From assembly GCF_019966575.1 (NCBI RefSeq), contig NZ_JAINFK010000001.1:62001-126000 (forward strand): a stretch of 64,000 bases of DNA, read 5' to 3'. Of this stretch, positions 1 through 64,000 are shown piece by piece. Below the pieces are notes generated by a model. That model searched no databases and was not told the origin of the DNA. It worked only from the letters and a program-made list of their open reading frames with translations. Each line of letters starts with the position of its first letter. The stretch's first letter is position 1. The translations under genes and the position numbers were made by a program. This stretch comes from Oricola cellulosilytica. Its GTDB lineage: Bacteria > Pseudomonadota > Alphaproteobacteria > Rhizobiales > Rhizobiaceae.

Positions 1-296
1 GGGCCGTCCGCCTGCGAGACAGCCCGCCTTGTCGCCTCCACGTTTTCGGAAGTCAGTCCGGAATGGAAGACCGGGATATAGTGGAAGGCGAGACCGAGGC
101 GCCTCGCCTCGGTCTCGATCTGAGCGGCGCCCGGCTGATCCGGCGCCTCGCCATCGGGCCGGTTGCAGATTATGACGGAAAATCCAGCGTCGGCGATCGC
201 CCGCACGTGGGCCAGCGAAATTTGCCCAGACACGGCGAAGCTTTCGCCAATTTCGCGCATATCGGCGGGGAGGCCACGATCAACTCCAGTCGTCAT
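1..296 (-). CDS. TIGR01244 family sulfur transferase (DUF442), 3' part cut by window edge
   Basis: The reverse-strand translation begins MTTGVDRGLPADMREIGESF and continues through a VSGQIS segment, IICNRPDGEAPDQPG and AFHYIPV. These match the start of the DUF442/TIGR01244 family, the phosphatase-fold sulfur-transferase domain also found at the N-terminus of Blh, a sulfide-detoxification protein. About 98 codons are visible and the C-terminal half lies beyond the left edge. The ATG at 296 has a weak AGGT upstream. The internal ATG at 260 (MREIGESF) aligns better with the usual family N-terminus, so the start is uncertain. The gene begins 38 bp after the stop of the upstream TRAP binding protein on the same strand and is probably co-transcribed with it. 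Confidence 0.75.
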   Translation of the reverse strand, partial: MTTGVDRGLPADMREIGESFAVSGQISLAHVRAIADAGFSVIICNRPDGEAPDQPGAAQIETEARRLGLAFHYIPVFHSGLTSENVEATRRAVSQADG

Positions 297-334
297 GGCT
301 TGGACCTGCTTTGAGATTTCAAGCGCGCGATCCG

Positions 335-1399
335 TTACTGGTTCGAGTAACCATCGATCGCGGCGCGCGCCTTATCGAGCAAGGCTGCACCGTCGATGTC
401 CTTACCCTCCATCTCGGCGATCCACTCGTCAACCACCGGCTGGGCAGCCTGCTTCCATTTTTCGAGTTCCGCTCCATCAATGGTCACCATCTTGTTTCCC
501 TGCTCTACGGCAAAATCGCGCGACGGTTTGTCGGCCTCCTGCATCACCCTTCCGGCCAGGGCCGAAACCTCGGCTCCCGAATTCGCATCGATGATTGCCT
601 TTAGATCGTCGGGGAGCGAATCGTATTTCGCCTTGTTCATGGCAAGGACGAAGGCCGCCGTGTAGAGCATCCGGTCGCCTGCAAACTCGGTATGAGTTTC
701 CGTCAATTCGGCGACCTTCAATGCACGCGTCACTTCCCAAGGAATGACGGTGGCGTCGATCACACCCTTCGACAGCGCCTCGGGGATCGCCGGAACGGGC
801 ATGCCCACAGCTGTGGCGCCGAGCTTTGCCAGCAGGCCGTTGATGACGCGGGTCGGGCCGCGCACCTTCTTGCCCTGCATATCTTCCAGACTTTGAACGC
901 CTTCCCCCTTTCCGTGGATCACGCCCGGGCCGTGAACCCAAGTCGCCAAGATCTTGAAGTCGGCGAAATCCGTGTCCTTCATGTCGGACTCGAACAGATC
1001 CCAGAATGCGCGCGAGGTGGCTTCCGCGTTGGTAGCGATGAACGGCAGTTCGAATACCTCAACTCGACTGAACAGGCCCGGCGTGTAACCGGCAACGGTC
1101 CAGACGATGTCCACCGCGCCATCGCGCACCTGGGAGATCAACTCCGGCGGTTTCCCTCCAAGCGCCATCGCCGAATAAACTTCGACCTTGATGCGACCAT
1201 TGGAATCTTCACCGACCTTTTCCGCCCACGGGATAAGGAATTTCGCCGGAACCGTTGCTTGCGGCGGGAGGAACTGGTGCATCCGCAAAGTTACGTCCTG
1301 CGCGTAGGCGGGCGCACCAAGTCCCGCTGAGATACCCGCGCCAAGCACGAGCGCGGTTGCCGCGCCGATAAGGCGCTGGCCAAAAGATTTGACGTTCAT
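335..1399 (-). CDS. TRAP transporter solute-binding protein, DctP family
   Basis: A 354-residue periplasmic binding protein of the TRAP (tripartite ATP-independent periplasmic) transporter DctP family, which captures organic-acid-type ligands and hands them to the DctQ/DctM membrane subunits. A Sec signal peptide is clear: basic start, hydrophobic stretch to about residue 30, cleavage after AYA before QDVTLRMHQF. The central KKVRGPTRVINGLLAKLGA and VGMPVPAIPEALSKGVIDA segments carry the typical DctP conserved arginine and the P.PE..Q/S..G.ID pattern. A strong ribosome-binding site (GGGAGG) precedes the ATG. No DctQ or DctM gene is visible on either side: upstream is a decayed EAL fragment and downstream is a TIGR01244 gene. 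The permease must be elsewhere, beyond the left edge, or missing. The ligand cannot be read from the sequence. Confidence 0.9.
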   Translation of the reverse strand: MNVKSFGQRLIGAATALVLGAGISAGLGAPAYAQDVTLRMHQFLPPQATVPAKFLIPWAEKVGEDSNGRIKVEVYSAMALGGKPPELISQVRDGAVDIVWTVAGYTPGLFSRVEVFELPFIATNAEATSRAFWDLFESDMKDTDFADFKILATWVHGPGVIHGKGEGVQSLEDMQGKKVRGPTRVINGLLAKLGATAVGMPVPAIPEALSKGVIDATVIPWEVTRALKVAELTETHTEFAGDRMLYTAAFVLAMNKAKYDSLPDDLKAIIDANSGAEVSALAGRVMQEADKPSRDFAVEQGNKMVTIDGAELEKWKQAAQPVVDEWIAEMEGKDIDGAALLDKARAAIDGYSNQ

Positions 1400-1423
1400 T
1401 GCTTTCCTCCCAAGAAAGTTCGT

Positions 1424-1444
1424 CGATACAAGGTCTTGTTATCG
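1424..1444. promoter_or_regulatory. imperfect inverted repeat upstream of the TRAP binding protein
   Basis: CGATACAAG is followed after two bases by CTTGTTATCG, an inverted repeat with one bulged base. It lies 25 bp upstream of the start codon of the TRAP binding-protein gene. TRAP operons are often controlled by GntR-type repressors that bind short dyads close to the promoter, so this is a candidate operator. No regulator gene is adjacent, and the assignment is inference only. Confidence 0.25.
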
Positions 1445-1540
1445 GCTTTTGCCTTTGCGGCAACCGCGCGAGGCAATCGTGGTGAATTATCAACTTCTTC
1501 ACCATCTGGGCAAGTCCGCCAAATTCTTTTCGTTTTCTTT

Positions 1541-1825
1541 GTCGATCTCGCGCAGGACCTCAACATCGCGGTTGTGGCGGAAGGCGCAGAGACCGAGGCC
1601 GAAGTCGATACCCTGCGCGAGATCGGCTGCGGCGACGTGCAGGGCTACGCCATTGCCCATCCGATGGCCGCAAACCTGTGGACTGAATGGCTGATGCTGA
1701 GCGGCAGCGGCGCTACGGTGGAGCATTTTCAGGATCAGCTGGCGCGGGCATTGGCCCCTGTCTTACAACCCAATTCGTTGACAGATACCAGCGGCAGTTT
1801 CGCGCTACATCGGCAGCCGCTATAG
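1541..1825 (+). pseudogene. remnant of an EAL-domain (c-di-GMP phosphodiesterase) gene, C-terminal part only
   Basis: Frame 2 reads VDLAQDLNIAVVAEGAETEA, then VDTLREIGCGDVQGYAIAHPM and a tail ending at 1825. This is the C-terminal signature of EAL phosphodiesterase domains (the VVAEGVET and IGCDxxQGY..xxPM blocks). The catalytic EAL, NxExTE and DDFG motifs that should precede it are absent, and the upstream sequence in the same frame does not resemble the family. I read it as the 3' end of a deleted GGDEF/EAL gene. An intact EAL protein at 54.7 kb shows the family persists in this genome. Confidence 0.65.
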
Positions 1826-1834
1826 TCGCCGGCA

Positions 1835-3652
1835 ATGTCAACGATTCACAAGCTCGACGAAACGATCGTCAACCAGATCGCTGCCGGTGAGGTCATCGAG
1901 CGACCTGCCAATGCGGTTAAGGAACTGATCGAGAACGCGCTCGACGCCGGCGCAAGCCGTATCGAGATTCTGACGAGCGGCGGCGGCAAGACGCTTCTGC
2001 GGGTCACCGATGATGGGCTTGGGATGGAGCCCGCCGATCTTCCTCTCGCCGTCTCGCGCCACTGCACGTCGAAGATGGATCGGGACTTGACGGCCATTGC
2101 CACCCTCGGATTTCGCGGCGAGGCACTCCCCTCGATCGGCTCGGTTTCGCGCCTTACGGTTCGGTCCCGGCACCGCGCAAGCGAGACCGGGAGCGAGATC
2201 GTGGTCGACGGGGGGACCCTTTCCCCGCCACGCCCTGCCGCGGGCAATTGCGGCACGATGGTCGAAGTCACCGGTCTGTTCCTGAACGTGCCCGCCCGTC
2301 TCAAATTCCTCAAGTCAGACCGGGCCGAGGCGAACGCCATCACCGAAATGGTCAAACGCCTGGCGATCCCTTGGCCAGGTGTAACGTTCAGCCTGTCCGG
2401 CGATGATCGCTCGACGCTTGAATTGCCGGCAACAGGTACAAACGGCGATGCGCTGGGCGCTCGCGTCGCTCAGATCCTGGGCCGTGATTTCCGCGAAAAC
2501 GCGGTGGAAATCAGCGCGGAAAAGGAAGGAGTGCGACTAGCCGGACTGAGCAGCCTTCCCTCATTCAATCGGGCGAACTCCTCGCACCAGTTCATTTATG
2601 TGAATGGTCGCCCGGTGCGCGACAAGCAGTTGGTCGGCGCGCTCCGGGGCGCGTATTCCGACATGCTCGCCCGGGACCGGCACGCTGTCTGCGCGCTGTT
2701 CCTCGAACTCGATCCGCGTCTTGTCGACGTCAATGTTCACCCCGCCAAAGCCGAAGTGCGGTTTCGCGATCCCGGATTGATCAGGGCACTGATTATCTCG
2801 GCCGTGCGCCGCGCGCTCGCCGAAGAGGGTGTTCGCGGCTCCACCTCGGCATCCGAGGCGATGAATTCGTCATTCAGGCCGGGCGGCGCACCGTCATACC
2901 GGCGGGAGGCTCCCGACGCGGCAGCGCAGCTCAACGGAGCAGTCTCGACGCTCGTAAACCGGCCTCAGGACTATCCATCCGGATTCGCCGAACAGAGGCA
3001 AGCATGTTTCAGCGGGGTGACACAGCCTTCGGCGGACGCGCGCGACGGTTCGCTCGATACCGGGGCCGAAAGTCACCCGCTCGGCGCGGCGCGGGCACAG
3101 GTGCACGAGAATTTCATCATAGCGCAGACACGAGAGAGCCTGATCATCGTCGACCAACACGCCGCTCACGAACGTCTGGTCTTCGAGGCGCTGAAAAATG
3201 CCCTTGCCGACCGCTGCTTGCCATCGCAGATGCTGTTGGTGCCTGAGATCGTCGACCTGCCGGTCGAGGACGTGGACCGGCTGGCTGCGGAATCCGAGAC
3301 GCTTGCGCGGTTCGGATTGGAGGTCGAGCGTTTCGGACCGGGCGCGATCGCGGTGCGCGCCACGCCCGCGATGCTGGGCGAGGTGGATACGCAGGGATTG
3401 CTTCGCGATCTCGCCGACGATCTTTCTGACGGCAAGGGAGTCTTGCGGGTAAAGGACAACATCGAACGGATGGCGTCCTCGATGGCGTGTCACGGCTCAG
3501 TGCGTTCAGGGCGCCGCATGCGCCCTGAGGAAATGAATGCGCTGCTTCGCCAGATGGAGCGCACGCCAGGCTCCGGCACCTGCAACCACGGTCGCCCGAC
3601 ATTCATCGAGTTGAAACTTACCGATCTAGAGCGGCTATTCGGGCGCCGCTGA
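1835..3652 (+). CDS. mutL: DNA mismatch repair protein MutL
   Basis: A 605-residue MutL, the ATP-driven matchmaker that couples MutS mismatch recognition to strand incision. The N-terminal GHKL ATPase carries the Bergerat motifs: [11 protein letters not shown] (catalytic Glu about 33), DDGLGM (59-64), GFRGEAL (92-98) and the later [24 protein letters not shown] marks the transducer domain. The C-terminal domain has the endonuclease motif [12 protein letters not shown] starting at residue 440, ACHGSVRSG near 551 and CNHGRPT near 583. It therefore appears to be a nicking-type MutL, as expected in bacteria without MutH. No strong Shine-Dalgarno precedes the ATG, but translation from it gives the canonical N-terminus ([20 protein letters not shown]). 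Confidence 0.97.
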
Positions 3653-3719
3653 AATCCCCCGATTTGCTCCATTCCAATTGCGCGGCAATTGCTTTAACTT
3701 CCACTCCGGGCCCAAAAAA

Positions 3720-3938
3720 ATGAACATCTTCGAAAAACCAAACGCAGCGGAAGCCAAAATTCGATACCTCGACGCCGACTATCAGGTCCTTGCGCCGGGG
3801 ACGTTTGTTAGGTGCGCCGTTACCGGCAAGCCGATACCTCTCGACGAGTTGAAATACTGGAATGTTGAACGGCAGGAAGCTTACGCTGACGTTGAGGCGT
3901 CGCTTAGACGCGAACTGGAATTTATGAATCGGTCATAG
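3720..3938 (+). CDS. DUF2093 domain-containing protein
   Basis: A 72-residue protein beginning MNIFEKPNAAEAKIRYLD. It carries the almost invariant DUF2093 core, FVRCAVTGKPIPLDELKYW, with a single cysteine. DUF2093 is a small family of unknown function restricted mainly to Alphaproteobacteria. The in-frame ATG 42 bp further upstream would add residues with no family match, so the internal ATG at 3720 is preferred, although its upstream sequence (GGGCCC and a run of A) is a poor ribosome-binding site. It follows mutL by 67 bp on the same strand and converges with lpxK. Confidence 0.85.
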   Translation: MNIFEKPNAAEAKIRYLDADYQVLAPGTFVRCAVTGKPIPLDELKYWNVERQEAYADVEASLRRELEFMNRS

Positions 3939-3963
3939 CGGATTCGGCCGCGGAGCGGGAACG

Positions 3964-4998
3964 CTAGCGTCTGTGAAGCCGCCGCTCGTCGTAATTACGG
4001 ACGGTGGCCTCGACAAGCGCCCGGGGCACGGAAGGGTCCTCAAATTCGAGGTCGACACTAACCGTGCGGATCTTCCGGCCCAGTTCTCCAAGTGCACCCT
4101 CAGCGTGGTTGAGCCGCACCGCGTCCTTTTCCGTCGTCACGAGCAGCAGCCCCTGTGCCGCGGCTTGGTCCAACAGGTCCCGAGCATCGCGAGCGGTATA
4201 GACGTGGTGATCGGGAAAGTCCCGCTTGGCGGAAATCCAGCATCCCGCTTGGGTCAGCGTGTCGTAGAACTTGCCCGGATCGCCGATACCGGCGAAGGCC
4301 AGTACGCGCTTGCGCGAGAGTGAGTCATGTCCCCGGGGCGCGAGACGGGCACGATAGGAGGGTTTTGCGGCGCGCGCGGCCGCGCGAACAATACCGTCCC
4401 CCGCATCGCCGTCGCCGATACGCAGGACAGCGTTCGCATGACGCATCTGGTCGACGAGCGGCGCGCGGAGAGGCCCCGCCGGAATAACCGCGCCATTGCC
4501 CACTCCACGACGAGCGTCGATTGTGATCACCGAGTAGTCGATATGAACGGTTCTGCTCTGGAAGCCATCGTCCATGACGATGAAATTCACGCCGCAATCC
4601 ACCAGTTGACGTGCGCCGGCCCCTCGATTGCGCGCGATGACGGTGGGCGCAGTGCGTGCCAGCAACAACGGCTCGTCACCCACTGCCTTGGCGGAATCCT
4701 GGTCCGCATCGACGCGGTGAGGCTTCTGATGCGTTCCGCCATATCCCCGCGCGAGAAATCCGGGAGTGAAGCCTCCCTTTCGAGCCGCCTTGGCAAGTGC
4801 AATCGCGGTCGGCGTCTTTCCGGACCCGCCGACTGTGAGGTTGCCGATGCACAGAACCGGGGCCGCGACGCTACGCGGCCTGGCGCGGTCCATGCGCATT
4901 CGCGCGATCGAACCATATACCCAGGAGAGTGGGGCAAGCGCTCTCGCCTGCCAGCCGGTCGGGTGATACCAGAATGGCGGCGCCTCATGTCCAGCCAT
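3964..4998 (-). CDS. lpxK: tetraacyldisaccharide 4'-kinase (lipid A 4'-kinase)
   Basis: LpxK phosphorylates the 4' position of the tetraacyl disaccharide to give lipid IVA at the inner face of the cytoplasmic membrane. The 344-residue product starts MAGHEAPPFWYHPTGW. Its P-loop, GNLTVGGSGKTPTA, lies at about residues 52-65; GDEP, MDDGFQ and TTEKDAVRL match other family blocks. A longer reading frame extends to 5055. The ATG at 4998 is chosen because it gives the family N-terminus and overlaps the stop of waaA by 14 bases, which suggests translational coupling. It is the last gene of the six-gene - strand envelope operon. Confidence 0.95.
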   Translation of the reverse strand: MAGHEAPPFWYHPTGWQARALAPLSWVYGSIARMRMDRARPRSVAAPVLCIGNLTVGGSGKTPTAIALAKAARKGGFTPGFLARGYGGTHQKPHRVDADQDSAKAVGDEPLLLARTAPTVIARNRGAGARQLVDCGVNFIVMDDGFQSRTVHIDYSVITIDARRGVGNGAVIPAGPLRAPLVDQMRHANAVLRIGDGDAGDGIVRAAARAAKPSYRARLAPRGHDSLSRKRVLAFAGIGDPGKFYDTLTQAGCWISAKRDFPDHHVYTARDARDLLDQAAAQGLLLVTTEKDAVRLNHAEGALGELGRKIRTVSVDLEFEDPSVPRALVEATVRNYDERRLHRR

Positions 4999-6358
4999 GA
5001 CCAAATTCCTGTGTCTGGCGATCGTTGACGCCGTCTTCCCCGTCGTCGCGGGCATTTTTCTTCAGCGCCGCCTGAACGCGAAGCGGGTGGATATAGGGGT
5101 CGAGCGATTGCCAGGTTAGGTCCAGCGCCCCGCTTAAATCGTCTACGACACGCGCCCCCGCCCGAGCCATCGCCGCGCAGGCTTTCGGCTGCAAGAGCAG
5201 ATGGTGCACCGTCTTTGCAAGCAGTGTTTCGTCAGCGACGATGCGCGCGCCCTTTGCTTCGCACAGCCGGTCATAGATCTCGGCGAAGCTTGAAACGTTC
5301 GGGCCACTCAGTATCGCCGTTCCCAGCATCGCCGGTTCAAGCGGGTTCTGTCCGCCTGTTCCGGATAGCGACTTGCCGACAAACGCGATGTCCGTCAACC
5401 GAAGATAAAGCCCCATTTCGCCGATAGAGTCGCCCAGAAACACATCCGCATCGGAGGTCAGTTCCGTGTCCTCGCTACGATGGCAGACTTTCAGCCCATG
5501 TTCTTCAAACATCTTGCGCAGCGCGGGAGCGCGGTCGGGATGACGAGGAACGACGATGGTTAGAAGCCCTGGCCAAAACTTCCTGAGGGCGCGGTGCACC
5601 TTGGCGGAAATCACCTCCTCGCCTTCGTGAGTAGAGATGGCAGCCCAGCGGGGCCTCCCCTCCATCGCCCCCAACAGCGAATTTAGAACAGCATTGTCAA
5701 CAGGCGGCAGCTCGACGTCGACTTTCAGGTTTCCGGTAACCGTCACCGGTCTGGCGCCGAGCGTCCGGAATCGCTCAGCATCCAACTCCGTCTGCGCGGC
5801 GACATGAGAAAGGTTCTCAAACAGCGATTCCGCAAGGGCCAAGCGCTTCTTCCAGCGCTTAAAGGAGCGATCGGACATGCGCCCGTTGATGAGGACCTGC
5901 GGAATGCGCCGTGCACCCAATTCCAGAATCGTCATCGGCCAGATCTCCGACTCTGCGAAGATCGCAAGATCCGGCTTCCAGTAGTGCAAGAAACGGCTAA
6001 CCGCCGGCTTAATATCCAACGGAACGTATTGGTGGAGAAGGTCTTCGCCCAGCCTTTCACGCGCGAAGTTCGCTGACGTCACCGTACCGGTCGTGAGAAC
6101 AACCTCTATGCCCAGACCGCGCAGTCGCGCAATCAATGCGGCGACCGCCCCCGTTTCCCCAACGCTGGCAGCGTGAACCCAGACAAGCGACCCCTCCGGT
6201 CGCGAAATCGTGTTTCGACCGTAGCGTTCGCGCCGCCTGCCGTGTTCTTCTTTGCCGCGCGAGGCTCGGATGGCGACGTAAGTGCCGATAAAGGGGTAAA
6301 AAGCCGAGCCGAGCCAGCGATAGGTCTGCAGCGCGGCGCGGGCCCAACGTTCGCTCAC
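4985..6358 (-). CDS. waaA: 3-deoxy-D-manno-octulosonic acid (Kdo) transferase
   Basis: WaaA (KdtA) transfers Kdo from CMP-Kdo to lipid IVA at the inner membrane. The 457 residues begin with a hydrophobic anchor region (YRWLGSAFYPFIGTYVAI), followed by WVHAASVGETGAV, which contains the conserved Glu of the GT-B-type Kdo transferases. Later blocks include FAESEIWP, INGRMSDRSF and GKSLSGTGGQNPLEPA. The start codon overlaps the stop of the upstream acyltransferase gene by four bases (ATGA), and the 3' end overlaps lpxK. The waaA-lpxK order fits sequential lipid A/core assembly. Confidence 0.96.
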   Translation of the reverse strand: MSERWARAALQTYRWLGSAFYPFIGTYVAIRASRGKEEHGRRRERYGRNTISRPEGSLVWVHAASVGETGAVAALIARLRGLGIEVVLTTGTVTSANFARERLGEDLLHQYVPLDIKPAVSRFLHYWKPDLAIFAESEIWPMTILELGARRIPQVLINGRMSDRSFKRWKKRLALAESLFENLSHVAAQTELDAERFRTLGARPVTVTGNLKVDVELPPVDNAVLNSLLGAMEGRPRWAAISTHEGEEVISAKVHRALRKFWPGLLTIVVPRHPDRAPALRKMFEEHGLKVCHRSEDTELTSDADVFLGDSIGEMGLYLRLTDIAFVGKSLSGTGGQNPLEPAMLGTAILSGPNVSSFAEIYDRLCEAKGARIVADETLLAKTVHHLLLQPKACAAMARAGARVVDDLSGALDLTWQSLDPYIHPLRVQAALKKNARDDGEDGVNDRQTQEFGHGWT

Positions 6359-7128
6359 GGCGTACCGTCCACGGCTGCATAAGCCTGTTCTGTTGCCGAA
6401 TTCAGAGTATTTTCAAGGTCTTGGCGCCGCGCCTCCATGATTTCATCGTCGGCGTCGGCGGGAACATCGATCAGTTCGCCGACACAAAACGCGGCTTTTC
6501 CGAATGGGAGGTTTAACGCCGCCTTATCCCAAGCATTGGCGAACAACCGCCGGCGCGACGACGCATAGGCGACCGGCACGATCGGTGCGCCGCTCATCCG
6601 CGCCAGACTTATGATGCCCTTTCCCGCCTCCCGAGGAACGCCGTGAGGAATATCGGCGATCATCGAGACGGAACGCCCGGCGCGCAGATGATTGCGCAGC
6701 GCGACCAGACCTCGAACGGCGCCCTTCTCGTGGGCCGCCTTCCGGTCCCGGCCCCCGGAAGCCCGTACGGTCTGAAAGCCGAGGCGCTCGACCACGCGCG
6801 CATTCAGCTCGGCGTCGTTGCTGCGCGAGACCATGATCACCGAGGGGTGTCCGCCGCGGCCGAAAAACGGCACGAGGAAATGCTGGCCGTGCCAGCAAGT
6901 GACGATGAAGGGGGTGTGGTGGGCGACGATCTCGTCCACGCGCTCCCTGTCGAAGCGTACGAACCGGTTCGTCCGGTAGACCAAGCGCAAATAGGCGACG
7001 ACCAGGAAGGCGAGGCCGTCGGCGGCGAATTGCGATCGGGCGAGCGGAGCGCGGACCTTGCGCCACAGCCGTTTCGTCCAGCGAATGCCGGGATCATGTC
7101 TTGTGCGAAACGTATTTTCTCTGTCCAT
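6355..7128 (-). CDS. lysophospholipid acyltransferase family protein (DUF374)
   Basis: A 257-residue membrane-associated acyltransferase-like protein. The DUF374 pattern is visible: TCWHGQHFLVPFF, then SRSNDAELNARVVERLGF, then an ASGGRDRKAAHEKGA segment and IADIPHGVPREAGKGII. The family is related to the PlsC/LPLAT fold and in Hyphomicrobiales usually sits beside waaA and lpxK, which suggests a role in lipid A or phospholipid acylation. The acyl donor and acceptor cannot be inferred. It overlaps waaA by four bases and follows the DUF4170 gene by about 100 bp. Confidence 0.88.
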   Translation of the reverse strand: MDRENTFRTRHDPGIRWTKRLWRKVRAPLARSQFAADGLAFLVVAYLRLVYRTNRFVRFDRERVDEIVAHHTPFIVTCWHGQHFLVPFFGRGGHPSVIMVSRSNDAELNARVVERLGFQTVRASGGRDRKAAHEKGAVRGLVALRNHLRAGRSVSMIADIPHGVPREAGKGIISLARMSGAPIVPVAYASSRRRLFANAWDKAALNLPFGKAAFCVGELIDVPADADDEIMEARRQDLENTLNSATEQAYAAVDGTP

Positions 7129-7228
7129 CGCATATTCGCCGGACGCCGGCTTCCGCTTCCACTCGAACGGCTCCGGCCTGCTCGGCAGGCGGCCCGAAAT
7201 CGCGCCAGCGAAGCCGATGGCCCCTGTT

Positions 7229-7477
7229 CTAGGTATCGCCTTCAGGTTCCAGCAACCGGTGCAAATGGACGACGAAGTAGCGCATGTGCGCGTTGTCGAC
7301 CGTCTGCTGGGCCTTCGCCTTCCAGGCGGCCTGCGCGCTCTGGTAATCGGGGTAGATACCGACGATATCGAGCGAATCCAGATCCCGGAACTTCAAATCC
7401 TTCAGCGACTCCAGTTCGCCGCCGAAAACCAAGTGCAGGAGTTGTTTGCCCTGCGGCTTCTCAGGCATCTCATTCAA
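7229..7477 (-). CDS. DUF4170 domain-containing protein
   Basis: An 82-residue protein, MNEMPEKPQGKQLLHLVFGG and onward, with the DUF4170 hallmarks: a short N-terminal beta segment (LLHLVFGGEL), DIVGIYPDYQSAQAAWKAKAQ and a C-terminal YFVVHLHRLLEPE. The family is small, alphaproteobacterial and uncharacterised, and commonly sits in this gene neighbourhood. The start may be at 7477 or, four codons in, at 7468 (MPEKPQG). It lies 31 bp downstream of the cysQ-like gene in the same operon. Confidence 0.85.
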   Translation of the reverse strand: MNEMPEKPQGKQLLHLVFGGELESLKDLKFRDLDSLDIVGIYPDYQSAQAAWKAKAQQTVDNAHMRYFVVHLHRLLEPEGDT

Positions 7478-7508
7478 ACCTTCAAACTTGAAATATTTGT
7501 TGCGACGC

Positions 7509-8336
7509 TTATCCGAACGTGTCTTCTGTCACAACACCGAACATAGGCGCGACCACCTCGGCTCTTCCAGCGACAAGCGCCGGTTTCACCACATTTCTCG
7601 CATTGAGCACAAGCGGCTGACCGTCCAGGGCGCGAAGTATGCCTCCGGCCTCGCTTATCAGAAGCCCCGCAGCGGCTATGTCCCAGTCATGGGCCTTCGG
7701 CTTGACCACTGTGGCATCGATCGACCCATCCGCGATTAGCGCAAGTCGGTAGGCAAGCGAGGGAACGTGGGGATGCTGGCGGTAGCCGCCGGGATACGCC
7801 GCGTCGATTTCGGCCAGGATGGCCCTTGGCGCGGCGATAAGCGGCTTTTCCGCTACCGGCTTCATCCGCAGCGGCTCACCGTTGCGGCGGGATCCGCCTC
7901 CCGCAACGGCATCGTATCTCAGTCCAAGCGCCGGACACTCGAGAACACCGGCGATGGACACACCGTTTTCCACGATCGCGACGGAAATACACCATGTGTC
8001 GCGCCCGTCGATATAAGCACGCGTGCCGTCGATCGGATCGACTACGAAGGTCCGAGAGGCGCTCTGACGGGTCTCGGGCCGTTCGTCGGTCGTCTCTTCC
8101 GAAAGCCAGCCGTAACCGGGTCGGGCAAGTGTGAGCTTCTCGCGCAAAAATCGATCGACGGCAAAATCGCCGGCGCTGACCGGAGACGAGCCGTTCTTCC
8201 ACTGAACATCCATCGCCCTGTCGCCCCTGAAATAGCGCATGGCGATGCAACCGGCCTCGGCGGCGGCGGCGCTTATAAGATCGAGGTCAGCCTGGGCCAG
8301 CGGGGTGCTGTCTTGGGGCGTGTGAATTTTTTCCAA
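7509..8336 (-). CDS. inositol monophosphatase family protein, CysQ-like 3'(2'),5'-bisphosphate nucleotidase
   Basis: A 275-residue member of the lithium-sensitive phosphatase superfamily. Metal-binding motifs are present: SEET at 79-82, DPIDGTRAYI from residue 100 and HDWDIAAAG near 225. The SPVSAGDFAVDRFL segment and overall length resemble CysQ, which recycles the 3'-phosphoadenosine 5'-phosphate left over from sulfate activation. An inositol-1-phosphatase or related sugar phosphatase activity cannot be excluded. The stop of pmbA is 5 bp upstream, so the two are co-transcribed. It is the second gene of the pmbA-to-lpxK run. Confidence 0.88.
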   Translation of the reverse strand: MEKIHTPQDSTPLAQADLDLISAAAAEAGCIAMRYFRGDRAMDVQWKNGSSPVSAGDFAVDRFLREKLTLARPGYGWLSEETTDERPETRQSASRTFVVDPIDGTRAYIDGRDTWCISVAIVENGVSIAGVLECPALGLRYDAVAGGGSRRNGEPLRMKPVAEKPLIAAPRAILAEIDAAYPGGYRQHPHVPSLAYRLALIADGSIDATVVKPKAHDWDIAAAGLLISEAGGILRALDGQPLVLNARNVVKPALVAGRAEVVAPMFGVVTEDTFG

Positions 8337-8341
8337 CGGAC

Positions 8342-9679
8342 CTACTGTCCCGCGAGGGTCATGCCCTCGATCATGAGTGTGGGGGCGGCGGTCGCATAGT
8401 CCCGATCGAGATCGTTGGCGGGAACCATGCGCAAGAACATGTCACGCAGGTTCGAGGCGATCGTGACTTCGGACACCGGAAAGGCGATCTCGCCGTCCTC
8501 GATCCAGAAACCCGACGCGCCACGGCTATACTCGCCGGTCACCATATTCACGCCCTGCCCGAACACCTCAGTGACATAAAAGCCGGTTCCGATCGACTTC
8601 ATCATGTCCTCGGGGCTCGCATCGCCCGGCTCGAGCACGAGATTGGTCGAGGAGGCGGAGACCGTCGTTCCGTTCCGCGCACCGCGCCCGTTCGTTTCAA
8701 GGCCAAGTTCCGCGGCAATCGACGTCGACAGAAACCAGTGCCTGAGCATCCCCTCATCGACCATCTTCAGCGTCTTCGCGGAAACTCCCTCACCATCAAA
8801 TGGGCGCGACGCCTGGCCTCGAATTTTCAGTGGTTCGTCGACCACGGTTACAGTGCTGTTTGCGACCTGACGATCCATCATGTCACGCAGAAAGCTGGTC
8901 TTGCGGGCCACCGATGCGCCGTTTATGGCCGAGGAAAGGTGCCCGAGCACTCCGCGGGCAACCCGCGGATCGTAGACCGCAGTGACTGTTTGCGTCGGCA
9001 CCTTGCGCGGGCCAAGCCTGCGAACCGTGCGTTCACCGGCCTCGCGCCCGATCTCCTCGGGAGACCGCAAGTCGCGAAAGAACAATTTGGACGAATAGTC
9101 GTAGTCCCGCTCCATTTCCGTGCCGCTGCCGGCAATCACGCTGACGGAGCGGGAAAACCCGGAGCGGCGATACGAACCCGAGAACCCGTGCGAAGTCACC
9201 AGGACCATGCCACCGGATCCGGCAGAAGCATTTGCGCCGGAGGAATTGGAAACGCCCTCGACGGAGCGCGCCGCGTCCTCCATGTCGAGCGCGTCCCGGG
9301 TCAACCTGTCGGCGGCCACGTCCGTTTCGTCAAAAAGATCGAGATCGGGAAGTTTGCGGGCCAGACGATCCTCAGGCGCAAGGGTGTTGAACCGGTCCTC
9401 CGGAGACACCCGCGCCATCGCGACGGCACGTTCGGCAAGCGCCGTGCTGTCATCGATCCGGTTCGCGGAAATGCTGGCGACCCTGTTTCCGACAAAAACG
9501 CGAAGCGAGAAATTATCGCTTTCGGACGCGTCCGTCCCCTCGACCTTGCCGAGACGGACGGAAACGCTCTTCGCGCTTGAGCGGGCGACGACCGCGTCGG
9601 CGGCATCAGCGCCGGCTGTTCGGGCCGCATCGACGAGCGACGAAGCCCTGTCGATCAGGCTTTGCGTATGGTCTTCCAT
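8342..9679 (-). CDS. pmbA: TldD/PmbA family metallopeptidase, PmbA type
   Basis: A 445-residue PmbA (TldE)-like protein. In other bacteria TldD and PmbA form a heterodimeric peptidase acting on modified peptides and antitoxins; PmbA is the partner that usually lacks the zinc site. Typical blocks include VSVRLGKVEGTDASESDNFS near the N-terminus, VYDPRVARGVLGHLSSAING in the middle, GRGARNGTTVSASSTNLVLE, and GASGFWIEDGEIAFPVSEVT near the C-terminus. No tldD is in the window. The gene is the first of the - strand operon and diverges from the antiporter gene across a gap of about 150 bp. Confidence 0.93.
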   Translation of the reverse strand: MEDHTQSLIDRASSLVDAARTAGADAADAVVARSSAKSVSVRLGKVEGTDASESDNFSLRVFVGNRVASISANRIDDSTALAERAVAMARVSPEDRFNTLAPEDRLARKLPDLDLFDETDVAADRLTRDALDMEDAARSVEGVSNSSGANASAGSGGMVLVTSHGFSGSYRRSGFSRSVSVIAGSGTEMERDYDYSSKLFFRDLRSPEEIGREAGERTVRRLGPRKVPTQTVTAVYDPRVARGVLGHLSSAINGASVARKTSFLRDMMDRQVANSTVTVVDEPLKIRGQASRPFDGEGVSAKTLKMVDEGMLRHWFLSTSIAAELGLETNGRGARNGTTVSASSTNLVLEPGDASPEDMMKSIGTGFYVTEVFGQGVNMVTGEYSRGASGFWIEDGEIAFPVSEVTIASNLRDMFLRMVPANDLDRDYATAAPTLMIEGMTLAGQ

Positions 9680-9833
9680 TCCGTCTCCAGTGGGCGGCGT
9701 GTTTGCCCTTGGGCAAAAACCGAATAAAAAATTGCCGGACGTTCAGTTGGCAGTCATGTATGGCCCTGAGGCGAAGGCATCAAGGCGCGATCGAAATATC
9801 GGCGCACCCAAATCCACGGCATGGGAGCAATGG

Positions 9834-11672
9834 ATGGCAGGCGGATCGACACCCGGTTTCTTCAGCGATGCCGTGATGCTGCTTGGCGGGGCAGTGATTG
9901 CGGCGCCCCTGTTCAAGCGCATAGGGCTCGGGACCGTCCTCGGCTATCTCGCCGCCGGCGTGGTGATCGGACCTCTCAGCCGGATGGTTACCGAGGGCGA
10001 AGAAATCCTTTCCATCGCCGAACTGGGGGTCGTTTTTCTTCTTTTCATCATCGGGCTCGAACTAAAACCCTCGCGCCTCTGGAGCCTGCGCAAGGACATT
10101 TTCGGGCTCGGGCTTGCCCAGGTCTTTGTCAGCGGCGTGGCGATCACCTTGCTGGCCATGTATCTCGCCGGATTTGCTCTCAACTCCGCCGTCGCAATCG
10201 GTTTTGGTCTGGCGCTCTCCTCGACGGCGTTCGCGCTCCAGGTGCTGGAGGAGCGCGGCGAGATCAATCGCAGGCATGGCAGGAAGTCATTTGCCATTCT
10301 CCTGTTTCAGGATCTGGCCATCGTTCCGCTGCTGGCGCTGTTGCCGTTTCTGGCACCTGCCGGACCGGACAGCGGCGGCAACGATCTTCAGGCCTTTCTG
10401 ACAGCTATCGCGGCAGTTGCCGCGCTGGTGTTCGCGGGCCGTTTCCTGCTCAATCCCCTCTTTCAGATCATCGGCAATACCGGCGCTCGCGAGGCGATGA
10501 TCGCGGCGGCGCTGTTGGTCGTTCTGGGGGCTGCCATGCTGATGCAGGTCGCCGGTCTCTCCATGGCGATGGGCGCGTTCATTGCCGGCGTCATGCTCGC
10601 CGAATCGTCCTACCGCCACGAACTCGAGGCCGACATCGAACCGTTTCGCGGCCTGCTGCTCGGTCTGTTCTTCATGGCGATCGGAATGTCTCTGGAAATT
10701 TCCGTCATCCTCGAAAACTGGATTGCCATCCTCGCGGCGGTGCCGGTTCTGATGGCCGTGAAGGCGGTGATCATCTACGGTCTTTGCCGGGTCTTTGGAG
10801 CGGACCACGACGTCAGCGTGCGAACAGCTCTCATTCTCCCCCAAGGCGGGGAATTCGGTTTCGTCCTGTTTTCAGCGGCGGCAGCGCTCGGAATATTTTC
10901 CCTCGACGTCGCCTCGCAGCTCATTTCCGTCGTGACTTTGACGATGGCACTGACCCCGCTAAGCGTCGCGCTCGGCCAGAAATTTCTCCGCAACGAAACA
11001 GGCGAGCAAATGGAAGAGAGTTTCGAGGGTGCGGGCGGTGCGGACGTTCTCATGGTCGGTTTCTCGCGCTTCGGACAAATCGCCTCACAAATCCTACTCT
11101 CGGGCGGTTCCGACGTGACGATTATCGACCACTCCGCGGACCGGGTACGCTCGGCCCAGAAATTCGGCTTTCGGATCTATTTCGGCGACGGCACGCGCAA
11201 GGACGTGCTCGAAGCGGCGGGGATCAAACGCGCGAAGATCGTCGCCGTCTGCACCCAGAAGAAGGAAATCACCGACAAGGTTGTAGACCTCGTCCAGTCC
11301 GAGTACCCCGACGCAATACTTTTCGTACGGTCCTACGACCGCACGCACACCCTCGAACTGCGGGCGAAGGGCGTTCAGTACGAAATGCGGGAGACGTTCA
11401 AGTCCGGGCTGGAGTTCGGCCGGCGGACCCTGGAAATGCTTGGGGCCTCCGACGAGCTCGCGCAAGCGATCATGGAAGAGGTCGAGAAACGCGATGCCGA
11501 GCGCCTGCGGATCCAGCAATCCGAAGGTATCTTTGCAGGCAACGACATGGTGCGTACGCGTCCCGCGTCGCCTGAACCGCTGATCAAGCCGAAGCGCGAG
11601 GCACGCATCATCAACACCGGGGAACAGACGGATGAGAGCGCTGAGGCGGGCCGGGTGAAGGAACGATCGTGA
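9834..11672 (+). CDS. Kef-type monovalent cation:proton antiporter (CPA2) with TrkA-N domain
   Basis: A 612-residue integral membrane antiporter of the CPA2 family. The N-terminal 390 residues hold about 12 hydrophobic segments, starting DAVMLLGGAVIAAPLFKR and including LLFIIGLELKPSRLW and FQDLAIVPLLALLPF. A cytoplasmic RCK/TrkA-N domain follows from about residue 402 (ADVLMVGFSRFGQIA, then TIIDHSADRVRSAQKFGF and YFGDGTRKDVLEAAG), which in KefB/KefC senses nucleotides or redox state. The reading frame is open back to 9120. The ATG at 9834 is chosen because GGGAG lies six bases upstream and the protein then begins just before the first membrane helix. KefB-like K+/H+ exchange is likely; ion and regulator are not proven. 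Confidence 0.92.
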   Translation: MAGGSTPGFFSDAVMLLGGAVIAAPLFKRIGLGTVLGYLAAGVVIGPLSRMVTEGEEILSIAELGVVFLLFIIGLELKPSRLWSLRKDIFGLGLAQVFVSGVAITLLAMYLAGFALNSAVAIGFGLALSSTAFALQVLEERGEINRRHGRKSFAILLFQDLAIVPLLALLPFLAPAGPDSGGNDLQAFLTAIAAVAALVFAGRFLLNPLFQIIGNTGAREAMIAAALLVVLGAAMLMQVAGLSMAMGAFIAGVMLAESSYRHELEADIEPFRGLLLGLFFMAIGMSLEISVILENWIAILAAVPVLMAVKAVIIYGLCRVFGADHDVSVRTALILPQGGEFGFVLFSAAAALGIFSLDVASQLISVVTLTMALTPLSVALGQKFLRNETGEQMEESFEGAGGADVLMVGFSRFGQIASQILLSGGSDVTIIDHSADRVRSAQKFGFRIYFGDGTRKDVLEAAGIKRAKIVAVCTQKKEITDKVVDLVQSEYPDAILFVRSYDRTHTLELRAKGVQYEMRETFKSGLEFGRRTLEMLGASDELAQAIMEEVEKRDAERLRIQQSEGIFAGNDMVRTRPASPEPLIKPKREARIINTGEQTDESAEAGRVKERS

Positions 11673-11897
11673 CCACAAAACGGGCCGACAACCGATAATT
11701 CCCGCCAGTCCGGTTTGAACGCGGAAAGGCCAAATTCACGACCGCGCGACCACGCCGGCACTGTGATCGAGATTGCCGTCGCCAGCTTCAACTGAACGGA
11801 GGGCCTGCTCCCGCACATGCTGATTCCGTCGGACAGCAAGACGCGGCTCGGCGACTCGGTGAAGGCGCGCGGCGCTGGGCTGGCCAGGGCCATGCTT

Positions 11898-12788
11898 CTA
11901 GGCGGATTTCCGTATCCGGTCCTCGATGGCGCGCTCGATCTTGCGTTTGGTCTCGTCATGCACCGGCATCGTGGCCTCGATGATCTGACGCGCCTTGAGG
12001 AAATCCATCACCCGGAAATTCGATACCGGCGGCTTTATGAAGACGTCCGGCGCCTGCAACTGGAGCTTCAACGTGAGGATCGAACGCATCATGAGCTGCG
12101 ACGTGCCGTAGAGACTGTCGATCGTCTTGGGGATACGGCGCGGGTCGCCACGGGGGGTGCCCACAACGTCGATTCCGACCGTGATGTCGGCCTTGTCGAG
12201 GATGTGATCATAGGGGACCGGATTGAAGATGCCGCCGTCGATATATATGCGCCCATCACGCCGGACGGGCCTGAAAAGCGCCGGGATTGCCGCAGAGGCC
12301 GCGATCGCCGACCAGAGATCGCCATCGCGAATGACCGTCTCGTGGTGGCCGAAGAAATCCGTTGCGACGACGCAAAGCGGGATCTCCAGCTTCGAAAAAT
12401 CGTGCGGAATGCTCTCCGGCAGGAAATTGCGGACGATGCGCTCGACGTCAAACTGACCGATCCTGAAGCCGCGATCCACCATGTCGGAGAAGCTGGAGGG
12501 CCTGAGCCGCCAGATCCGCGCGAGCACGTCGGCCCGGTTGCCGAGCATACCGAGCGTATAGTCGCGGATGTCGCGGCCCGACATGCCGCTCGCCATCGCC
12601 GCACCCATCATCGCGCCGATCGACGCGCCGCTGATCGCCACAGGCCGTATGCCGAGTTCATCGAGGGCCTCAATCACGTGAATATGCGACAGGCCGCGCG
12701 CGCCGCCGCCGCCGAACGCGACCGCAACGGTCGGATCGCCGGTGCCGCCACTGTCAACCGTGACGCTGGTTTTCGTCGTCTTGCTCAT
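11898..12788 (-). CDS. patatin-like phospholipase family protein
   Basis: A 296-residue serine acyl hydrolase of the patatin/RssA type. The catalytic dyad motifs are clear: an oxyanion-hole glycine run GGGGARG at 26-32, the nucleophile elbow GASIG with Ser56, and DGG with Asp184 (RIYIDGGIFNPVP). No signal peptide or membrane helix is visible, so the protein is probably cytoplasmic or peripheral. It follows rsmD with a 1-bp gap and is the third gene of the rluB-rsmD-patatin unit, which suggests cotranscription without an obvious functional link. It converges with the antiporter gene; the 225-bp gap between them shows nothing recognisable. Confidence 0.93.
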   Translation of the reverse strand: MSKTTKTSVTVDSGGTGDPTVAVAFGGGGARGLSHIHVIEALDELGIRPVAISGASIGAMMGAAMASGMSGRDIRDYTLGMLGNRADVLARIWRLRPSSFSDMVDRGFRIGQFDVERIVRNFLPESIPHDFSKLEIPLCVVATDFFGHHETVIRDGDLWSAIAASAAIPALFRPVRRDGRIYIDGGIFNPVPYDHILDKADITVGIDVVGTPRGDPRRIPKTIDSLYGTSQLMMRSILTLKLQLQAPDVFIKPPVSNFRVMDFLKARQIIEATMPVHDETKRKIERAIEDRIRKSA

Positions 12789-12789
12789 T

Positions 12790-13350
12790 TCACGCGATCG
12801 TCATGAAGTGCATGGTGGTGTCTCCGAAGCGACGCTCGTCGGCCAGCCGGAACCCATCCGGCGCGGCGAAGTTCGCGGCCGACGTCTCCTCGACGACCAG
12901 CAAGGCGTCCGCGCGCAGCCATCCGCCCTCCCTGAGTGACACCAGCGCCCTTTCCGCCAGGCCCCGGCCATAGGGCGGGTCGGCAAAGACGAGATCGAAC
13001 GGTTCCATTGTACCAATATCGCCCATGCGTGTCGCGTCCCGCCGGAACAGCTTCGTCACGCCCTGCAGGCCAAACGCCTCGATATTGGCGCGAATGAGAC
13101 CCCGGCCCCCGGCGGACTGCTCGATGAACAGCGCCATCGCCGCGCCGCGCGACAATGCCTCGATGCCGACGGCACCGGTTCCGGCGAAGAGATCAAGCAC
13201 CCGGGCGCCTTCCAGCACATCCGGCCAGCCATGGGCCAGGATGTTGAACAGGCTCTCGCGTGTCCTGTCGGCGGTCGGACGGATCGCGTCCGCGCCAGCC
13301 TTCGGCGAGGCGAGCGTCCGCCCGCGAAATTTGCCGCCGACAATGCGCAC
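12790..13350 (-). CDS. rsmD: 16S rRNA (guanine(966)-N(2))-methyltransferase
   Basis: RsmD methylates G966 of 16S rRNA using S-adenosylmethionine. The 186-residue protein begins MRIVGGKFRGRTL, as in the family. The SAM-binding loop DLFAGTGAVGIEALSRGA starts at about residue 53 and the catalytic DPPYGRG is at 124-130. It lies 3 bp downstream of rluB and 1 bp upstream of the patatin gene, a tightly packed unit in which two ribosomal RNA modification genes are adjacent. Confidence 0.95.
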   Translation of the reverse strand: MRIVGGKFRGRTLASPKAGADAIRPTADRTRESLFNILAHGWPDVLEGARVLDLFAGTGAVGIEALSRGAAMALFIEQSAGGRGLIRANIEAFGLQGVTKLFRRDATRMGDIGTMEPFDLVFADPPYGRGLAERALVSLREGGWLRADALLVVEETSAANFAAPDGFRLADERRFGDTTMHFMTIA

Positions 13351-13353
13351 CGG

Positions 13354-14754
13354 TCAGCCGCGTTTCCTGGGGCCGCGCGGCTTGCCTGCGCCGGCCGGCC
13401 TTGGACGCGGTCTGTCGCTTTGCGGCCGCGCGCCCGGCGCCATCCAGACATTCGACGAACGGTTCTTGCGCTGCTCCGCCGGCGCATCGCCCTTGCCGCC
13501 CTTCGGCCCGGCCTTGACGTCCTTCTGTCCCGGCTTCGCGCCTTTCGGCTGCGGCTTGCGGGTGTCGAGACGCGCCAGGGCGTCGTCCCGCCCGACCGAT
13601 TTCCCGCCCTTCCGGCCATCGGGCCGGGAGGGGCTGGAGCGCACCCAGTCGCCGCGCTTTTCCACCTCGACCCTTCGCGTGTCCTCCTCACGGGCTTCCA
13701 CGGGCTTGTTGGAGAACGGGGCGCGAACCGGCGCGTCGAAGTTCGCACCGGACTCGGCGATCAGGCGGGCGCCAAGCTGGTCGCGCAGGGTCTTTCCGCG
13801 AATTTCCTGCACCGCACCCTCCGCGAGATCGCCCAACTGGAAGGGGCCGTAGGAGATGCGGATCAGCCGGTTAACCTCGAGGCCGAGCGCGCCCATGACG
13901 TTCTTGACCTCGCGGTTCTTGCCTTCGCGCAGCCCGACCGTGATCCAGACATTGGAGCCCTGCTCTCGTTCAATTTCGGCATCGATCGCACCATAGAACA
14001 CACCATCGACCGCGATGCCGTTCTTCAACTCGTCGAGACGGCGCTGGTCGACGCGGCCATGCGCCCGGACACGGTAGCGGCGCAGCCAGCCGGTCTGCGG
14101 CAATTCCAGCATGCGCGACAACCCACCGTCATTGGTCAGCAGAAGAAGGCCTTCGGTGTTGATGTCCAGTCGTCCAACCGTCAGGACCCGCGGAAGATCC
14201 TTCGGCAGACGGTCAAATACAGTCGGGCGGCCCTCGGGATCCCGGTTCGTCGTAACCAGGCCCGCGGGCTTGTGATAAAGCCACAGCCTTGTCCGTTCGA
14301 TTTCCGGCATTGGCTTGCCATCAACGAGGATCGTGTCGACCGGTGTCACCTTGACAGCCGGTGAATCCAGCTTCTTTCCATTCAGGGTGATCCGGCCGTC
14401 CTCGATCATCCGCTCCGCATCGCGACGCGAGGCGACACCGGCGCGCGCCAGATATTTCGCTATGCGTTCCGGTTCACCCTGCTGCGAGGTTTCCTCGACG
14501 GCCTCGCGCGACTCAGAATGCGGCCGCATTCCGTCCGGCTTGCCCTTGAAGCCACGTGAACGTTCCGCGCCCGGCTTTCCGGACGCACCTGCGCCCGGGC
14601 CGCGGTCCTTGAACCCACGCGAACGGAGCCCGGGCTTGTCGCCCCCGCGCTCGTTATCTTTGCCGCGCTGCCCGTTCTTGCGCCGGTCGTCCCGGGGGCC
14701 GTCGCTCGCGCGCGGCTTGTGGGAACGCCCACGGGGCTTGTCATCATTCGCCAT
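13354..14754 (-). CDS. rluB: 23S rRNA pseudouridine synthase, RluB/RsuA family, with basic tails
   Basis: A 466-residue pseudouridine synthase of the RsuA/RluB/E/F group, most like RluB (U2605 of 23S rRNA). An S4 RNA-binding domain occupies about 96-143 ([20 protein letters not shown]). The catalytic motif [17 protein letters not shown] places the nucleophilic Asp at 197, and [13 protein letters not shown] closes the fold. The protein is nearly twice the core length because of low-complexity, Lys/Arg/Gly-rich extensions of about 95 residues at the N-terminus and more than 100 at the C-terminus, a common alphaproteobacterial elaboration that probably adds nonspecific RNA contacts. It diverges from tadA. 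Confidence 0.92.
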
Positions 14755-14842
14755 ATGCTGTTTGCCTCATTCACCGGCTCGATAACAGGCGAGCCTCATG
14801 CATGCGAGAGAAAGTTTGGCATCGAACGCGCAGGAACCCGCC

Positions 14843-15298
14843 ATGCGGCCGACACTCATGGACCGCGCGGTCGCCCAGGCCAGACTCGCCGAAGAACGCG
14901 GCGAGGTTCCGATTGGAGCAGTCATCATCCGCAGAGGGGAGGTTATCAGCGAAGCCGGCAACCGAACCCGTGAACTGAACGACCCGACAGCGCACGCCGA
15001 AGTTCTGGCGATTCGCGACGCATGCGGCGCGCTCGGTCAGGAGCGCCTCGAAGGTTGCGATCTCTATGTGACGCTCGAACCGTGCGCGATGTGCGCGGCC
15101 GCGATCTCGTTCGCACGCATCCGCCGTCTGTATTTCGGCGCCGAGGATCCGAAGGGCGGGGCCGTCACGTCCGGCGTGCGCTTTTTCGCAAATCCAACCT
15201 GCCACCATTCACCCGAAATTTACCCGGCCATCGGCGAGGCCGAATCCGCCGCGATGCTGCGCGCTTTTTTTCAGACGAAGCGCGGCCCTGAAGACTAG
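14843..15298 (+). CDS. tadA: tRNA-specific adenosine deaminase
   Basis: TadA deaminates A34 to inosine in tRNA-Arg(ACG). The 151-residue zinc enzyme shows HAE at 51-53 (zinc ligand His and proton-shuttle Glu) and PCAMC with cysteines 81 and 84. The reading frame extends to 14798. The ATG at 14843 is preferred because AGGAA sits six bases upstream and the product then starts just before the conserved MDRAVAQARLAEERGEVPIG. Its stop overlaps the stop of the opposing lipoprotein gene within the tetramer CTAG. Confidence 0.95.
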   Translation: MRPTLMDRAVAQARLAEERGEVPIGAVIIRRGEVISEAGNRTRELNDPTAHAEVLAIRDACGALGQERLEGCDLYVTLEPCAMCAAAISFARIRRLYFGAEDPKGGAVTSGVRFFANPTCHHSPEIYPAIGEAESAAMLRAFFQTKRGPED

Positions 15299-15963
15299 AG
15301 CCAGGGAACCAACCGACGCCACCCGCTCTTCGGATCGGCGGCCGCTTTCTTGCGTGCACGCTCCTTCGCCGATTCCGTTTCGCCAAGATCGCCATAGGCG
15401 GCAGTGTCCGCCGGCTGACGATACTCAACCGGCGGATCGGTCAGGTAGGTTCTCCTTGCCGGCGCCGCGGCTGCGACCGTAACCTCTTCGTGCTGCTGTT
15501 GCTTGATCAGAGTGCGGCTCTTCGCGACCTCAGTCGGCGTGTCACCGCGATCACGCAGGCTCTCTCCCGCACCCGTGCCGGGAAATTTCGGCTGCTCCGA
15601 AAGTCCCGCTTTCTTCGCAAGTCCGGGCCGGATCGTGCCCTCGTCCGCTTCCTGACGAATGCGCGCCAACCGTTCCTCCGGAGATTCCGGCCATTCCCCC
15701 GATGCGTCCGCAATGTTCTGCTGCGGCTCCGGGAGGGTTGCCGTGTCCGCCGGCTTCACCAGGCCGGGTCGGGGGGTATAATCAATGGGTTCCGGTCTTT
15801 CGCCTCTAAGCGACACGATCTCGCTCAGGTCATCGACCAGTTGCTCTCCAGCCGTTCGATCGGTGCCGTAGGTCGGGCCAAGGCATCCCGAGAGCACAAA
15901 CGCCGCCGCAAAAAGAGCCACCGGTGCGCGAAGTGCCACTATACCGTTCTGCGATTTGATCAC
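15295..15963 (-). CDS. putative lipoprotein of unknown function
   Basis: A 222-residue protein with a lipoprotein signal peptide: a hydrophobic stretch APVALFAAAFVLSGC ends in a good lipobox (LSGC, lipidated Cys at about 27). The rest is hydrophilic and rich in Pro, Glu and Arg (RPEPIDYTPRPGLVKP, SPEERLARIRQEADEG, TDPPVEYRQPAD) with no enzymatic motif. Similar conserved lipoproteins occur beside ileS in Hyphomicrobiales, but I cannot name a function. It lies 130 bp downstream of ileS on the same strand, after a long inverted repeat, and ends tail-to-tail with tadA. Confidence 0.8.
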   Translation of the reverse strand: MIKSQNGIVALRAPVALFAAAFVLSGCLGPTYGTDRTAGEQLVDDLSEIVSLRGERPEPIDYTPRPGLVKPADTATLPEPQQNIADASGEWPESPEERLARIRQEADEGTIRPGLAKKAGLSEQPKFPGTGAGESLRDRGDTPTEVAKSRTLIKQQQHEEVTVAAAAPARRTYLTDPPVEYRQPADTAAYGDLGETESAKERARKKAAADPKSGWRRLVPWL

Positions 15964-16017
15964 GATGATGCCGTTCCTTGTTGCCGGGACGCCCGCTTTC
16001 AGGCCCCCGCGCTGACC

Positions 16018-16086
16018 GGAAAATTCGGCGAATTGATGATCCTCTAGCGAAAAACGCTCAGATCATCAATGCGCGCGGAATTTTCC
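16018..16086. repeat. 69-bp nested inverted repeat between ileS and the lipoprotein gene
   Basis: Three nested complementary arms can be read: GGAAAATTC at 16018-16026 with GAATTTTCC at 16078-16086; ATTGATGATC at 16032-16041 with GATCATCAAT at 16061-16070; and AGCG at 16046-16049 with CGCT at 16055-16058 around an A-rich loop. Together they form one long, slightly interrupted hairpin beginning 8 bp after the ileS stop. There is no U-run on the exit side of the - strand transcript, so it is not a standard intrinsic terminator. An mRNA processing or stability element, or a dispersed palindromic repeat, are the main alternatives. Confidence 0.7.
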
Positions 16087-16093
16087 CCGGGTC

Positions 16094-19057
16094 TCAAAAC
16101 CGTCCCAGCGATTTCAGTTCCCGAAGCGCGTCGGCGTCTCGCGCCGAGACATCGGGAAATTCGGGGTCCGATCCGACATCGGATGTCACCCGCCACGAGC
16201 GAGCACATTTGCGTCCCTCAGCCATCGCCGGAACGACGGAAACACCGTTCACATCGCCAAGCGTAAAGGCACCGGCGGGAGCGGGCCGCGACGAAACCGA
16301 GATTCCCGACGTGATGCAGATCTCGGCCATGTCGAGCCCTTCGATCGAATCGCGTAGCAGGTCGTCCGTAATGTGAACAAACGGCGCCGCCTCCAGCGAC
16401 GAGCCTATGCGCTTTTCGCGGCGCTCGATCTCGAGCGCGCCTGTGACGACACGACGAACGGTGCGCACCTTCTTCCATTTCGCGGCCAATGCGTCGTCGC
16501 GCCATTCACTCGGGCACTCCCGGAATTGTTCCAAGTGCACCGATTTTGCGTCTGGATAACGGGAGAGCCAAGCCTCCTCCATCGTGAAGGGAAGCATGGG
16601 TGCGAGCCACGTGACCAAGCGATCGAAGATGTGGTGGACGACCTGCAGCGCGGCTTTGCGCTTCAGCGACGAGGGCGCATCGCAATACAGCGCATCCTTG
16701 CGGACGTCGAAATAGAAAGCGGAGAGTTCGAGCACCATGAAATCGAGCAGATGGCGGGAAATCCGTTTGAAGTCGAAAGCGTCGTAACCCTTGCGGACGA
16801 CCTGGTCGAGCTCCCACAGCCGATGCAGCATCAGCTTTTCGAGTTCCGGCATGTCGGAATACTCGACGCTTTCACCCTCGTCGTGAGTAAGCGTGCCGAG
16901 CATCCAGCGGATCGTATTGCGCATCTTGCGGTATGCGTCGATGTTGGTCTGGATGATCGTCTGGCCGAGACGCTGATCTTCCCAATAGTCGGTGTTCATC
17001 ACCCACAGGCGCAAGATATCGGCACCGGACTTGGCCATCACATCTTGCGGAAAAACCTGGTTGTTGAGGGATTTCGACATTTTCCGGCCATCCTCGGCCA
17101 TGGTGAACCCATGGGTGATGACGGTTTCGTAGGGCGCACGGCCGCGCGTTCCGCAGCTTTCCAGAAGCGAGGAGTGGAACCACCCGCGATGCTGGTCGGA
17201 GCCTTCAAGATAGACGTCGGCCGGCCATTTCAGGTCGGGCCGGTCCTCCAGCGTGAAAGTGTGTGTAGAGCCTGAATCGAACCAGACATCGAGAATGTCG
17301 GTAACCTGCGTCCAACTGGCCGGATCGTGTTCATTGCCGAGAAAACGTTCCTTTGCGCCGTCGGCGAACCAAGCATCGGCCCCCTCGGCCTCGAAGGCCT
17401 GTAGAATGCGCTTGTCAACTGCGTCGTCCCGCAGGAGATTGCCATCCTCGTCGGCGAAGACGCAGATCGGCACACCCCACGCCCGCTGCCGGGAAAGCAC
17501 CCAGTCAGGCCGGTCCTCGATCATCGCCCTGAGCCGAGTCTGACCCGCCTTCGGCACGAAACGCGTGTCGTCAATGGCCTTCAGCGCACGCGAGCGCAGC
17601 GTCGTGCCGTCTTCGAGGTCCATATCCATATGGACGAACCACTGCGGCGTGTTGCGGAAGATGACCGGCTTCTTCGACCGCCACGAGTGCGGATAGGTAT
17701 GCTTCAGCCGTCCGCGCGCGAACAGCGCGTCGGCGCCGATCAGCGCCTCGATCACGGCCCTGTTAGCATCACCCTTCTTGCCCTTATCGTCCAGAACGCG
17801 CGCCGCGCCACCCTCGCGGTCCGGCCCGAAACCCGGCGCGTCCCTGGTGAAGAAGCCGGCGTCGTCGACCGTGAACGGAATCGTAGTGGCGATATTGCAG
17901 GCTTCCAGATCACGTGAGTGGTGCATCCAGACATCGAAGTCCTCGCGGCCATGGCCCGGTGCAGTATGGACAAATCCGGTGCCAGCATCGTCGGTAACGT
18001 GTTCGCCCGGCAGCAGCGGGACAAGGAACTCGTATCCGCCGCCGAATCCATGAAGCGGATGGTGGCAGGTCATCCCGGCAAACTCCTCCGCCTTCACTTC
18101 GCGCAGGCGCTTGTATTCGAGTTTCGCCTTGGCGAAACTTTCCTCGGCCAGTGCATCCGCAAAGATCAGCTTTTCGCCCGGTTGCGGGCCGAAATCATTT
18201 TCCGCAGCCGTGACCTCGTAGAGCCCGTAAGCAATGCGCGAGGAATAGGCGATGGCGCGATTGCCGGGGATCGTCCAAGGAGTCGTGGTCCAGATAACAA
18301 CAAAGGCATCGCTTAAATCGGAGGCATCGCCTCCATCTCGCGCCGCAGCCTTTACCGGGAATTTCACCCAGATCGCATCGGATTCGTAGTCCTGGTATTC
18401 AACCTCGGCCTCCGCCAAGGCGGTGCGCTCCACCACCGACCACATGATCGGCTTGGAGCCGCGGTAGAGCTGTCCCGATTTGGCGAACTTCAGCAATTCG
18501 CCAGCAATGCGGGCCTCGGCGTGGAAATTCATCGTGGTGTATGGCTGATCGAAATCGCCTTCGATGCCAAGACGCTTGAACTCCTCGGTCTGGACCTCGA
18601 TCCAGTGCGCGGCAAACTCGCGGCATTCCTTGCGGAACTCGTTGACCGGCACCTCGTCCTTGTTCTTACCCTTGGCGCGATACTGCTCCTCGATCTTCCA
18701 CTCGATCGGAAGGCCGTGGCAGTCCCAGCCGGGCACGTAATTGGCGTTGTAGCCGCGCATCTGGAAGGAACGCGTGATCACGTCCTTCAGAATCTTGTTC
18801 AATGCGTGGCCGATATGGATGTTTCCGTTTGCGTAGGGCGGTCCGTCATGGAGCACGTAGAGCGGGCGGTCTTTCGCGTCGTCGCGCAGTTGCTTGTAGA
18901 GCCCCATTTCCTGCCAACGGGCGACCAGCTCCGGCTCCTTCTTCGGTAGACCGGCGCGCATCGGAAATTCCGTCTGCGGCAGGTAGAGGGTTTTCGAATA
19001 GTCGAGCTTTCCTTCTTCGCTCGCTTCCTTGCGTATCTCTTGGGCGGTATCGGTCAT
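16094..19057 (-). CDS. ileS: isoleucine--tRNA ligase
   Basis: IleRS charges tRNA-Ile with isoleucine and edits mischarged valine. The 987-residue class I synthetase has the HIGH motif at 81-84 (in [17 protein letters not shown]) and KMSKS at about 659. The editing domain is represented by [18 protein letters not shown], and the anticodon-binding domain by [18 protein letters not shown]. The C-terminal part is shorter than in species with a terminal zinc finger. The start [20 protein letters not shown] fits the usual N-terminus. Two dehydrogenase genes lie between ribF and ileS, which are often close neighbours in related bacteria. Confidence 0.97.
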
Positions 19058-19262
19058 CTGTCTGCAATCGTTTTCGGCTGCGCGGGGATGCTGCAGCGCT
19101 GTCTAACGGAAATCTGTCAGGGGTGCGCGTATAAAATGCGCGAAATCCCGGTCCTGCGCGTTCAGCGGCAGGCCGGGCAGGTAATTCGTATGATGGCGAA
19201 GTGGCCGGTCCTCATCATGGAACGGCTTGTATCAAGGCATTGCGGTCCTGAAAAGCGGGAAA

Positions 19263-20021
19263 TCACCCGACGTCGCGATCCGGGTTGTCATGAGTGACAC
19301 GGCGCATTGCGCGCGCTACGGGCTGCGGGAGGAGAAGTCCTGCCAGGGCGGACAGTTTCGATCGCGCGCCGGGCAAGATCACCGCCTTCCCTCTGGCGGC
19401 GTCATTGAGGATCAGTCTCGCGGCGTCCTCGCACACCACCCCGCTTTTCGCATCGCCCCCGGCTGAGACATGTCTGGCCGCTTTTCCCATACGCACCGGG
19501 TCGGGAAAGGCGCAGGCGACCGCCACACCGATATCGTGCCGAAAGGATTGTCGAATGCTTCTAGCGTAAGCCGCGATCGCACCCCTTGCCGCTGCGTGGG
19601 TGGCCGCGCCTAGATATCCCGTATAATGCGAGAGGGACGAGATGAAGAGCACGGTCCCGCCCTGCGCCAACGCGCCGGCACCGGCGAGACCGGCGCACAG
19701 CACCAGGGGCGTCTCCGCAGTGGCGGTTATGACGCGCCGCTGCGCCTCGAACGGGATCGTTTTGAAAGTGCCGCTCGCCGGGATGCCGGCGTTGAAGACG
19801 ACGAGGTCCCACGGGCCGGCCGCGATGAGCGACGGCAGGATCAGATCGACATCGCCTCGGTCCCCGAGATCGCAGGCGATGTGCTCGACATCCGCGTGAC
19901 GATCGGGATTGCGCCGGTCAAGATTGGTGACGCGCCAGCCCTCGGTCGAGAGGACCTCGCAGAACCCCCGCCCCAGGCCGCCACCGCCGCCGGTCACCAG
20001 CGCCCGCCGCTCTCCGCTCAC
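19263..20021 (-). CDS. SDR family NAD(P)-dependent oxidoreductase
   Basis: A 252-residue short-chain dehydrogenase/reductase. The nucleotide-binding TGGGGGLG, the NAG of the Rossmann core (VVFNAGIPASG) and a catalytic Ser (FISSLSHYTGY) are visible, but the canonical YxxxK is altered: after the Ser comes ATHAAARGAIAAYARSI, in which the expected Tyr-Lys pair is not obvious. Activity may therefore be changed or lost. The chosen start is the GTG at 20021, which overlaps the upstream stop as GTGA; the open frame runs upstream but that extension is out of family. It is translationally coupled to the preceding dehydrogenase gene. The substrate is unknown. Confidence 0.8.
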   Translation of the reverse strand: MSGERRALVTGGGGGLGRGFCEVLSTEGWRVTNLDRRNPDRHADVEHIACDLGDRGDVDLILPSLIAAGPWDLVVFNAGIPASGTFKTIPFEAQRRVITATAETPLVLCAGLAGAGALAQGGTVLFISSLSHYTGYLGAATHAAARGAIAAYARSIRQSFRHDIGVAVACAFPDPVRMGKAARHVSAGGDAKSGVVCEDAARLILNDAARGKAVILPGARSKLSALAGLLLPQPVARAMRRVTHDNPDRDVG

Positions 20022-20734
20022 CGGATCGTCCTTCCGAGAACGGAAGCGCCGGAAAAATACTGAAGAAAGGAGAGTGTCTTGGGAGAGCCTCCGGCCCGGA
20101 TCGCCGCCTCCATCATAGCCGCCATGTCTCCGGTACGGATGAACCAGTGGCGCGTCCAGCCCGGATCGAAACCCGCCTTCTCGTACATGCCGGTCATGGT
20201 CGGCCCGGGATGCAGCATCTGGACCCTCACCCGGCCGCGCCACTCCTCCCTTAGCGCGCGGGCAAACTCATGCATTGCGGTCTTCGAAGCGGCGTAGCTG
20301 GCGAAGTCGGGCTCGCATTTGCGTGAAACCGAGCCGATCAGCGTCAACTGCCCGCCAGCCTTCTCGAGGTAAGGGAACAGGGTGTGCGCCAGCGCAATCG
20401 TCGTGAGCAAGTTGACGTCAAGCGTCTGTCGGATCGCCGCCGCGGTTTCCTGTCCCGGGCCGGCCGCGTACGCGACCCCGGCATTCAGGATTGCGTAGTC
20501 GAGCCGCGACCAGTTGTTCTTCAGGAGCGCCCGGGCGACAGATCTCGCCGCGACCTCTGGTTCCGATTGATCCGCCACGGTATAGAGCACGCCGCCGGGC
20601 AGGAGTTGTTCGGGCTCGCCGGACGGTCGGCGGCCCGTTGCCAGAACATCATGCCGGCTGGCAAGCCGCCGCACCAGCGCCAGTCCGATTCCGTCCGTCG
20701 CGCCGGTGACGAGGATCTTCCGGCGCACAGCCAT
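20018..20734 (-). CDS. SDR family NAD(P)-dependent oxidoreductase
   Basis: A 238-residue classical short-chain dehydrogenase: TGATDGIG at about 10-17, NAG in the Rossmann fold (AILNAGVAYAAG), a catalytic Ser in LIGSVSRKC, and YAASKTAMHEFARAL carrying the YxxxK pair. A C-terminal extension (GDMAAMMEAAIRAGGSPKTL) is retained. The start ATG at 20734 overlaps the ribF stop as TGATG, and its own stop overlaps the next gene as GTGA. ribF and both dehydrogenases therefore form one translationally coupled string. The substrate cannot be predicted. Confidence 0.87.
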   Translation of the reverse strand: MAVRRKILVTGATDGIGLALVRRLASRHDVLATGRRPSGEPEQLLPGGVLYTVADQSEPEVAARSVARALLKNNWSRLDYAILNAGVAYAAGPGQETAAAIRQTLDVNLLTTIALAHTLFPYLEKAGGQLTLIGSVSRKCEPDFASYAASKTAMHEFARALREEWRGRVRVQMLHPGPTMTGMYEKAGFDPGWTRHWFIRTGDMAAMMEAAIRAGGSPKTLSFLQYFSGASVLGRTIR

Positions 20735-21723
20735 CAGCCGGCCCGGTCCGGGAAGGTCAGCTTGCGGTCGAGCTCGCTTATCGGCCGGAGAGCCGAGAGG
20801 ATCGCCCGAGAGGCCGCCTCGTCGCGCTTCATCTGCGCGGTCAGCGCATCGAGGTTCTGAAACTTCTCCTCGCCGCGAAGGAACTCGCAAAACGAGACAG
20901 TGCAGGTTTCGCCGTAAAGGTCGTCCGAGCAGTCGAAGAGATGCGTTTCAAGAAGGGCAACCCCGTCTTCGTCGACCGTCGGCCGCCGCCCGAAGCTGGC
21001 GACCCCGTCGTGAACGGAGCCGTCGGCGCGGTGAAAGCGCACCGCGTAAATGCCGTGGCGCAGGGCCGCGTTCTCCGGCAGCGCCATGTTGGCGGTCGGA
21101 TAGCCGAGCGTCCGTCCGAGCTGTTTTCCCCGAATAACCTCGGCGGTGATCCGATACCGGTATCCGAGCAACTGGTTGGCTCCGGCAATATCGCCGTCGA
21201 GCAATTCCTCGCGGATGCGCGTCGAGGAGACGACTTCGGCGTCAGCATCGCGGAACGCGTCGACGAGCGTGACCTCGAAGCCGCTGTTCTTGCCGGCCTC
21301 CATCAGATAGGCCGGCCCGCCCTGGCGGTGGCGGCCGAAATGGAAATCGAAGCCGGTGACGACACGGCTCGCAGCCAGTCCGCCGACGATGACGCTGCCG
21401 ACGAACTCATCGGCGGTCAGCTTGGCAAAATCGAGGGTGAAACCCATCTCGATCACGGCGTCGAAGCCGAGCGCACCGAGTATCCCGGCCTTCATTGTCG
21501 CGGGTGTAATGCGGAAGAGCGGAATGTCCGGACGGAAGACCTGCCGCGGATGCGGCTCGAAGGTCAGCACCAGCGCCGGCCGCTTTTCCCGATCCGCAAA
21601 GCGGAGGGCTGCGTTCAGGACCGCCTGATGCCCCCGGTGGACGCCATCGAAATTGCCGATCGCGACGACTCCGCCGCGCAGCGTGTCCGGAAGTGTGTCG
21701 GGCGAATCGAAGCGGGGGGGCAC
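20734..21723 (-). CDS. ribF: bifunctional riboflavin kinase/FAD synthetase
   Basis: RibF phosphorylates riboflavin to FMN and adenylates FMN to FAD. The 329-residue protein has the nucleotidyltransferase domain first (GNFDGVHRGHQAVL near residue 22, then STRIREELLDGDIAGAN) and the riboflavin kinase domain second (GRTLGYPTANMAL with the PTAN motif, then GVASFGRRPTV and LLETHLFD). Length and order match the bacterial family. It lies 12 bp downstream of a HAD hydrolase gene and overlaps the downstream dehydrogenase start by one base. Confidence 0.96.
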   Translation of the reverse strand: MPPRFDSPDTLPDTLRGGVVAIGNFDGVHRGHQAVLNAALRFADREKRPALVLTFEPHPRQVFRPDIPLFRITPATMKAGILGALGFDAVIEMGFTLDFAKLTADEFVGSVIVGGLAASRVVTGFDFHFGRHRQGGPAYLMEAGKNSGFEVTLVDAFRDADAEVVSSTRIREELLDGDIAGANQLLGYRYRITAEVIRGKQLGRTLGYPTANMALPENAALRHGIYAVRFHRADGSVHDGVASFGRRPTVDEDGVALLETHLFDCSDDLYGETCTVSFCEFLRGEEKFQNLDALTAQMKRDEAASRAILSALRPISELDRKLTFPDRAG

Positions 21724-21735
21724 CGAATCGCTCCG

Positions 21736-22602
21736 TCAGCGCAGTTTGAGCATGGTTGCGACAGGTCTCGCGCCGAAATCGCCAAGAAACCTCGCGAGCT
21801 TTTCCGGATCAGGATTGCCCGGTTCGCCATATTCGCGGGCGTGGATGCCCTCCGTGATAAACAGGAGATCGAGGCCATAGTCCATCGCCCCCTTCACGTC
21901 CGTGGTGAGGCCGTCTCCGATCGCCAGTGTTCTTTCCGGATCGGCCTCACGTCCGAGCGCTTTCGATGCGCGGGCCAGCGCCTCGTCGTAGATCGGACGG
22001 TGCGGCTTGCCGGCGATCAGCGTGCGCCCGCCGAGCTGGCCGTAATCGCGGGCAAGGGCGCCTGCGCAATAAACCAGGCGGTCCCCCCGTTCGACCACGA
22101 TATCCGGGTTGGCGCAGATGAATGGCAGATCGCGGGCGCGCAGCCGTTGCAGCATCTCGGCGTAGTCTCCGGGCTCTTCCGTCTCGTCGTCATAAAAACC
22201 TGTGCAGACCACCGACGACGCCTCGCGCTCCTCGACCATTTCGACATCAAGCCCGTCATAGAGCGACTCATCGCGTTCCGGCCCGATGTGAAAGATGCGG
22301 CGCGCATTCTGGCGAATGAGGGTGCGCGTGACATCCCCGGAGGTGACTATGTCGTCATAGGCGCTGTCAGGTATGCCGAGGCTCGCCAGCTGCTCGCTGA
22401 CCGGGCCCTTGGGGCGCGGCGCGTTGGTTATCAGTACGACAGCCTTGCCCTGTTCGCGGGCGGCGGCGAGGGCGCGCCAGGCGGGTGTCCACGCACGCAC
22501 GCCGTTGTGCAGCACCCCCCAGACATCGCACAGGATGACGTCGTATCGATCGGATATTTCGCCGAACTCTTCTATGCGCGGAGCGCCCAAATTCGCTTCC
22601 AT
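21736..22602 (-). CDS. TIGR01459 family HAD-type hydrolase
   Basis: A 288-residue HAD superfamily phosphohydrolase of the NagD-like IIA group. Motif I is DVWGVLHNG with the nucleophile in ILCDVWG, motif II is VLITNAPRP, and motif III/IV is IAGKPHRPIYDEAL with AIGDGLTTDVKGAMDYG. TIGR01459 members occur next to ribF in many Alphaproteobacteria; the substrate is not established. The frame is open to 22782, but the start at 22602 (MEANLGAPRIEEF) gives the family N-terminus and has AGGG upstream. It heads the - strand run through ileS. Confidence 0.88.
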   Translation of the reverse strand: MEANLGAPRIEEFGEISDRYDVILCDVWGVLHNGVRAWTPAWRALAAAREQGKAVVLITNAPRPKGPVSEQLASLGIPDSAYDDIVTSGDVTRTLIRQNARRIFHIGPERDESLYDGLDVEMVEEREASSVVCTGFYDDETEEPGDYAEMLQRLRARDLPFICANPDIVVERGDRLVYCAGALARDYGQLGGRTLIAGKPHRPIYDEALARASKALGREADPERTLAIGDGLTTDVKGAMDYGLDLLFITEGIHAREYGEPGNPDPEKLARFLGDFGARPVATMLKLR

Positions 22603-22893
22603 CCGACCCTGCTTGGACTGCCTGCCCGGTCCGCCATGCAGAAGGCGTCCGGCTTTCCAGCCTCCGATTAACACATCATGACGCAGTGGCAACGCCGAAT
22701 GCGGCAAGGTCACACGGGACCGGCTCGTCCAATTCACGACCCAGGAAGGATCCGTTGCAGGCCGTTCCTGCGGGGCGTGCACGGCGGCATGGAAAACCGC
22801 CTGTTGTGAAATGCGCCGCCATCCCCTATGTGACCGCCACGCCGCCTCCCGGCAACGGCTTCAAATTTTGCCTTCGGCGGAACGTCCCGTCTC
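22603..22893. other. intergenic stretch between the divergent HAD and groES genes, nothing recognised
   Basis: About 290 bp upstream of the groES promoter shows no convincing coding frame, RNA gene or repeat. It presumably carries the - strand promoter of the HAD-ribF-SDR-SDR run near its left end, but I cannot pick out a convincing -35/-10 pair. The right-hand end merges into the groESL promoter region described separately. Confidence 0.4.
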
Positions 22894-22922
22894 TTGACTC
22901 AGCCAGACACCAACACTATGTC
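22894..22922 (+). promoter_or_regulatory. putative groESL promoter
   Basis: TTGACT at 22894-22899 and TATGTC at 22917-22922 are separated by 17 bp, a plausible housekeeping-type -35/-10 pair. The CTTG at its left end is also compatible with an alphaproteobacterial RpoH promoter, so both sigma factors are possible. It lies immediately upstream of the CIRCE element, where a bound HrcA repressor would block early transcription. Confidence 0.5.
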
Positions 22923-22929
22923 CGCCCCG

Positions 22930-22956
22930 CTAGCACTCGCTATTGGTGAGTGCTAA
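22930..22956 (+). promoter_or_regulatory. CIRCE operator (HrcA binding site)
   Basis: CTAGCACTC and GAGTGCTAA flank a 9-bp spacer, matching the CIRCE consensus TTAGCACTC-N9-GAGTGCTAA with one mismatch at the first base. CIRCE is the operator of the heat-shock repressor HrcA. It lies 35 bp upstream of the groES start, in the expected 5' untranslated position. hrcA itself is not in the window. Confidence 0.93.
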
Positions 22957-22991
22957 CGTATCAACAGCCAACGTATTGAAGGTGTTACCCA

Positions 22992-23288
22992 ATGGCAGAG
23001 ATGAATTTCCGTCCGCTGCATGATCGCGTCGTCGTACGTCGCGTCGACTCCGAAGAGAAGACCGCCGGCGGCATCATCATCCCCGACACCGCCAAGGAAA
23101 AGCCGTCCGAAGGCGAGATCGTCGCAGCCGGCCCCGGCGCGCGCGACGAGAACGGCAAGGTCCAGCCCCTCGACGTCAAGGCAGGCGACCGAGTCCTGTT
23201 CGGCAAGTGGTCGGGCACGGAAGTGAAGCTGAACGGCGAGGATGTCCTCATCATGAAGGAATCCGACATCATGGGCATCGTCGGCTAA
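22992..23288 (+). CDS. groES: co-chaperonin GroES
   Basis: The 98-residue GroES caps the GroEL folding chamber. It reads [20 protein letters not shown], then the mobile-loop region [20 protein letters not shown], and ends with [14 protein letters not shown], all typical. AAGGTG lies 9 bp before the ATG. The gene begins the two-gene heat-shock operon behind the CIRCE operator, and groEL follows after 63 bp. Confidence 0.98.
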
Positions 23289-23318
23289 AGCCAGCGACCC
23301 GCTGAAACTCAATCCTGA

Positions 23319-24986
<1,668 letters not shown>

Positions 24987-25013
24987 GCCACGCGCTTACA
25001 CCAACGCGGTTTC

Positions 25014-25042
25014 AAAGGCGGGGCTTCGGCTCCGCCTTTTTC
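25014..25042 (+). terminator. intrinsic terminator of groESL
   Basis: An 11-bp stem, AAAGGCGGGGC with GCTCCGCCTTT, closes on the stable tetraloop TTCG and runs into a T-rich tract. One G-T wobble is present. It begins 28 bp after the groEL stop and has all features of a Rho-independent terminator. Confidence 0.9.
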
Positions 25043-25164
25043 TTGGTCATGGCTGTCCGCCGCCCGCTTTTTCTTCTGGGGCATGGCTCCTATGCGCAGC
25101 GCCCGGTTGCATTGCCTCGCTAAATCGGTTCAAAGAACCAAACTCATTCAATGGATCGAGATTT

Positions 25165-26775
25165 ATGACACGCGCGACCCTCGCTGCGCTCGCCGGACGT
25201 TTGCCATTCGCCGGCGGAAGCATTCCCTCGGCGCCGAAATTCAGTTTCCCGATGCTCAAGACCGAATTACTGTCGGGACTGACCGTAGCGCTCGCTCTGG
25301 TGCCGGAAGCGGTCGCCTTCGCTTTCGTTGCCGGTGTCCATCCGCTTGTCGGTCTTTATGCAGCCTTCTTGGTGGGTCTCATCACTTCTGTCTTCGGCGG
25401 TCGGCCGGGCATGATTTCCGGCGCGACCGGCGCGCTTGCCGTCGTGATGGTTTCGCTCGTTGCCACTCATGGCGTCGAATACCTCTTCGCCACAGTGGTT
25501 CTGATGGGTATCCTGCAGGTGCTGGCCGGTATCTTCCGGCTCGGCAAGTTCATCCGGCTCGTCCCACACCCTGTCATGCTCGGCTTCGTCAACGGCTTGG
25601 CCATCGTCATCTTCCTTGCGCAACTGAGCCAGTTCAAGGTGCCGGGCGCCGACGGCTCGATGACATGGATGAGCGGCTGGCCTCTAGTGGCGATGCTCGG
25701 CCTTGTCGCGGCGACCATGGCAATCATCTGGGTGATGCCGAAAATCACCAACGCCGTTCCCGCCCCCTTGGCAGGTATCGGGGTCATCGCGGTGATCGTC
25801 ATTGCCTTCGGGATCGACGTGCCGCGCGTCGGCGACCTGGCCTCGATCGAAGGAGGCTTGCCCTCCTTCCATCTGCCGGGCGTTCCGCTAACGTTCGAAA
25901 CGCTCGAGATCATTCTGCCCTATGCAGTCATCCTCGCGGCAATCGGCCTGATCGAAAGCCTGCTCACACTCAACCTGGTCGGTGAAATCACCGGCCAGCG
26001 CGGCGGGGCTTCACGAGAATGCTTGGCGCAGGGCGCCGCGAACGTGGTCACCGGATTTTTCGGCGGCATGGGCGGCTGCGCGATGATCGGCCAATCGATG
26101 ATCAACGTAAAATCCGGTGGGCGGACGCGCCTCTCCGGCATCTCCGCGGCGATGTTTCTCTTGACGTTCATTCTGGTTGGATCGTCCGTCATTGAACAGA
26201 TACCGCTGGCTGCACTGGTCGGCGTTATGTTCATGGTGGTGATCGGTACATTCGCCTGGCAGACGCTCAAGATCATGCGGCGGATTCCATTGACCGACGC
26301 CATGGTCATCGTGCTCGTGACTGTTGTGACCGTGCTCAGCGACCTCGCCGTCGCGGTCGTCGTCGGCGTGATTGTCTCGGCTTTGGCGTATGCGTGGAAC
26401 AATGCGACCCGTATCCATGCAAAGGCGCATGTCACTCCGGAAGGGGCGCGGGTTTATCAGATCGAGGGACCATTGTTCTTCGGCTCAACGGACGGATTTG
26501 CCGAGCTCTTCAACCCTGCAGAGGATCCGGATGTCGTGGTTGTCGATTTCATGAACAGCCGCGTCGTGGATCAATCCGCATTGCAGGCGATCGAGGACCT
26601 TGCGCTGAAATACGAGGCACTCGGCAAGACGCTGACACTGCGCCATCTGTCCCACGATTGTCACCGTCTACTCAATCGCGCGGGACAGTTGATGATCGAG
26701 TCGGACGACGATCCGGAATACGGCCTGGCCGTGGATTATTCGGTGAGGACCGGTGCGTTCGGCGGCGCTCACTAG
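25165..26775 (+). CDS. SulP family inorganic anion transporter with STAS domain
   Basis: A 536-residue membrane transporter of the SulP/SLC26 family. It starts with [21 protein letters not shown] (the sulfate-transporter signature region), carries about 11-12 hydrophobic segments including [24 protein letters not shown], and ends with a cytoplasmic STAS domain from about residue 430 ([41 protein letters not shown]). SulP proteins carry sulfate, bicarbonate or related anions. The substrate is not determined, though the adjacent sulfur-related genes make sulfate or sulfite plausible. The start is preceded by ATTTATG without a strong Shine-Dalgarno. Confidence 0.92.
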
Positions 26776-26786
26776 CGCTACACTCC

Positions 26787-26815
26787 ACAGGGGGTGGCCT
26801 TTGCCGCCCCCCTGT
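26787..26815. terminator. hairpin between convergent SulP and DsrE genes
   Basis: ACAGGGGGTGGC and GCCGCCCCCCTGT form a 12-13 bp stem with one mismatch around a CTTT loop, starting 12 bp after the SulP stop and ending 26 bp before the stop of the opposing DsrE gene. No U-run follows on either strand, so it may act only as a weak or Rho-assisted terminator or as an mRNA 3' end stabiliser. Confidence 0.4.
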
Positions 26816-26840
26816 CCCGCAGCCCGTGAAATCGTTCATT

Positions 26841-27305
26841 TCAGGGCTTGATATAGGTGTATCCCATCTGTTGGAGCCGCGACAATTCGGCAACGCCTGA
26901 CGGGACGATATCGTCTTCCCACACTTCGAAGAGATCGGTATTATAGTCGATTTTGCGGCCAGTCAGCGTGTTGTTGCAAACACTAAAGCTAACGTTCTGT
27001 GACTTCAGGCTGGTGACGTCCATCTGAAGCTTCTCATTTGCGACCGCGTTCTTGAGCAGGCCGACGCCATTGCCATGGAGGACGACCTTGAGTTCCAGGT
27101 TGTCTGCACCCACCGCGTTGATATGATTCTGAATGTTGCGCATCGCCCCGCGATAAGCCTTGTCGTCTTCACCGCCATTGTAGTTGATGTGATAGACGAC
27201 TTTTTGTTTTCCGTACCGCTCACCAGCGCTCGCCACGGACGTCAGTACACCGGCGAGCATTGCCGCCGAGGCCACAATCGCGGCGAACTTTATCAAGAAC
27301 TTCAT
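26841..27305 (-). CDS. exported DsrE family protein
   Basis: A 154-residue protein with a Sec signal peptide (MKFLIKFAAIVASAAMLAGV, cleavage near ASAG-ERYG) followed by a DsrE/DsrF-like domain: KQKVVYHINYNGGEDDKAYR, AMRNIQNHINAVGADNLELK, VVLHGNGVGLLKNA. Cytoplasmic DsrE proteins carry sulfur on a cysteine; here only one Cys (FSVCNNTL) is seen in the mature chain. The start at 27305 is favoured by GGGAGG eight bases upstream. It lies downstream of the solute-binding/LuxR receptor gene on the same strand, with a perfect 20-bp palindrome between. Exported DsrE proteins are uncharacterised; a periplasmic sulfur-binding role is inference. Confidence 0.87.
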   Translation of the reverse strand: MKFLIKFAAIVASAAMLAGVLTSVASAGERYGKQKVVYHINYNGGEDDKAYRGAMRNIQNHINAVGADNLELKVVLHGNGVGLLKNAVANEKLQMDVTSLKSQNVSFSVCNNTLTGRKIDYNTDLFEVWEDDIVPSGVAELSRLQQMGYTYIKP

Positions 27306-27406
27306 CGGATTCCTCCCGTTTGAGAAGCGGCGTCCTCCAACGCCGCGGGAACCCAATGATTTCCTTGATGCCTACGTTCACGCTAGCTGGGGCGATGATC
27401 GGGATA

Positions 27407-27426
27407 ACCCGGGGTATACCCCGGGT
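27407..27426. promoter_or_regulatory. perfect 20-bp palindrome upstream of the exported DsrE gene
   Basis: ACCCGGGGTATACCCCGGGT is an exact inverted repeat with no spacer. It sits about 100 bp upstream of the DsrE start codon and about 20 bp downstream of the receptor-regulator stop. Its half-site TACCCC resembles the TAC-pyrimidine-rich heptamers bound by NarL/LuxR-type helix-turn-helix domains. A regulator operator for the DsrE gene, and by autoregulation for its receptor, is the leading idea. A terminator is less likely because no U-run follows. Confidence 0.6.
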
Positions 27427-27444
27427 CTGTTCGTCTTCACCCGC

Positions 27445-28689
27445 TCATGAAATGGCGTTGCTTGCCTTGCGGATCAGCTCGGCCATATTGTGGGCCTCGT
27501 ACTTCCGCATCAGGTGACTTCGATGAAATTCGACGGTTTTGGGGCTTATGCCGAGGTCACGCGCGATTTCCTTGGTGGTCATTCCGGTGGCGACAAGGGA
27601 AAGGATCTCGCTCTCGCGGGGCGTGAGCCGCACACCCTCTGCGGCAAAGGGTGCCTCCCGGTGCTCTCCGGATGTACTGTCCCGTCTCCGCGACCACACC
27701 CATCCGAGGAACGCTAGCGCGAAAACACTTCCAATCACGAGCATGTAAAGCGAAACAGGCGGCTGGCGGGCGCCTTTGCCGCCGTCACGTGCCGCGTCCA
27801 CCGTTTCGAGCAGCCGACGCACTGCGGCATCCGAAGGAACTGTTGTCCATCCGCCGTAATTGCCCAGCTTCAACGCCGGATGATGGTCGGGAAGGCGAAG
27901 CAGGGTAATGGCAACGTCTCTGCGCTCGGGCTCCGGCACATTGTCGGTAGCCGAGAATATCCACTCGGGGACCAACACCGTCGAAAGGGACAGTTCAAAT
28001 CCCGGAACCCGCAACGGATTCAAAATGCGGACATCCTCTGCTTCCAGTTCTCCGAAATTGATCGCAGCCTCGAGAATGCCCGTTCGTACAGTCCCCGCAT
28101 CGGCACGCCCTTCGAGAACCGCGTCGACGATTGCGCTCTGCGGAAATCCGAGAAAAGCTACCGATGCTATGTCGCGCCACGGGTCTACGCCGTTTCGCAG
28201 CAGCATGTCGGCTGCGATCTCGAAACCGCCGAAGGCGTCCGGCGCCACGGCTGCAAGCTTGGCGCCCTTGAGGTCGGCCAAGGTCGTAATGTCGGCGCGG
28301 TCTGATCGAACGAATATGACGGCTCCGAACCGGTTGCCGGTGCGAGCGACACCGGCCCGGTCTGTCCGCAGTGCCGCGATGGGCGACAGGCGGAACTGCT
28401 CCTCCAACCGAAAGAGATGCCCCGGATTCGTGAACAGGTAATCGATTTCGCCGTCGGCAAGGGATGAGCGTACACCGTCAAGTGACAGGGGGACGACCTC
28501 CAGATTACGCGAAATCGCTTCGGAGACAGCGTCCAGGGTCGGCTGCCAGCGCTTCATCGCCGCCTCGTCGCCGCGATGGGCCAGAATGCCCACCCTGCGC
28601 AGCGACTGTTCGTGGTCCTGAGCTGACACATGACCGATTGCGCAATTGCCGAACATCGCCAATAAGACAGCAATCGCCTGACGAAGCAT
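27445..28689 (-). CDS. membrane-anchored PhnD-like solute-binding / LuxR-type DNA-binding fusion regulator
   Basis: A 414-residue one-component receptor. Residues 1-23 look like a signal peptide. About 30-300 is a PhnD/TtrS-like periplasmic binding fold (VGILAHRGDEAAMKRWQPTL, DYLFTNPGHLFRLEE, VIFVRSDRADITTLADLKGA, AFLGFPQSAIVDAVLEGRAD). A transmembrane helix spans about 313-333 (SLYMLVIGSVFALAFLGWVW), followed by RRR. A LuxR/NarL HTH lies at 355-412 (RLTPRESEILSLVATGMTTK, then SPKTVEFHRSHLMRKY). PhnD-like domains normally feed histidine kinases such as the tetrathionate sensor TtrS; here the DNA-binding domain is joined directly across the membrane. Ligand and target are unknown. Confidence 0.88.
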   Translation of the reverse strand: MLRQAIAVLLAMFGNCAIGHVSAQDHEQSLRRVGILAHRGDEAAMKRWQPTLDAVSEAISRNLEVVPLSLDGVRSSLADGEIDYLFTNPGHLFRLEEQFRLSPIAALRTDRAGVARTGNRFGAVIFVRSDRADITTLADLKGAKLAAVAPDAFGGFEIAADMLLRNGVDPWRDIASVAFLGFPQSAIVDAVLEGRADAGTVRTGILEAAINFGELEAEDVRILNPLRVPGFELSLSTVLVPEWIFSATDNVPEPERRDVAITLLRLPDHHPALKLGNYGGWTTVPSDAAVRRLLETVDAARDGGKGARQPPVSLYMLVIGSVFALAFLGWVWSRRRDSTSGEHREAPFAAEGVRLTPRESEILSLVATGMTTKEIARDLGISPKTVEFHRSHLMRKYEAHNMAELIRKASNAIS

Positions 28690-28815
28690 TCGTATTCCTC
28701 CATGGTCGTCAATGTTGCTTGCGGCGGAAAAGGTTGTCCAGCCGGACCATGATCCACGTCAACGCGCGGGCCTGACTTGAGTGCCAAGTTCGGGCAGAGA
28801 AAACCGGAGGACACC

Positions 28816-29250
28816 ATGTTCAAGTCGATACTTCTTGCCTATGACGGATCGGACCACGCGCGCGAAGCGCTGGCCGTCGCCTGCGACCTGACGAAAAAAT
28901 ACGACGCGAAGCTGCGCATCGTGCACACGCCGCAAGCTGTCGCCGACACGCTGATCGTGGGGTACACGGCGGTACCGGTCCCTCCGACCAAGGAAGAACT
29001 TGAAAAAGCGGGACGCGAGGTTATCGGCGCGGCGGAGTCCGGCGCGCGCGAGCATGGCGTCGCCAGCTTCACCAGCGACCTCGTCAGCGGCGATCCCGCT
29101 CACGCGATCGTCGATCAGGCCAAGGCGGTCGACGCCGACCTCATCGTCATGGGGCGGCGCGGTCTCGGCAGTCTGAGGGGTCTTCTGGTGGGCAGCACCA
29201 CAACGAAGGTCTGCCAGCTCGCGCCATGCGCGGTTCTCACGGTGAAATAG
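28816..29250 (+). CDS. universal stress protein, UspA family
   Basis: A 144-residue cytoplasmic UspA-fold protein beginning MFKSILLAYDGSDHAREALA. The ATP-binding glycine pattern G-2x-G-9x-G(S/T) is present in GRRGLGSLRGLLVGSTTT, so it belongs to the nucleotide-binding class. The frame opens at 28777, but the ATG at 28816 has GGAGG seven bases upstream and gives the family start. It diverges from the receptor-regulator gene and precedes fumC by about 100 bp. Confidence 0.93.
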   Translation: MFKSILLAYDGSDHAREALAVACDLTKKYDAKLRIVHTPQAVADTLIVGYTAVPVPPTKEELEKAGREVIGAAESGAREHGVASFTSDLVSGDPAHAIVDQAKAVDADLIVMGRRGLGSLRGLLVGSTTTKVCQLAPCAVLTVK

Positions 29251-29353
29251 CGGTCTTTCGCGCCGCACCGGCTGCCGGAACCCCTCGACTCCCTGTATGG
29301 ATTCTCGCTGAGCGCGAGCTTACTACCGGACCGGACGACACAGGGAGCAAGGC

Positions 29354-30739
29354 ATGACGGACAAGAAGCGCATCGAAACCGACACGATGGGCGCTGTCGA
29401 CGTACCTGCAGACCGCTATTGGGGAGCCCAGACCCAGCGCTCGCTCGCTAATTTTCCGATCGGCACCGAGAAAATGCCGATTGCGCTGATCCACGCGCTC
29501 GGCGTCGTGAAGCAGGCGGCCGCGCGCGCGAATGTGGAACTGGGCGTCTTGGACGGGGAAATCGGCGAGGCCATCGGGAAGGCAGCGGCGGAAGTCGCCA
29601 ACGGCGCGCTCGACGATCACTTTCCCCTCGCCGTCTGGCAGACCGGATCGGGCACTCAGTCCAACATGAATACCAACGAGGTGATCGCCAACCGGGCGAT
29701 CGAATTGCTGGGCGGCGAGATCGGCTCCAAATCACCGGTTCACCCGAACGACCACGTCAACCGCAGCCAGTCGTCCAACGACACCTTTCCGACGGCCATG
29801 CATATCGCGGCGGTCACAGAGACCGAACAGCGTTTCGTTCCGGCGATCAGGCACATGATTGCTGCGCTTGGCGAAAAGGAGGAAGCATTCTCCGGTATCG
29901 TCAAGATCGGCCGCACCCACACGCAGGACGCAACACCGCTGACGCTCGGCCAGGAATTTTCCGGTTATCGCGCGGCGCTCGATGCCGGGCTGAAGCGCGT
30001 CGAGCAGGGGCTCGACGGCGTCCGGCTTCTCGCCCAGGGCGGCACTGCGGTCGGGACCGGCCTGAACGCGCCCGACGGATTCGCGGAGAAATTCGCAGAG
30101 GCTGTCAGCGATATTACGGGGCTGTCGTTTACGACCGCGCCCAACAAGTTCGACGCGCTTGCCGGGCACGGGGCACTGGCCGCGTTCCACGGCGGGTTGA
30201 ACGCCCTTGCCGCCGATCTCTTCAAGGTCGCCAACGACATCCGCTTCCTCGGCTCCGGGCCGCGTTCAGGTCTCGGCGAACTGAGCCTGCCGGCAAACGA
30301 ACCCGGCTCGTCGATCATGCCCGGCAAGGTCAATCCGACACAGGCCGAGGCGCTGACGATGGTTGCCACCCGTGTCATGGGAAATCACGCCACCGTGTCC
30401 TTTGCCGCCAGCCAGGGCCATTTCGAACTCAACGTGTTCAAACCGGTCATCGCTGATGCGGTCCTGCAATCGATCCGTATCCTCGCCGATGCGGCGATCT
30501 CGTTTACCGACCGCTGTGTCGCCGGCATCGAAGCCAACGAGGAGCGCATAGCCGATCTCGTCGAACGCTCGCTGATGCTGGTCACGGCACTTGCTCCGCA
30601 TATCGGCTACGACGCGGCGGCGGCGATCGCCAAATCCGCGCACAAGAACGGCACCACCCTGCGCGAGGAGGCCATCGCCAGCGGCCATGTCAGCGGTGAG
30701 GATTTCGACCGTATCGTCCGACCCGAGAAGATGGTGTGA
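29354..30739 (+). CDS. fumC: class II fumarate hydratase
   Basis: FumC, the oxygen-stable, iron-free fumarase, interconverts fumarate and malate in the TCA cycle. The 461-residue homotetrameric enzyme shows the superfamily signature [17 protein letters not shown] at about residue 317, the substrate-binding [17 protein letters not shown] near 100, and [15 protein letters not shown]. The ATG follows CAGGGAGCAAGGC, a good ribosome-binding site. Length and N-terminus match the family exactly. Confidence 0.97.
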
Positions 30740-30787
30740 CGGGACTCCTGTAAACGATCTCCACCGTTTCGTTCATCGATTGGAGAC

Positions 30788-30801
30788 ATGTTGTTCAACA
30801 T
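30788..30801. promoter_or_regulatory. 14-bp palindrome upstream of doxX
   Basis: ATGTTG-TT-CAACAT is a perfect inverted repeat 71 bp upstream of the DoxX start codon. It may be an operator for a small dimeric regulator; no regulator gene is adjacent. The call is tentative. Confidence 0.3.
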
Positions 30802-30872
30802 ACAACGGCTTGTGGCCGCACGGGGCATCGCTAGATAGGCGGCTAGTTCAACCCCTTGCAAAGGACACGGTC

Positions 30873-31271
30873 ATGTCCACCTCACTCACTCTGCTTTTCG
30901 CCCGCATCCTGCTGTCCGTCATCTTCATCACGGCCGGCGTTCAGAAACTTTTCGGTATCGAAGGCACCGCCGGATACATAGCCTCCGTCGGTCTGCCGGC
31001 TGCGACGTTGCTGGCCTGGGCCGCCGCGATTTTCGAAGTCGTCGCCGGTATCGCCATCCTGATCGGCTTCCGCACCCGTGAGACGGCATGGCTCATCGCC
31101 GGTTTCACCCTGTTCACCGGCTTCATCTTCCACTTCCAGCCGGAAGACCAGATGCAGATGATCAGCTTCATGAAAAACCTTGCGATAGCGGGCGGTTTCC
31201 TTGCGCTGTCCGTGGCATCGCCCGGCCCGTGGTCGCTCGACGCGCGCCGCTCGTCACACGTCCCGGCCTGA
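30873..31271 (+). CDS. DoxX family membrane protein
   Basis: A 132-residue membrane protein of four helices with the DoxX features LLFARILLSVIFITAGVQKL (G.QKL motif), ASVGLPAATLLAWAAAIFEV, then GIAILIGFRTRETAWLIAGF, and a C-terminal hydrophobic helix. DoxX-like proteins are thought to act in thiosulfate or redox-related membrane processes, but this subgroup is not characterised. The start is set at 30873 because AAAGGA lies seven bases upstream; the upstream open frame overlaps fumC and is not family-like. Confidence 0.88.
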   Translation: MSTSLTLLFARILLSVIFITAGVQKLFGIEGTAGYIASVGLPAATLLAWAAAIFEVVAGIAILIGFRTRETAWLIAGFTLFTGFIFHFQPEDQMQMISFMKNLAIAGGFLALSVASPGPWSLDARRSSHVPA

Positions 31272-31297
31272 ACGGTCCAAATCGCTGTAGCTTCAAG

Positions 31298-31327
31298 CCG
31301 CGCTGTTAGGACTTCCGATCAGCGCGG
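31298..31327 (+). terminator. hairpin and T-rich tract after doxX
   Basis: CCGCGCTG at 31298-31305 and CAGCGCGG at 31320-31327 form a perfect 8-bp stem, followed on the + strand by TTTCCCATTTTTTT. It overlaps the last codons of the convergent hisG. It is a probable terminator for doxX; the 14-base loop makes it less than ideal. Confidence 0.5.
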
Positions 31328-32035
31328 TTTCCCATTTTTTTCCAGGGCACCGGCCATTTCGCTGATCGCGGCTTTCCTTGCCGGCGATAGCGACTCGAGC
31401 TTCGGCGCAAAAAGGCACGCCTCCGACCGGAGGATGACGCCGTCGCTCAATATCTTGAGGTGATTGGCCTTCAGGGTCGATCCGGTGGAGGTTATGTCAA
31501 CGATCACGTCGGCCTGTCCCGCAGCCGGAGCGCCCTCGGTCGCCCCGAGACTCTCGATGATGCGGTAGAGCTGGATGCCGTGCGTTTGCGAAAAATGCTG
31601 CTGCGTCAGGCGCCAGTATTTCGTGGCGATGCGCAACCGGCGGCCATGGCGCTGGCGGAAGTCGGCCGCGACGACGCCGAGATCGGCCATGGTGTCGACG
31701 TCGAACCAGGGTTCGGGAACCGCGACCACGACATCGGCTTGCCCAAATCCCAGACCGAGCAGCCTGTCGATGCGGTCGTGGCTGTCAGGCAGGCCTTCGC
31801 GCACCAGATCCTCGCCGGTGATGCCGAGGTCGATGTTTCCCGAACCGAGTTCGCGGGCGATCTCCGACGCCGACAGGAAGGCAACCTCGATTTCCGGCCT
31901 GCCAGCGACGGTGGTGCGATAGGAACGCGCATCCTTCGGCGGTGCGACCGGATACCCGGCATATTCGAGGCGTGCCAATGCCTCATCGCGGAGGCGGCCC
32001 TTGGAGGGAACGGCAATGGAAAAGCCGGTGCTCAT
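31319..32035 (-). CDS. hisG: ATP phosphoribosyltransferase catalytic subunit, short form
   Basis: HisG catalyses the first step of histidine synthesis, joining ATP and PRPP. The 238-residue product lacks the C-terminal regulatory domain of the long form and so requires HisZ, encoded just upstream. Visible family blocks are [45 protein letters not shown] and [15 protein letters not shown], the PRPP-binding loop. The frame is open to 32671; the ATG at 32035 is chosen because it overlaps the hisZ stop as ATGA and gives the standard N-terminus. Confidence 0.95.
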
Positions 32036-33147
32036 CCCTGCCCCCTTGCCGCGGCGACGCGGTCGAGCCAGACGGAAAAGCCAACACCCGGCACCGGCTC
32101 CTCGGCGCCGAGCATTGTCAGCAAGCGGTCGTAACGGCCCCCGCCCGCCAGAATCGCTCCGTCGGGCGCGGTGATCTCGTAGACAAGCGCGGTGTAGTAG
32201 TCGAGGGGGCGCCCGAACGCCGCGTCGTAAGTCACCGCATCCATGTCGACACCGGCATCCTGCATCGCGCCTTCGCGGGCGGCAAACGCGGAAATCACCT
32301 CGCCGAGCGCCAGCCCATGCGCCGCGCCGAAATCGCTCAGCGCGCCGACCGCCTTGGCGACTGGGGCGCGAAGCGCGAGAAACGCCCGTAAAACGGCGAG
32401 CGCCGACTCGTCGGGGGCCACCGTCGCCGCCTCGAAGCGGGCCATCAGCCGGTCCGCGATCTCTTCGGCGTCGCGCCCTCCGCTCTCTTCGAGGCCGGCG
32501 ATGCGCAAGCGCATGCGAAGCGCGTTGAGGAGCGCGCCGCGGTCCCTGGCTTCGGCGGGCTCGAGAATATCGGCAGGCAGTTCGGGAACGGGCGCGGGAA
32601 CGGAAAGCGCGTCCAGCGCCGTCTTGATCTTGCCGTGATCGCCGAATGCGTGGGCAAGGCGCAACGCCCACGCCTTGGGAAGACCCAGCCCGCCGATGAC
32701 GGCATTGAAGACCGCCTGATCGCCAAGCGTCACCGCCGCATGCTTCTTCACGCCAAGCGCCTGAAGAACGGAAAGCGCGTCGGCAACCGAGCGCGCATCC
32801 GCATCATCGCGGTCGCCATCGCCGATGTCCTCGATCCCCGCCTGCAGGAACTCGTTGGACCCGGCGCGCCGCTGCCGAAACACGGTGCCGACGTAACCGT
32901 AACGCCGAGGGCCGTATCCGCCGCCGATGTGCATCAGGCAAACCGGGATCGTGAATTCCGGCCGCAGGCACAGCGTTTCGCCCGTTTCGCTTTCCGACAG
33001 GAAAATGCGGCGGCGCAGTTCCTCGCCCGCGGTGTCGAGAAACGGATCGGCCGGCTGCAGCACCGGCACGTCCACGCGGTCCGCGCCCAATTCGGCGAGG
33101 ATCGTCTCGATATCCGCACGGGCGGAAAAGGAACGAAGCGGGTTCAT
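32032..33147 (-). CDS. hisZ: ATP phosphoribosyltransferase regulatory subunit
   Basis: A 371-residue HisRS-like paralogue without aminoacylation activity, which forms the octameric ATP phosphoribosyltransferase with the short HisG and provides histidine feedback control. Class II synthetase-like blocks survive: [35 protein letters not shown], and [16 protein letters not shown] near the C-terminus. It sits 10 bp downstream of hisS and overlaps hisG by four bases. The hisS-hisZ-hisG order is a common Hyphomicrobiales arrangement. Confidence 0.94.
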
Positions 33148-33157
33148 GGCCTTGCCG

Positions 33158-34699
33158 TCAGCCGCCCTTGGCCCGGTCTTCGGCCTGTTCGCCGAGCATC
33201 CGGACGATTTCGGGGACGATGTCGGCCTCGGCGACCTCGACCTGCGCGGGGCGGCTTTCCCGCCAGGTGACGTTGTCTGCGATCTCGCCCGACAAACGCT
33301 TGCCCTCGATCAGGTCCTTGATCTGAACGATGCCCTTTTCGCGCTCGTCCGACCCCTGGATGATCGCCAGCGGGCAGCCACGCCGGTCGGCATATTTGAG
33401 CTGGTTGCCGAACTTCTTCCAGTTGCCCTGATACATCTCGGCGCGAACGCCGGCATTGCGCAGGTCCTGCGCAAACTTCTGATAACGGCCCATGGCTTCA
33501 GTATCGCCGTCCATGACGGTGACGAGCACCGGTGCGACGACGTCCTCCTGCCCGAACTTGCCGAGATTCTTCAGCGCCGTCATCAGGCGCGAGACGCCGA
33601 TGGAAAAGCCGGTCGCCGGCACATCCTGCCCGGTGAAGCGCTTGACGAGCCCGTCATAGCGGCCCCCGCCGCCGACCGAGCCAAACTGCACCGTCTCGCC
33701 CTTCTCGTTGGTCACGTCGAAAAGAAGTTCCGCCTCATAGACCGGCCCGGTGTAATATTCGAGGCCGCGGACGACAGAGGGGTCGATCTTGATGCGGTCA
33801 TTGTCGTAACCGGAAGCCTGAGCCATTTGCCAGATCAGCTCAAGTTCGTCGCACCCCTTTTTAACGTGTTCTGCGTCAGGGAAGCTCCGGCGCATGTTGT
33901 CTATTGTTATTCCCCCGCCGACTCCGGATGCGCCGGACCCGGATTCGCCCCATCCGGTATAATTCAGGATTTGGTCGATGGCAGTGGCACTCAGCCCTGC
34001 CCCTGGCGTAAAATCACCGCTTTCGTCTTTCCTGCCCTCGCCCAGCAATTGCCGGACGCCCTCGATGGCGAGGCGGTCCAGCTTGTCGATGGCGCGCAGC
34101 ACCGTCAGCCTTCGTCCGGCGTTTTCCTCGCCGTCAAGCCCGATGGCCTCCATCACCCCATCCAGAACCTTCCGGTTGTTCACCCGGATCACGTAGTCGC
34201 CACGCGCGATGCCGAGAGCTTCCATCGTGTCGGCCATCATCATGCACATCTCGGCGTCCGCCTGGACGCCCGGCGCGCCGACCGTGTCGGCATCGAACTG
34301 CATGAACTGGCGGAAGCGGCCCGGCCCCGGCTTCTCGTTGCGGAACACCCAGCCTGCCCGGTAGGTGCGGTACGGCAGCTGGATCTCGTTGATGTTCTCG
34401 GCGACATGGCGGGCCAGCGGCGCGGTCAGATCGTAGCGCAGGCTCATCCACTGCTCGTCATCGTCCTGCAGCGAGAACACGCCCTCGTTCGGACGGTCCT
34501 GATCGGGCAGGAACTTGCCCAGCCCGTCGGTGTATTCGAACATCGGCGTTTCGACCGGATCGAAGCCGTAACGCTCGAATACCTTGCGGATCTCGCCCAC
34601 CATCTGGTCGGTCGCGCGGATGTCGGCGGGCGACCGGTCGGTGAAACCGCGCGGCAGGCGCGCCTTCAGCTTCTGCTGTTTCTTTTTCTTGTCTGCCAT
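33158..34699 (-). CDS. hisS: histidine--tRNA ligase, alphaproteobacterial type
   Basis: HisRS charges tRNA-His. The 513-residue class II enzyme is longer than the roughly 420-residue standard bacterial form. Motif 2 reads [20 protein letters not shown], unlike the usual bacterial RxERPQxGRxREFxQ and closer to the divergent alphaproteobacterial/eukaryote-like group. The His-specific blocks are [17 protein letters not shown] and [10 protein letters not shown]. The alphaproteobacterial enzyme is known to accept tRNA-His without G-1, and the tRNA-His gene at 62.9 kb indeed lacks it. A basic N-terminus ([16 protein letters not shown]) precedes the catalytic core. It diverges from bluB. Confidence 0.94.
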
Positions 34700-34800
34700 G
34701 GGGTTTTCCGGGGAAAAAGCGCGAAATTGCGCTTGTCCTAGACGATGACCAAACCGGCGGCAAGGGTTGCGGCACGGCTCGCCCTATGGCCTATTGCGCG

Positions 34801-35717
<917 letters not shown>

Positions 35718-35782
35718 GCCGATCAGGCGGGATCGTTCCCGAGCTACGCAGTTGTGCCAGACCGGAAGGACACCCCGGACGA

Positions 35783-35870
35783 AACGTTGTCGCGCACCAT
35801 GAAAAGACCACAGTCCGGTGACGAGGAACGTTGTCGCGCACCATGAAAAGACCACAGTCCGGTGACGAGG
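35783..35870. repeat. perfect 44-bp tandem duplication
   Basis: The block 35783-35826 is repeated exactly and without spacer at 35827-35870; each copy starts AACGTTGTCGCGCACC and ends GGTGACGAGG. It lies in the 188-bp gap between bluB and the next gene, directly upstream of a small exported-protein gene. Two identical copies suggest a recent slippage or recombination event. Whether it affects promoter function is not visible. Confidence 0.95.
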
Positions 35871-35905
35871 ATCGCGAAAGTCCTTCCTTGTGCCGATTGC
35901 GGATA

Positions 35906-36235
35906 ATGCGTTTCCTGTCGACCCTTCTTTTTATCGGCCTTGTCGCGCTCGCCTCACCGGCTGTCGCCGGCCAATTCACCGCGAACGCCGACCGCGGCAG
36001 CTCCGTTGGCACCGACAACGGCGACCATTCGAAACTTGCCGCCCCTGTCCTGGAAATTTCGAACCAACCGGCTTGCCAGCCCGGCCATGCGAGTTGCGCC
36101 GGTTGCCCGGTGTCAACGGTGTCGAGTGGCCGCGTGGATCGGATCAAGGCAGACCCGCAGATCCACGCCGGGATCGCAGTCGATCGATTCAGGTCCACGG
36201 ACCATGTGCCGCCGGACCCGCCGCCACGCGCGTGA
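35906..36235 (+). CDS. small exported protein with a CxxC-type cluster, hypothetical
   Basis: A 109-residue protein starting MRFLSTLLFIGLVALASPAV, a good signal peptide with likely cleavage after AVAG. The mature part contains CQPGHASCAGC, three cysteines and a histidine suggestive of metal or disulfide chemistry, and a proline-rich end (VPPDPPPR). Codon third positions are GC-rich like those of the neighbours, supporting coding. I recognise no named family. The DUF305 gene follows 74 bp downstream on the same strand, so a shared role in handling a metal such as copper is plausible but not shown. Confidence 0.6.
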   Translation: MRFLSTLLFIGLVALASPAVAGQFTANADRGSSVGTDNGDHSKLAAPVLEISNQPACQPGHASCAGCPVSTVSSGRVDRIKADPQIHAGIAVDRFRSTDHVPPDPPPRA

Positions 36236-36309
36236 CGCTTCCGCCTGAAAATAGCCGCGCGGCAGGTGCCGTTCGGCAAGAAATCATCTCTCAATTGAAA
36301 GTTCGTCAC

Positions 36310-36906
36310 ATGAATACGAAACAATTCGTCGCGGCGTGCGCCGCCGCCCTTCTCGTCGGTTCCGCAGCAATTGCCCAGGAGACGTCGCCCCAAACCGAGG
36401 TTCCCGCGGCGCACCACGGCGCAGCGGCGTCCGTCGACGGTGACTCTGCTCGGTCAGGTAAGATCAAGTCAAATGCAATGAACTCAGACCAGCACATGCG
36501 CCACATGGGGCAGATGATGACCCATATGAGCGCGATGATGTCCGGTATGGCATCAATGATGACCGGCGGCGGCAACATGGATATGATGGGCGGCAACGCC
36601 GGGGGCATGGAGGCCATGGCCGGCTCGATGCCAAGGCCGAAGGGCGACCAAGGCCCTTCGAGCATGGCATTCTCAGCCGCCAACGCCGACATGCACCGAG
36701 CGATGGACTTCGTCTACTCGGGCGACGCCGACGTGGATTTCGCCCGCGCGATGATCGCCCATCACGAGGGAGCCATCGCCATGGCGAAGATCGCGCTCGA
36801 ACATGGCGCTGACCCCGAAATTCTCGAGTTGGCGGCCAATGTGGTTTCTGCTCAGGGACAGGAAGTCGAATTCATGAAAGCGTGGCTGGCCAAGAACGGC
36901 CAGTAA
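36310..36906 (+). CDS. DUF305 domain-containing exported protein
   Basis: A 198-residue protein with a signal peptide (MNTKQFVAACAAALLVGSAA, cleavage near AIAQ). A Met/His-rich segment follows: HMRHMGQMMTHMSAMMSG, then MASMMTGGGNMDMMGG. The C-terminal DUF305 ferritin-like helical part has DMHRAMDFVYSGDADVDFAR and MIAHHEGAIAMAKIALEHG. Met/His-rich DUF305 proteins are linked to copper binding in the periplasm. The upstream open frame continues far 5' but has no family match, so the ATG at 36310 is used. It precedes a strong hairpin. Confidence 0.88.
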   Translation: MNTKQFVAACAAALLVGSAAIAQETSPQTEVPAAHHGAAASVDGDSARSGKIKSNAMNSDQHMRHMGQMMTHMSAMMSGMASMMTGGGNMDMMGGNAGGMEAMAGSMPRPKGDQGPSSMAFSAANADMHRAMDFVYSGDADVDFARAMIAHHEGAIAMAKIALEHGADPEILELAANVVSAQGQEVEFMKAWLAKNGQ

Positions 36907-36912
36907 GGAGAA

Positions 36913-36945
36913 GGGGCCGGGCGCGCACCTGACACGCCCGGCCCC
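36913..36945. terminator. strong GC hairpin after the DUF305 gene
   Basis: GGGGCCGGGCG at 36913-36923 and CGCCCGGCCCC at 36935-36945 form a perfect 11-bp stem with an 11-base loop, 6 bp after the DUF305 stop. It lies between convergent genes and could end transcripts from both sides; neither side has a clear U-run. Confidence 0.55.
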
Positions 36946-36971
36946 AAACTTCCCGCGGGGATTCTTTCGCC

Positions 36972-37427
36972 TCAATAATAGGGCGATACACACTGCTTGC
37001 GCGGCCCGTGATAGGGCTGGAACGAGTTGTCATAAGCGCGATAACTGCGGTACCGCGCATCGCACCACCGGTAGTGGGCGCGGGTCAGCCGGTAGCCGCG
37101 ACGCGGAGCGTAATATCGGTGCGGGGCGTGGTAGCGCGGAGCTCCACCGCCGATGATTACCTCGAAGGTAAAGGCGGATCGCGGGAACCAGTACCCGTTG
37201 TGGCGGCGGTAGCCGTCACGGTACCGGGGATATCCCCGATGTCCGTTGTAATAGGCATACCCGCCACGACGGTGAAAACCACGCCTTTCGTGCACATCAA
37301 TGACGAGATTGGACCTCGCATCCGAAACAACCGGTGCGGGGACCGCAGGGGCGGCCGCCGCAGGCATGATGCCGGAAAGCCCTATCGCTGCAGCGAGGAT
37401 GGTTGAGCAGAGTGTCTTACCATGCAT
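36972..37427 (-). CDS. BA14K family protein
   Basis: A 151-residue exported protein: signal peptide MHGKTLCSTILAAAIGLSGI ending near AAAA, then an Arg/Tyr/Gly-rich middle (RRGGYAYYNGHRGYPRYRDG), and the C-terminal BA14K motif HYRWCDARYRSYRAYDNSFQ followed by PYHGPRKQC. BA14K proteins are small, basic, immunoreactive, lectin-like proteins first noted in Brucella and widespread in Hyphomicrobiales. A second paralogue lies 437 bp upstream on the same strand. Confidence 0.9.
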   Translation of the reverse strand: MHGKTLCSTILAAAIGLSGIMPAAAAPAVPAPVVSDARSNLVIDVHERRGFHRRGGYAYYNGHRGYPRYRDGYRRHNGYWFPRSAFTFEVIIGGGAPRYHAPHRYYAPRRGYRLTRAHYRWCDARYRSYRAYDNSFQPYHGPRKQCVSPYY

Positions 37428-37549
37428 ATCTGGACTCCTTTCGGGGGCTTTGCCCCGCTATCGTCCCTCGGGACGCTAACGCCCGCAAATGGATCGGGTT
37501 CCGTCAAGCCGGCCGCGGCTTGCGCTCCAGAGGCATCGCCAAATACCGT

Positions 37550-37867
37550 CTAGAACTTGCTCGAGAACCGGTGCACGACCCGGTCTCTTTTTGTCGCAGG
37601 CACACGCACCGAGGCCGATCGGTCGTCCGGGGGAGGTTTGCCATTACGCTGCAGACCGTCGGCAGGCTCTCGCCTGAGTTCGATCCCGTTGAATTCGACC
37701 AGACCGTTCTTGCGCATCAGTCCGCGCGTCGAACGGTCCGCCGGGACGAGATCGCCGGAGAGGTCAGGCGAAATAAACGGAACCCCACCGTCTGCGATGG
37801 CGGACGTCGTCAGAGGGCACCCGATCACCGCGGCTGCGACCAAGCGCCGGAGCTGGCGTCCGTTCAA
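37550..37867 (-). CDS. possible small exported protein with TTG start, coupled to BA14K gene
   Basis: The frame can start at a TTG that overlaps the stop of the upstream BA14K gene (the bases ATTGA hold TTG and TGA). It gives 105 residues beginning (M)[20 protein letters not shown], a plausible signal peptide with cleavage near AIA-DG, then [20 protein letters not shown] and [18 protein letters not shown]. Third codon positions are mostly G or C, as in real genes here. No family is recognised and no clear Shine-Dalgarno is seen, so the gene is only probable. Confidence 0.4.
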
Positions 37868-38361
37868 TATGGCGAGCGGCAGTGCCTGCGCGGGCCGTGA
37901 TACGGCTGGAAGGTGTTGTCGCTGTACCGGTAGCTGCGGTAGCGGCTGTCGCACCAACGGTAATGTGACGCCGAGAGGTTCTGGTAGCGCCGCACCGGCC
38001 GCGTCTCGTAAATGAACGGGCGTGCGCGCTGGCGGTAGTAGCGGCCACGCGGGCCAATATAGACATGCACCGAAACACCCGGACCGTAGCGGTGATAGTA
38101 GCGCGGGGCGTATCTCAAACCGCGCGGACCGACATAGTTGAGGCCGCCATTGTAATAGCGGCGGTCGTAATGGCGGAATTTGCGGTAGCCTCCGCGCCGG
38201 TGGTAATAGCGGTCACCCCCGCCGGCCAGCACCAGCAGATTGTCCGCGGGCACCGATTGCGGCGGACCAGGCATGACAGGAGCGGCACGTGCCGGCAGCG
38301 GCGCCATCATGGCGACGGCTGCGAGCACCGCAACGCCGCGGAGGATGGTCTTCAGTTTCAT
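37864..38361 (-). CDS. BA14K family protein
   Basis: A 165-residue paralogue of the BA14K protein at 37.0 kb. The signal peptide ([20 protein letters not shown], cleavage near ARAA) is followed by many Tyr/Arg/Gly residues ([19 protein letters not shown]) and the C-terminal [20 protein letters not shown] with PYHGPRRHC. The ATG at 38361 is chosen over an in-frame one at 38424 because it starts the signal peptide. The stop overlaps the possible TTG start of the small downstream ORF. Confidence 0.9.
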
Positions 38362-38475
38362 AACAGACCTCCCGGTCAACTTGCGTGTCCCTCTATACGA
38401 AACATTAACCCAGAATTCCCTCACGCAACAATCACGTTCGCCGGACCCGGCCGCGGGTGCCGGGTGTTCGCGCCG

Positions 38476-39105
38476 TCATGCCGGTCGCTTGAACGCCGCG
38501 CGCGCCGCCTCGACCTCCGGCCGGCACCAGCATCCTTCGACATGATCGTTGACCAGTCCCATCGCCTGCATGAAGGCATAGACGGTCGTCGGTCCGACGA
38601 AGGACCAGCCGCGCTTCTTCAAATCCTTCGAAATCCGCGTCGAGGTCTCGGTCTTGCCCAGCGTTCTCAGCGTGGCCCAGTCGAACGTTCCCGGGCGCTG
38701 CGAGGGATCGGGCTCGTGCGACCAGAAATAGGCGGCCAGCGACCCGAACTCGTCACCCAGTTCAAGCGCCCGTCGCGCATTGTTGATGGTGGATTCGATC
38801 TTGCCGCGATGGCGAATGATCCCGGCGTCGCGAACCAGCCGTTCGACATCGTCCGGGCCGAACGCGGCGACTTTTCCGATATCGAAACTGGCAAAGGCTG
38901 CGCGGAAATTCTCGCGTTTGCGCAGGATCGTCAGCCAGGAAAGGCCCGACTGAAACCCTTCGAGGCAAAGCTTCTCGAAAAGCCGGACGTCGTCCGACAC
39001 CGGACGGCCCCATTCATCGTCGTGATAGGCCCGGTAGTCATCCAGACCTCCGTGCCAGGAGCACCGCAGCCTGCCATCGGAGCCTTCAATCAATCCATCC
39101 GTCAT
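38476..39105 (-). CDS. tag: DNA-3-methyladenine glycosylase I
   Basis: Tag removes 3-methyladenine from alkylated DNA as the first step of base-excision repair. The 209-residue enzyme shows RCSWHGGLDDYRAYHDDEWG (zinc-binding Cys/His region), LFEKLCLEGFQSGLSWLTIL, then RHRGKIESTINNARRAL, and KKRGWSFVGPTTVYAFMQAM with a C-terminal H..GC.C zinc ligand set (DHVEGCWC). All expected blocks are intact. It is transcribed towards the BA14K genes. Confidence 0.95.
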   Translation of the reverse strand: MTDGLIEGSDGRLRCSWHGGLDDYRAYHDDEWGRPVSDDVRLFEKLCLEGFQSGLSWLTILRKRENFRAAFASFDIGKVAAFGPDDVERLVRDAGIIRHRGKIESTINNARRALELGDEFGSLAAYFWSHEPDPSQRPGTFDWATLRTLGKTETSTRISKDLKKRGWSFVGPTTVYAFMQAMGLVNDHVEGCWCRPEVEAARAAFKRPA

Positions 39106-39310
39106 CCAAGTCTCCCGGATCGCGATTCAGTTCCGATTCACCATTATCGGGAACCGGCAGGTAACCTTGACCCAAAATTGCCGCGCGGAATCGCAGTTTA
39201 ACAGCTGGCGATTCATAAAACGGCAGCAGCGCCGAGTCATGGTCGCAACCATCTCCTGCTGACAGGGTTATGTCAGCATCCAGATGACGAACAAGTAGAG
39301 AGTACGTCAC

Positions 39311-40069
39311 ATGAAGCCGTCACGTCTGACCGCGGCGCTGGTCGCCGTTTCCGTTTTCACCGCCTTTCCCGCCCTCGGCCAGGACCGCTACGGCTCCAGG
39401 CCGCCGGTGGTTCTCAGCCCCGATCTGGCCGCCCCGTGGGTTATGCAATTGCGTCCGGGCCGGTCGATTGCCGGCCACTCAGTGCGCTCCAATGCCAGAA
39501 AGGTTCTGTTCGAGCGCCCCGCAAAACCGAGGCAGCGGTCGCTGCGCACGGTGCAGCCGCAACCTGTAGCCTTGCGCGCCCGCAACAATCCGCAGCCGGC
39601 GAATCCGGGGATCGATCCGATCTATCTGCCGCAGGAAGTCGCCTATAGCGGCCCGGAAAAGCCCGGAACGATCATCGTCGATACGAGCGACCGTTTCCTC
39701 TATTTCGTGCAGCCGAACGGCACGGCGCGACGCTACGGCGTCGGGGTCGGCAAGGAAGGCTTCAGCTGGTCCGGATCCGAGAAGATTTCCCGCAAGGCGG
39801 AATGGCCATCGTGGCGGCCTCCGGCGGAAATGATCGCCCGCGAGCGCAAGAAGGGCCGCATCCTCCCGGCATATATGGAAGGCGGGCCGCAAAATCCGCT
39901 CGGCGCGCGGGCGCTTTATCTCGGGTCGACGCTCTATCGCATACACGGGACCAACCAGCCCTGGACGATCGGCCAAGCCGTATCGTCAGGCTGTATCCGG
40001 ATGCGCAACGAGGATGTGACAGAGCTCTACGCCCGCGCCAAGGTCGGCGCGAAAGTGATCGTGCGCTAA
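39311..40069 (+). CDS. L,D-transpeptidase (YkuD/ErfK family)
   Basis: A 252-residue exported enzyme with a signal peptide (MKPSRLTAALVAVSVFTAFP, cleavage near ALGQ). The YkuD domain begins with PGTIIVDTSDRFLYFV and holds the active-site HGTN, followed by SSGCIRM with catalytic Cys228. Such enzymes make 3-3 peptidoglycan cross-links or attach proteins to the wall. The conserved GKEGFSWSG region matches periplasmic alphaproteobacterial members. It stands alone between two convergent neighbours. Confidence 0.93.
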   Translation: MKPSRLTAALVAVSVFTAFPALGQDRYGSRPPVVLSPDLAAPWVMQLRPGRSIAGHSVRSNARKVLFERPAKPRQRSLRTVQPQPVALRARNNPQPANPGIDPIYLPQEVAYSGPEKPGTIIVDTSDRFLYFVQPNGTARRYGVGVGKEGFSWSGSEKISRKAEWPSWRPPAEMIARERKKGRILPAYMEGGPQNPLGARALYLGSTLYRIHGTNQPWTIGQAVSSGCIRMRNEDVTELYARAKVGAKVIVR

Positions 40070-40132
40070 GTGCCTGCCTGACCAGAGGCGTCCCCGAGGG
40101 CGCATTCTCGCCATTTGGTAGCGGCGGCTTAC

Positions 40133-41479
40133 CTACTCCGCCGCCGCGAGCAGCGCGTCAAACCGCGATGGCCTTGCTTCAGGCAGGCCATCGGGTTTCG
40201 CGCCACCATAGGCCCAATTCAGCAACTCAACCGTATGCAGGATCGGCAGCGACGTTCCGGAGGCGATCTGGGTGATGCAGCCGATGTTTCCCGTGGCGAT
40301 CAAGTCCGGCTTGGTCGCCTCGATGTTGCGGACCTTGCGCGCTTTCAACTGCGCTGAGATTTCCGGCTGCATGATGTTGTAGGTGCCGGCCGATCCGCAG
40401 CACAGATGGCCCTCCGGCGGGTCTTTCACGGTAAACCCCGCCGCCGTGAGCAGGGCCTTCGGGGCCGTGGTGATCTTCTGACCATGTTGCATGGAACAGG
40501 CCGAATGATATGCCACCTTCAGGTTCGGCCGCACCGCCGGTTCCGGCAGCTCAATCGAGGCCAGATACTCGGTAATATCCTTCGCCAGTTCCGATACCCG
40601 TGCCGCTTTTTCCTCATAATGCGGATCGAGCCGCAGCATGTGGCCGTAATCCTTGATGGTCGTGCCGCAGCCCGATGCGGTGATGATGATCGCGTCAAGC
40701 CCGCCCTTGTCGATCTCGCGCATCCATGCATCGACATTGCGCCGCGCGTCGGCCAGGGCCTGTTCCTCGCGCCCCATGTGATGGACCAGCGCTCCGCAAC
40801 ACCCCTCGCCCTCGGGCACAACGACCTCGATGCCGAGCCGGGTGAGCAGGTCGATCGCCGCGGCATTGATGCCGGGTTTCAGAACGGGCTGCGCGCACCC
40901 AGTCAGGATCGCGACACGCCCTCTCCTTTCTGCCTGTGCCGGATGGCTTGCCGGCCTGGCGTATCGGGACGGTTCCTCGATATGCCCGGGCGCGAGCTCG
41001 AGCATCGCACCGAAACTCTTGAGAGGCGGGATTGCCTTGAACAGGCGGGCGAAGGGCCGCCCGAGCTGCGCGGCACGCAGAGACAGCCTGAAGCGGCCCG
41101 GATAGGGAAGCACCAGCGCAAGAATGTTGCGGGTGAGCTGATCGAAAAACGGCCGCTTGTAAGTTTTCTCGATGTGGGCGCGGGCGTGGTCCACCAGATG
41201 CATGTAGTTCACCCCAGACGGACAAGTCGTCATGCAGGCAAGGCACGACAGGCAACGGTCAATGTGGGTGACTACCTTCTCGTCGGCTGGCCTGTCATTT
41301 TCCAGCATATCCTTGATCAGGTAGATGCGGCCGCGCGGACTGTCGAGTTCGTTGCCGAGGGTCACATAGGTGGGGCACGTCGCCGTGCAGAACCCGCAAT
41401 GCACGCAAGTGCGCAGAATCTTTTCGGATTCGGCAACGCCGGGATCCCGCAACTGTTCGGGCGTGAAACTGGTCTGCAT
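40133..41479 (-). CDS. glcF: glycolate oxidase iron-sulfur subunit GlcF
   Basis: GlcF transfers electrons from the GlcDE flavin subunits to the membrane quinone pool during glycolate oxidation. The 448-residue protein has two 4Fe-4S ferredoxin motifs, CVHCGFCTATC (Cys 25, 28, 31, 35) and CLSCLACMTTC (Cys 76, 79, 82, 86), and two CCG-type domains (GCCGALVHHMG and CCGSAGTYNIMQPE). It is the last gene of the - strand operon that begins with glcD and includes a membrane protein between glcE and glcF. Confidence 0.95.
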   Translation of the reverse strand: MQTSFTPEQLRDPGVAESEKILRTCVHCGFCTATCPTYVTLGNELDSPRGRIYLIKDMLENDRPADEKVVTHIDRCLSCLACMTTCPSGVNYMHLVDHARAHIEKTYKRPFFDQLTRNILALVLPYPGRFRLSLRAAQLGRPFARLFKAIPPLKSFGAMLELAPGHIEEPSRYARPASHPAQAERRGRVAILTGCAQPVLKPGINAAAIDLLTRLGIEVVVPEGEGCCGALVHHMGREEQALADARRNVDAWMREIDKGGLDAIIITASGCGTTIKDYGHMLRLDPHYEEKAARVSELAKDITEYLASIELPEPAVRPNLKVAYHSACSMQHGQKITTAPKALLTAAGFTVKDPPEGHLCCGSAGTYNIMQPEISAQLKARKVRNIEATKPDLIATGNIGCITQIASGTSLPILHTVELLNWAYGGAKPDGLPEARPSRFDALLAAAE

Positions 41480-41500
41480 GGCAACGATTCTTTCGGAGGG

Positions 41501-41887
41501 TCAGATCCACCAGGTCAGCGGATCGGGAATCGGCTCGTTCCTGTTCAGCGCCATCATGCCCTTGACCATGCGAATGACCGCCCAGACGACAACCGCGATC
41601 ATCAGCGGAAAGCCGACGGCGACCATCGCGAGCACCATGGCGATCGCGCTGTAGAGAAGCCCGATCCAGAAGGTTCGGATGAGCCAGGTGTAATGGCTTT
41701 CGACAAAGCCGCCGGCCTTGCCGCGATTGATGTAGGCGATCACCACGCCAATCACGGCTGTGATGCCGATAAGGGCCGAAGCGAGATAAAGAATGTAGAC
41801 TACAAGCGCATTCGAGGGACCGGGCTCAAGCCATTTGTCGGTTGGGCGCGGCGCTGGTTTTTCGGCGGGGGATTGCGGATCGGTCAT
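41501..41887 (-). CDS. DUF4870-like membrane protein inside the glc operon
   Basis: A 128-residue protein: a hydrophilic Pro-rich N-terminus (DPQSPAEKPAPRPTDKWLEP) and three to four hydrophobic segments (NALVVYILYLASALIGITAV; WLIRTFWIGLLYSAIAMVLA; VGFPLMIAVVVWAVIRMVKG). The pattern resembles the DUF4870/TIM44-like small membrane protein class. It lies 18 bp after glcE and 22 bp before glcF and must be co-transcribed with them. A role in anchoring or assembling the oxidase at the membrane is possible but unproven. Confidence 0.78.
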   Translation of the reverse strand: MTDPQSPAEKPAPRPTDKWLEPGPSNALVVYILYLASALIGITAVIGVVIAYINRGKAGGFVESHYTWLIRTFWIGLLYSAIAMVLAMVAVGFPLMIAVVVWAVIRMVKGMMALNRNEPIPDPLTWWI

Positions 41888-41904
41888 GACAAACTCCGGT
41901 GGTT

Positions 41905-43143
41905 TCAGGCGGCCTTGCGGTCGCCATCGAACACCATTCTTCCGGGATTGAAAACACTGGCCGGGTCCATCGAGGCCCTGATCCGTTCGGATAATGCCGC
42001 AACTGCCGGGGCGAGTGGCTGGAAGACCGGAAGGTTGGCCCGGACCGCCTCGTCCGCGCGCATCAGGGTGGCATGACCGCCGCCATTGGCGGCGATCGCA
42101 TCCCGGATGATCGTGGCGCCGGCATCGTCCGGTGTTCCGCTCAACTGCAGCCAGACGAGTCCGCCCTGCCAGTCAAACCAGAGCTCTCCCTCGAGCCGGC
42201 GGCGTATCGCGGCGGCGACGTCCGCTCCCCACACCGGCGCAACCGAGATGCGCCACAGCGGCGCGTTGCTTGCGGCGAAAGGCGCCACGTCCGACAACGA
42301 CTGCCAGAGAGAAGCCGATTGCCCTGTATCGAGGGTACTCGTCTCGCTTCCGGGCGGCAGGGCGGCCCGCAACCGCTCCAGCCGTGCTGCGACGGAGTCC
42401 TCGAATCCCTCGAGCCTCAGTACGGTCGCGGACTGGCCGTCGAACGGCATCCCGGGCATCCGTGTCGCGATCGCTTCGGGCAGATGACTCGCACCGGACA
42501 CGTCGGCACTGGTTCCCATCGCGGTGGCCATCAGGGACGCCGCTTCCTTCGCTGTCCCGCCATGGACGACGAGCGTTGCCTCCGTCGCGGCGCGCGGCAG
42601 CACCTTGAACGACACTTCGGTCAGCAACCCCAGAGTACCCCAGCTTCCGGCCATAAGCTTCACCAGATCGAGACCGGTGACATTCTTCATCACCTTACCG
42701 CCGTTCTTGATGATCTCGCCCCGACCGTTGATGAACCGGACGCCGAGCAGGCTGTCGCGCGCAGCGCCGGCCGAGATCCGGCGCGAACCTGAGACATTGG
42801 CGGCTGCGATCGCGCCGATCGTTGGAGCGCCGTTTGCGCCGAACAGTGCCCGCCAGTTGCCCGGCTGGAACGCAAGCACCTGATTGTTGGACGACAGGGC
42901 CGCCTCGATTTCGGCAACCGGCGTTCCGGCTCTCGCCGTCAGCACGAGTTCCCCCGGATTGTATTCGGTGATGCCGGTCAGTCCGGCAGTCGACAACTGG
43001 CGGTCGGCACGTGATGGCTGACCGATCCCGCGCTTCGTGCCGCCTCCGACGATCTCGAGCGTCCGGCCGCCGGCCGCCGCCTGCCGGACGATTTCCGACG
43101 CCTCTTCCTCGGATGTCGGCCGCAAGGTCTCCTCACTCGCCAT
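41905..43143 (-). CDS. glcE: glycolate oxidase FAD-binding subunit GlcE
   Basis: A 412-residue FAD-linked oxidase of the VAO/PCMH fold with the FAD-binding domain in the N-terminal half (LEIVGGGTKRGIG; PGNWRALFGANGAPTIGAIA; KNVTGLDLVKLMAGSWGTLG). GlcE partners GlcD and GlcF. The frame extends to 43338. The ATG at 43143 (MASEETLRPTSEEEASEIVR) gives the family start and sits two bases after the glcD stop. Confidence 0.94.
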   Translation of the reverse strand: MASEETLRPTSEEEASEIVRQAAAGGRTLEIVGGGTKRGIGQPSRADRQLSTAGLTGITEYNPGELVLTARAGTPVAEIEAALSSNNQVLAFQPGNWRALFGANGAPTIGAIAAANVSGSRRISAGAARDSLLGVRFINGRGEIIKNGGKVMKNVTGLDLVKLMAGSWGTLGLLTEVSFKVLPRAATEATLVVHGGTAKEAASLMATAMGTSADVSGASHLPEAIATRMPGMPFDGQSATVLRLEGFEDSVAARLERLRAALPPGSETSTLDTGQSASLWQSLSDVAPFAASNAPLWRISVAPVWGADVAAAIRRRLEGELWFDWQGGLVWLQLSGTPDDAGATIIRDAIAANGGGHATLMRADEAVRANLPVFQPLAPAVAALSERIRASMDPASVFNPGRMVFDGDRKAA

Positions 43144-43145
43144 AC

Positions 43146-44588
43146 TCAGACCGCCTCGCGCATTTTCATTTCCAGGGGGAAGACCTTGGATGGGTTCATC
43201 AGCCACGCCGGATCGAAGGCGGCGCGCACCCGCATCTGCTGGTTGAGGTCCGTTTCGGTGAACTGGTGCAGCATGAGATCGCGTTTCTCGATGCCGACGC
43301 CGTGCTCGCCCGTCAGGCAACCGCCCGCGTCGACGCACAATTTGAGAATTTCCATGCCCGCGGCCTCGGCCTTCTCGGCTTCGACCGGGTCATTGACGTC
43401 GTAGAGAATGAGCGGGTGCATGTTGCCGTCGCCGGCATGAAAGACATTGGCGACGCGCAAGCCGAACCTGTCGATGATCTTCGACGTCTCGCTGAGCACG
43501 TGGGACAACTGACCGAGCGGCACAGTGCCGTCCATGCAGATATAGTCGGCGACGCGTCCGGTTGCTCCGAAGGCCGACTTGCGGCCCTTCCAGATCGCCG
43601 CGGCCTCCATTGCCGACTGGCTTTCCTTCACCCGCTTGACGTTGTGGGTCTTGGCGATGGCGATGATCTTGCGCAACATCGCATCCATCTCGTCGTCGGA
43701 GCCCTCGACCTCGACGATCAGCAGCGCCTCGACATCCATTGGGTAGCCGGCATGGGCGAAGGCCTCGCAAATGTCGATCGCCTCCTTGTCCATGAATTCG
43801 ATCGCGACCGGGATGATTCCTTCGGCGATGATGTCGGCGACGCAGGCCCCCGCAACCTCGGAGGAGTCGAAGCCGAACAGAACCGGACGCGCCCCTTCCG
43901 GCTTTGCCAGCAGGCGCACCGTCGCCTCGGTGATGATGCCGAACTGGCCCTCTGAACCGCAGATCAGCCCGAGCAGGTCGTAACCTCCGGAATCGAGATG
44001 CTTGCCGCCCAGTTCGATGATCGTACCGTCCTGAAGGACCATCTTGACGCCAAGCAGATTGTTGGTGGTCACGCCGTATTTCAAGCAATGAGCACCGCCC
44101 GAGTTCATGCCGATATTCCCGGCGATCGTGCACGCAAGTTGGGACGACGGATCGGGCGCGTAGAAGAATCCGTCCGCTGAAACCTCGTCGGAAATCCGCA
44201 AGTTGGTGACGCCCGCCTGAACGCGCGCCGTCCGGTTGGCGAAGTCCACATCGAGAATACACGACATCTTGGAGATGCCGATAACGACCGCGTCCTCCTG
44301 CGGGATCGCGCCGCCGGCCAGCGACGTGCCGGCCCCGCGCGGCACGACCGGTACGCCCTGTTCGGAGCAATATTTCATCACCGCGGAGACCTGCTCAGTC
44401 GTCTCCGGGAGCACGACAGCCAGCGGAACGCGGCGATAGGCGGTAAAGGCATCGGTCTCGAACGGGACGAGTTCCCGCTCCTCGGTCACGAGACAGTCGT
44501 CCGGAACCAGCCGCGCCAGGCCGGAGACGATTTGCTCCCGCTTGGCAAGGACGCCGGCATGCGGTTCCAGAAAGCGAATTGTGCTCAT
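43146..44588 (-). CDS. glcD: glycolate oxidase FAD-linked subunit GlcD
   Basis: GlcD oxidises glycolate to glyoxylate; D-lactate is a frequent alternative substrate in this enzyme class. The 480-residue protein carries the PCMH FAD-binding blocks VPRGAGTSLAGGAIP, then IGMNSGGAHCLKYGVTTNN and the C-terminal HAGDGNMHPLILYD. The last two are the hallmarks of FAD-linked 2-hydroxyacid oxidases. It heads the glcD-glcE-membrane protein-glcF operon, diverges from a LysR-family gene, and has a 27-bp inverted repeat 39 bp upstream of its ATG. Confidence 0.95.
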   Translation of the reverse strand: MSTIRFLEPHAGVLAKREQIVSGLARLVPDDCLVTEERELVPFETDAFTAYRRVPLAVVLPETTEQVSAVMKYCSEQGVPVVPRGAGTSLAGGAIPQEDAVVIGISKMSCILDVDFANRTARVQAGVTNLRISDEVSADGFFYAPDPSSQLACTIAGNIGMNSGGAHCLKYGVTTNNLLGVKMVLQDGTIIELGGKHLDSGGYDLLGLICGSEGQFGIITEATVRLLAKPEGARPVLFGFDSSEVAGACVADIIAEGIIPVAIEFMDKEAIDICEAFAHAGYPMDVEALLIVEVEGSDDEMDAMLRKIIAIAKTHNVKRVKESQSAMEAAAIWKGRKSAFGATGRVADYICMDGTVPLGQLSHVLSETSKIIDRFGLRVANVFHAGDGNMHPLILYDVNDPVEAEKAEAAGMEILKLCVDAGGCLTGEHGVGIEKRDLMLHQFTETDLNQQMRVRAAFDPAWLMNPSKVFPLEMKMREAV

Positions 44589-44626
44589 TGACAGATTCTC
44601 CCGTTACCCTCGACGGCTCGCCGGGC

Positions 44627-44653
44627 AAAGTGGTAAATCTTTTTTACCACTTT
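44627..44653. promoter_or_regulatory. 27-bp inverted repeat between glcD and a LysR gene, LysR-box like
   Basis: AAAGTGGTAAA and TTTACCACTTT are perfect 11-bp arms around TCTTT. The core has the T-N11-A geometry of LysR-type regulators (T at 44634, A at 44646) with dyad symmetry. It lies 39 bp upstream of glcD and about 180 bp upstream of the divergent LysR gene, the usual position for autoregulated divergent control. The half-site AGTGGTAAA also occurs once at 49052-49060, upstream of the FadR-type regulator. Confidence 0.65.
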
Positions 44654-44832
44654 CACACCAGTGCGGCAATGGGCGCGGAAAAGCTGCACCCGGCGGGGAA
44701 TGTGATCCGTCCCCGCACCTTCGTCGTAGTGAAGGAGGCGTCCGGAAAATGCGGGCTCCAGGCTGCGAGGCCATGGAGGAGCGCCTCCCGCGTCACCCGG
44801 TCGATGGAAGAGAAACAGAGAACTGGAGCCTC

Positions 44833-45847
44833 ATGAGTAATTTTGGAGATCTGGAAATCTTCGCCCGTGTCGTATCGGCGGGCAGCATGTCCGCGGCCGG
44901 GACGCGAACTTGGCCTCTCGCCCGCAGTGATCTCCAAACGGCTGCGCCGGCTCGAGACCCGCCTCGGTTCACGCCTGCTCCAGCGCACCACCCGTCAGAT
45001 CTCGTTGACAGAGGCCGGTCAGGGCTTTTTCGAACGCGTCGTCGCAATTCTCGCTGGCGTTGAAGAAGCCGAGGCGTTTGTCTCGCGCCGATCGACCAAG
45101 GCGCAAGGCACGTTGAAAATCACTGCTCCGACGTCTTTCGGACGAATGCATATCGCGCCCCATCTCGCCCGATTCATGGCAGAGAATCCGGACCTCGCCA
45201 TTAATCTCACGCTGTCCGATGATCTCGTGGACATCGTCGCCGAAAGCTACGACGTCGCTATACGCATAGCCGAACTCGCAGATTCGAGCATGGTGGCGCG
45301 CAAGCTCGCTCCGGTGCGACGCATATTGTGCGCCGCCCCCGACTACCTAAACAGGCAGGGATATCCTGCGTCGTTCGATCACTTGAGCGCGCACAACTGC
45401 CTGAGCCACGTCGCAGGCGAAACGTGGCGTCTCGTCGGACCGAAGGGCCCCGTTTCGTTACGGCCCGGCGGCTCACTGACAACGAATTCCTCGGAAGTGG
45501 TCCGGGAAGCGGTGCTGGCGGGCATCGGCATCGGCTTGCGGTCCACTTGGGATATTGGGCCCGAGATCGCGTCCGGAAAACTCGTTCAGGTGCTTCCCGA
45601 GTACGAGGGATCGCGCGACATCGCTGTTCACGCGATCTATCCGTCACGTCAGTTTCTGCCCGTGAAGGTGCGGCTCTTCATCGATTTTCTCGCCGATATC
45701 TACGGCACCCTTCCGTACTGGGAGAAGGGCTCTCCGGGAGAGCCACACGATGAAGGGCCATTCGCAACAAGAGCCCGCGAGGACGGCGCCTCGCGGGACG
45801 GTGACCCGGCTGTCGGGGCAACAGAGCCGGATCGCGTTGACGGATAG
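44833..45847 (+). pseudogene. LysR family transcriptional regulator with an N-terminal frameshift
   Basis: The N-terminus MSNFGDLEIFARVVSAGSMS is read in frame 1 of the ATG at 44833, and the rest of the helix-turn-helix, GRELGLSPAVISKRLRRLET, is in another frame starting after the GGG at 44899-44901. Removing one G joins them into a normal LysR HTH. The effector-binding part is complete (GTLKITAPTSFGRMHIAPHL and onward). The last 45 residues are an unusual hydrophilic tail. It could be a true pseudogene, programmed frameshifting, or a sequencing error in the G run. The gene lies divergent to glcD and would be its natural regulator. Confidence 0.8.
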
Positions 45848-45857
45848 ACGGGTTCGT

Positions 45858-46217
45858 CTAGTAGCAGAGAACGCAGTCAGCTTCCCTGGCCAAGCGCACC
45901 AGCACATCGGGCATCGCGAAACTGGCTGGCCGCTCCGCCAGGATGGAATCGTCGTATCCCCTCGCGGCGGCCGACTTTCCTGAGAGATAATAGGTGCCAC
46001 CCGCCTTCTCGATCCGCTGCAGGTGATCCCTCAGCCGGCCCGTACCCTGTCCCTCGAGCGAGGCGATGGTCTCGGGCGCGAAGAGATGAACCGCATCGCC
46101 TGCGAGAAAGACACTGACGTCTTCTTCCTCCGCTGCCGTTGCCGCGACAAGAAAAGCGAGCGTCGCTTTAGTCGGGTCCTGCGGACCGGTGTGCACGTGA
46201 ACCAGCATTTTGGTCAT
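45858..46217 (-). CDS. DsrE/DsrF-like family protein
   Basis: A 119-residue cytoplasmic DsrE-fold protein: MTKMLVHVHTGPQDPTKATL, then AFLVAATAAEEEDVSVFLAG, DAVHLFAPETIASL and SGKSAAARGYDDSI. It ends with DCVLCY, so the last residues hold a CxxC pair, unlike the exported DsrE protein at 26.9 kb. DsrE proteins trap or pass on sulfur. It follows DUF4242 by 68 bp on the same strand. The frame is open to 46262; the ATG at 46217 gives the family start. Confidence 0.82.
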   Translation of the reverse strand: MTKMLVHVHTGPQDPTKATLAFLVAATAAEEEDVSVFLAGDAVHLFAPETIASLEGQGTGRLRDHLQRIEKAGGTYYLSGKSAAARGYDDSILAERPASFAMPDVLVRLAREADCVLCY

Positions 46218-46285
46218 GGCTTCTTCAGCGCTCCCGTTGAAAAGGTCCAAGGCCCGCTTCATGATGACCGGAAGGGCGATGCGGC

Positions 46286-46555
46286 TTATGCTGCGGGCGT
46301 CAGATCCAGCGCCGGCACGACCCGGTCGTAGGGGATGCCCGCGTCATCGTTCAACTTCTCGACGTCGCCTGGCTTCTCGGCCTCGAACAAGCACATGCAT
46401 CGCCCGTCTTCGGGCGCGAATGTCGAGCGGATATAGCCGATTGTCGTTCCCTGCGACGTCATCTCTGCCGCCTTGTCGATCGCCGCGCGCTGCGCTCCCG
46501 CGAGTTCATTCAATCCGATCCCCTTCAGGGATCTCTCGACCATATAGACGTTCAT
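46286..46555 (-). CDS. DUF4242 domain-containing protein
   Basis: An 89-residue protein, MNVYMVERSLKGIGLNELAG and onward, with the DUF4242 features KAAEMTSQGTTIGYIRSTFA and EDGRCMCLFEAEKPGDVEKL. DUF4242 is a ferredoxin-like fold; one Streptomyces member binds nickel. It is divergent to a LysR regulator gene and lies upstream of the DsrE-like gene, probably in one transcript with it. The ligand is unknown. Confidence 0.85.
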   Translation of the reverse strand: MNVYMVERSLKGIGLNELAGAQRAAIDKAAEMTSQGTTIGYIRSTFAPEDGRCMCLFEAEKPGDVEKLNDDAGIPYDRVVPALDLTPAA

Positions 46556-46704
46556 GCCAACCTCCCTTTCTCGTGTGCCGGATTATGGCATTGAGACCTG
46601 TTTGGGCGCGTTTGAACACTGCCGAATAACTATCGATCGATGCCTTCAGGTTATGGTGAAACAGGGTATGCTGTACCCCGGGGGCAGGCAGGGAGGCGCG
46701 GCAG

Positions 46705-47583
46705 ATGGAAATGCACCAGATCCGCTACATGCTGGCGGCAGCGCGTACATTGAATTTCACGCGCGCCGCGGAGGAATGCAACGTATCGCAGCCCGCGCTG
46801 ACCCGGGCGATAAAAGCGCTAGAAGGAGAACTGTCAACGCCCCTGTTCCATCGGGATGGGCGACGGGTAATGCTGAGCGATTTCGGGCGATCGGTGTTGC
46901 CCAACATGCAACAGATTTTGCAGGAGGCCGACGCGGCGCGCGCGATCGCCGAAAATTTCCGGCTGCTCAACAAGGTGCCGGTGCGGATCGGCGTGTTATC
47001 CACCATAGGGCATGTCCGCCTCGCACGCTTCTTCGCCCGCCTGCAGAAAGACTTTCCGGGTGTGGAGATCGCGGTGAGCGAGGGCAGTCTTGAGCATTTG
47101 CGAAACAAACTTGAAAACGACGATCTCGATCTTGCAGTGGTCAATCCGCTGGATTGGCCCAGAGACGAACTCAGGACCATCGAGTTGTACCAGGAGCGGT
47201 ATGTCGTGATCATGCCGCCCGATCACCGGCTGGCGCAGTTCGACGCGATCAAGCTCTCCGATCTGTCCGGAGAAGCCTATGTGGACAGGCTATCCTGCGA
47301 GATGCGCGAATTGGTGATGGCGGCGTGCGAGTCGAAGGGCGTCGAACTGTATGCCCGCTTCCGGTCCGAGCGTGAGGACTGGATCCAGGCAATGGTGATG
47401 GCGCATATCGGGTTCGCGTTCATGCCGGAATATTCGATCACGCTACCGGAACTCACTCAAAGGCCGTTGACGGAACCCGCAGTTTCGCGCACCGTCGCAC
47501 TGGCAAGCCTGCCCGGACGGCCTCATAATCCCGGGGCCGCCGCGATCATACGGGCCGCACAGATGTTCGCCTGGCCCGGGTGA
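46705..47583 (+). CDS. LysR family transcriptional regulator
   Basis: A 292-residue LysR protein. The winged helix-turn-helix is at 1-65 (MHQIRYMLAAARTLNFTRAA, then SQPALTRAIKALEGEL), and the effector domain follows from about residue 90 (PVRIGVLSTIGHVRLARFFA; YVVIMPPDHRLAQFDAIKLS; MVMAHIGFAFMPEYSI). It is divergent to the DUF4242-DsrE pair across 149 bp, the arrangement expected for a regulator of these genes. The inducer cannot be inferred. Confidence 0.93.
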   Translation: MEMHQIRYMLAAARTLNFTRAAEECNVSQPALTRAIKALEGELSTPLFHRDGRRVMLSDFGRSVLPNMQQILQEADAARAIAENFRLLNKVPVRIGVLSTIGHVRLARFFARLQKDFPGVEIAVSEGSLEHLRNKLENDDLDLAVVNPLDWPRDELRTIELYQERYVVIMPPDHRLAQFDAIKLSDLSGEAYVDRLSCEMRELVMAACESKGVELYARFRSEREDWIQAMVMAHIGFAFMPEYSITLPELTQRPLTEPAVSRTVALASLPGRPHNPGAAAIIRAAQMFAWPG

Positions 47584-47611
47584 CATCCCGACACCCCGCC
47601 GACGGCCTCGA

Positions 47612-48949
47612 TCAGTTGCCGGGTTCCGCATGGCGTTTGCGGATGCCGCGGACGAACGCCCAAATCCCGAGCACGACGATCGGAACGGCTGCGGCCGTTA
47701 TCAGCGTGTCGGAGATACCGAACCGCTCATTGTCCATTCCCTTGGCGACATATCCGATCAGCCCGACCACGTAATACGACACCGCGGCAACGGAGAGACC
47801 CTCGACGGTCTGCTGCAAGCGCAACTGCAGCTTGGCGCGGGTATTCATCGAAGCGAGCAGATTCCGATTCTGCTTCTCGACGGCGACGTCCACCTTGGTG
47901 CGGAGCAGTGTCGCGGCGCGCGCAAGCTTGCGTGACAAATTCGCCTGGCGCTCCTCCATCGAACGGCAGGTGCGCATGGCAGGCGCCATACGTCGCTCCA
48001 GGAATGATCGCCACGTGTCATAACCGGCGACAGGTTCTTCGCCCAAGGCGTCCAGCCTGTCATCGACAATCTCGTGATAGGCGCGGCTGGCGCCGAACCG
48101 GTAGAGGCTCGCCGCGGCGTCGGCCTCCAGTTCCGCCGCAAGCGAGGTGATGTCGTCCAGCAGTTGCTCGGTTTCGTCAGCTTCCACCGAGCGCATGCGG
48201 TTGGTAAGTGTGGCCAGTTGATCCTCGGCCTTGCGCATCCGTGGGGACAGGCGTTGTGCCAGGGGAAGGCCGAGCATGGCGAGCGTGCGGTAAATCTCGA
48301 TGTCGAAGAGACGCTGCGCGAGCATCCCGGTGCGCTGAGCCGACATCCCCTTGTCGAGGACAAGTATCCTGGTCAGGCCCGAGGAATCCTGCCTGAAATC
48401 AGTCGCGATAACCGCCGATCCGCCTTCGACCCATGAACAGCAAAGCGTTGCCGGATCGAAATCATCGATCAATTTCATCGCAGCGGCCGAATGTTTGCGC
48501 ACCTCCATGCGAACCCCCGCGATCAGCGTTCCGGGCGCGGGAAACTCCTCGCCGAAGGGATGCCCGGTGAGCGGATCGCCAAAGCGACGCGGCAACGGCC
48601 CTTCCCAGAGATATGTCGAAGCCTCCGTGTGGCGTTCCCATCGCAGGCTGCCCTTGCCGGTGACGATCGTGTGGTGACGGGCGTTGCGCTCTGGCGGCGA
48701 AGCGCCGTGGCGGCGCGACAATTCGGAAAGCACGGCATGATCGACGGTGGCCCCCCCCTCGGTCATGAAACAGAGCTTGACCAGGACCCGGGGGGCGGTG
48801 ATCGAAGGGGCTGGCCGGGAGTGGATTTCCCCCAATGCAGCCGCCCGGTGGGCATGAAGCGGAAAGCCAAAGGCGCCACGGCGCGCCGAAGCTTCCGCGG
48901 CCGCCTCGGTGTCCGAAATCCCGGTCGATGTCCTAACCACTTCGTTCAT
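47612..48949 (-). CDS. DUF3422 family membrane protein
   Basis: A 445-residue protein with a large N-terminal soluble part (GFPLHAHRAAALGEIHSRPA; RHHTIVTGKGSLRWERHTEA; TYLWEGPLPRRFGDPLTGHP) and two C-terminal transmembrane helices (VAAVSYYVVGLIGYVAKGM and LITAAAVPIVVLGIWAFVRG) joined by a short loop. The family has no assigned function. The ATG at 48949 (MNEVVRTSTGISDTEA) is used rather than the longer frame to 49081. It is divergent to the FadR-type regulator and converges with the LysR gene. Confidence 0.88.
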   Translation of the reverse strand: MNEVVRTSTGISDTEAAAEASARRGAFGFPLHAHRAAALGEIHSRPAPSITAPRVLVKLCFMTEGGATVDHAVLSELSRRHGASPPERNARHHTIVTGKGSLRWERHTEASTYLWEGPLPRRFGDPLTGHPFGEEFPAPGTLIAGVRMEVRKHSAAAMKLIDDFDPATLCCSWVEGGSAVIATDFRQDSSGLTRILVLDKGMSAQRTGMLAQRLFDIEIYRTLAMLGLPLAQRLSPRMRKAEDQLATLTNRMRSVEADETEQLLDDITSLAAELEADAAASLYRFGASRAYHEIVDDRLDALGEEPVAGYDTWRSFLERRMAPAMRTCRSMEERQANLSRKLARAATLLRTKVDVAVEKQNRNLLASMNTRAKLQLRLQQTVEGLSVAAVSYYVVGLIGYVAKGMDNERFGISDTLITAAAVPIVVLGIWAFVRGIRKRHAEPGN

Positions 48950-49041
48950 GCGTCCCGTCCCTGTGACCGTAGGCCGCAAATATATCCGAAATTCTCTATT
49001 TGACACTTTGTGCGCCGCAAAATTGTTTCGCCATGCACAGG

Positions 49042-49087
49042 GGACAACGCGAGTGGTAAAGTGGACAACAAAATTGACCAATTGTCC
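49042..49087. promoter_or_regulatory. repeated GGACAA/TTGTCC elements upstream of the FadR-type regulator
   Basis: GGACAA occurs at 49042-49047 and 49063-49068 and its complement TTGTCC at 49082-49087, so the last two form an inverted repeat with a 13-bp spacer that itself contains ATTG-AC-CAAT. The half-site AGTGGTAAA lies at 49052-49060. The cluster ends 23 bp upstream of the regulator start, which suits an autoregulatory operator. The assignment is inferred from position and symmetry. Confidence 0.45.
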
Positions 49088-49110
49088 GGATAGCCGCTAC
49101 GCTTTCCGCG

Positions 49111-49923
49111 ATGCCAGTGGAGCAACCGATGCCAGCAAACTATTTCAGGCCGATCGATCACATCCGCACAGCCGACGAGGTCTGCGCGCAAGTGGAGACG
49201 CTGGTGCTGGAGGGTGTTCTGCGCGTCGGCGACAAGCTTCCGGGCGAGCGCGAACTCGCCCGCCAGTTTGACGTATCTCGTCCGGTTCTCAGGGACGCCA
49301 TCAAGGAACTCGAGCGGCGCGGTCTCATCGTGACCCGCCATGGCGGCGGGACATTCGTGGCTGACGTCATTGGCGACGTATTTTCCGAGACCATGCTTGA
49401 ACTGATCGCCAAGCATCCGAAGGCAACGCGCGATTACCTGGAATACCGGCGCGATGTGGAGGGAATTGCCGCGGCCTATGCCGCCGAACGGGCCACGGAA
49501 CACGACAGGAAACTTCTCACCGATGTGATCGAGCGCATGGAAGCGGCGCACGCCAAGGACAGTTTCCAGGAGGAGGCATCGATCGATATCGAGTTTCATC
49601 ATGCGGTCTGTGAGTGCGCCCACAACGTCATTCTCATGCACACGCTGCGTTCGTGCTACCGGCTTCTGGCAAACGGGGTCTTCTTCAGCCGCTCCCTGGT
49701 CTATGGCCATCCCGGCGCTCGGGAAAAACTTCTGAAACAGCACAAGGCCGTCTACGAGGCGATCATGGCGAGCGATGCGCCGGCCGCGCGGCGCGCCGCC
49801 GAAGCGCACATGGAATTCGTCGAGCGGTTCAGCCGCGAGGCCGAACGGGCCAAATCCTGGGAGGCGGTGGCGCGCATGCGCCATGCGCAGCGGCTCGATC
49901 AGCCGGACGAAGCCGCCGGCTAG
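49111..49923 (+). CDS. FadR/GntR family transcriptional regulator, possible lactate/2-hydroxyacid regulator
   Basis: A 270-residue GntR protein of the FadR subfamily. The N-terminal winged helix reads KLPGERELARQFDVSRPVLR, then IKELERRGLIVTRHGGGTFV; the C-terminal FCD helical domain carries the D..HH pattern (SIDIEFHHAVCECAHN) and KQHKAVYEAIMASDAPAARR, which holds the other His metal ligand. Members regulate lactate, glycolate or pyruvate metabolism. It converges with lldD 107 bp away, which supports that role. The start may be 49111 or 49129 (MPANYFRPIDHI). Confidence 0.9.
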   Translation: MPVEQPMPANYFRPIDHIRTADEVCAQVETLVLEGVLRVGDKLPGERELARQFDVSRPVLRDAIKELERRGLIVTRHGGGTFVADVIGDVFSETMLELIAKHPKATRDYLEYRRDVEGIAAAYAAERATEHDRKLLTDVIERMEAAHAKDSFQEEASIDIEFHHAVCECAHNVILMHTLRSCYRLLANGVFFSRSLVYGHPGAREKLLKQHKAVYEAIMASDAPAARRAAEAHMEFVERFSREAERAKSWEAVARMRHAQRLDQPDEAAG

Positions 49924-50029
49924 ACAGTTTCGTTCGGGCAAGGCCGCGCCGCTGTCTGGAGGTTAAGTTAAGGTAGTCCTCGGCATACCTCTTGAGTCGG
50001 CCGAAATGAGTCCGCGAACACCCTAGCTG

Positions 50030-51298
50030 TCACGACGCTCGTGATTTGGCGGACGTCTGTTTCCGCGACGTCGGCCGCGCGGCCGTGGCCTTCGGCTTGG
50101 CCGGGGTCTTCCGCTTTGTCGCAGATTTCGCCTGCAGCGTCTTGCGCGCGGTCGAAGGCGGGTTCAGCAAATTGTGGTGGCCGACGTTCGCGATGTCGGT
50201 CTCACCGCAAAGCGCCATGGTCAGATCCAGTTCCTTGTGCAGGATATCCAGCGCCTTGGTGACGCCGGCCTCTCCGGCGGCCCCGAGCCCATAGATGAAT
50301 GCGCGGCCGATATAAGTGGATTTCGCACCAAGCGCGATGGCCTTGAAGATGTCCTGGCCGGACCGGATTCCCGAATCGAAATGCACCTCGATCCGGTCGC
50401 CAACCGCGTCGACGATCGGCGCCAGCATGTCGATCGAAGCCGCCGCCCCGTCGAGTTGTCGGCCGCCGTGATTGGATACAATGATTGCATCAGCGCCGAT
50501 GTCCGCGGCGATGCGCGCGTCCTCGACGTCGTTTATTCCCTTCAGGATCAGCGGCCCGTCCCAGCGCTTCTTGATCCATGCGATCGACTCCCAGTTGAGC
50601 GTGGGATCGAATTGCTCGTGGGTCCACTCCGAAAGCGAGGACATGTCGCTCACGCCCTTGGCGTGGCCGACGACGTTTCCGAACGAACGGTTTGTCGTGC
50701 CGAGCATGCCGAAGCACCATTGCGGCTTGAAGGCGAGATTTAAAATGTTGGCGAGCGTCGGCTTCGGCGGAGCGCTGAGGCCGTTCTTGATGTCCTTGTG
50801 GCGTTGGGCGAGAATCTGCAGATCGAGCGTCAGCACCAGCGCCGAACATTTCGCGGCCTTCGCGCGATTGATCAACGCCTCGGCGAACTCCCGGTCGCGC
50901 ATGACGTAGAGCTGAAACCAGAACGGTTTCGTCGTGGCTTGCGCGACGGTCTCGATCGAGCACACGCTCATGGTCGAAAGCGTAAAGGGGACGCCGAATT
51001 TCTCGGCGGCGCGAGCGGCGGCAATCTCGCCGTCGGGGTGCTGCATGCCGGTCATTCCGACCGGAGCGAGCGCAACAGGCATCGACACGTCCTGCCCGAT
51101 CATCTGCGTTCTAACCGACCGGTTATCGATATCGACCGCGACCCGCTGCCTCAGCTTGATTCTTGAGAATGCATCGGTGTTGTCGCGATAGGTGCCCTCA
51201 CTCCACGAGCCCGAATCCGCATAGTCGTAAAACATGCGCGGCACACGGCGCCTTGCGCGCTTTTGCAGGTCGTTGATGTCGGTAACTTTGTCGAGCAT
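50030..51298 (-). CDS. lldD: FMN-dependent L-lactate dehydrogenase / alpha-hydroxyacid oxidase with basic tail
   Basis: A 422-residue FMN-dependent alpha-hydroxyacid dehydrogenase that oxidises L-lactate (or a related 2-hydroxyacid) to pyruvate, probably membrane-associated. Active-site blocks: VALAPVGMTGMQHPDGEIAA, then PFWFQLYVMRDREF, then ILKGINDVEDARIAADIGAD, and SNHGGRQLDGAAAS with the catalytic His and substrate-binding Arg. The core ends around residue 385; the last ~37 residues are Lys/Ala/Pro/Ser-rich (KSATKRKTPAKPKATAARPT), an extra tail not in typical LldD. It converges with the FadR-type regulator. Confidence 0.93.
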   Translation of the reverse strand: MLDKVTDINDLQKRARRRVPRMFYDYADSGSWSEGTYRDNTDAFSRIKLRQRVAVDIDNRSVRTQMIGQDVSMPVALAPVGMTGMQHPDGEIAAARAAEKFGVPFTLSTMSVCSIETVAQATTKPFWFQLYVMRDREFAEALINRAKAAKCSALVLTLDLQILAQRHKDIKNGLSAPPKPTLANILNLAFKPQWCFGMLGTTNRSFGNVVGHAKGVSDMSSLSEWTHEQFDPTLNWESIAWIKKRWDGPLILKGINDVEDARIAADIGADAIIVSNHGGRQLDGAAASIDMLAPIVDAVGDRIEVHFDSGIRSGQDIFKAIALGAKSTYIGRAFIYGLGAAGEAGVTKALDILHKELDLTMALCGETDIANVGHHNLLNPPSTARKTLQAKSATKRKTPAKPKATAARPTSRKQTSAKSRAS

Positions 51299-51420
51299 TG
51301 ACGGAAGCGCCCCCGGATGAATTATCCGATGGTCATACCGTCAAGCCGAAACAAGGGAAAGATGCCGCATACCAGACCTTGGAATAACCCGGTGGGACGG
51401 CGTGAGGCCGTCGCTCGAAG

Positions 51421-51576
51421 TCAGCGGCTGGCTGAAACCGGGGAGACCACGGCCGAAATGCCATAGCCGTCAGTCGGAACCTTTCCGGCCATAGCGCCAT
51501 CCGTATATACAGCGAGACCCCAGAACGAGATGCCGAAAAGCGTGGCGGCGGACAAGAAGACAGTGCGAATAGACAT
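51421..51576 (-). CDS. small single-pass membrane or exported protein, hypothetical
   Basis: A 51-residue reading frame, MSIRTVFLSAATLFGISFWG then LAVYTDGAMAGKVPTDGYGI. One hydrophobic helix is followed by a polar part, and AMAG could be a signal-peptidase site. AAGGTTGGAAA precedes the ATG at a reasonable spacing. No family is recognised. It lies alone in the 440-bp region between lldD and the next gene; the remainder of that region shows nothing clear. Confidence 0.45.
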   Translation of the reverse strand: MSIRTVFLSAATLFGISFWGLAVYTDGAMAGKVPTDGYGISAVVSPVSASR

Positions 51577-51740
51577 TTTCCAACCTTGGCAGTTTTTCTT
51601 CGCGGTACACCGCCATCCAAGCACATCGAGCGTGATTCCAGCGTGATGGGAGTCACATTGCGTTGATGTGCGGAGCGCGCTGTAGCCCCTTCATGCCAAC
51701 AACGCCAGTGCTATAGGTTCGGTTCCCGACAAGTTCCTCG

Positions 51741-52412
51741 ATGGTTGCAATAATGCCACTGGAGAACCGCGTTACACCGTCCGGAGAAATCGTCGCTGAT
51801 CCGGCGCGCGGCCTGTTTACCGGCAATCGCGGCATCCTTCACGATGCGGCGACGCGCACGCTCGATCCACGTAAGCGCTGGACGAGCAAGGCGTGGATAT
51901 GCTGCGTATGCAACTGGCGCGGCCGGCGGCGCGACGTGATGGGGTTCAACGGGAGGAAGGGCCGGGCGGGCTGGACCGAACTCTTCTTCCTCGACGAGGC
52001 GACCGCGCTCGCAGCCGGCCACCGGCCCTGTTTCTCTTGCCGGCGCGAAGATGCGAAGCGGTTTCAGGCTGCATGGGCGGCGGGAAACGGCGGCGGCCTG
52101 CCAAAGGCTAGGGAAATCGACGCGATCCTTCACGCCGAGCGGCTCGACAACCGCAACAAGCGCCTGCATCCGCTGCCATGCCCAGCGATAGACCTGCCCG
52201 ACGGGACGGTGGTGGCCGGTGGCCGAACCCCCCTGCTCATCCGCAACGGGCGCGCGTGGCATTGGTCGTTCTCGGGCTATTCCTCGCCACGGCTTCCTCC
52301 CGCCGATCTCGTGCTGCTGACGCCGCCCTCGACCGTGCGGGCCCTGCGTGCCGGTTACTCGCCGGTGATCCATTCCTCGGCGCTGCACTATCCGCCGGCA
52401 GCCGGGAATTGA
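51741..52412 (+). CDS. conserved hypothetical protein with two CxxC motifs
   Basis: A 223-residue protein with [13 protein letters not shown] and [12 protein letters not shown], so paired cysteines about 60 residues apart may bind zinc. Other conserved-looking stretches are [32 protein letters not shown] and [17 protein letters not shown]. Homologous uncharacterised proteins occur in Hyphomicrobiales. No catalytic family is recognised. The ATG at 51741 or 51753 ([12 protein letters not shown]) may be the start. rsmE follows 32 bp downstream on the same strand. Confidence 0.75.
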
Positions 52413-52444
52413 CCTTTGCCGCGCCCCGGTCCATCCGTTTTCCC

Positions 52445-53182
52445 ATGCGCGCCAACTATCGCATGCATCGCCTTTTCATCGACCGGCCCCTTGCGGCCGG
52501 TTCGCTCGTTGATCTCGACAAGGCGCAGTCGAACTACCTCCTCAATGTCCTGCGCATGGCGGAGGGCAGCGAACTTCTCCTCTTCAACGGACGTCATGGC
52601 GAGTGGCGGGCGGTGGTACGGCAGACGTCCAAGAAACAGGCCGAGCTCGAATCCGTAGAACAGGTCCGTCCGCAGCCCGTGCCGTCCGGCCTCGTCTACT
52701 GTTTCGCGCCGCTGAAATCCGGCCGGCTCGACTACATGGTGCAGAAGGCGGTGGAGATGGGTGCGGGCGTGCTTCAGCCGGTGATGACGCATCACACCCA
52801 GGTTTCGAAGATCAATGTCGAGCGCATGGCGGCGAACGCCGTAGAGGCAGCGGAACAATGCGGCATCCTGGCAATTCCCGAATGCCGCGAGCCGGTAAAG
52901 TTCGACAGGCTGCTTGGCGCTTGGGACCCGGAACGGCGACTGATCTTTTGCGACGAGGATGCCCGCACCAACAGTCCGCTGGTTGTTTTACAGAGGCTTG
53001 AACGCGGACCGATCGGCGTTCTGATTGGGCCGGAAGGCGGATTTTCGGACGCCGAGCGCGAGCGGCTGCGGGCCCTGCCCTTCGTTACCGCGATCCCGCT
53101 CGGACCCCGGATCCTGCGCGCCGATACTGCATCCGTCGCCGCCATGGCGGTGATCCAGATGACCGTTGGCGACTGGAACTGA
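52445..53182 (+). CDS. rsmE: 16S rRNA (uracil(1498)-N(3))-methyltransferase
   Basis: RsmE methylates U1498 of 16S rRNA using S-adenosylmethionine. The 245-residue SPOUT enzyme begins [20 protein letters not shown] (PUA-like N-terminus). The knot region is [16 protein letters not shown] followed by [19 protein letters not shown]. The open frame upstream is long, but the ATG at 52445 gives the family start. gshA follows 95 bp later on the same strand. Confidence 0.94.
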
Positions 53183-53277
53183 TTCAATTTTCCTTGAAAC
53201 ACCCTGAAGAACTTTGCGCTTGCCCTGCGTGCGCCGCTCGTCCATCACACGCACCGAATTGCACCGGGAACTGCCTC

Positions 53278-54651
53278 ATGGCGCGCGATACCACTGACGA
53301 AACCCCGATAAACTCGGTCGACGACCTGGCCGGATATCTGGCGTCGGGATGCAAGCCACGAGAGCAGTGGCGCATCGGGACCGAACACGAGAAGTTTCCG
53401 TTCTTCATCGAGGACAACAGCCCCGTCCCCTATGACGGCGAGCGTTCGATCCGTGCGCTTCTGGAGGGCATGCGGGAAAAGCTCGGCTGGAGCCCCATCA
53501 TGGATGACGGGCGCATAATCGGCCTTTACGAGCCGACGGGAATGGGCGCCATCTCGCTCGAGCCGGGCGGCCAGTTCGAGCTCTCCGGAGCCCCGCTCGA
53601 GACGATCCACCAGACCTGCCGCGAATCGAACGCCCACCTGTCGCAACTGCGCACGATCGCCGATCCTCTCGGAATCAAGTTCCTCGGTCTCGGCGCGAGC
53701 CCCAAATGGACGCTGGCCGAGACACCCCGCATGCCGAAATCGCGCTACGACATCATGCGCGCCTACATGCCGAAGGTTGGCAGCCAGGGTCTCGACATGA
53801 TGCACCGGACATCTACGATCCAGGTCAATCTCGACTTTTCGTCCGAAGCCGACATGCGTAAGAAGATGCAGGCTTCGTATCGGCTTCAACCGATAGCGAC
53901 AGCCTTGTTCGCCAACTCACCCTTCACCGAGGGCCGGCCGAATGGAATGGTCTCCTGGCGCGCCGATATCTGGCGCGACACCGACAATGACCGGGCCGGC
54001 GTGTTGCCGTTCGTATTCTCTGACGATTTCGGCTTCATAGATTATGTGGAATGGGCGCTCGACGTGCCTATGTATTTCGTCCTGCGCGAAGGCCGGTACC
54101 GCGATTGCACCCATGTGACTTTCCGCCAGTTCATGGGCGGCGCGCTGGAAGGCCAGATCCCCGACGCCCGGCCGAACATGGGAGACTGGATCAACCATCT
54201 CTCCACCGTCTTCCCGGAAGTGCGGATGAAAAAGTTTCTCGAGATGCGCGGCGCAGACGGGGGGCCCTGGCGGCGTATCTGCGCTCTACCCGCCTTTTGG
54301 GTAGGACTGCTCTATGACGAGGAAGCGCTTGAAGCCGCCCATACATTGACCAAGAGCTGGCGCTACAAGGATGTCGTGGCGCTGCGCAACGCCGTCCCGC
54401 GCGAAGGCCTGCACGCTAAAATCCACAACCAGACTGTCCGCGATATCGCTTACGAGGTGCTTGCTATCGCGAGGGCCGGTCTCCAATCGCGCGCCCGGCT
54501 GAGCGCAGAGGGCTTCGACGAAGCGCATTTTCTGGCACCGCTGGAAGAGATTGTGGCGCGCGGAACCACAGCCTCGGAGCAGATGGTGACACAATTCCAC
54601 TCCGTGTGGGGGGAGTCGATCGAGCCGATTTTCATGGAATATGCGTATTAA
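53278..54651 (+). CDS. gshA: glutamate--cysteine ligase, alphaproteobacterial/plant type
   Basis: GshA makes gamma-glutamylcysteine, the first step of glutathione synthesis. The 457-residue enzyme belongs to the GCS2-like clade shared by plants and Alphaproteobacteria, with RIGTEHEKFPFF near the N-terminus, YEPTGMGAISLEPGGQFELS (substrate and metal site), MMHRTSTIQVNLDF and FRQFMGGALEG. The ATG at 53278 is preceded by GGGAACTGCCTC; the frame is open to 53194 without family match. It lies downstream of rsmE. Confidence 0.94.
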   Translation: MARDTTDETPINSVDDLAGYLASGCKPREQWRIGTEHEKFPFFIEDNSPVPYDGERSIRALLEGMREKLGWSPIMDDGRIIGLYEPTGMGAISLEPGGQFELSGAPLETIHQTCRESNAHLSQLRTIADPLGIKFLGLGASPKWTLAETPRMPKSRYDIMRAYMPKVGSQGLDMMHRTSTIQVNLDFSSEADMRKKMQASYRLQPIATALFANSPFTEGRPNGMVSWRADIWRDTDNDRAGVLPFVFSDDFGFIDYVEWALDVPMYFVLREGRYRDCTHVTFRQFMGGALEGQIPDARPNMGDWINHLSTVFPEVRMKKFLEMRGADGGPWRRICALPAFWVGLLYDEEALEAAHTLTKSWRYKDVVALRNAVPREGLHAKIHNQTVRDIAYEVLAIARAGLQSRARLSAEGFDEAHFLAPLEEIVARGTTASEQMVTQFHSVWGESIEPIFMEYAY

Positions 54652-54725
54652 CCGCCCGGAATCATTGCCTTAACCGAACATTTTCCTTTCCAGCGCTATA
54701 ACCGCACAGGACGGGATGAAATGAA

Positions 54726-56840
54726 ATGAGCACTGACAGAGCGACCAGAGCGGTGGCGGACCGCCGGTGGGAAACGGCGCTCGACATGGCACGCCTTGGC
54801 GTGTGGGACTGGAATCTGGTCGCCGGCGACTGCTTCTACTCGGCTTCATGGAAGCGAATGCTCGGATATGAGCCCGAGGAATTGCCGGATGATCCCGATC
54901 TTTGGCTTTCACTAATCCATCCCGATGACCGCGACCATGCCGTCGAAAGCGGCGAGCGCCACATCAAGGGCGAGACGGACGCGATCGACACCGAATTCCG
55001 GCTTCGCCACAAGAGCGGCGACTGGCGCTGGATCATTGACCGCGGGGGCATCATCGAACGCGACGCCGCTGGAACGCCGACGCGGATGATCGGCGTCCAG
55101 ACCGACATCACCAACCTCAAGAATGCGGAGCGGGAACTCGGAAACCTCAACGAACGCTTTCAACTGGCGCTCGATATCAGCGGAATCGGAATCTGGCATT
55201 TCGAGGTGGCATCCGGAAAAGTCTTCTGGGATGCCAGAATGCGCGAAATCTTTGGACTCGGTCCTGGCCCCGAGGAAGTCCCGCCCACCACTTGGCGGGA
55301 ACATCTGCACCAGGACGATGCCGCCGAGATCGAGCGCCGAACCGAAATGCAGGTCGGGGTCGAGGGCACCCTTCATCTGAGGTATCGCATCGTGCGCCCG
55401 GACGGGACTATCCGGCACATCGAGTCGCTGGCGCAGTACGTTGTTGGCGATGGCGGTCGGCTGGTCGGGGCGATCCGCGATGTCACCGAGGAGGAAGCGC
55501 GCCAGCGCGACCTCGCCTACGCCGCTCGTCATGATCCATTGACCGGGGTTCTGAACCGCGCGGCCTTCGACGAGGAAATCGGGCCCCGCATCGCAAAGGC
55601 GGCCGAGACTCCGTTCGCGCTGTTTTACATCGATCTAGACCACTTCAAGGGTCTCAACGACTTCGCAGGTCATGCCGCCGGCGATGCGGCGCTGAAATCC
55701 GTTACCCGGAATTTGCAGGCCGCCCTCCCCCCAACGGCGATAATCTGTCGGCTTGGCGGCGATGAATTCGCAGCGGTTGCAGAGGTGAGAAGCACAAAAG
55801 CGGCGGAGAGGATTGCCGCAGAGCTTCTGGAGGCGGTGCGCGAGAGCGAGACCGGAAGCAGCAATTGGAGGCACGGGCTCGCCGCCAGTATCGGCGTTCG
55901 CTACGTGGAAGACGCCGGTGTCCTCGCAACCGACCTTCTGGCACAGGCGGACGACGCCTGCTATGCGGCCAAATCCGCCGGCCGCAACGGATACGCGCTT
56001 GCCCAGGACATCGATGATCGTATTCGCAACCTGACCGCGGTGCGACTGGTGTCGGATATCGCGGATGCGATGGAAGAGAACCGGATCAAGCTCTTCGGCC
56101 AACAAATTCGCTCTATCGAGAGCCCGTGGACCCCACAAAGGCGCATCGAGGTGCTCGCGCGCCTTGTCGACGAATGTGGGAACGTGGTGTCACCTGCCCA
56201 TTTCATTCCGGCGGCCGAACGCTTCGGCATGGCGGCGACACTGGATCGCTGGATCTTCAGGCAGGCTCTGACGCAGTTCGAAGATTACCTTCGGGATGAT
56301 CAGGGCATGATGCTCGGCTTCAACCTTTCCGCGCAAACATTGAGCGCACCGGATCTCTGGAAGTTCGTACAGACGACCATGGAGGAGACCGGCGCGCGGG
56401 CCGAAAACATCGTTTTCGAGATTACGGAAACCGCCGCCGTAACGAATTTTCGCGTTGCCGAGCGCTTCGTTCGGACTGTCAGGAGGGCAGGTTGCAGGGT
56501 CGCGCTTGATGACTTCGGCGCCGGTCTAAGTTCGTTCGCCTATCTTCGCCGCTTCGCGGTCGACAGCGTGAAGATCGACGGAGCGTTCGTGCGCAATGTC
56601 GCGCGCAACAGGTTCGATCGAGCGATCGTTTCTTCGGTCGGCTGCATCGCGCGTGATTTGGGGTTCGACGTCATCGCCGAGAAGATAGAAGACCCGGCCG
56701 CCCTTCCGGTTCTTGGCGACCTCAATGTAAGCTTCGTCCAGGGATTTCTCCTGCACCAACCCGAACCGCTCGAGGATATCGCGCGGCGCGAATGGGCAAA
56801 GATTTCTCCCCCATCCCGCCGTAAGGTCCAACAACGGTAG
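54726..56840 (+). CDS. PAS-PAS-GGDEF-EAL cyclic-di-GMP regulator
   Basis: A 704-residue cytoplasmic signalling protein. PAS/PAC 1 is at about 15-140 (ARLGVWDWNLVAG, then LSLIHPDDRDHAVE), PAS/PAC 2 at about 145-265, GGDEF at about 270-430 (HDPLTGVLNRAAFDEEI, RLGGDEFAAV with an intact GGDEF), and EAL at about 450-695. In the EAL domain the signature is EVLARLVDECG, the loop is LALDDFGAGLSSF-like (VALDDFGAGLSSFAYLRRF), and IAEKIED keeps a Glu. Key residues are mostly preserved, so either or both activities may remain. No transmembrane helix is seen. It precedes two receiver proteins. Confidence 0.92.
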   Translation: MSTDRATRAVADRRWETALDMARLGVWDWNLVAGDCFYSASWKRMLGYEPEELPDDPDLWLSLIHPDDRDHAVESGERHIKGETDAIDTEFRLRHKSGDWRWIIDRGGIIERDAAGTPTRMIGVQTDITNLKNAERELGNLNERFQLALDISGIGIWHFEVASGKVFWDARMREIFGLGPGPEEVPPTTWREHLHQDDAAEIERRTEMQVGVEGTLHLRYRIVRPDGTIRHIESLAQYVVGDGGRLVGAIRDVTEEEARQRDLAYAARHDPLTGVLNRAAFDEEIGPRIAKAAETPFALFYIDLDHFKGLNDFAGHAAGDAALKSVTRNLQAALPPTAIICRLGGDEFAAVAEVRSTKAAERIAAELLEAVRESETGSSNWRHGLAASIGVRYVEDAGVLATDLLAQADDACYAAKSAGRNGYALAQDIDDRIRNLTAVRLVSDIADAMEENRIKLFGQQIRSIESPWTPQRRIEVLARLVDECGNVVSPAHFIPAAERFGMAATLDRWIFRQALTQFEDYLRDDQGMMLGFNLSAQTLSAPDLWKFVQTTMEETGARAENIVFEITETAAVTNFRVAERFVRTVRRAGCRVALDDFGAGLSSFAYLRRFAVDSVKIDGAFVRNVARNRFDRAIVSSVGCIARDLGFDVIAEKIEDPAALPVLGDLNVSFVQGFLLHQPEPLEDIARREWAKISPPSRRKVQQR

Positions 56841-56973
56841 ATGATTGCGGGTGGAATCACCCACCACCCTCCGCTGTGCACCTCGCAAAAATTGCATTAT
56901 TGCAGTTAGAATGGACACGGAGCATTACTGATTCGTATTTTAGCGGGTCGGTTGGAAGGCGAGGAAAGCGGAA

Positions 56974-57351
56974 ATGGCAACGGTTCTTGTTGTCGACGAC
57001 GATCAATTCGACCGGTCGCTGATCGTAAGGAACCTGATGCGCGTGTTGCCTGACGCCGACATTGTGGAAGTCTCCGACAGCGGCAAGGCGGTACAGGTGT
57101 TTCAGGACAAGAAGCCGAAACTCGCAGTCCTGGATATCAGGATGCCCGCTCCCGACGGTTTCGACGTGTTGAGCGAAATACGAGCCAATCCCGAGTATGA
57201 CGGTTGCAGCGTCATTATGCTGTCGGGTTCCACCAGCGCGAATGATGTTCAAAGATCGCGTAATCTTGGGGCCAATGACTACGAGGTGAAGCCCGATTCA
57301 CTTGGCGGATATCGGGAATTGGCCGAAAAACTGGCCAGCAACTGGCTCTAA
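56974..57351 (+). CDS. stand-alone response regulator receiver protein
   Basis: A 125-residue single REC domain: acidic pocket VVDDDQ at 7-11, phosphoacceptor Asp54 (AVLDIRMPAP), conserved Ser in VIMLSGSTSAN and Lys in YEVKPDSLGG. There is no output domain, as in CheY-like or phosphorelay intermediates. It follows the PAS-GGDEF-EAL gene by 133 bp and precedes a second REC-like gene by 288 bp; the gap between the two REC genes shows no gene. The cognate kinase is not in the window. Confidence 0.87.
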   Translation: MATVLVVDDDQFDRSLIVRNLMRVLPDADIVEVSDSGKAVQVFQDKKPKLAVLDIRMPAPDGFDVLSEIRANPEYDGCSVIMLSGSTSANDVQRSRNLGANDYEVKPDSLGGYRELAEKLASNWL

Positions 57352-57639
57352 AGACTTCAGTCGACCACGGCCCCGTCGACGACGCTAGACAGGAAGCTGC
57401 AGAAGTCATCCATGCCCTGCAAAGGGCGCAATCCACGGCCCAGGATCTTCTGCCTGTTAACTAAATATTAACCATCCCAACTGGAAAGATTATTTCCGGA
57501 ATAAGTCAACATCGGTGGTGAACCAGTAGCAGTGTAGCCTTTCGTGATCTGTCCTGGCGTGTCGCTCAGTCCTTCGCGAATCTCGTAAGCTTTTTCTCGA
57601 GTTTTCGAAACGGAACCGCTTGTAGCGGGGGAGGTCCGA

Positions 57640-58011
57640 ATGCCCACGATCCTGTTGATCGACGACGACGAGAACATGCACAAGATATTCCGGTGCTATT
57701 GCCGGATGGGCGGCCGCACCGACTACGAGATCGTCGGAGTAAAGACGCTCGAGGCCGGCCTGCATGTAATGCGGCAAACGACACTGGATGCGGTGTTGCT
57801 GGACAACCGGCTACAACCGTTTAGTGATATCCGGGAGACCCTGCCGCATATCACGAGCGAAATCGGATCGGCCAAGCTCTACGTGATATCGGCCCATATC
57901 GATGAACCGTATCTCTCGGGCCGGGAAATTCCCGGCGTCGACAAGGTCATCGACAAGTTCGAGCTGCGTAACGAGATCACGGGCGGCGTGCTCAATCTAC
58001 AGGCGGCGTGA
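57640..58011 (+). CDS. divergent stand-alone response regulator receiver protein
   Basis: A 123-residue REC-like domain starting MPTILLIDDDENMHKIFRCY. It retains the acidic pocket, Asp55 (AVLLDNRLQPF), a Ser (YVISAHIDEP) and a Lys (KVIDKFEL), but the rest diverges from the CheY pattern. A strong ribosome-binding site (GGGGGAGG) precedes the ATG. It is the second stand-alone receiver in this cluster; the partner kinase is unknown. Confidence 0.78.
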   Translation: MPTILLIDDDENMHKIFRCYCRMGGRTDYEIVGVKTLEAGLHVMRQTTLDAVLLDNRLQPFSDIRETLPHITSEIGSAKLYVISAHIDEPYLSGREIPGVDKVIDKFELRNEITGGVLNLQAA

Positions 58012-58200
58012 AGCTTCATACACCGCTACCATAACAACTGGACGCGGCGCTCGGGAAGCGTTCCGGTCTCCATTCCATGAGTGCAATCGACGCACGGCCA
58101 CGCACTTCCGTCGTTACAACTTTCGTCAAATTGCCATCCAAACAATGACAAGTCCTTCAGCGCTGGGAGGCTATCGCACTCCCAAAGAAGGAGTCTGTAA

Positions 58201-58719
58201 ATGAGTACGATTTCATCGCTTTCGAGCGGCATCGGCCTTGGAGGCAGCAGTAGCAGCAGTGGTTCGTCGTCATCGGCAGAGGAGACGCAGAGCGAAAGTA
58301 CGGCCGCAAGCGGAACGAGCACGCAGGGTGGATCAAGCCAGAGCGGCTCCACTTCAAGCACCGGCAGTTCGCCATATGGCGCCGGCCAGACGTCCGGATA
58401 TTCGGATTCGCAATCCGGTGACCAAAGCGGCTTTGGGCAGTCCGCGTCCACCTCGAGCGAGTCCCCACGGTCGGCCGTCGCGAGGTCTGCCCCTGAATTG
58501 AACGAGCCTGCTTCGGAGCCCGGCACGTTGGCCGATGAAGCTAACCTTCGAGAGGCGGCCATCAAGGCTCAGCGTGACCTCATCAGTGAGCAAGCGCTTG
58601 CGAAGGTTGCCACCAGCGACGTCGCCATCACGATCCTGACAGGTGGCGAGAGCCAGCCTGCCGATCCAGTTGCGGAGGATATCACCGCAATCGCGGCCGG
58701 TTACCGCAAGTCGTACTAA
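58201..58719 (+). CDS. Ser/Gly/Thr-rich low-complexity protein, hypothetical
   Basis: A 172-residue protein. The first ~100 residues are a Ser/Gly/Thr/Gln-rich tract (SSSSSGSSSSAEETQSESTA; QGGSSQSGSTSSTGSSPYGA), likely disordered. The C-terminal ~70 are ordinary (ADEANLREAAIKAQRDLISE; ATSDVAITILTGGESQ). No signal peptide is seen and no family is recognised. AAGGAG sits 9 bp before the ATG. It is codirectional with the receiver genes, 190 bp after the second. Confidence 0.65.
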   Translation: MSTISSLSSGIGLGGSSSSSGSSSSAEETQSESTAASGTSTQGGSSQSGSTSSTGSSPYGAGQTSGYSDSQSGDQSGFGQSASTSSESPRSAVARSAPELNEPASEPGTLADEANLREAAIKAQRDLISEQALAKVATSDVAITILTGGESQPADPVAEDITAIAAGYRKSY

Positions 58720-58950
58720 CGCCCATCAGGGGCGGGATAGCGAGCACTACGCGTCTTGGCCTCGCCCCTGATAGCCTTTCTCCCTTCCTCCGGGTTTCCG
58801 CTTTCAGGTGTAGGCCGATTCCTCGACGGATCAACACGCGATACCCGATCGATCCGGCACGGGCTCGAAAGGGTCAGCTATGGGAGCGCGGCGATTGCCG
58901 CCAGCGGATCGCGTGTTATGGTCCGGGTCTCACGATAGGGAGAGAAAGCC

Positions 58951-59850
58951 ATGCTGCCGTTGTTCGAGATGCTGGCGAACGCCCAGAACGGAGAGGCGAT
59001 CCGCCGTGTCGCGGAGCAATACGCGCTTTCGCAGAAGCAGGCTGAGGAGGCACTGGCCGCGCTGATGCCGGCATTCTCGGCCGGCCTCAAGCGCAATGTT
59101 TCCGATCCAACGGGGCTAGCCAGTTTTCTGCAAGCTCTATCGGGCGGACACCATGCACGCTACTTCGAGGATATGGGCCGAGCCTTCTCGCCGGCGGGGA
59201 TCGAGGAAGGCAACGGCATCCTCGGCCACCTTTTCGGGTCGAAGGACGTCAGCCGCGCGGTGGCGGCACAGGCGGCGCAAATGACAGGGATCGGCCAGGA
59301 GGTTCTCAAACAAATGCTTCCGGCCGTTGCCGCGGCCATGATGGGCGGTCTCTACAAGCAGTCGACGGGCCAGATGGCCGGGGCGCCATCGCCTTCAGGG
59401 GGAATGACCAACCCGCTCGGTCAGCTGATGGAGCAGATGACCGCCTGGCAGAACGCCATGACGGCGGCATCGAAACCGCAACCGGAGCGGCGCACCACCA
59501 GTCCCCTCGACAATCCGTTCGGACAGATGATGGAGCAGATGTTCGGAAACGGCGGCAGGCAAGAGGGTCAGCCTGGCGCCGGATTCAATCCTATGGGTGC
59601 GGACAACCCGCTGGGCAAGATTTTCGAGGACATGCTGAAGGGCGGGTTCGGCCATGTCCAGCAGCCCGGCGCGGAGCCGCCGCGCTCCACGCCGGAACCG
59701 GAATCGCCGCCCGAGAAGAGCGGCAATCCGTATGGCGAATTGTTCGGTGAGATGCTGGAGGCCGGGCGCAAGTCGCAGGAACAATACCAGCGTTCGATGG
59801 AGTCGATCTTCGACCAATATCTGGTGGGCATGAAGAAACGGCCGGACTGA
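58951..59850 (+). CDS. DUF937 domain-containing protein
   Basis: A 299-residue protein whose N-terminal half matches DUF937 (MLPLFEMLANAQNGEAIRRV; SQKQAEEALAALMPAFSAGL; FGSKDVSRAVAAQAAQMTGI), followed by a Gly/Pro/Met/Gln-rich C-terminus with repeated short units (NPLGQLMEQMTAW; NPFGQMMEQMFGN; NPLGKIFEDMLKG; NPYGELFGEMLEA). DUF937 proteins are uncharacterised and often of low complexity. The repeated NPxGxxxEQM units resemble an imperfect internal repeat of about 40-60 residues. Confidence 0.85.
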   Translation: MLPLFEMLANAQNGEAIRRVAEQYALSQKQAEEALAALMPAFSAGLKRNVSDPTGLASFLQALSGGHHARYFEDMGRAFSPAGIEEGNGILGHLFGSKDVSRAVAAQAAQMTGIGQEVLKQMLPAVAAAMMGGLYKQSTGQMAGAPSPSGGMTNPLGQLMEQMTAWQNAMTAASKPQPERRTTSPLDNPFGQMMEQMFGNGGRQEGQPGAGFNPMGADNPLGKIFEDMLKGGFGHVQQPGAEPPRSTPEPESPPEKSGNPYGELFGEMLEAGRKSQEQYQRSMESIFDQYLVGMKKRPD

Positions 59851-59910
59851 GCTTCATCGTCCACGACCGAATCTGATCGTTGGCCGCCACAGCCGAAATC
59901 CCGTACGCAA

Positions 59911-60297
59911 TCAGCTTCCCTTCGGCGTGACGATCTGCGGCGCGCCGGTTGCCATATTCGTTGCGACATGAGGTAGCCCGGCAGACTTCCAGCCGCCGAA
60001 CCCACCCTCCATTTGGGCGATGCGATCGAAGCCGCTCTCGAGAGCCATCATCGCGACCCTGCGGGACCGCGCGCCAGAGCCGCAATAGAAAACGACCGGC
60101 TTCGCGTCGTTTTCCGGCAGGTTCTCGGCCTTGAAAAACGACATGGGCGCCAGCATCGCACCCTCGACATGCTCGAACATGAATTCCGCCGGCGTGCGGA
60201 CGTCGACGAGGACAATCTTGCCGTTCGCGTAGGCGTCGGCGACTTCCTGCGGTGTCCAGGTGTCGAGTACGCCGTGTTCGGTTTCTTCAGTGTTCAT
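59911..60297 (-). CDS. rhodanese-like domain protein
   Basis: A 128-residue single-domain rhodanese with the active-site loop YCGSGARS (catalytic Cys72) and the fold markers VLVDVRTPAEFMFEHVEGAM and GGFGGWKSAGLP. It would move sulfane sulfur between thiol carriers. The start ATG is at 60297; its frame runs on upstream within the MBL gene, but that is not family-like. It lies 19 bp after the MBL gene stop and is almost certainly co-transcribed with it. Confidence 0.9.
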   Translation of the reverse strand: MNTEETEHGVLDTWTPQEVADAYANGKIVLVDVRTPAEFMFEHVEGAMLAPMSFFKAENLPENDAKPVVFYCGSGARSRRVAMMALESGFDRIAQMEGGFGGWKSAGLPHVATNMATGAPQIVTPKGS

Positions 60298-60316
60298 CAG
60301 GTTTCCTTTTAGCGGG

Positions 60317-61210
60317 TCACAAACGGTTGAGCGGAATGCGCAGATAGCTGTGGCCGTCAGCCTCGGTCTCCGGCAGCCGGCCTCCCCGCAGGTTGACCTG
60401 CAGTGCATGCAGCATGCGGTCGGGCAGCGGGAGCGTCGCGTCGCGCTTTTCGCGCAACGCCACGAACTCCGCCTCCGAGACGCCGCCGCCAATATGAACG
60501 TTGCCGTCCCGGTGTTCGGAAACGGTTGCTTCCCAAGCTGCCTCGTCACGATTGTCGTTGCCGTAGTCGTGGCCGACGAAAAGGCGTGTTTCGTCGGGCA
60601 GCGCCAGCAGGGACTGGAGGGACGAATAAAGCTCGCGTGCCGAGCCGCCCGGAAAGTCGCAACGCGCCGTACCTGTGTCGACATGCATAAACGTGTCGTT
60701 GACGAAGGCGGCATCGCCGATCACGTAGGTCACGGAGCCGAGCGTATGGCCTGGCGTCAGCATGACCCTGATGCCAAGAGTGCCGAATTCCAGTTCTTCG
60801 CCCTCGGCGACCAACCGGTCGAAATGGCTATCGACATCGAAGGCATTTTGCTGGTGATAGAGGTCGCGCCAGAGATCGGCGATGTCGCGTGCCTTCTCCC
60901 CAATTGCCGCGGGTGCATTCAGCTTCTCGCGTAGATAAGACGACGCCATGAAGTGATCGGCGTGCGGATGAGTATCCAGAATCCATGCAACGGACAATCC
61001 CTTCTTCTCGACGAAAGACAGGATCTCGTCCACTGACTCCGTCGATGTCCGCGCATTGGCCGGTTCGAAATCGAGAACCGCATCGATGATGACGCACGTG
61101 TCGCTTTGGGGATCGGCGGCGACATATTGGATACTACCCGTCGCCTCGTCGTAAAATCCGGTAACTTCCGGAGATCCGTTTCCGCGCGATGGGCTTGTCT
61201 TTGTCAGCAT
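60317..61210 (-). CDS. MBL-fold hydrolase, persulfide dioxygenase-like
   Basis: A 297-residue metallo-beta-lactamase-fold protein: THPHADH at 80-86, the later H of [16 protein letters not shown], an Asp in [20 protein letters not shown], and a terminal GHDYGND. These are the features of ETHE1/Blh-type persulfide dioxygenases, which oxidise glutathione persulfide to sulfite. The ATG at 61210 has GGAG 6-10 bp upstream and lies after an AT-rich dyad; the longer frame begins at 61231, inside that dyad. The rhodanese follows in the same operon. Confidence 0.9.
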
Positions 61211-61224
61211 GTCTCGCTCCAAAA

Positions 61225-61248
61225 CATTCAATATCTGCTATATGAATG
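61225..61248. promoter_or_regulatory. AT-rich dyad upstream of the persulfide dioxygenase-like gene
   Basis: CATTCA at 61225-61230 and TGAATG at 61243-61248 form an inverted repeat around ATATCTGCTATA, covering the likely -10 region of the MBL gene. AT-rich dyads of this kind at such promoters are bound by ArsR-family persulfide sensors (BigR/SqrR type) in related bacteria. No such regulator gene is adjacent. The sequence supports the dyad; the protein is inference. Confidence 0.5.
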
Positions 61249-61328
61249 GCGCGGTAGCAAATTCGTTCCTGCGCTTCAGGACGAATGCCGCGCTTGACCG
61301 CGCACCGGCCATTGGCGTTATTGGCGCA

Positions 61329-62903
61329 ATGTCAATTCCGCCCGGCCGATCCGATTCTGTGCGCTCGAACATCGCCGAATATTCGGTTTCCGAGATTTCG
61401 TTCGCCATCAAGCGCACGGTCGAGGACAGGTTCGAGCGCGTGCGGGTGCGGGGCGAGGTTTCCGGTTATCGCGGGCCTCACTCCTCGGGTCATGCTTATT
61501 TCACTCTGAAAGATGACAAGGCGCGGATCGACGCCGTCATCTGGCGGGGGGCGTTTTCCAAGCTCGCGTTCAAGCCTGAGGAAGGGCTGGAGGTGATCGC
61601 GACGGGCAAGCTGACCACTTATCCCGGCTCGTCGAAATACCAGATCGTCATCGACAATATCGAGCCGGCCGGTGCCGGCGCTCTGATGGCACTGCTTGAA
61701 GAGCGGCGCAGGAAGCTTGCCGCGGAGGGGCTGTTCGACACGTCGCGCAAGCAGCTTCTTCCCTATCTGCCGCGCGTGATCGGAGTGGTGACGTCGCCGA
61801 CCGGCGCAGTCATCCGCGACATCATGCACCGCATCAACGATCGCTTCCCGCTGCATGTCATCGTCTGGCCTGTTCGGGTGCAGGGCGAGACTTCGGCAAC
61901 CGAGGTAGCGGCGGCGATCGAAGGTTTCAACGCGTTTGACGGTTCCGGCGGATTGCCGAAACCGGACATTCTGATCGTCGCCCGCGGGGGCGGCAGCCTT
62001 GAGGATCTCTGGGGGTTCAATGAGGAAATCGTCGTGCGCGCGGCGGCAAACTCAATGATTCCGCTGATTTCGGCCGTGGGACACGAGACCGACTGGACCC
62101 TGATCGACAATGCCGCCGACGCGCGTGCGCCGACACCGACCGGGGCAGCAGAGATTGCCATTCCTGTGAAGGCGGAACTGCAGGCCCTCACCGCGCAACT
62201 CGGTGCGCGCCTCGGCAGCGGGATCGGGCGGCTGGCGGACCGCAAGCGCGAGGCATTGCGCGCCGCGCGGCGCGGCATGCCGGCACCCGACGGCCTGCTT
62301 GCCATGCCCCGCCAGCGGTTTGATGCCGCGGAATTTCGGCTCGGCCACGGACTGAAAGCCGGTGTCACCGCCCGGCGCAATGCTTACGGCCTTCTTGCGA
62401 ACAGACTCTCGCCGAATTGCCTGACCGCGCTTCTCGACCGCGACCGCTCGGCCTTCAGGCAGCAGGCGCGCGATCTTCCGCGGGCGCTGGAAAATGTCGT
62501 GAGCCGGAAACGCGAGGCGCTTTCGTCGCGCGCGTCGCGCCTCTCGATCGCCGGGGTGGAGCGCCAGAGCCGGAACGCTGGCGAACGGCTGTCGATGCTG
62601 TCGTCACGCCTCATTCGCGCAATCGAAAACCGGCTCGTCACGGTCAGAGGCGGGCTGGAGCAAAAGGAACGGCTTTTGAAGAGCCTGTCCTATGAGGCGG
62701 TGCTGGAACGCGGTTTCGCCCTCGTTCGCGACGAGGCCGGCGTCCCTCTCAAGCGGGCCGCGGATGTGAAGAAAGGCTCGGCGCTGGTCATCGAGTTCGC
62801 CGGACGGCAGACGATCGACGTCGTCGCAACGGAACACGGCAAGAAGCCGGCGAACCGGACTTCCGGTCCAAGGAAGCCGCCACAGCAGGGGGATCTCTTC
62901 TGA
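61329..62903 (+). CDS. xseA: exodeoxyribonuclease VII large subunit
   Basis: XseA, with XseB, degrades single-stranded DNA to short oligonucleotides. The 524-residue protein has an N-terminal OB fold ([40 protein letters not shown]) and the catalytic core with [20 protein letters not shown] and [20 protein letters not shown]. The C-terminal helical part has many Arg/Leu residues. The ATG at 61329 ([20 protein letters not shown]) is used instead of the longer upstream frame. tRNA-His follows 22 bp later on the opposite strand. Confidence 0.95.
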
Positions 62904-62925
62904 CGGGGTTCAAGTCCGCTGAAAA

Positions 62926-63002
62926 TGGTACGAGCGGGTGGATTTGAACCACCGACCTCTGGAGCCACAATCCAGCGCTCTAACCAACTGAGCTACGCCC
63001 GC
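62926..63002 (-). tRNA. tRNA-His (anticodon GUG) lacking encoded G-1
   Basis: The - strand folds into a cloverleaf: acceptor GCGGGCG paired with CGCTCGT (two G-U pairs), D arm with GCTC/GAGC, anticodon arm CTGGA-TTGTGGC-TCCAG giving anticodon GTG, and TpsiC arm GGTGG-TTCAAAT-CCACC. The discriminator is A73 followed by encoded CCA. The base before G1 is T, so the usual G-1:C73 pair is absent, as is known for many Alphaproteobacteria. This pairs with the divergent HisRS at 33-35 kb. Confidence 0.95.
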
Positions 63003-63093
63003 ACACAGCGATGGTGCAAGCGCACGCATACCGGTCATCAAATGAATTTGCAAGACCGTCTGAAGCCGGGTTTCACGGCTGCAGAACCGAAAA

Positions 63094-63121
63094 CGAAAAA
63101 GGCCGGAATCAATCCGGCCTT
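63094..63121 (-). terminator. intrinsic terminator of the phasin gene
   Basis: On the - strand, AAGGCCGGA and TCCGGCCTT form a perfect 9-bp stem with a five-base loop, followed by TTTTTCG. It lies about 65 bp after the phasin stop. The stem-loop plus T-run is a clear Rho-independent terminator. Confidence 0.88.
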
Positions 63122-63186
63122 CTCGTCATGCGCAGCACCGCGGGGAGGAGCGCGGCGGCGCAACACTTTGGTTGGGCTTGGCCCGA

Positions 63187-63648
63187 TCAGGCAGCTTTGA
63201 CGTTGGCGACGGCCTTCTCGGTCGCAGCCTTGGCCGGCGCAGAAACGGCTTCGAAGGCGTCCTTGGAAACGTTCTGCAGTTCCTTGGCCTGGTCGACAGC
63301 CTGCTCAGCCTGCTTGCGCACGAAAGCGCCCTGGACTTCGAAAGCCTCGGAAACGGACTTTACGCCGAGAAGCTTTTCGAGGTGCGAGAAGCCGGCTTCG
63401 GCATTAGCGCGCATGATGTTGATGGCGGTCAACGACAGCTTCCTGCTATGGTCCTGAGCGGACTCGACGGTGGTTTCGACGGTCTTCTGGGCGTCCTCAA
63501 TCGAGGCCTTCATCTGGTCGTATGCCTCCTTCGACTTCGTCATACCCTGCTCGGCAAAGGTGCGGAACTGGTCGGCGAACGGAGCGGTGTCCATTGCCGG
63601 AAATGCGAAGACGTCAGCGGTATTGGTTTTCGTGGTAGTCTTAGCCAT
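63187..63648 (-). CDS. phasin family protein
   Basis: A 153-residue phasin, coating polyhydroxyalkanoate granules. It is helical and rich in Ala/Lys/Gln/Glu (QFRTFAEQGMTKSKEAYDQM, KASIEDAQKTVETTVESAQD, HSRKLSLTAINIMRANAEAG, VRKQAEQAVDQAKELQNVSK), with no signal peptide or Cys. GGAG lies 8 bp before the ATG. A long palindrome upstream suggests control by a PhaR-type repressor. Confidence 0.9.
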   Translation of the reverse strand: MAKTTTKTNTADVFAFPAMDTAPFADQFRTFAEQGMTKSKEAYDQMKASIEDAQKTVETTVESAQDHSRKLSLTAINIMRANAEAGFSHLEKLLGVKSVSEAFEVQGAFVRKQAEQAVDQAKELQNVSKDAFEAVSAPAKAATEKAVANVKAA

Positions 63649-63697
63649 TTTGTAACTCCATCGGTGTTTGTGAGCTGCACCCTATATAGCACGATTT

Positions 63698-63730
63698 TTG
63701 TGCATTGCAACATTTTGTTGCGTTGCACAA
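63698..63730. promoter_or_regulatory. 33-bp near-perfect palindrome, probable PhaR operator of the phasin gene
   Basis: TTGTGCATTGCAACA at 63698-63712 and TGTTGCGTTGCACAA at 63716-63730 are inverted copies with two mismatches around TTT. Each arm holds a TGC-N3-GCA unit, the type of site recognised by PhaR/AniA, the regulator of phasin genes in Alphaproteobacteria. It overlaps a plausible - strand promoter (TTGCAA, 16 bp, TATATA). Upstream bases to the right repeat TTGCATGGCTTGCATGC. Confidence 0.7.
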
Positions 63731-63877
63731 TTTGCATGGCTTGCATGCGCGGATCCGTTAACTACAGATGTAAGATGGTTCGGCGGTTTTTCCCGTTCCG
63801 CTGGACGTGCGCGCGCCGAGATGGCAATTAATTTTTCGTTAACTTGCGGCCTTCCGGTCGGCGCTTGAGAAATAAGT

Positions 63878-64000
63878 ATGCCCGAAACCACGACCAATCA
63901 CTCCTTCATCGACGTCGCTGCCTGGGACGGCGTGCGCGAGCGGTTCGTGGACGGCTTCCCGATGGCGGTGCTCGCCGAAGACGTGGACGAACTGCTTTGG
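63878..64000 (+). CDS. unidentified gene, 5' end only
   Basis: Translation from the ATG at 63878 gives MPETTTNHSFIDVAAWDGVR, then ERFVDGFPMAVLAEDVDELL, and runs off the window after 41 codons. The segment DGFPMAVLAEDVDELLW resembles the first strand of a PAS or sensor-kinase input domain, but this is not enough for an assignment. It diverges from the phasin gene. Confidence 0.45.
   Translation, partial: MPETTTNHSFIDVAAWDGVRERFVDGFPMAVLAEDVDELLW

Follow-up and report, generated by a model that had tools for sequence, protein, structure and literature searches.

ToxR, CadC, and TcpP each unite an outside sensor, a transmembrane (TM) helix, and a DNA-binding domain in one protein, and in ToxR and CadC the DNA-binding domain is an N-terminal winged helix (Trans_reg_C). 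Transmembrane transcription regulators are common, with 50,302 of them in one survey, the main text of which does not mention LuxR, GerE, NarL, or phosphonate (PMC10269533). The nearest printed parallel to the receptor described here that we have met is Rsp of Neisseria gonorrhoeae, a PilS receptor joined to the PilR DNA-binding domain and reported to repress pilA, in which a two-component pair is condensed into a single membrane protein with an N-terminal receptor and a C-terminal DNA-binding domain (PMC10269533). Regarding sulfur, TtrS/TtrR and ThsS/ThsR each consist of a sensor kinase and a regulator, and ThsS and TtrS, which carry the same PhnD-like domain, respond to thiosulfate and tetrathionate (PMC5408782). 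The TtrR box, GTGG-N4-CCAC, is an activating site located just upstream of the -35 element (PMC11293645), and the ThsR operator, TATGTGGTTTACCACAAT, is said to resemble a FixJ site (PMC5408782). In Hyphomicrobium, SoxR and sHdrR are ArsR-type repressors responsive to sulfane sulfur (PMC10451225, PMC12423496, PMC11582611), and regulation of this type needs the transporter-like signal transducer SoxT1B (PMC11582611).

The window analyzed here, a stretch of 64,000 nucleotides from Oricola cellulosilytica, carries a receptor gene that has the PhnD-like periplasmic domain, the FixJ/TtrR class of helix-turn-helix (HTH), the operator layout, and the sulfur context in common with TtrS/TtrR and ThsS/ThsR. 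In contrast to these kinase and regulator pairs, the receptor joins its sensor to the HTH through one TM helix. We consider it likely that it is a one-component, membrane-anchored activator, in which a TtrS-type domain would read a periplasmic sulfur oxyanion and a TtrR/FixJ-type HTH would act on a palindrome to turn on the adjacent dsrE gene (Table 1). A PhnD-like/LuxR membrane receptor, or a link between such a receptor and DsrE, was not found in titles and abstract openings, with subscription papers largely outside this material; likewise, the titles and abstract openings of papers on membrane-bound regulators, on periplasmic or exported DsrE proteins, and on sox together with LuxR and DsrE did not describe the pair. 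The receptor is not a wholly new kind of protein, since transmembrane regulators are common and Rsp already joins a kinase receptor to the DNA-binding domain of a regulator.

Table 1. Features of the receptor-dsrE locus (positions within the window; receptor parts in residues)
Feature	Position	Strand	Remarks
One-component membrane receptor	27445-28689	-	414 aa; ORF, Pfam, AlphaFold2, Foldseek, hydropathy, full-length homologues in 11 further genomes
Receptor parts			Signal peptide ~1-24; PhnD/TtrS-like periplasmic domain 34-284; TM ~311-333; NarL/FixJ-type HTH 355-409
Region between receptor and dsrE	27306-27444	-	139 bp; likely dsrE promoter
Putative operator, perfect palindrome GGGGTATACCCC	27411-27422		Within the 20-bp perfect palindrome ACCCGGGGTATACCCCGGGT
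DsrE-family protein carrying a signal peptide	26841-27305	-	154 aa; PF02635, structure model, alignment
SulP-family permease with STAS domain	25165-26775	+	Convergent with dsrE

Architecture of the receptor and of the DsrE protein

The sequence-only reading had proposed a receptor with a signal peptide, a PhnD-like domain, one TM helix, and a NarL/LuxR-type HTH, and this composition was borne out by Pfam, AlphaFold2, and hydropathy. According to Pfam, the sensor corresponds to Phosphonate-bd (PF12974, E 3.7e-34) and the C-terminal domain to GerE (PF00196, E 3.3e-21, 75.1 bits versus a gathering score of 23.5). The protein thus has the DNA-binding domain and at least one TM region in a single chain that define a transmembrane transcription regulator. 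Its Pfam table contains neither a receiver domain, which sets it outside the response regulators, nor a kinase domain, and the receptor therefore has no phosphorelay. The AlphaFold2 model, obtained with a 12-row receptor alignment as input (mean pLDDT 82.9, pTM 0.62), shows helices at residues 2-21 and 311-339, the latter long, with a two-lobed binding fold between them and the HTH at the C-terminus; the linker at 340-351 is poorly modelled (pLDDT < 50). The hydropathy scan gave segments at 5-23 (signal) and 312-330 (TM), along with a third, marginal one at 174-192 (1.65 versus a cut-off of 1.6) that lies within the folded domain. The signal peptides of both the receptor and DsrE were judged from hydropathy and by eye (...ASA-G).

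When compared to solved structures with Foldseek, the sensor grouped with PtxB (TM-score by target 0.80), ArrX, PhnD, and AioX, while the top match in a PDB sequence search was the FixJ HTH 1x3u (E 2e-18). The best NCBIfam match of the sensor was TtrS (NF040750), covering only residues 32-271; at 125.7 bits versus a cut-off of 750, and with the kinase domain absent, the receptor falls outside TtrS proper. T87, N88, R202, and W243 were present in 12/12 receptors and in 49, 52, 47, and 53, respectively, of 53 other sensor domains, so that conserved residues of the TtrS-type sensor domain are common to the receptor, the TtrS-like kinases, and other PhnD-type sensors. Position 204 was occupied by Gly in 12/12 receptors and by Gly (25) or Cys (23) in most of the 53 other sensors, making it a possible ligand marker.

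Direct action on DNA from the membrane, in the manner of ToxR or CadC, had also been proposed. The one-component design with one TM helix agrees with this suggestion, but the domain order is reversed, with the sensor N-terminal and the GerE HTH C-terminal, and the receptor is therefore not of the ToxR/CadC type. Given this order, it resembles a fusion between the sensor of TtrS and an HTH of the TtrR/FixJ type. Rsp has a different sensor and a different DNA-binding family and represses pilA, and sulfur is not mentioned in the passage that describes it (PMC10269533).

The exported DsrE-family gene that had been read as next on the same strand was confirmed by PF02635 (E 4.6e-11, 43.4 bits versus a gathering score of 22.7) and by a signal peptide judged as above. 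Family and predicted export stood; the extent was corrected to that given in Table 1, with the likely start at the ATG at 27305 (a longer ORF of 171 aa from 27356 begins with TTG), and proteins of this kind are not odd within the order, occurring in 80 of the 297 genomes of the order sample (profile search, E <= 1e-12). The structure model (pLDDT 91.0) matched MTH1491 (1l1s), ST0148 (2pd2), and YchN (1jx7) in Foldseek, and the TM-score of 0.89 by target to 1l1s places the protein in the DsrE/DsrF-like fold. Cys110, the sole cysteine of the window protein, was invariant in 22/22 aligned relatives and is also found in the alignments with 1l1s and 2pd2, whereas the signal peptide and the link to Sox-type genomes set the window protein apart from MTH1491, ST0148, and YchN. 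An N-terminal hydrophobic segment was present in 11/11 receptor-linked DsrE proteins scanned, the DsrE gene of L105, truncated by a contig end, being left out. The window genome (G000) has a second DsrE copy at C4:699122-699538, between genes for DUF1236 and DctP proteins near malate synthase, with no receptor gene beside it.

Recurrence of the receptor and its linkage to dsrE

Relatives were sought with a single-sequence search in 199 genomes of the window's family and with profile searches (E <= 1e-30) in overlapping samples from the order (297 genomes), the class (385), and the phylum (398). Scoring was confined to the 4-9 best first-look candidates of each genome, and some receptors may therefore have been missed. 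Full-length receptors were identified in 12 genomes including the window's, seven from the family sample and five more from the order sample, and none was seen outside Hyphomicrobiales among the best 4-9 candidates of each of the 385 class and 398 phylum genomes. Phosphonate-bd and GerE were both present in 12/12, as was a hydrophobic segment between sensor and HTH (best scores 1.67-2.67), so the architecture noticed in the window is recurrent in Hyphomicrobiales. A mis-joined gene was ruled out, since the identical joining of the two domains recurs in 12 genomes. The receptors are divergent, with 33-65% identity to the window protein; a single-sequence search of genome contigs gave as its sole relative a protein of Oricola nitratireducens (Hyphomicrobiales, Ahrensiaceae) with 66% identity. 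The remaining matches of the receptor searches covered the sensor without the HTH. Six of these were scanned and comprised two TtrS-like kinases (L108, L111), a PAS/GAF/HisKA kinase (L079), two GGDEF proteins (L081, L093), and a frame of 455 aa in which the sensor leads into a PAS domain (L091).

A DsrE gene was located downstream of the receptor on the same strand at 12/12 loci, across five families of the order, the kind of recurrent pairing that the sequence-only reading had named as support. The gene followed directly in seven loci and stood one gene further in five (L040, L041, L042, L103, L104), where the intervening gene encodes a lone SBP_bac_11 (ModA-like) protein, assigned by Pfam in L041 and L103 and by BLAST in the others. 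The SulP gene also adjoins the pair in G146, a genome of the window's genus, at a different place, and we are unsure whether the permease belongs to the system.

The DsrE family extends well beyond the receptor: among the 80 genomes in the order sample that have such a DsrE gene, six carry the receptor and 74 lack it. A sub-type starting YGKQKVVYHINY seems more closely tied to sensors. Among order-sample genes whose contexts were read, 12 were of this sub-type: four were beside the receptor (G000, G220, G243, G358), four beside a TtrS-like kinase/regulator pair (G209, G222, G256, G351), and one (G292) was in a genome with a TtrS-like kinase on a separate contig, while for three (G259, G444, G461) neither receptor nor kinase was found within about 7 kb or in the genome.

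Sulfur setting and the ligand

SoxB exceeded the NCBIfam cut-off in 10/12 receptor genomes, and the two without it are 66% and 83% complete. In the family sample, SoxB occurred in 42/199 genomes, namely in 6/7 with the receptor versus 36/192 without (Fisher p 3.9e-4, uncorrected for kinship). Flavocytochrome c sulfide dehydrogenase was present in nine of the 12 receptor genomes, the only set counted, and was not found in G000, G181, and G475. In 3/3 loci of genus g35 the genes for the receptor, SBP, and DsrE diverge from a gene pair that encodes a cytochrome c together with flavocytochrome c sulfide dehydrogenase. At two of the three loci (G034, G132) soxB, soxA, soxZ, and soxY follow within about 9 kb, placing the receptor set inside the sox cluster; the genome of the third has soxB on a separate contig. 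The sox genes of the window genome are on contig C10, and its receptor is on C4.

Thiosulfate or tetrathionate is favored as the ligand because these compounds trigger the same-domain sensors ThsS and TtrS and because of the Sox setting. The same regulator might respond to something else, with a PhnD-like domain that senses phosphite, phosphonate, arsenite/arsenate, or sulfite and a DsrE protein active in a stress response. The fold does not settle the matter, since the closest solved structures bind phosphite and methylphosphonate (PtxB), arsenate and sulfate (ArrX), or arsenite (AioX). A ModA-like gene next to dsrE in 5/12 loci also speaks for another ligand. However, the context of SoxB and flavocytochrome c sulfide dehydrogenase, the rank of TtrS as top NCBIfam match of the sensor, and the response of the same-domain proteins ThsS and TtrS to sulfur oxyanions (PMC5408782) make such a ligand unlikely in our judgment, although it is the strongest of the alternatives considered.

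The palindrome between receptor and dsrE

The layout of the window palindrome equals that of the TtrR box and of the ThsR operator. Exact GGGGTATACCCC has one copy in the 3.70-Mb window genome, the one at dsrE, and with up to two mismatches 43 sites were counted versus 91 for a backward control, so that there is no genome-wide excess. The three species of the nearest clade all have the 10-bp core, GGGTATACCC, unchanged, in an alignment with 54 invariant columns out of 154. An [AG]GCT[AG] element begins 28 nt past the box center at 6/6 loci of the window's receptor clade (the window and L038-L042), among which L041 and L042 are near copies and L040-L042 share the looser CTAGGGTGTTTCC, with a box register chosen by the analyst. 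The element lies 16 nt from the box center in L043 and was not found at L103, L108, L115, and L184. If it is a -10 element, the box center would fall near -41.

A scan of seven genomes with AGGGTATACCCT, allowing up to one mismatch, returned nine sites, compared with 22 hits of the backward control. G146 has one site and G025 one exact site, both of them located between receptor and dsrE; the lone site of G222 runs across the stop codon of the regulator gene that precedes dsrE, and of the three sites of G181 one is situated in the final bases of the receptor gene. At this threshold G475 had no site, G058, a genome without the receptor, and G000 had one each elsewhere, and other genomes too had sites elsewhere; the window genome's own box departs from the pattern at both outer bases. 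AGGG-N4-CCCT was not found in the window, L040-L042, or L104-L107, and L105 and L106 have GGG-N4-CCC. The latter is present in 7/28 regions, and its occurrence was not significant against dinucleotide shuffles of single intergenic regions (window p 0.19, L038 0.094, L039 0.16); given this unconvincing test, it is its conservation and its placement that argue for the box. Regarding placement, at 20 loci four of nine AGGG-N4-CCCT matches, two of them inside the receptor gene end, fell in the 6,020 of 251,512 bases (2.4%) around the receptor or regulator stop, with p 3.8e-5, a value that is optimistic because the -100/+200 region was chosen after some sites were known. The training loci (the window, L038, L039), the near copy L042, and L118 were left out of this test. 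An intrinsic terminator of the receptor gene was also considered for the palindrome and is unlikely, as judged by eye it is not followed by a T-run and, in L038 and L039, has a short stem.

Box position bears on the sign of regulation. Topology by itself cannot separate an activator from a repressor, and the receptor might be a membrane-tethered repressor freed by its ligand (Rsp, too, reportedly represses; PMC10269533), or its HTH might have to be released by proteolysis, for which the poorly modelled linker would offer a place of cleavage. In contrast, a box centered 28 nt before a conserved -10-like element in six loci occupies an activator position, and the TtrR box, which activates, sits immediately upstream of -35 (PMC11293645); repression or proteolytic release therefore appears rather improbable to us. 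Least probable is neighborhood hitch-hiking, in which dsrE would be constitutive and the receptor would control other genes such as sox or SulP: many DsrE-bearing genomes lack the receptor and SulP remains beside the pair through rearrangement in two genomes, but the linkage holds at every locus despite receptor divergence, the palindrome sits at the receptor-dsrE junction, and the sole exact GGGGTATACCCC of the window genome is the one at dsrE.

Proposed mechanism, origin, and meaning

In the membrane-anchored activator that we prefer, the PhnD-like domain would read a periplasmic sulfur oxyanion, most likely thiosulfate or tetrathionate, and close on it, and the change would pass through the single TM helix and alter the dimer state of the C-terminal TtrR/FixJ-type HTH. 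The HTH dimer would then bind the AGGG/GGGG-N4-CCCT/CCCC palindrome located in the last bases of the receptor gene or shortly after it, and the bound receptor would activate dsrE, in some species together with the gene for the lone solute-binding protein. The exported DsrE, with its one invariant cysteine, is probably a periplasmic carrier, which would hold sulfane sulfur or thiosulfonate on Cys110 beside the Sox system. Metallosphaera DsrE3A and TusA form cysteine thiosulfonates with tetrathionate (PMC4175335), and a DsrE family protein is located within the sox clusters of two Sulfitobacter species (PMC11034169).

Among 13 kinase loci that were read (L044, L045, L108-L118), several of which end 0.4-1.2 kb past the regulator gene, a related DsrE gene followed the response regulator in four (L108, L111, L113, L115); L111 and L113, from the same genus, also have flavocytochrome c sulfide dehydrogenase. 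The regulators of L108 and L111 scored best with FixJ and next with TtrR, both under the cut-offs. A tree built from 65 sensor domains placed the one-component receptors in two clades of six (100/99 each), and a single change was found in 48% of the bootstrap trees, compatible with either one or two origins of the one-component form. From the DsrE genes beside TtrS-like kinase/regulator pairs and the receptor clades in this tree we infer, as the simplest history, that genes of one kind are controlled either by a TtrS/TtrR-type pair or by a one-component receptor. On the best reading of the locus, a sulfur-sensing pair of the TtrS/TtrR type would have been reduced to a single membrane-bound protein that activates dsrE. 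The fullest version of this proposal is tentative and in our estimation falls slightly short of probable: a direct periplasm-to-DNA receptor for thiosulfate or tetrathionate in Sox bacteria, in which a bare TM-linked HTH would have replaced the TtrS/TtrR kinase and receiver once or twice within Hyphomicrobiales, with the operator type and the target (an exported DsrE, as periplasmic sulfur carrier) kept.

The sensing of external sulfur by regulators has been called poorly understood, and the SoxR and sHdrR repressors depend on a sulfur-importing or signal-transducing membrane protein (PMC11582611). These ArsR-type repressors regulate thiosulfate oxidation in an alphaproteobacterium, a setting akin to that of our receptor, whereas the receptor would read the periplasm directly. 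A one-protein sensor of sulfur oxyanions, if true, would be handy as a biosensor. One receptor gene with an adjacent target and a rare operator-like site makes direct periplasmic sulfur sensing testable, and related forms with two components or one, which share this type of neighboring gene, provide a natural series for studying the loss of a phosphorelay.

Genes adjoining the receptor and dsrE

The gene for the one-component membrane receptor and that for the exported DsrE-family protein (dsrE) were separated in 5 of the 12 receptor loci by a lone gene encoding a solute-binding protein of the SBP_bac_11 (ModA-like) type, and no transporter gene was found at this spot in these five loci. In both the window and locus L038, the receptor-dsrE pair is adjoined by a SulP/STAS permease gene, with differing position and orientation relative to the pair; the two permeases share 87% identity. 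The window's genome (G000) also bears a second DsrE homologue, located near genes encoding malate synthase and a DctP protein, with no adjoining receptor at that locus (L170).

Coordinates of features at the receptor, kinase-type and related loci
Feature	Location	Remark
Second DsrE homologue	G000:C4:699122-699538	L170 7120-7596
SulP/STAS permease	window 25165-26775	counterpart at L038 8684-10306
SBP_bac_11 (ModA-like) gene	L040 1038-2024	
SBP_bac_11 (ModA-like) gene	L041 9689-10654	
SBP_bac_11 (ModA-like) gene	L042 9203-10168	
SBP_bac_11 (ModA-like) gene	L103 6910-7878	
SBP_bac_11 (ModA-like) gene	L104 3761-4930	
Methyl-accepting chemotaxis protein gene	L043 5963-8476	genome G181
Second, weaker box	L108 near 10669	by eye
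Second, weaker box	L115 near 1713-1724	by eye
Second, weaker box	L184 near 799	by eye; kinase on another contig of this genome

Possible second box in three loci of the kinase type

By eye, loci of the kinase type (L108, L115 and L184) showed a second, weaker box of the putative operator, situated approximately two helical turns past the first and ahead of dsrE.

Sensor variation and signal output

Residue 204 is glycine in all 12 receptors, while the matching column holds cysteine in 23 of the 53 other PhnD-type sensors, a difference that may mark differing ligands. Among other members of the phylum, the PhnD-like domain is fused to GGDEF at loci L081 and L093, and additionally to EAL at the former; here, a sensor of the same kind as the receptor's has cyclic-di-GMP as its output. 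In genome G181, the receptor gene is immediately preceded by a gene encoding a methyl-accepting chemotaxis protein, hinting at taxis towards the receptor's own signal.
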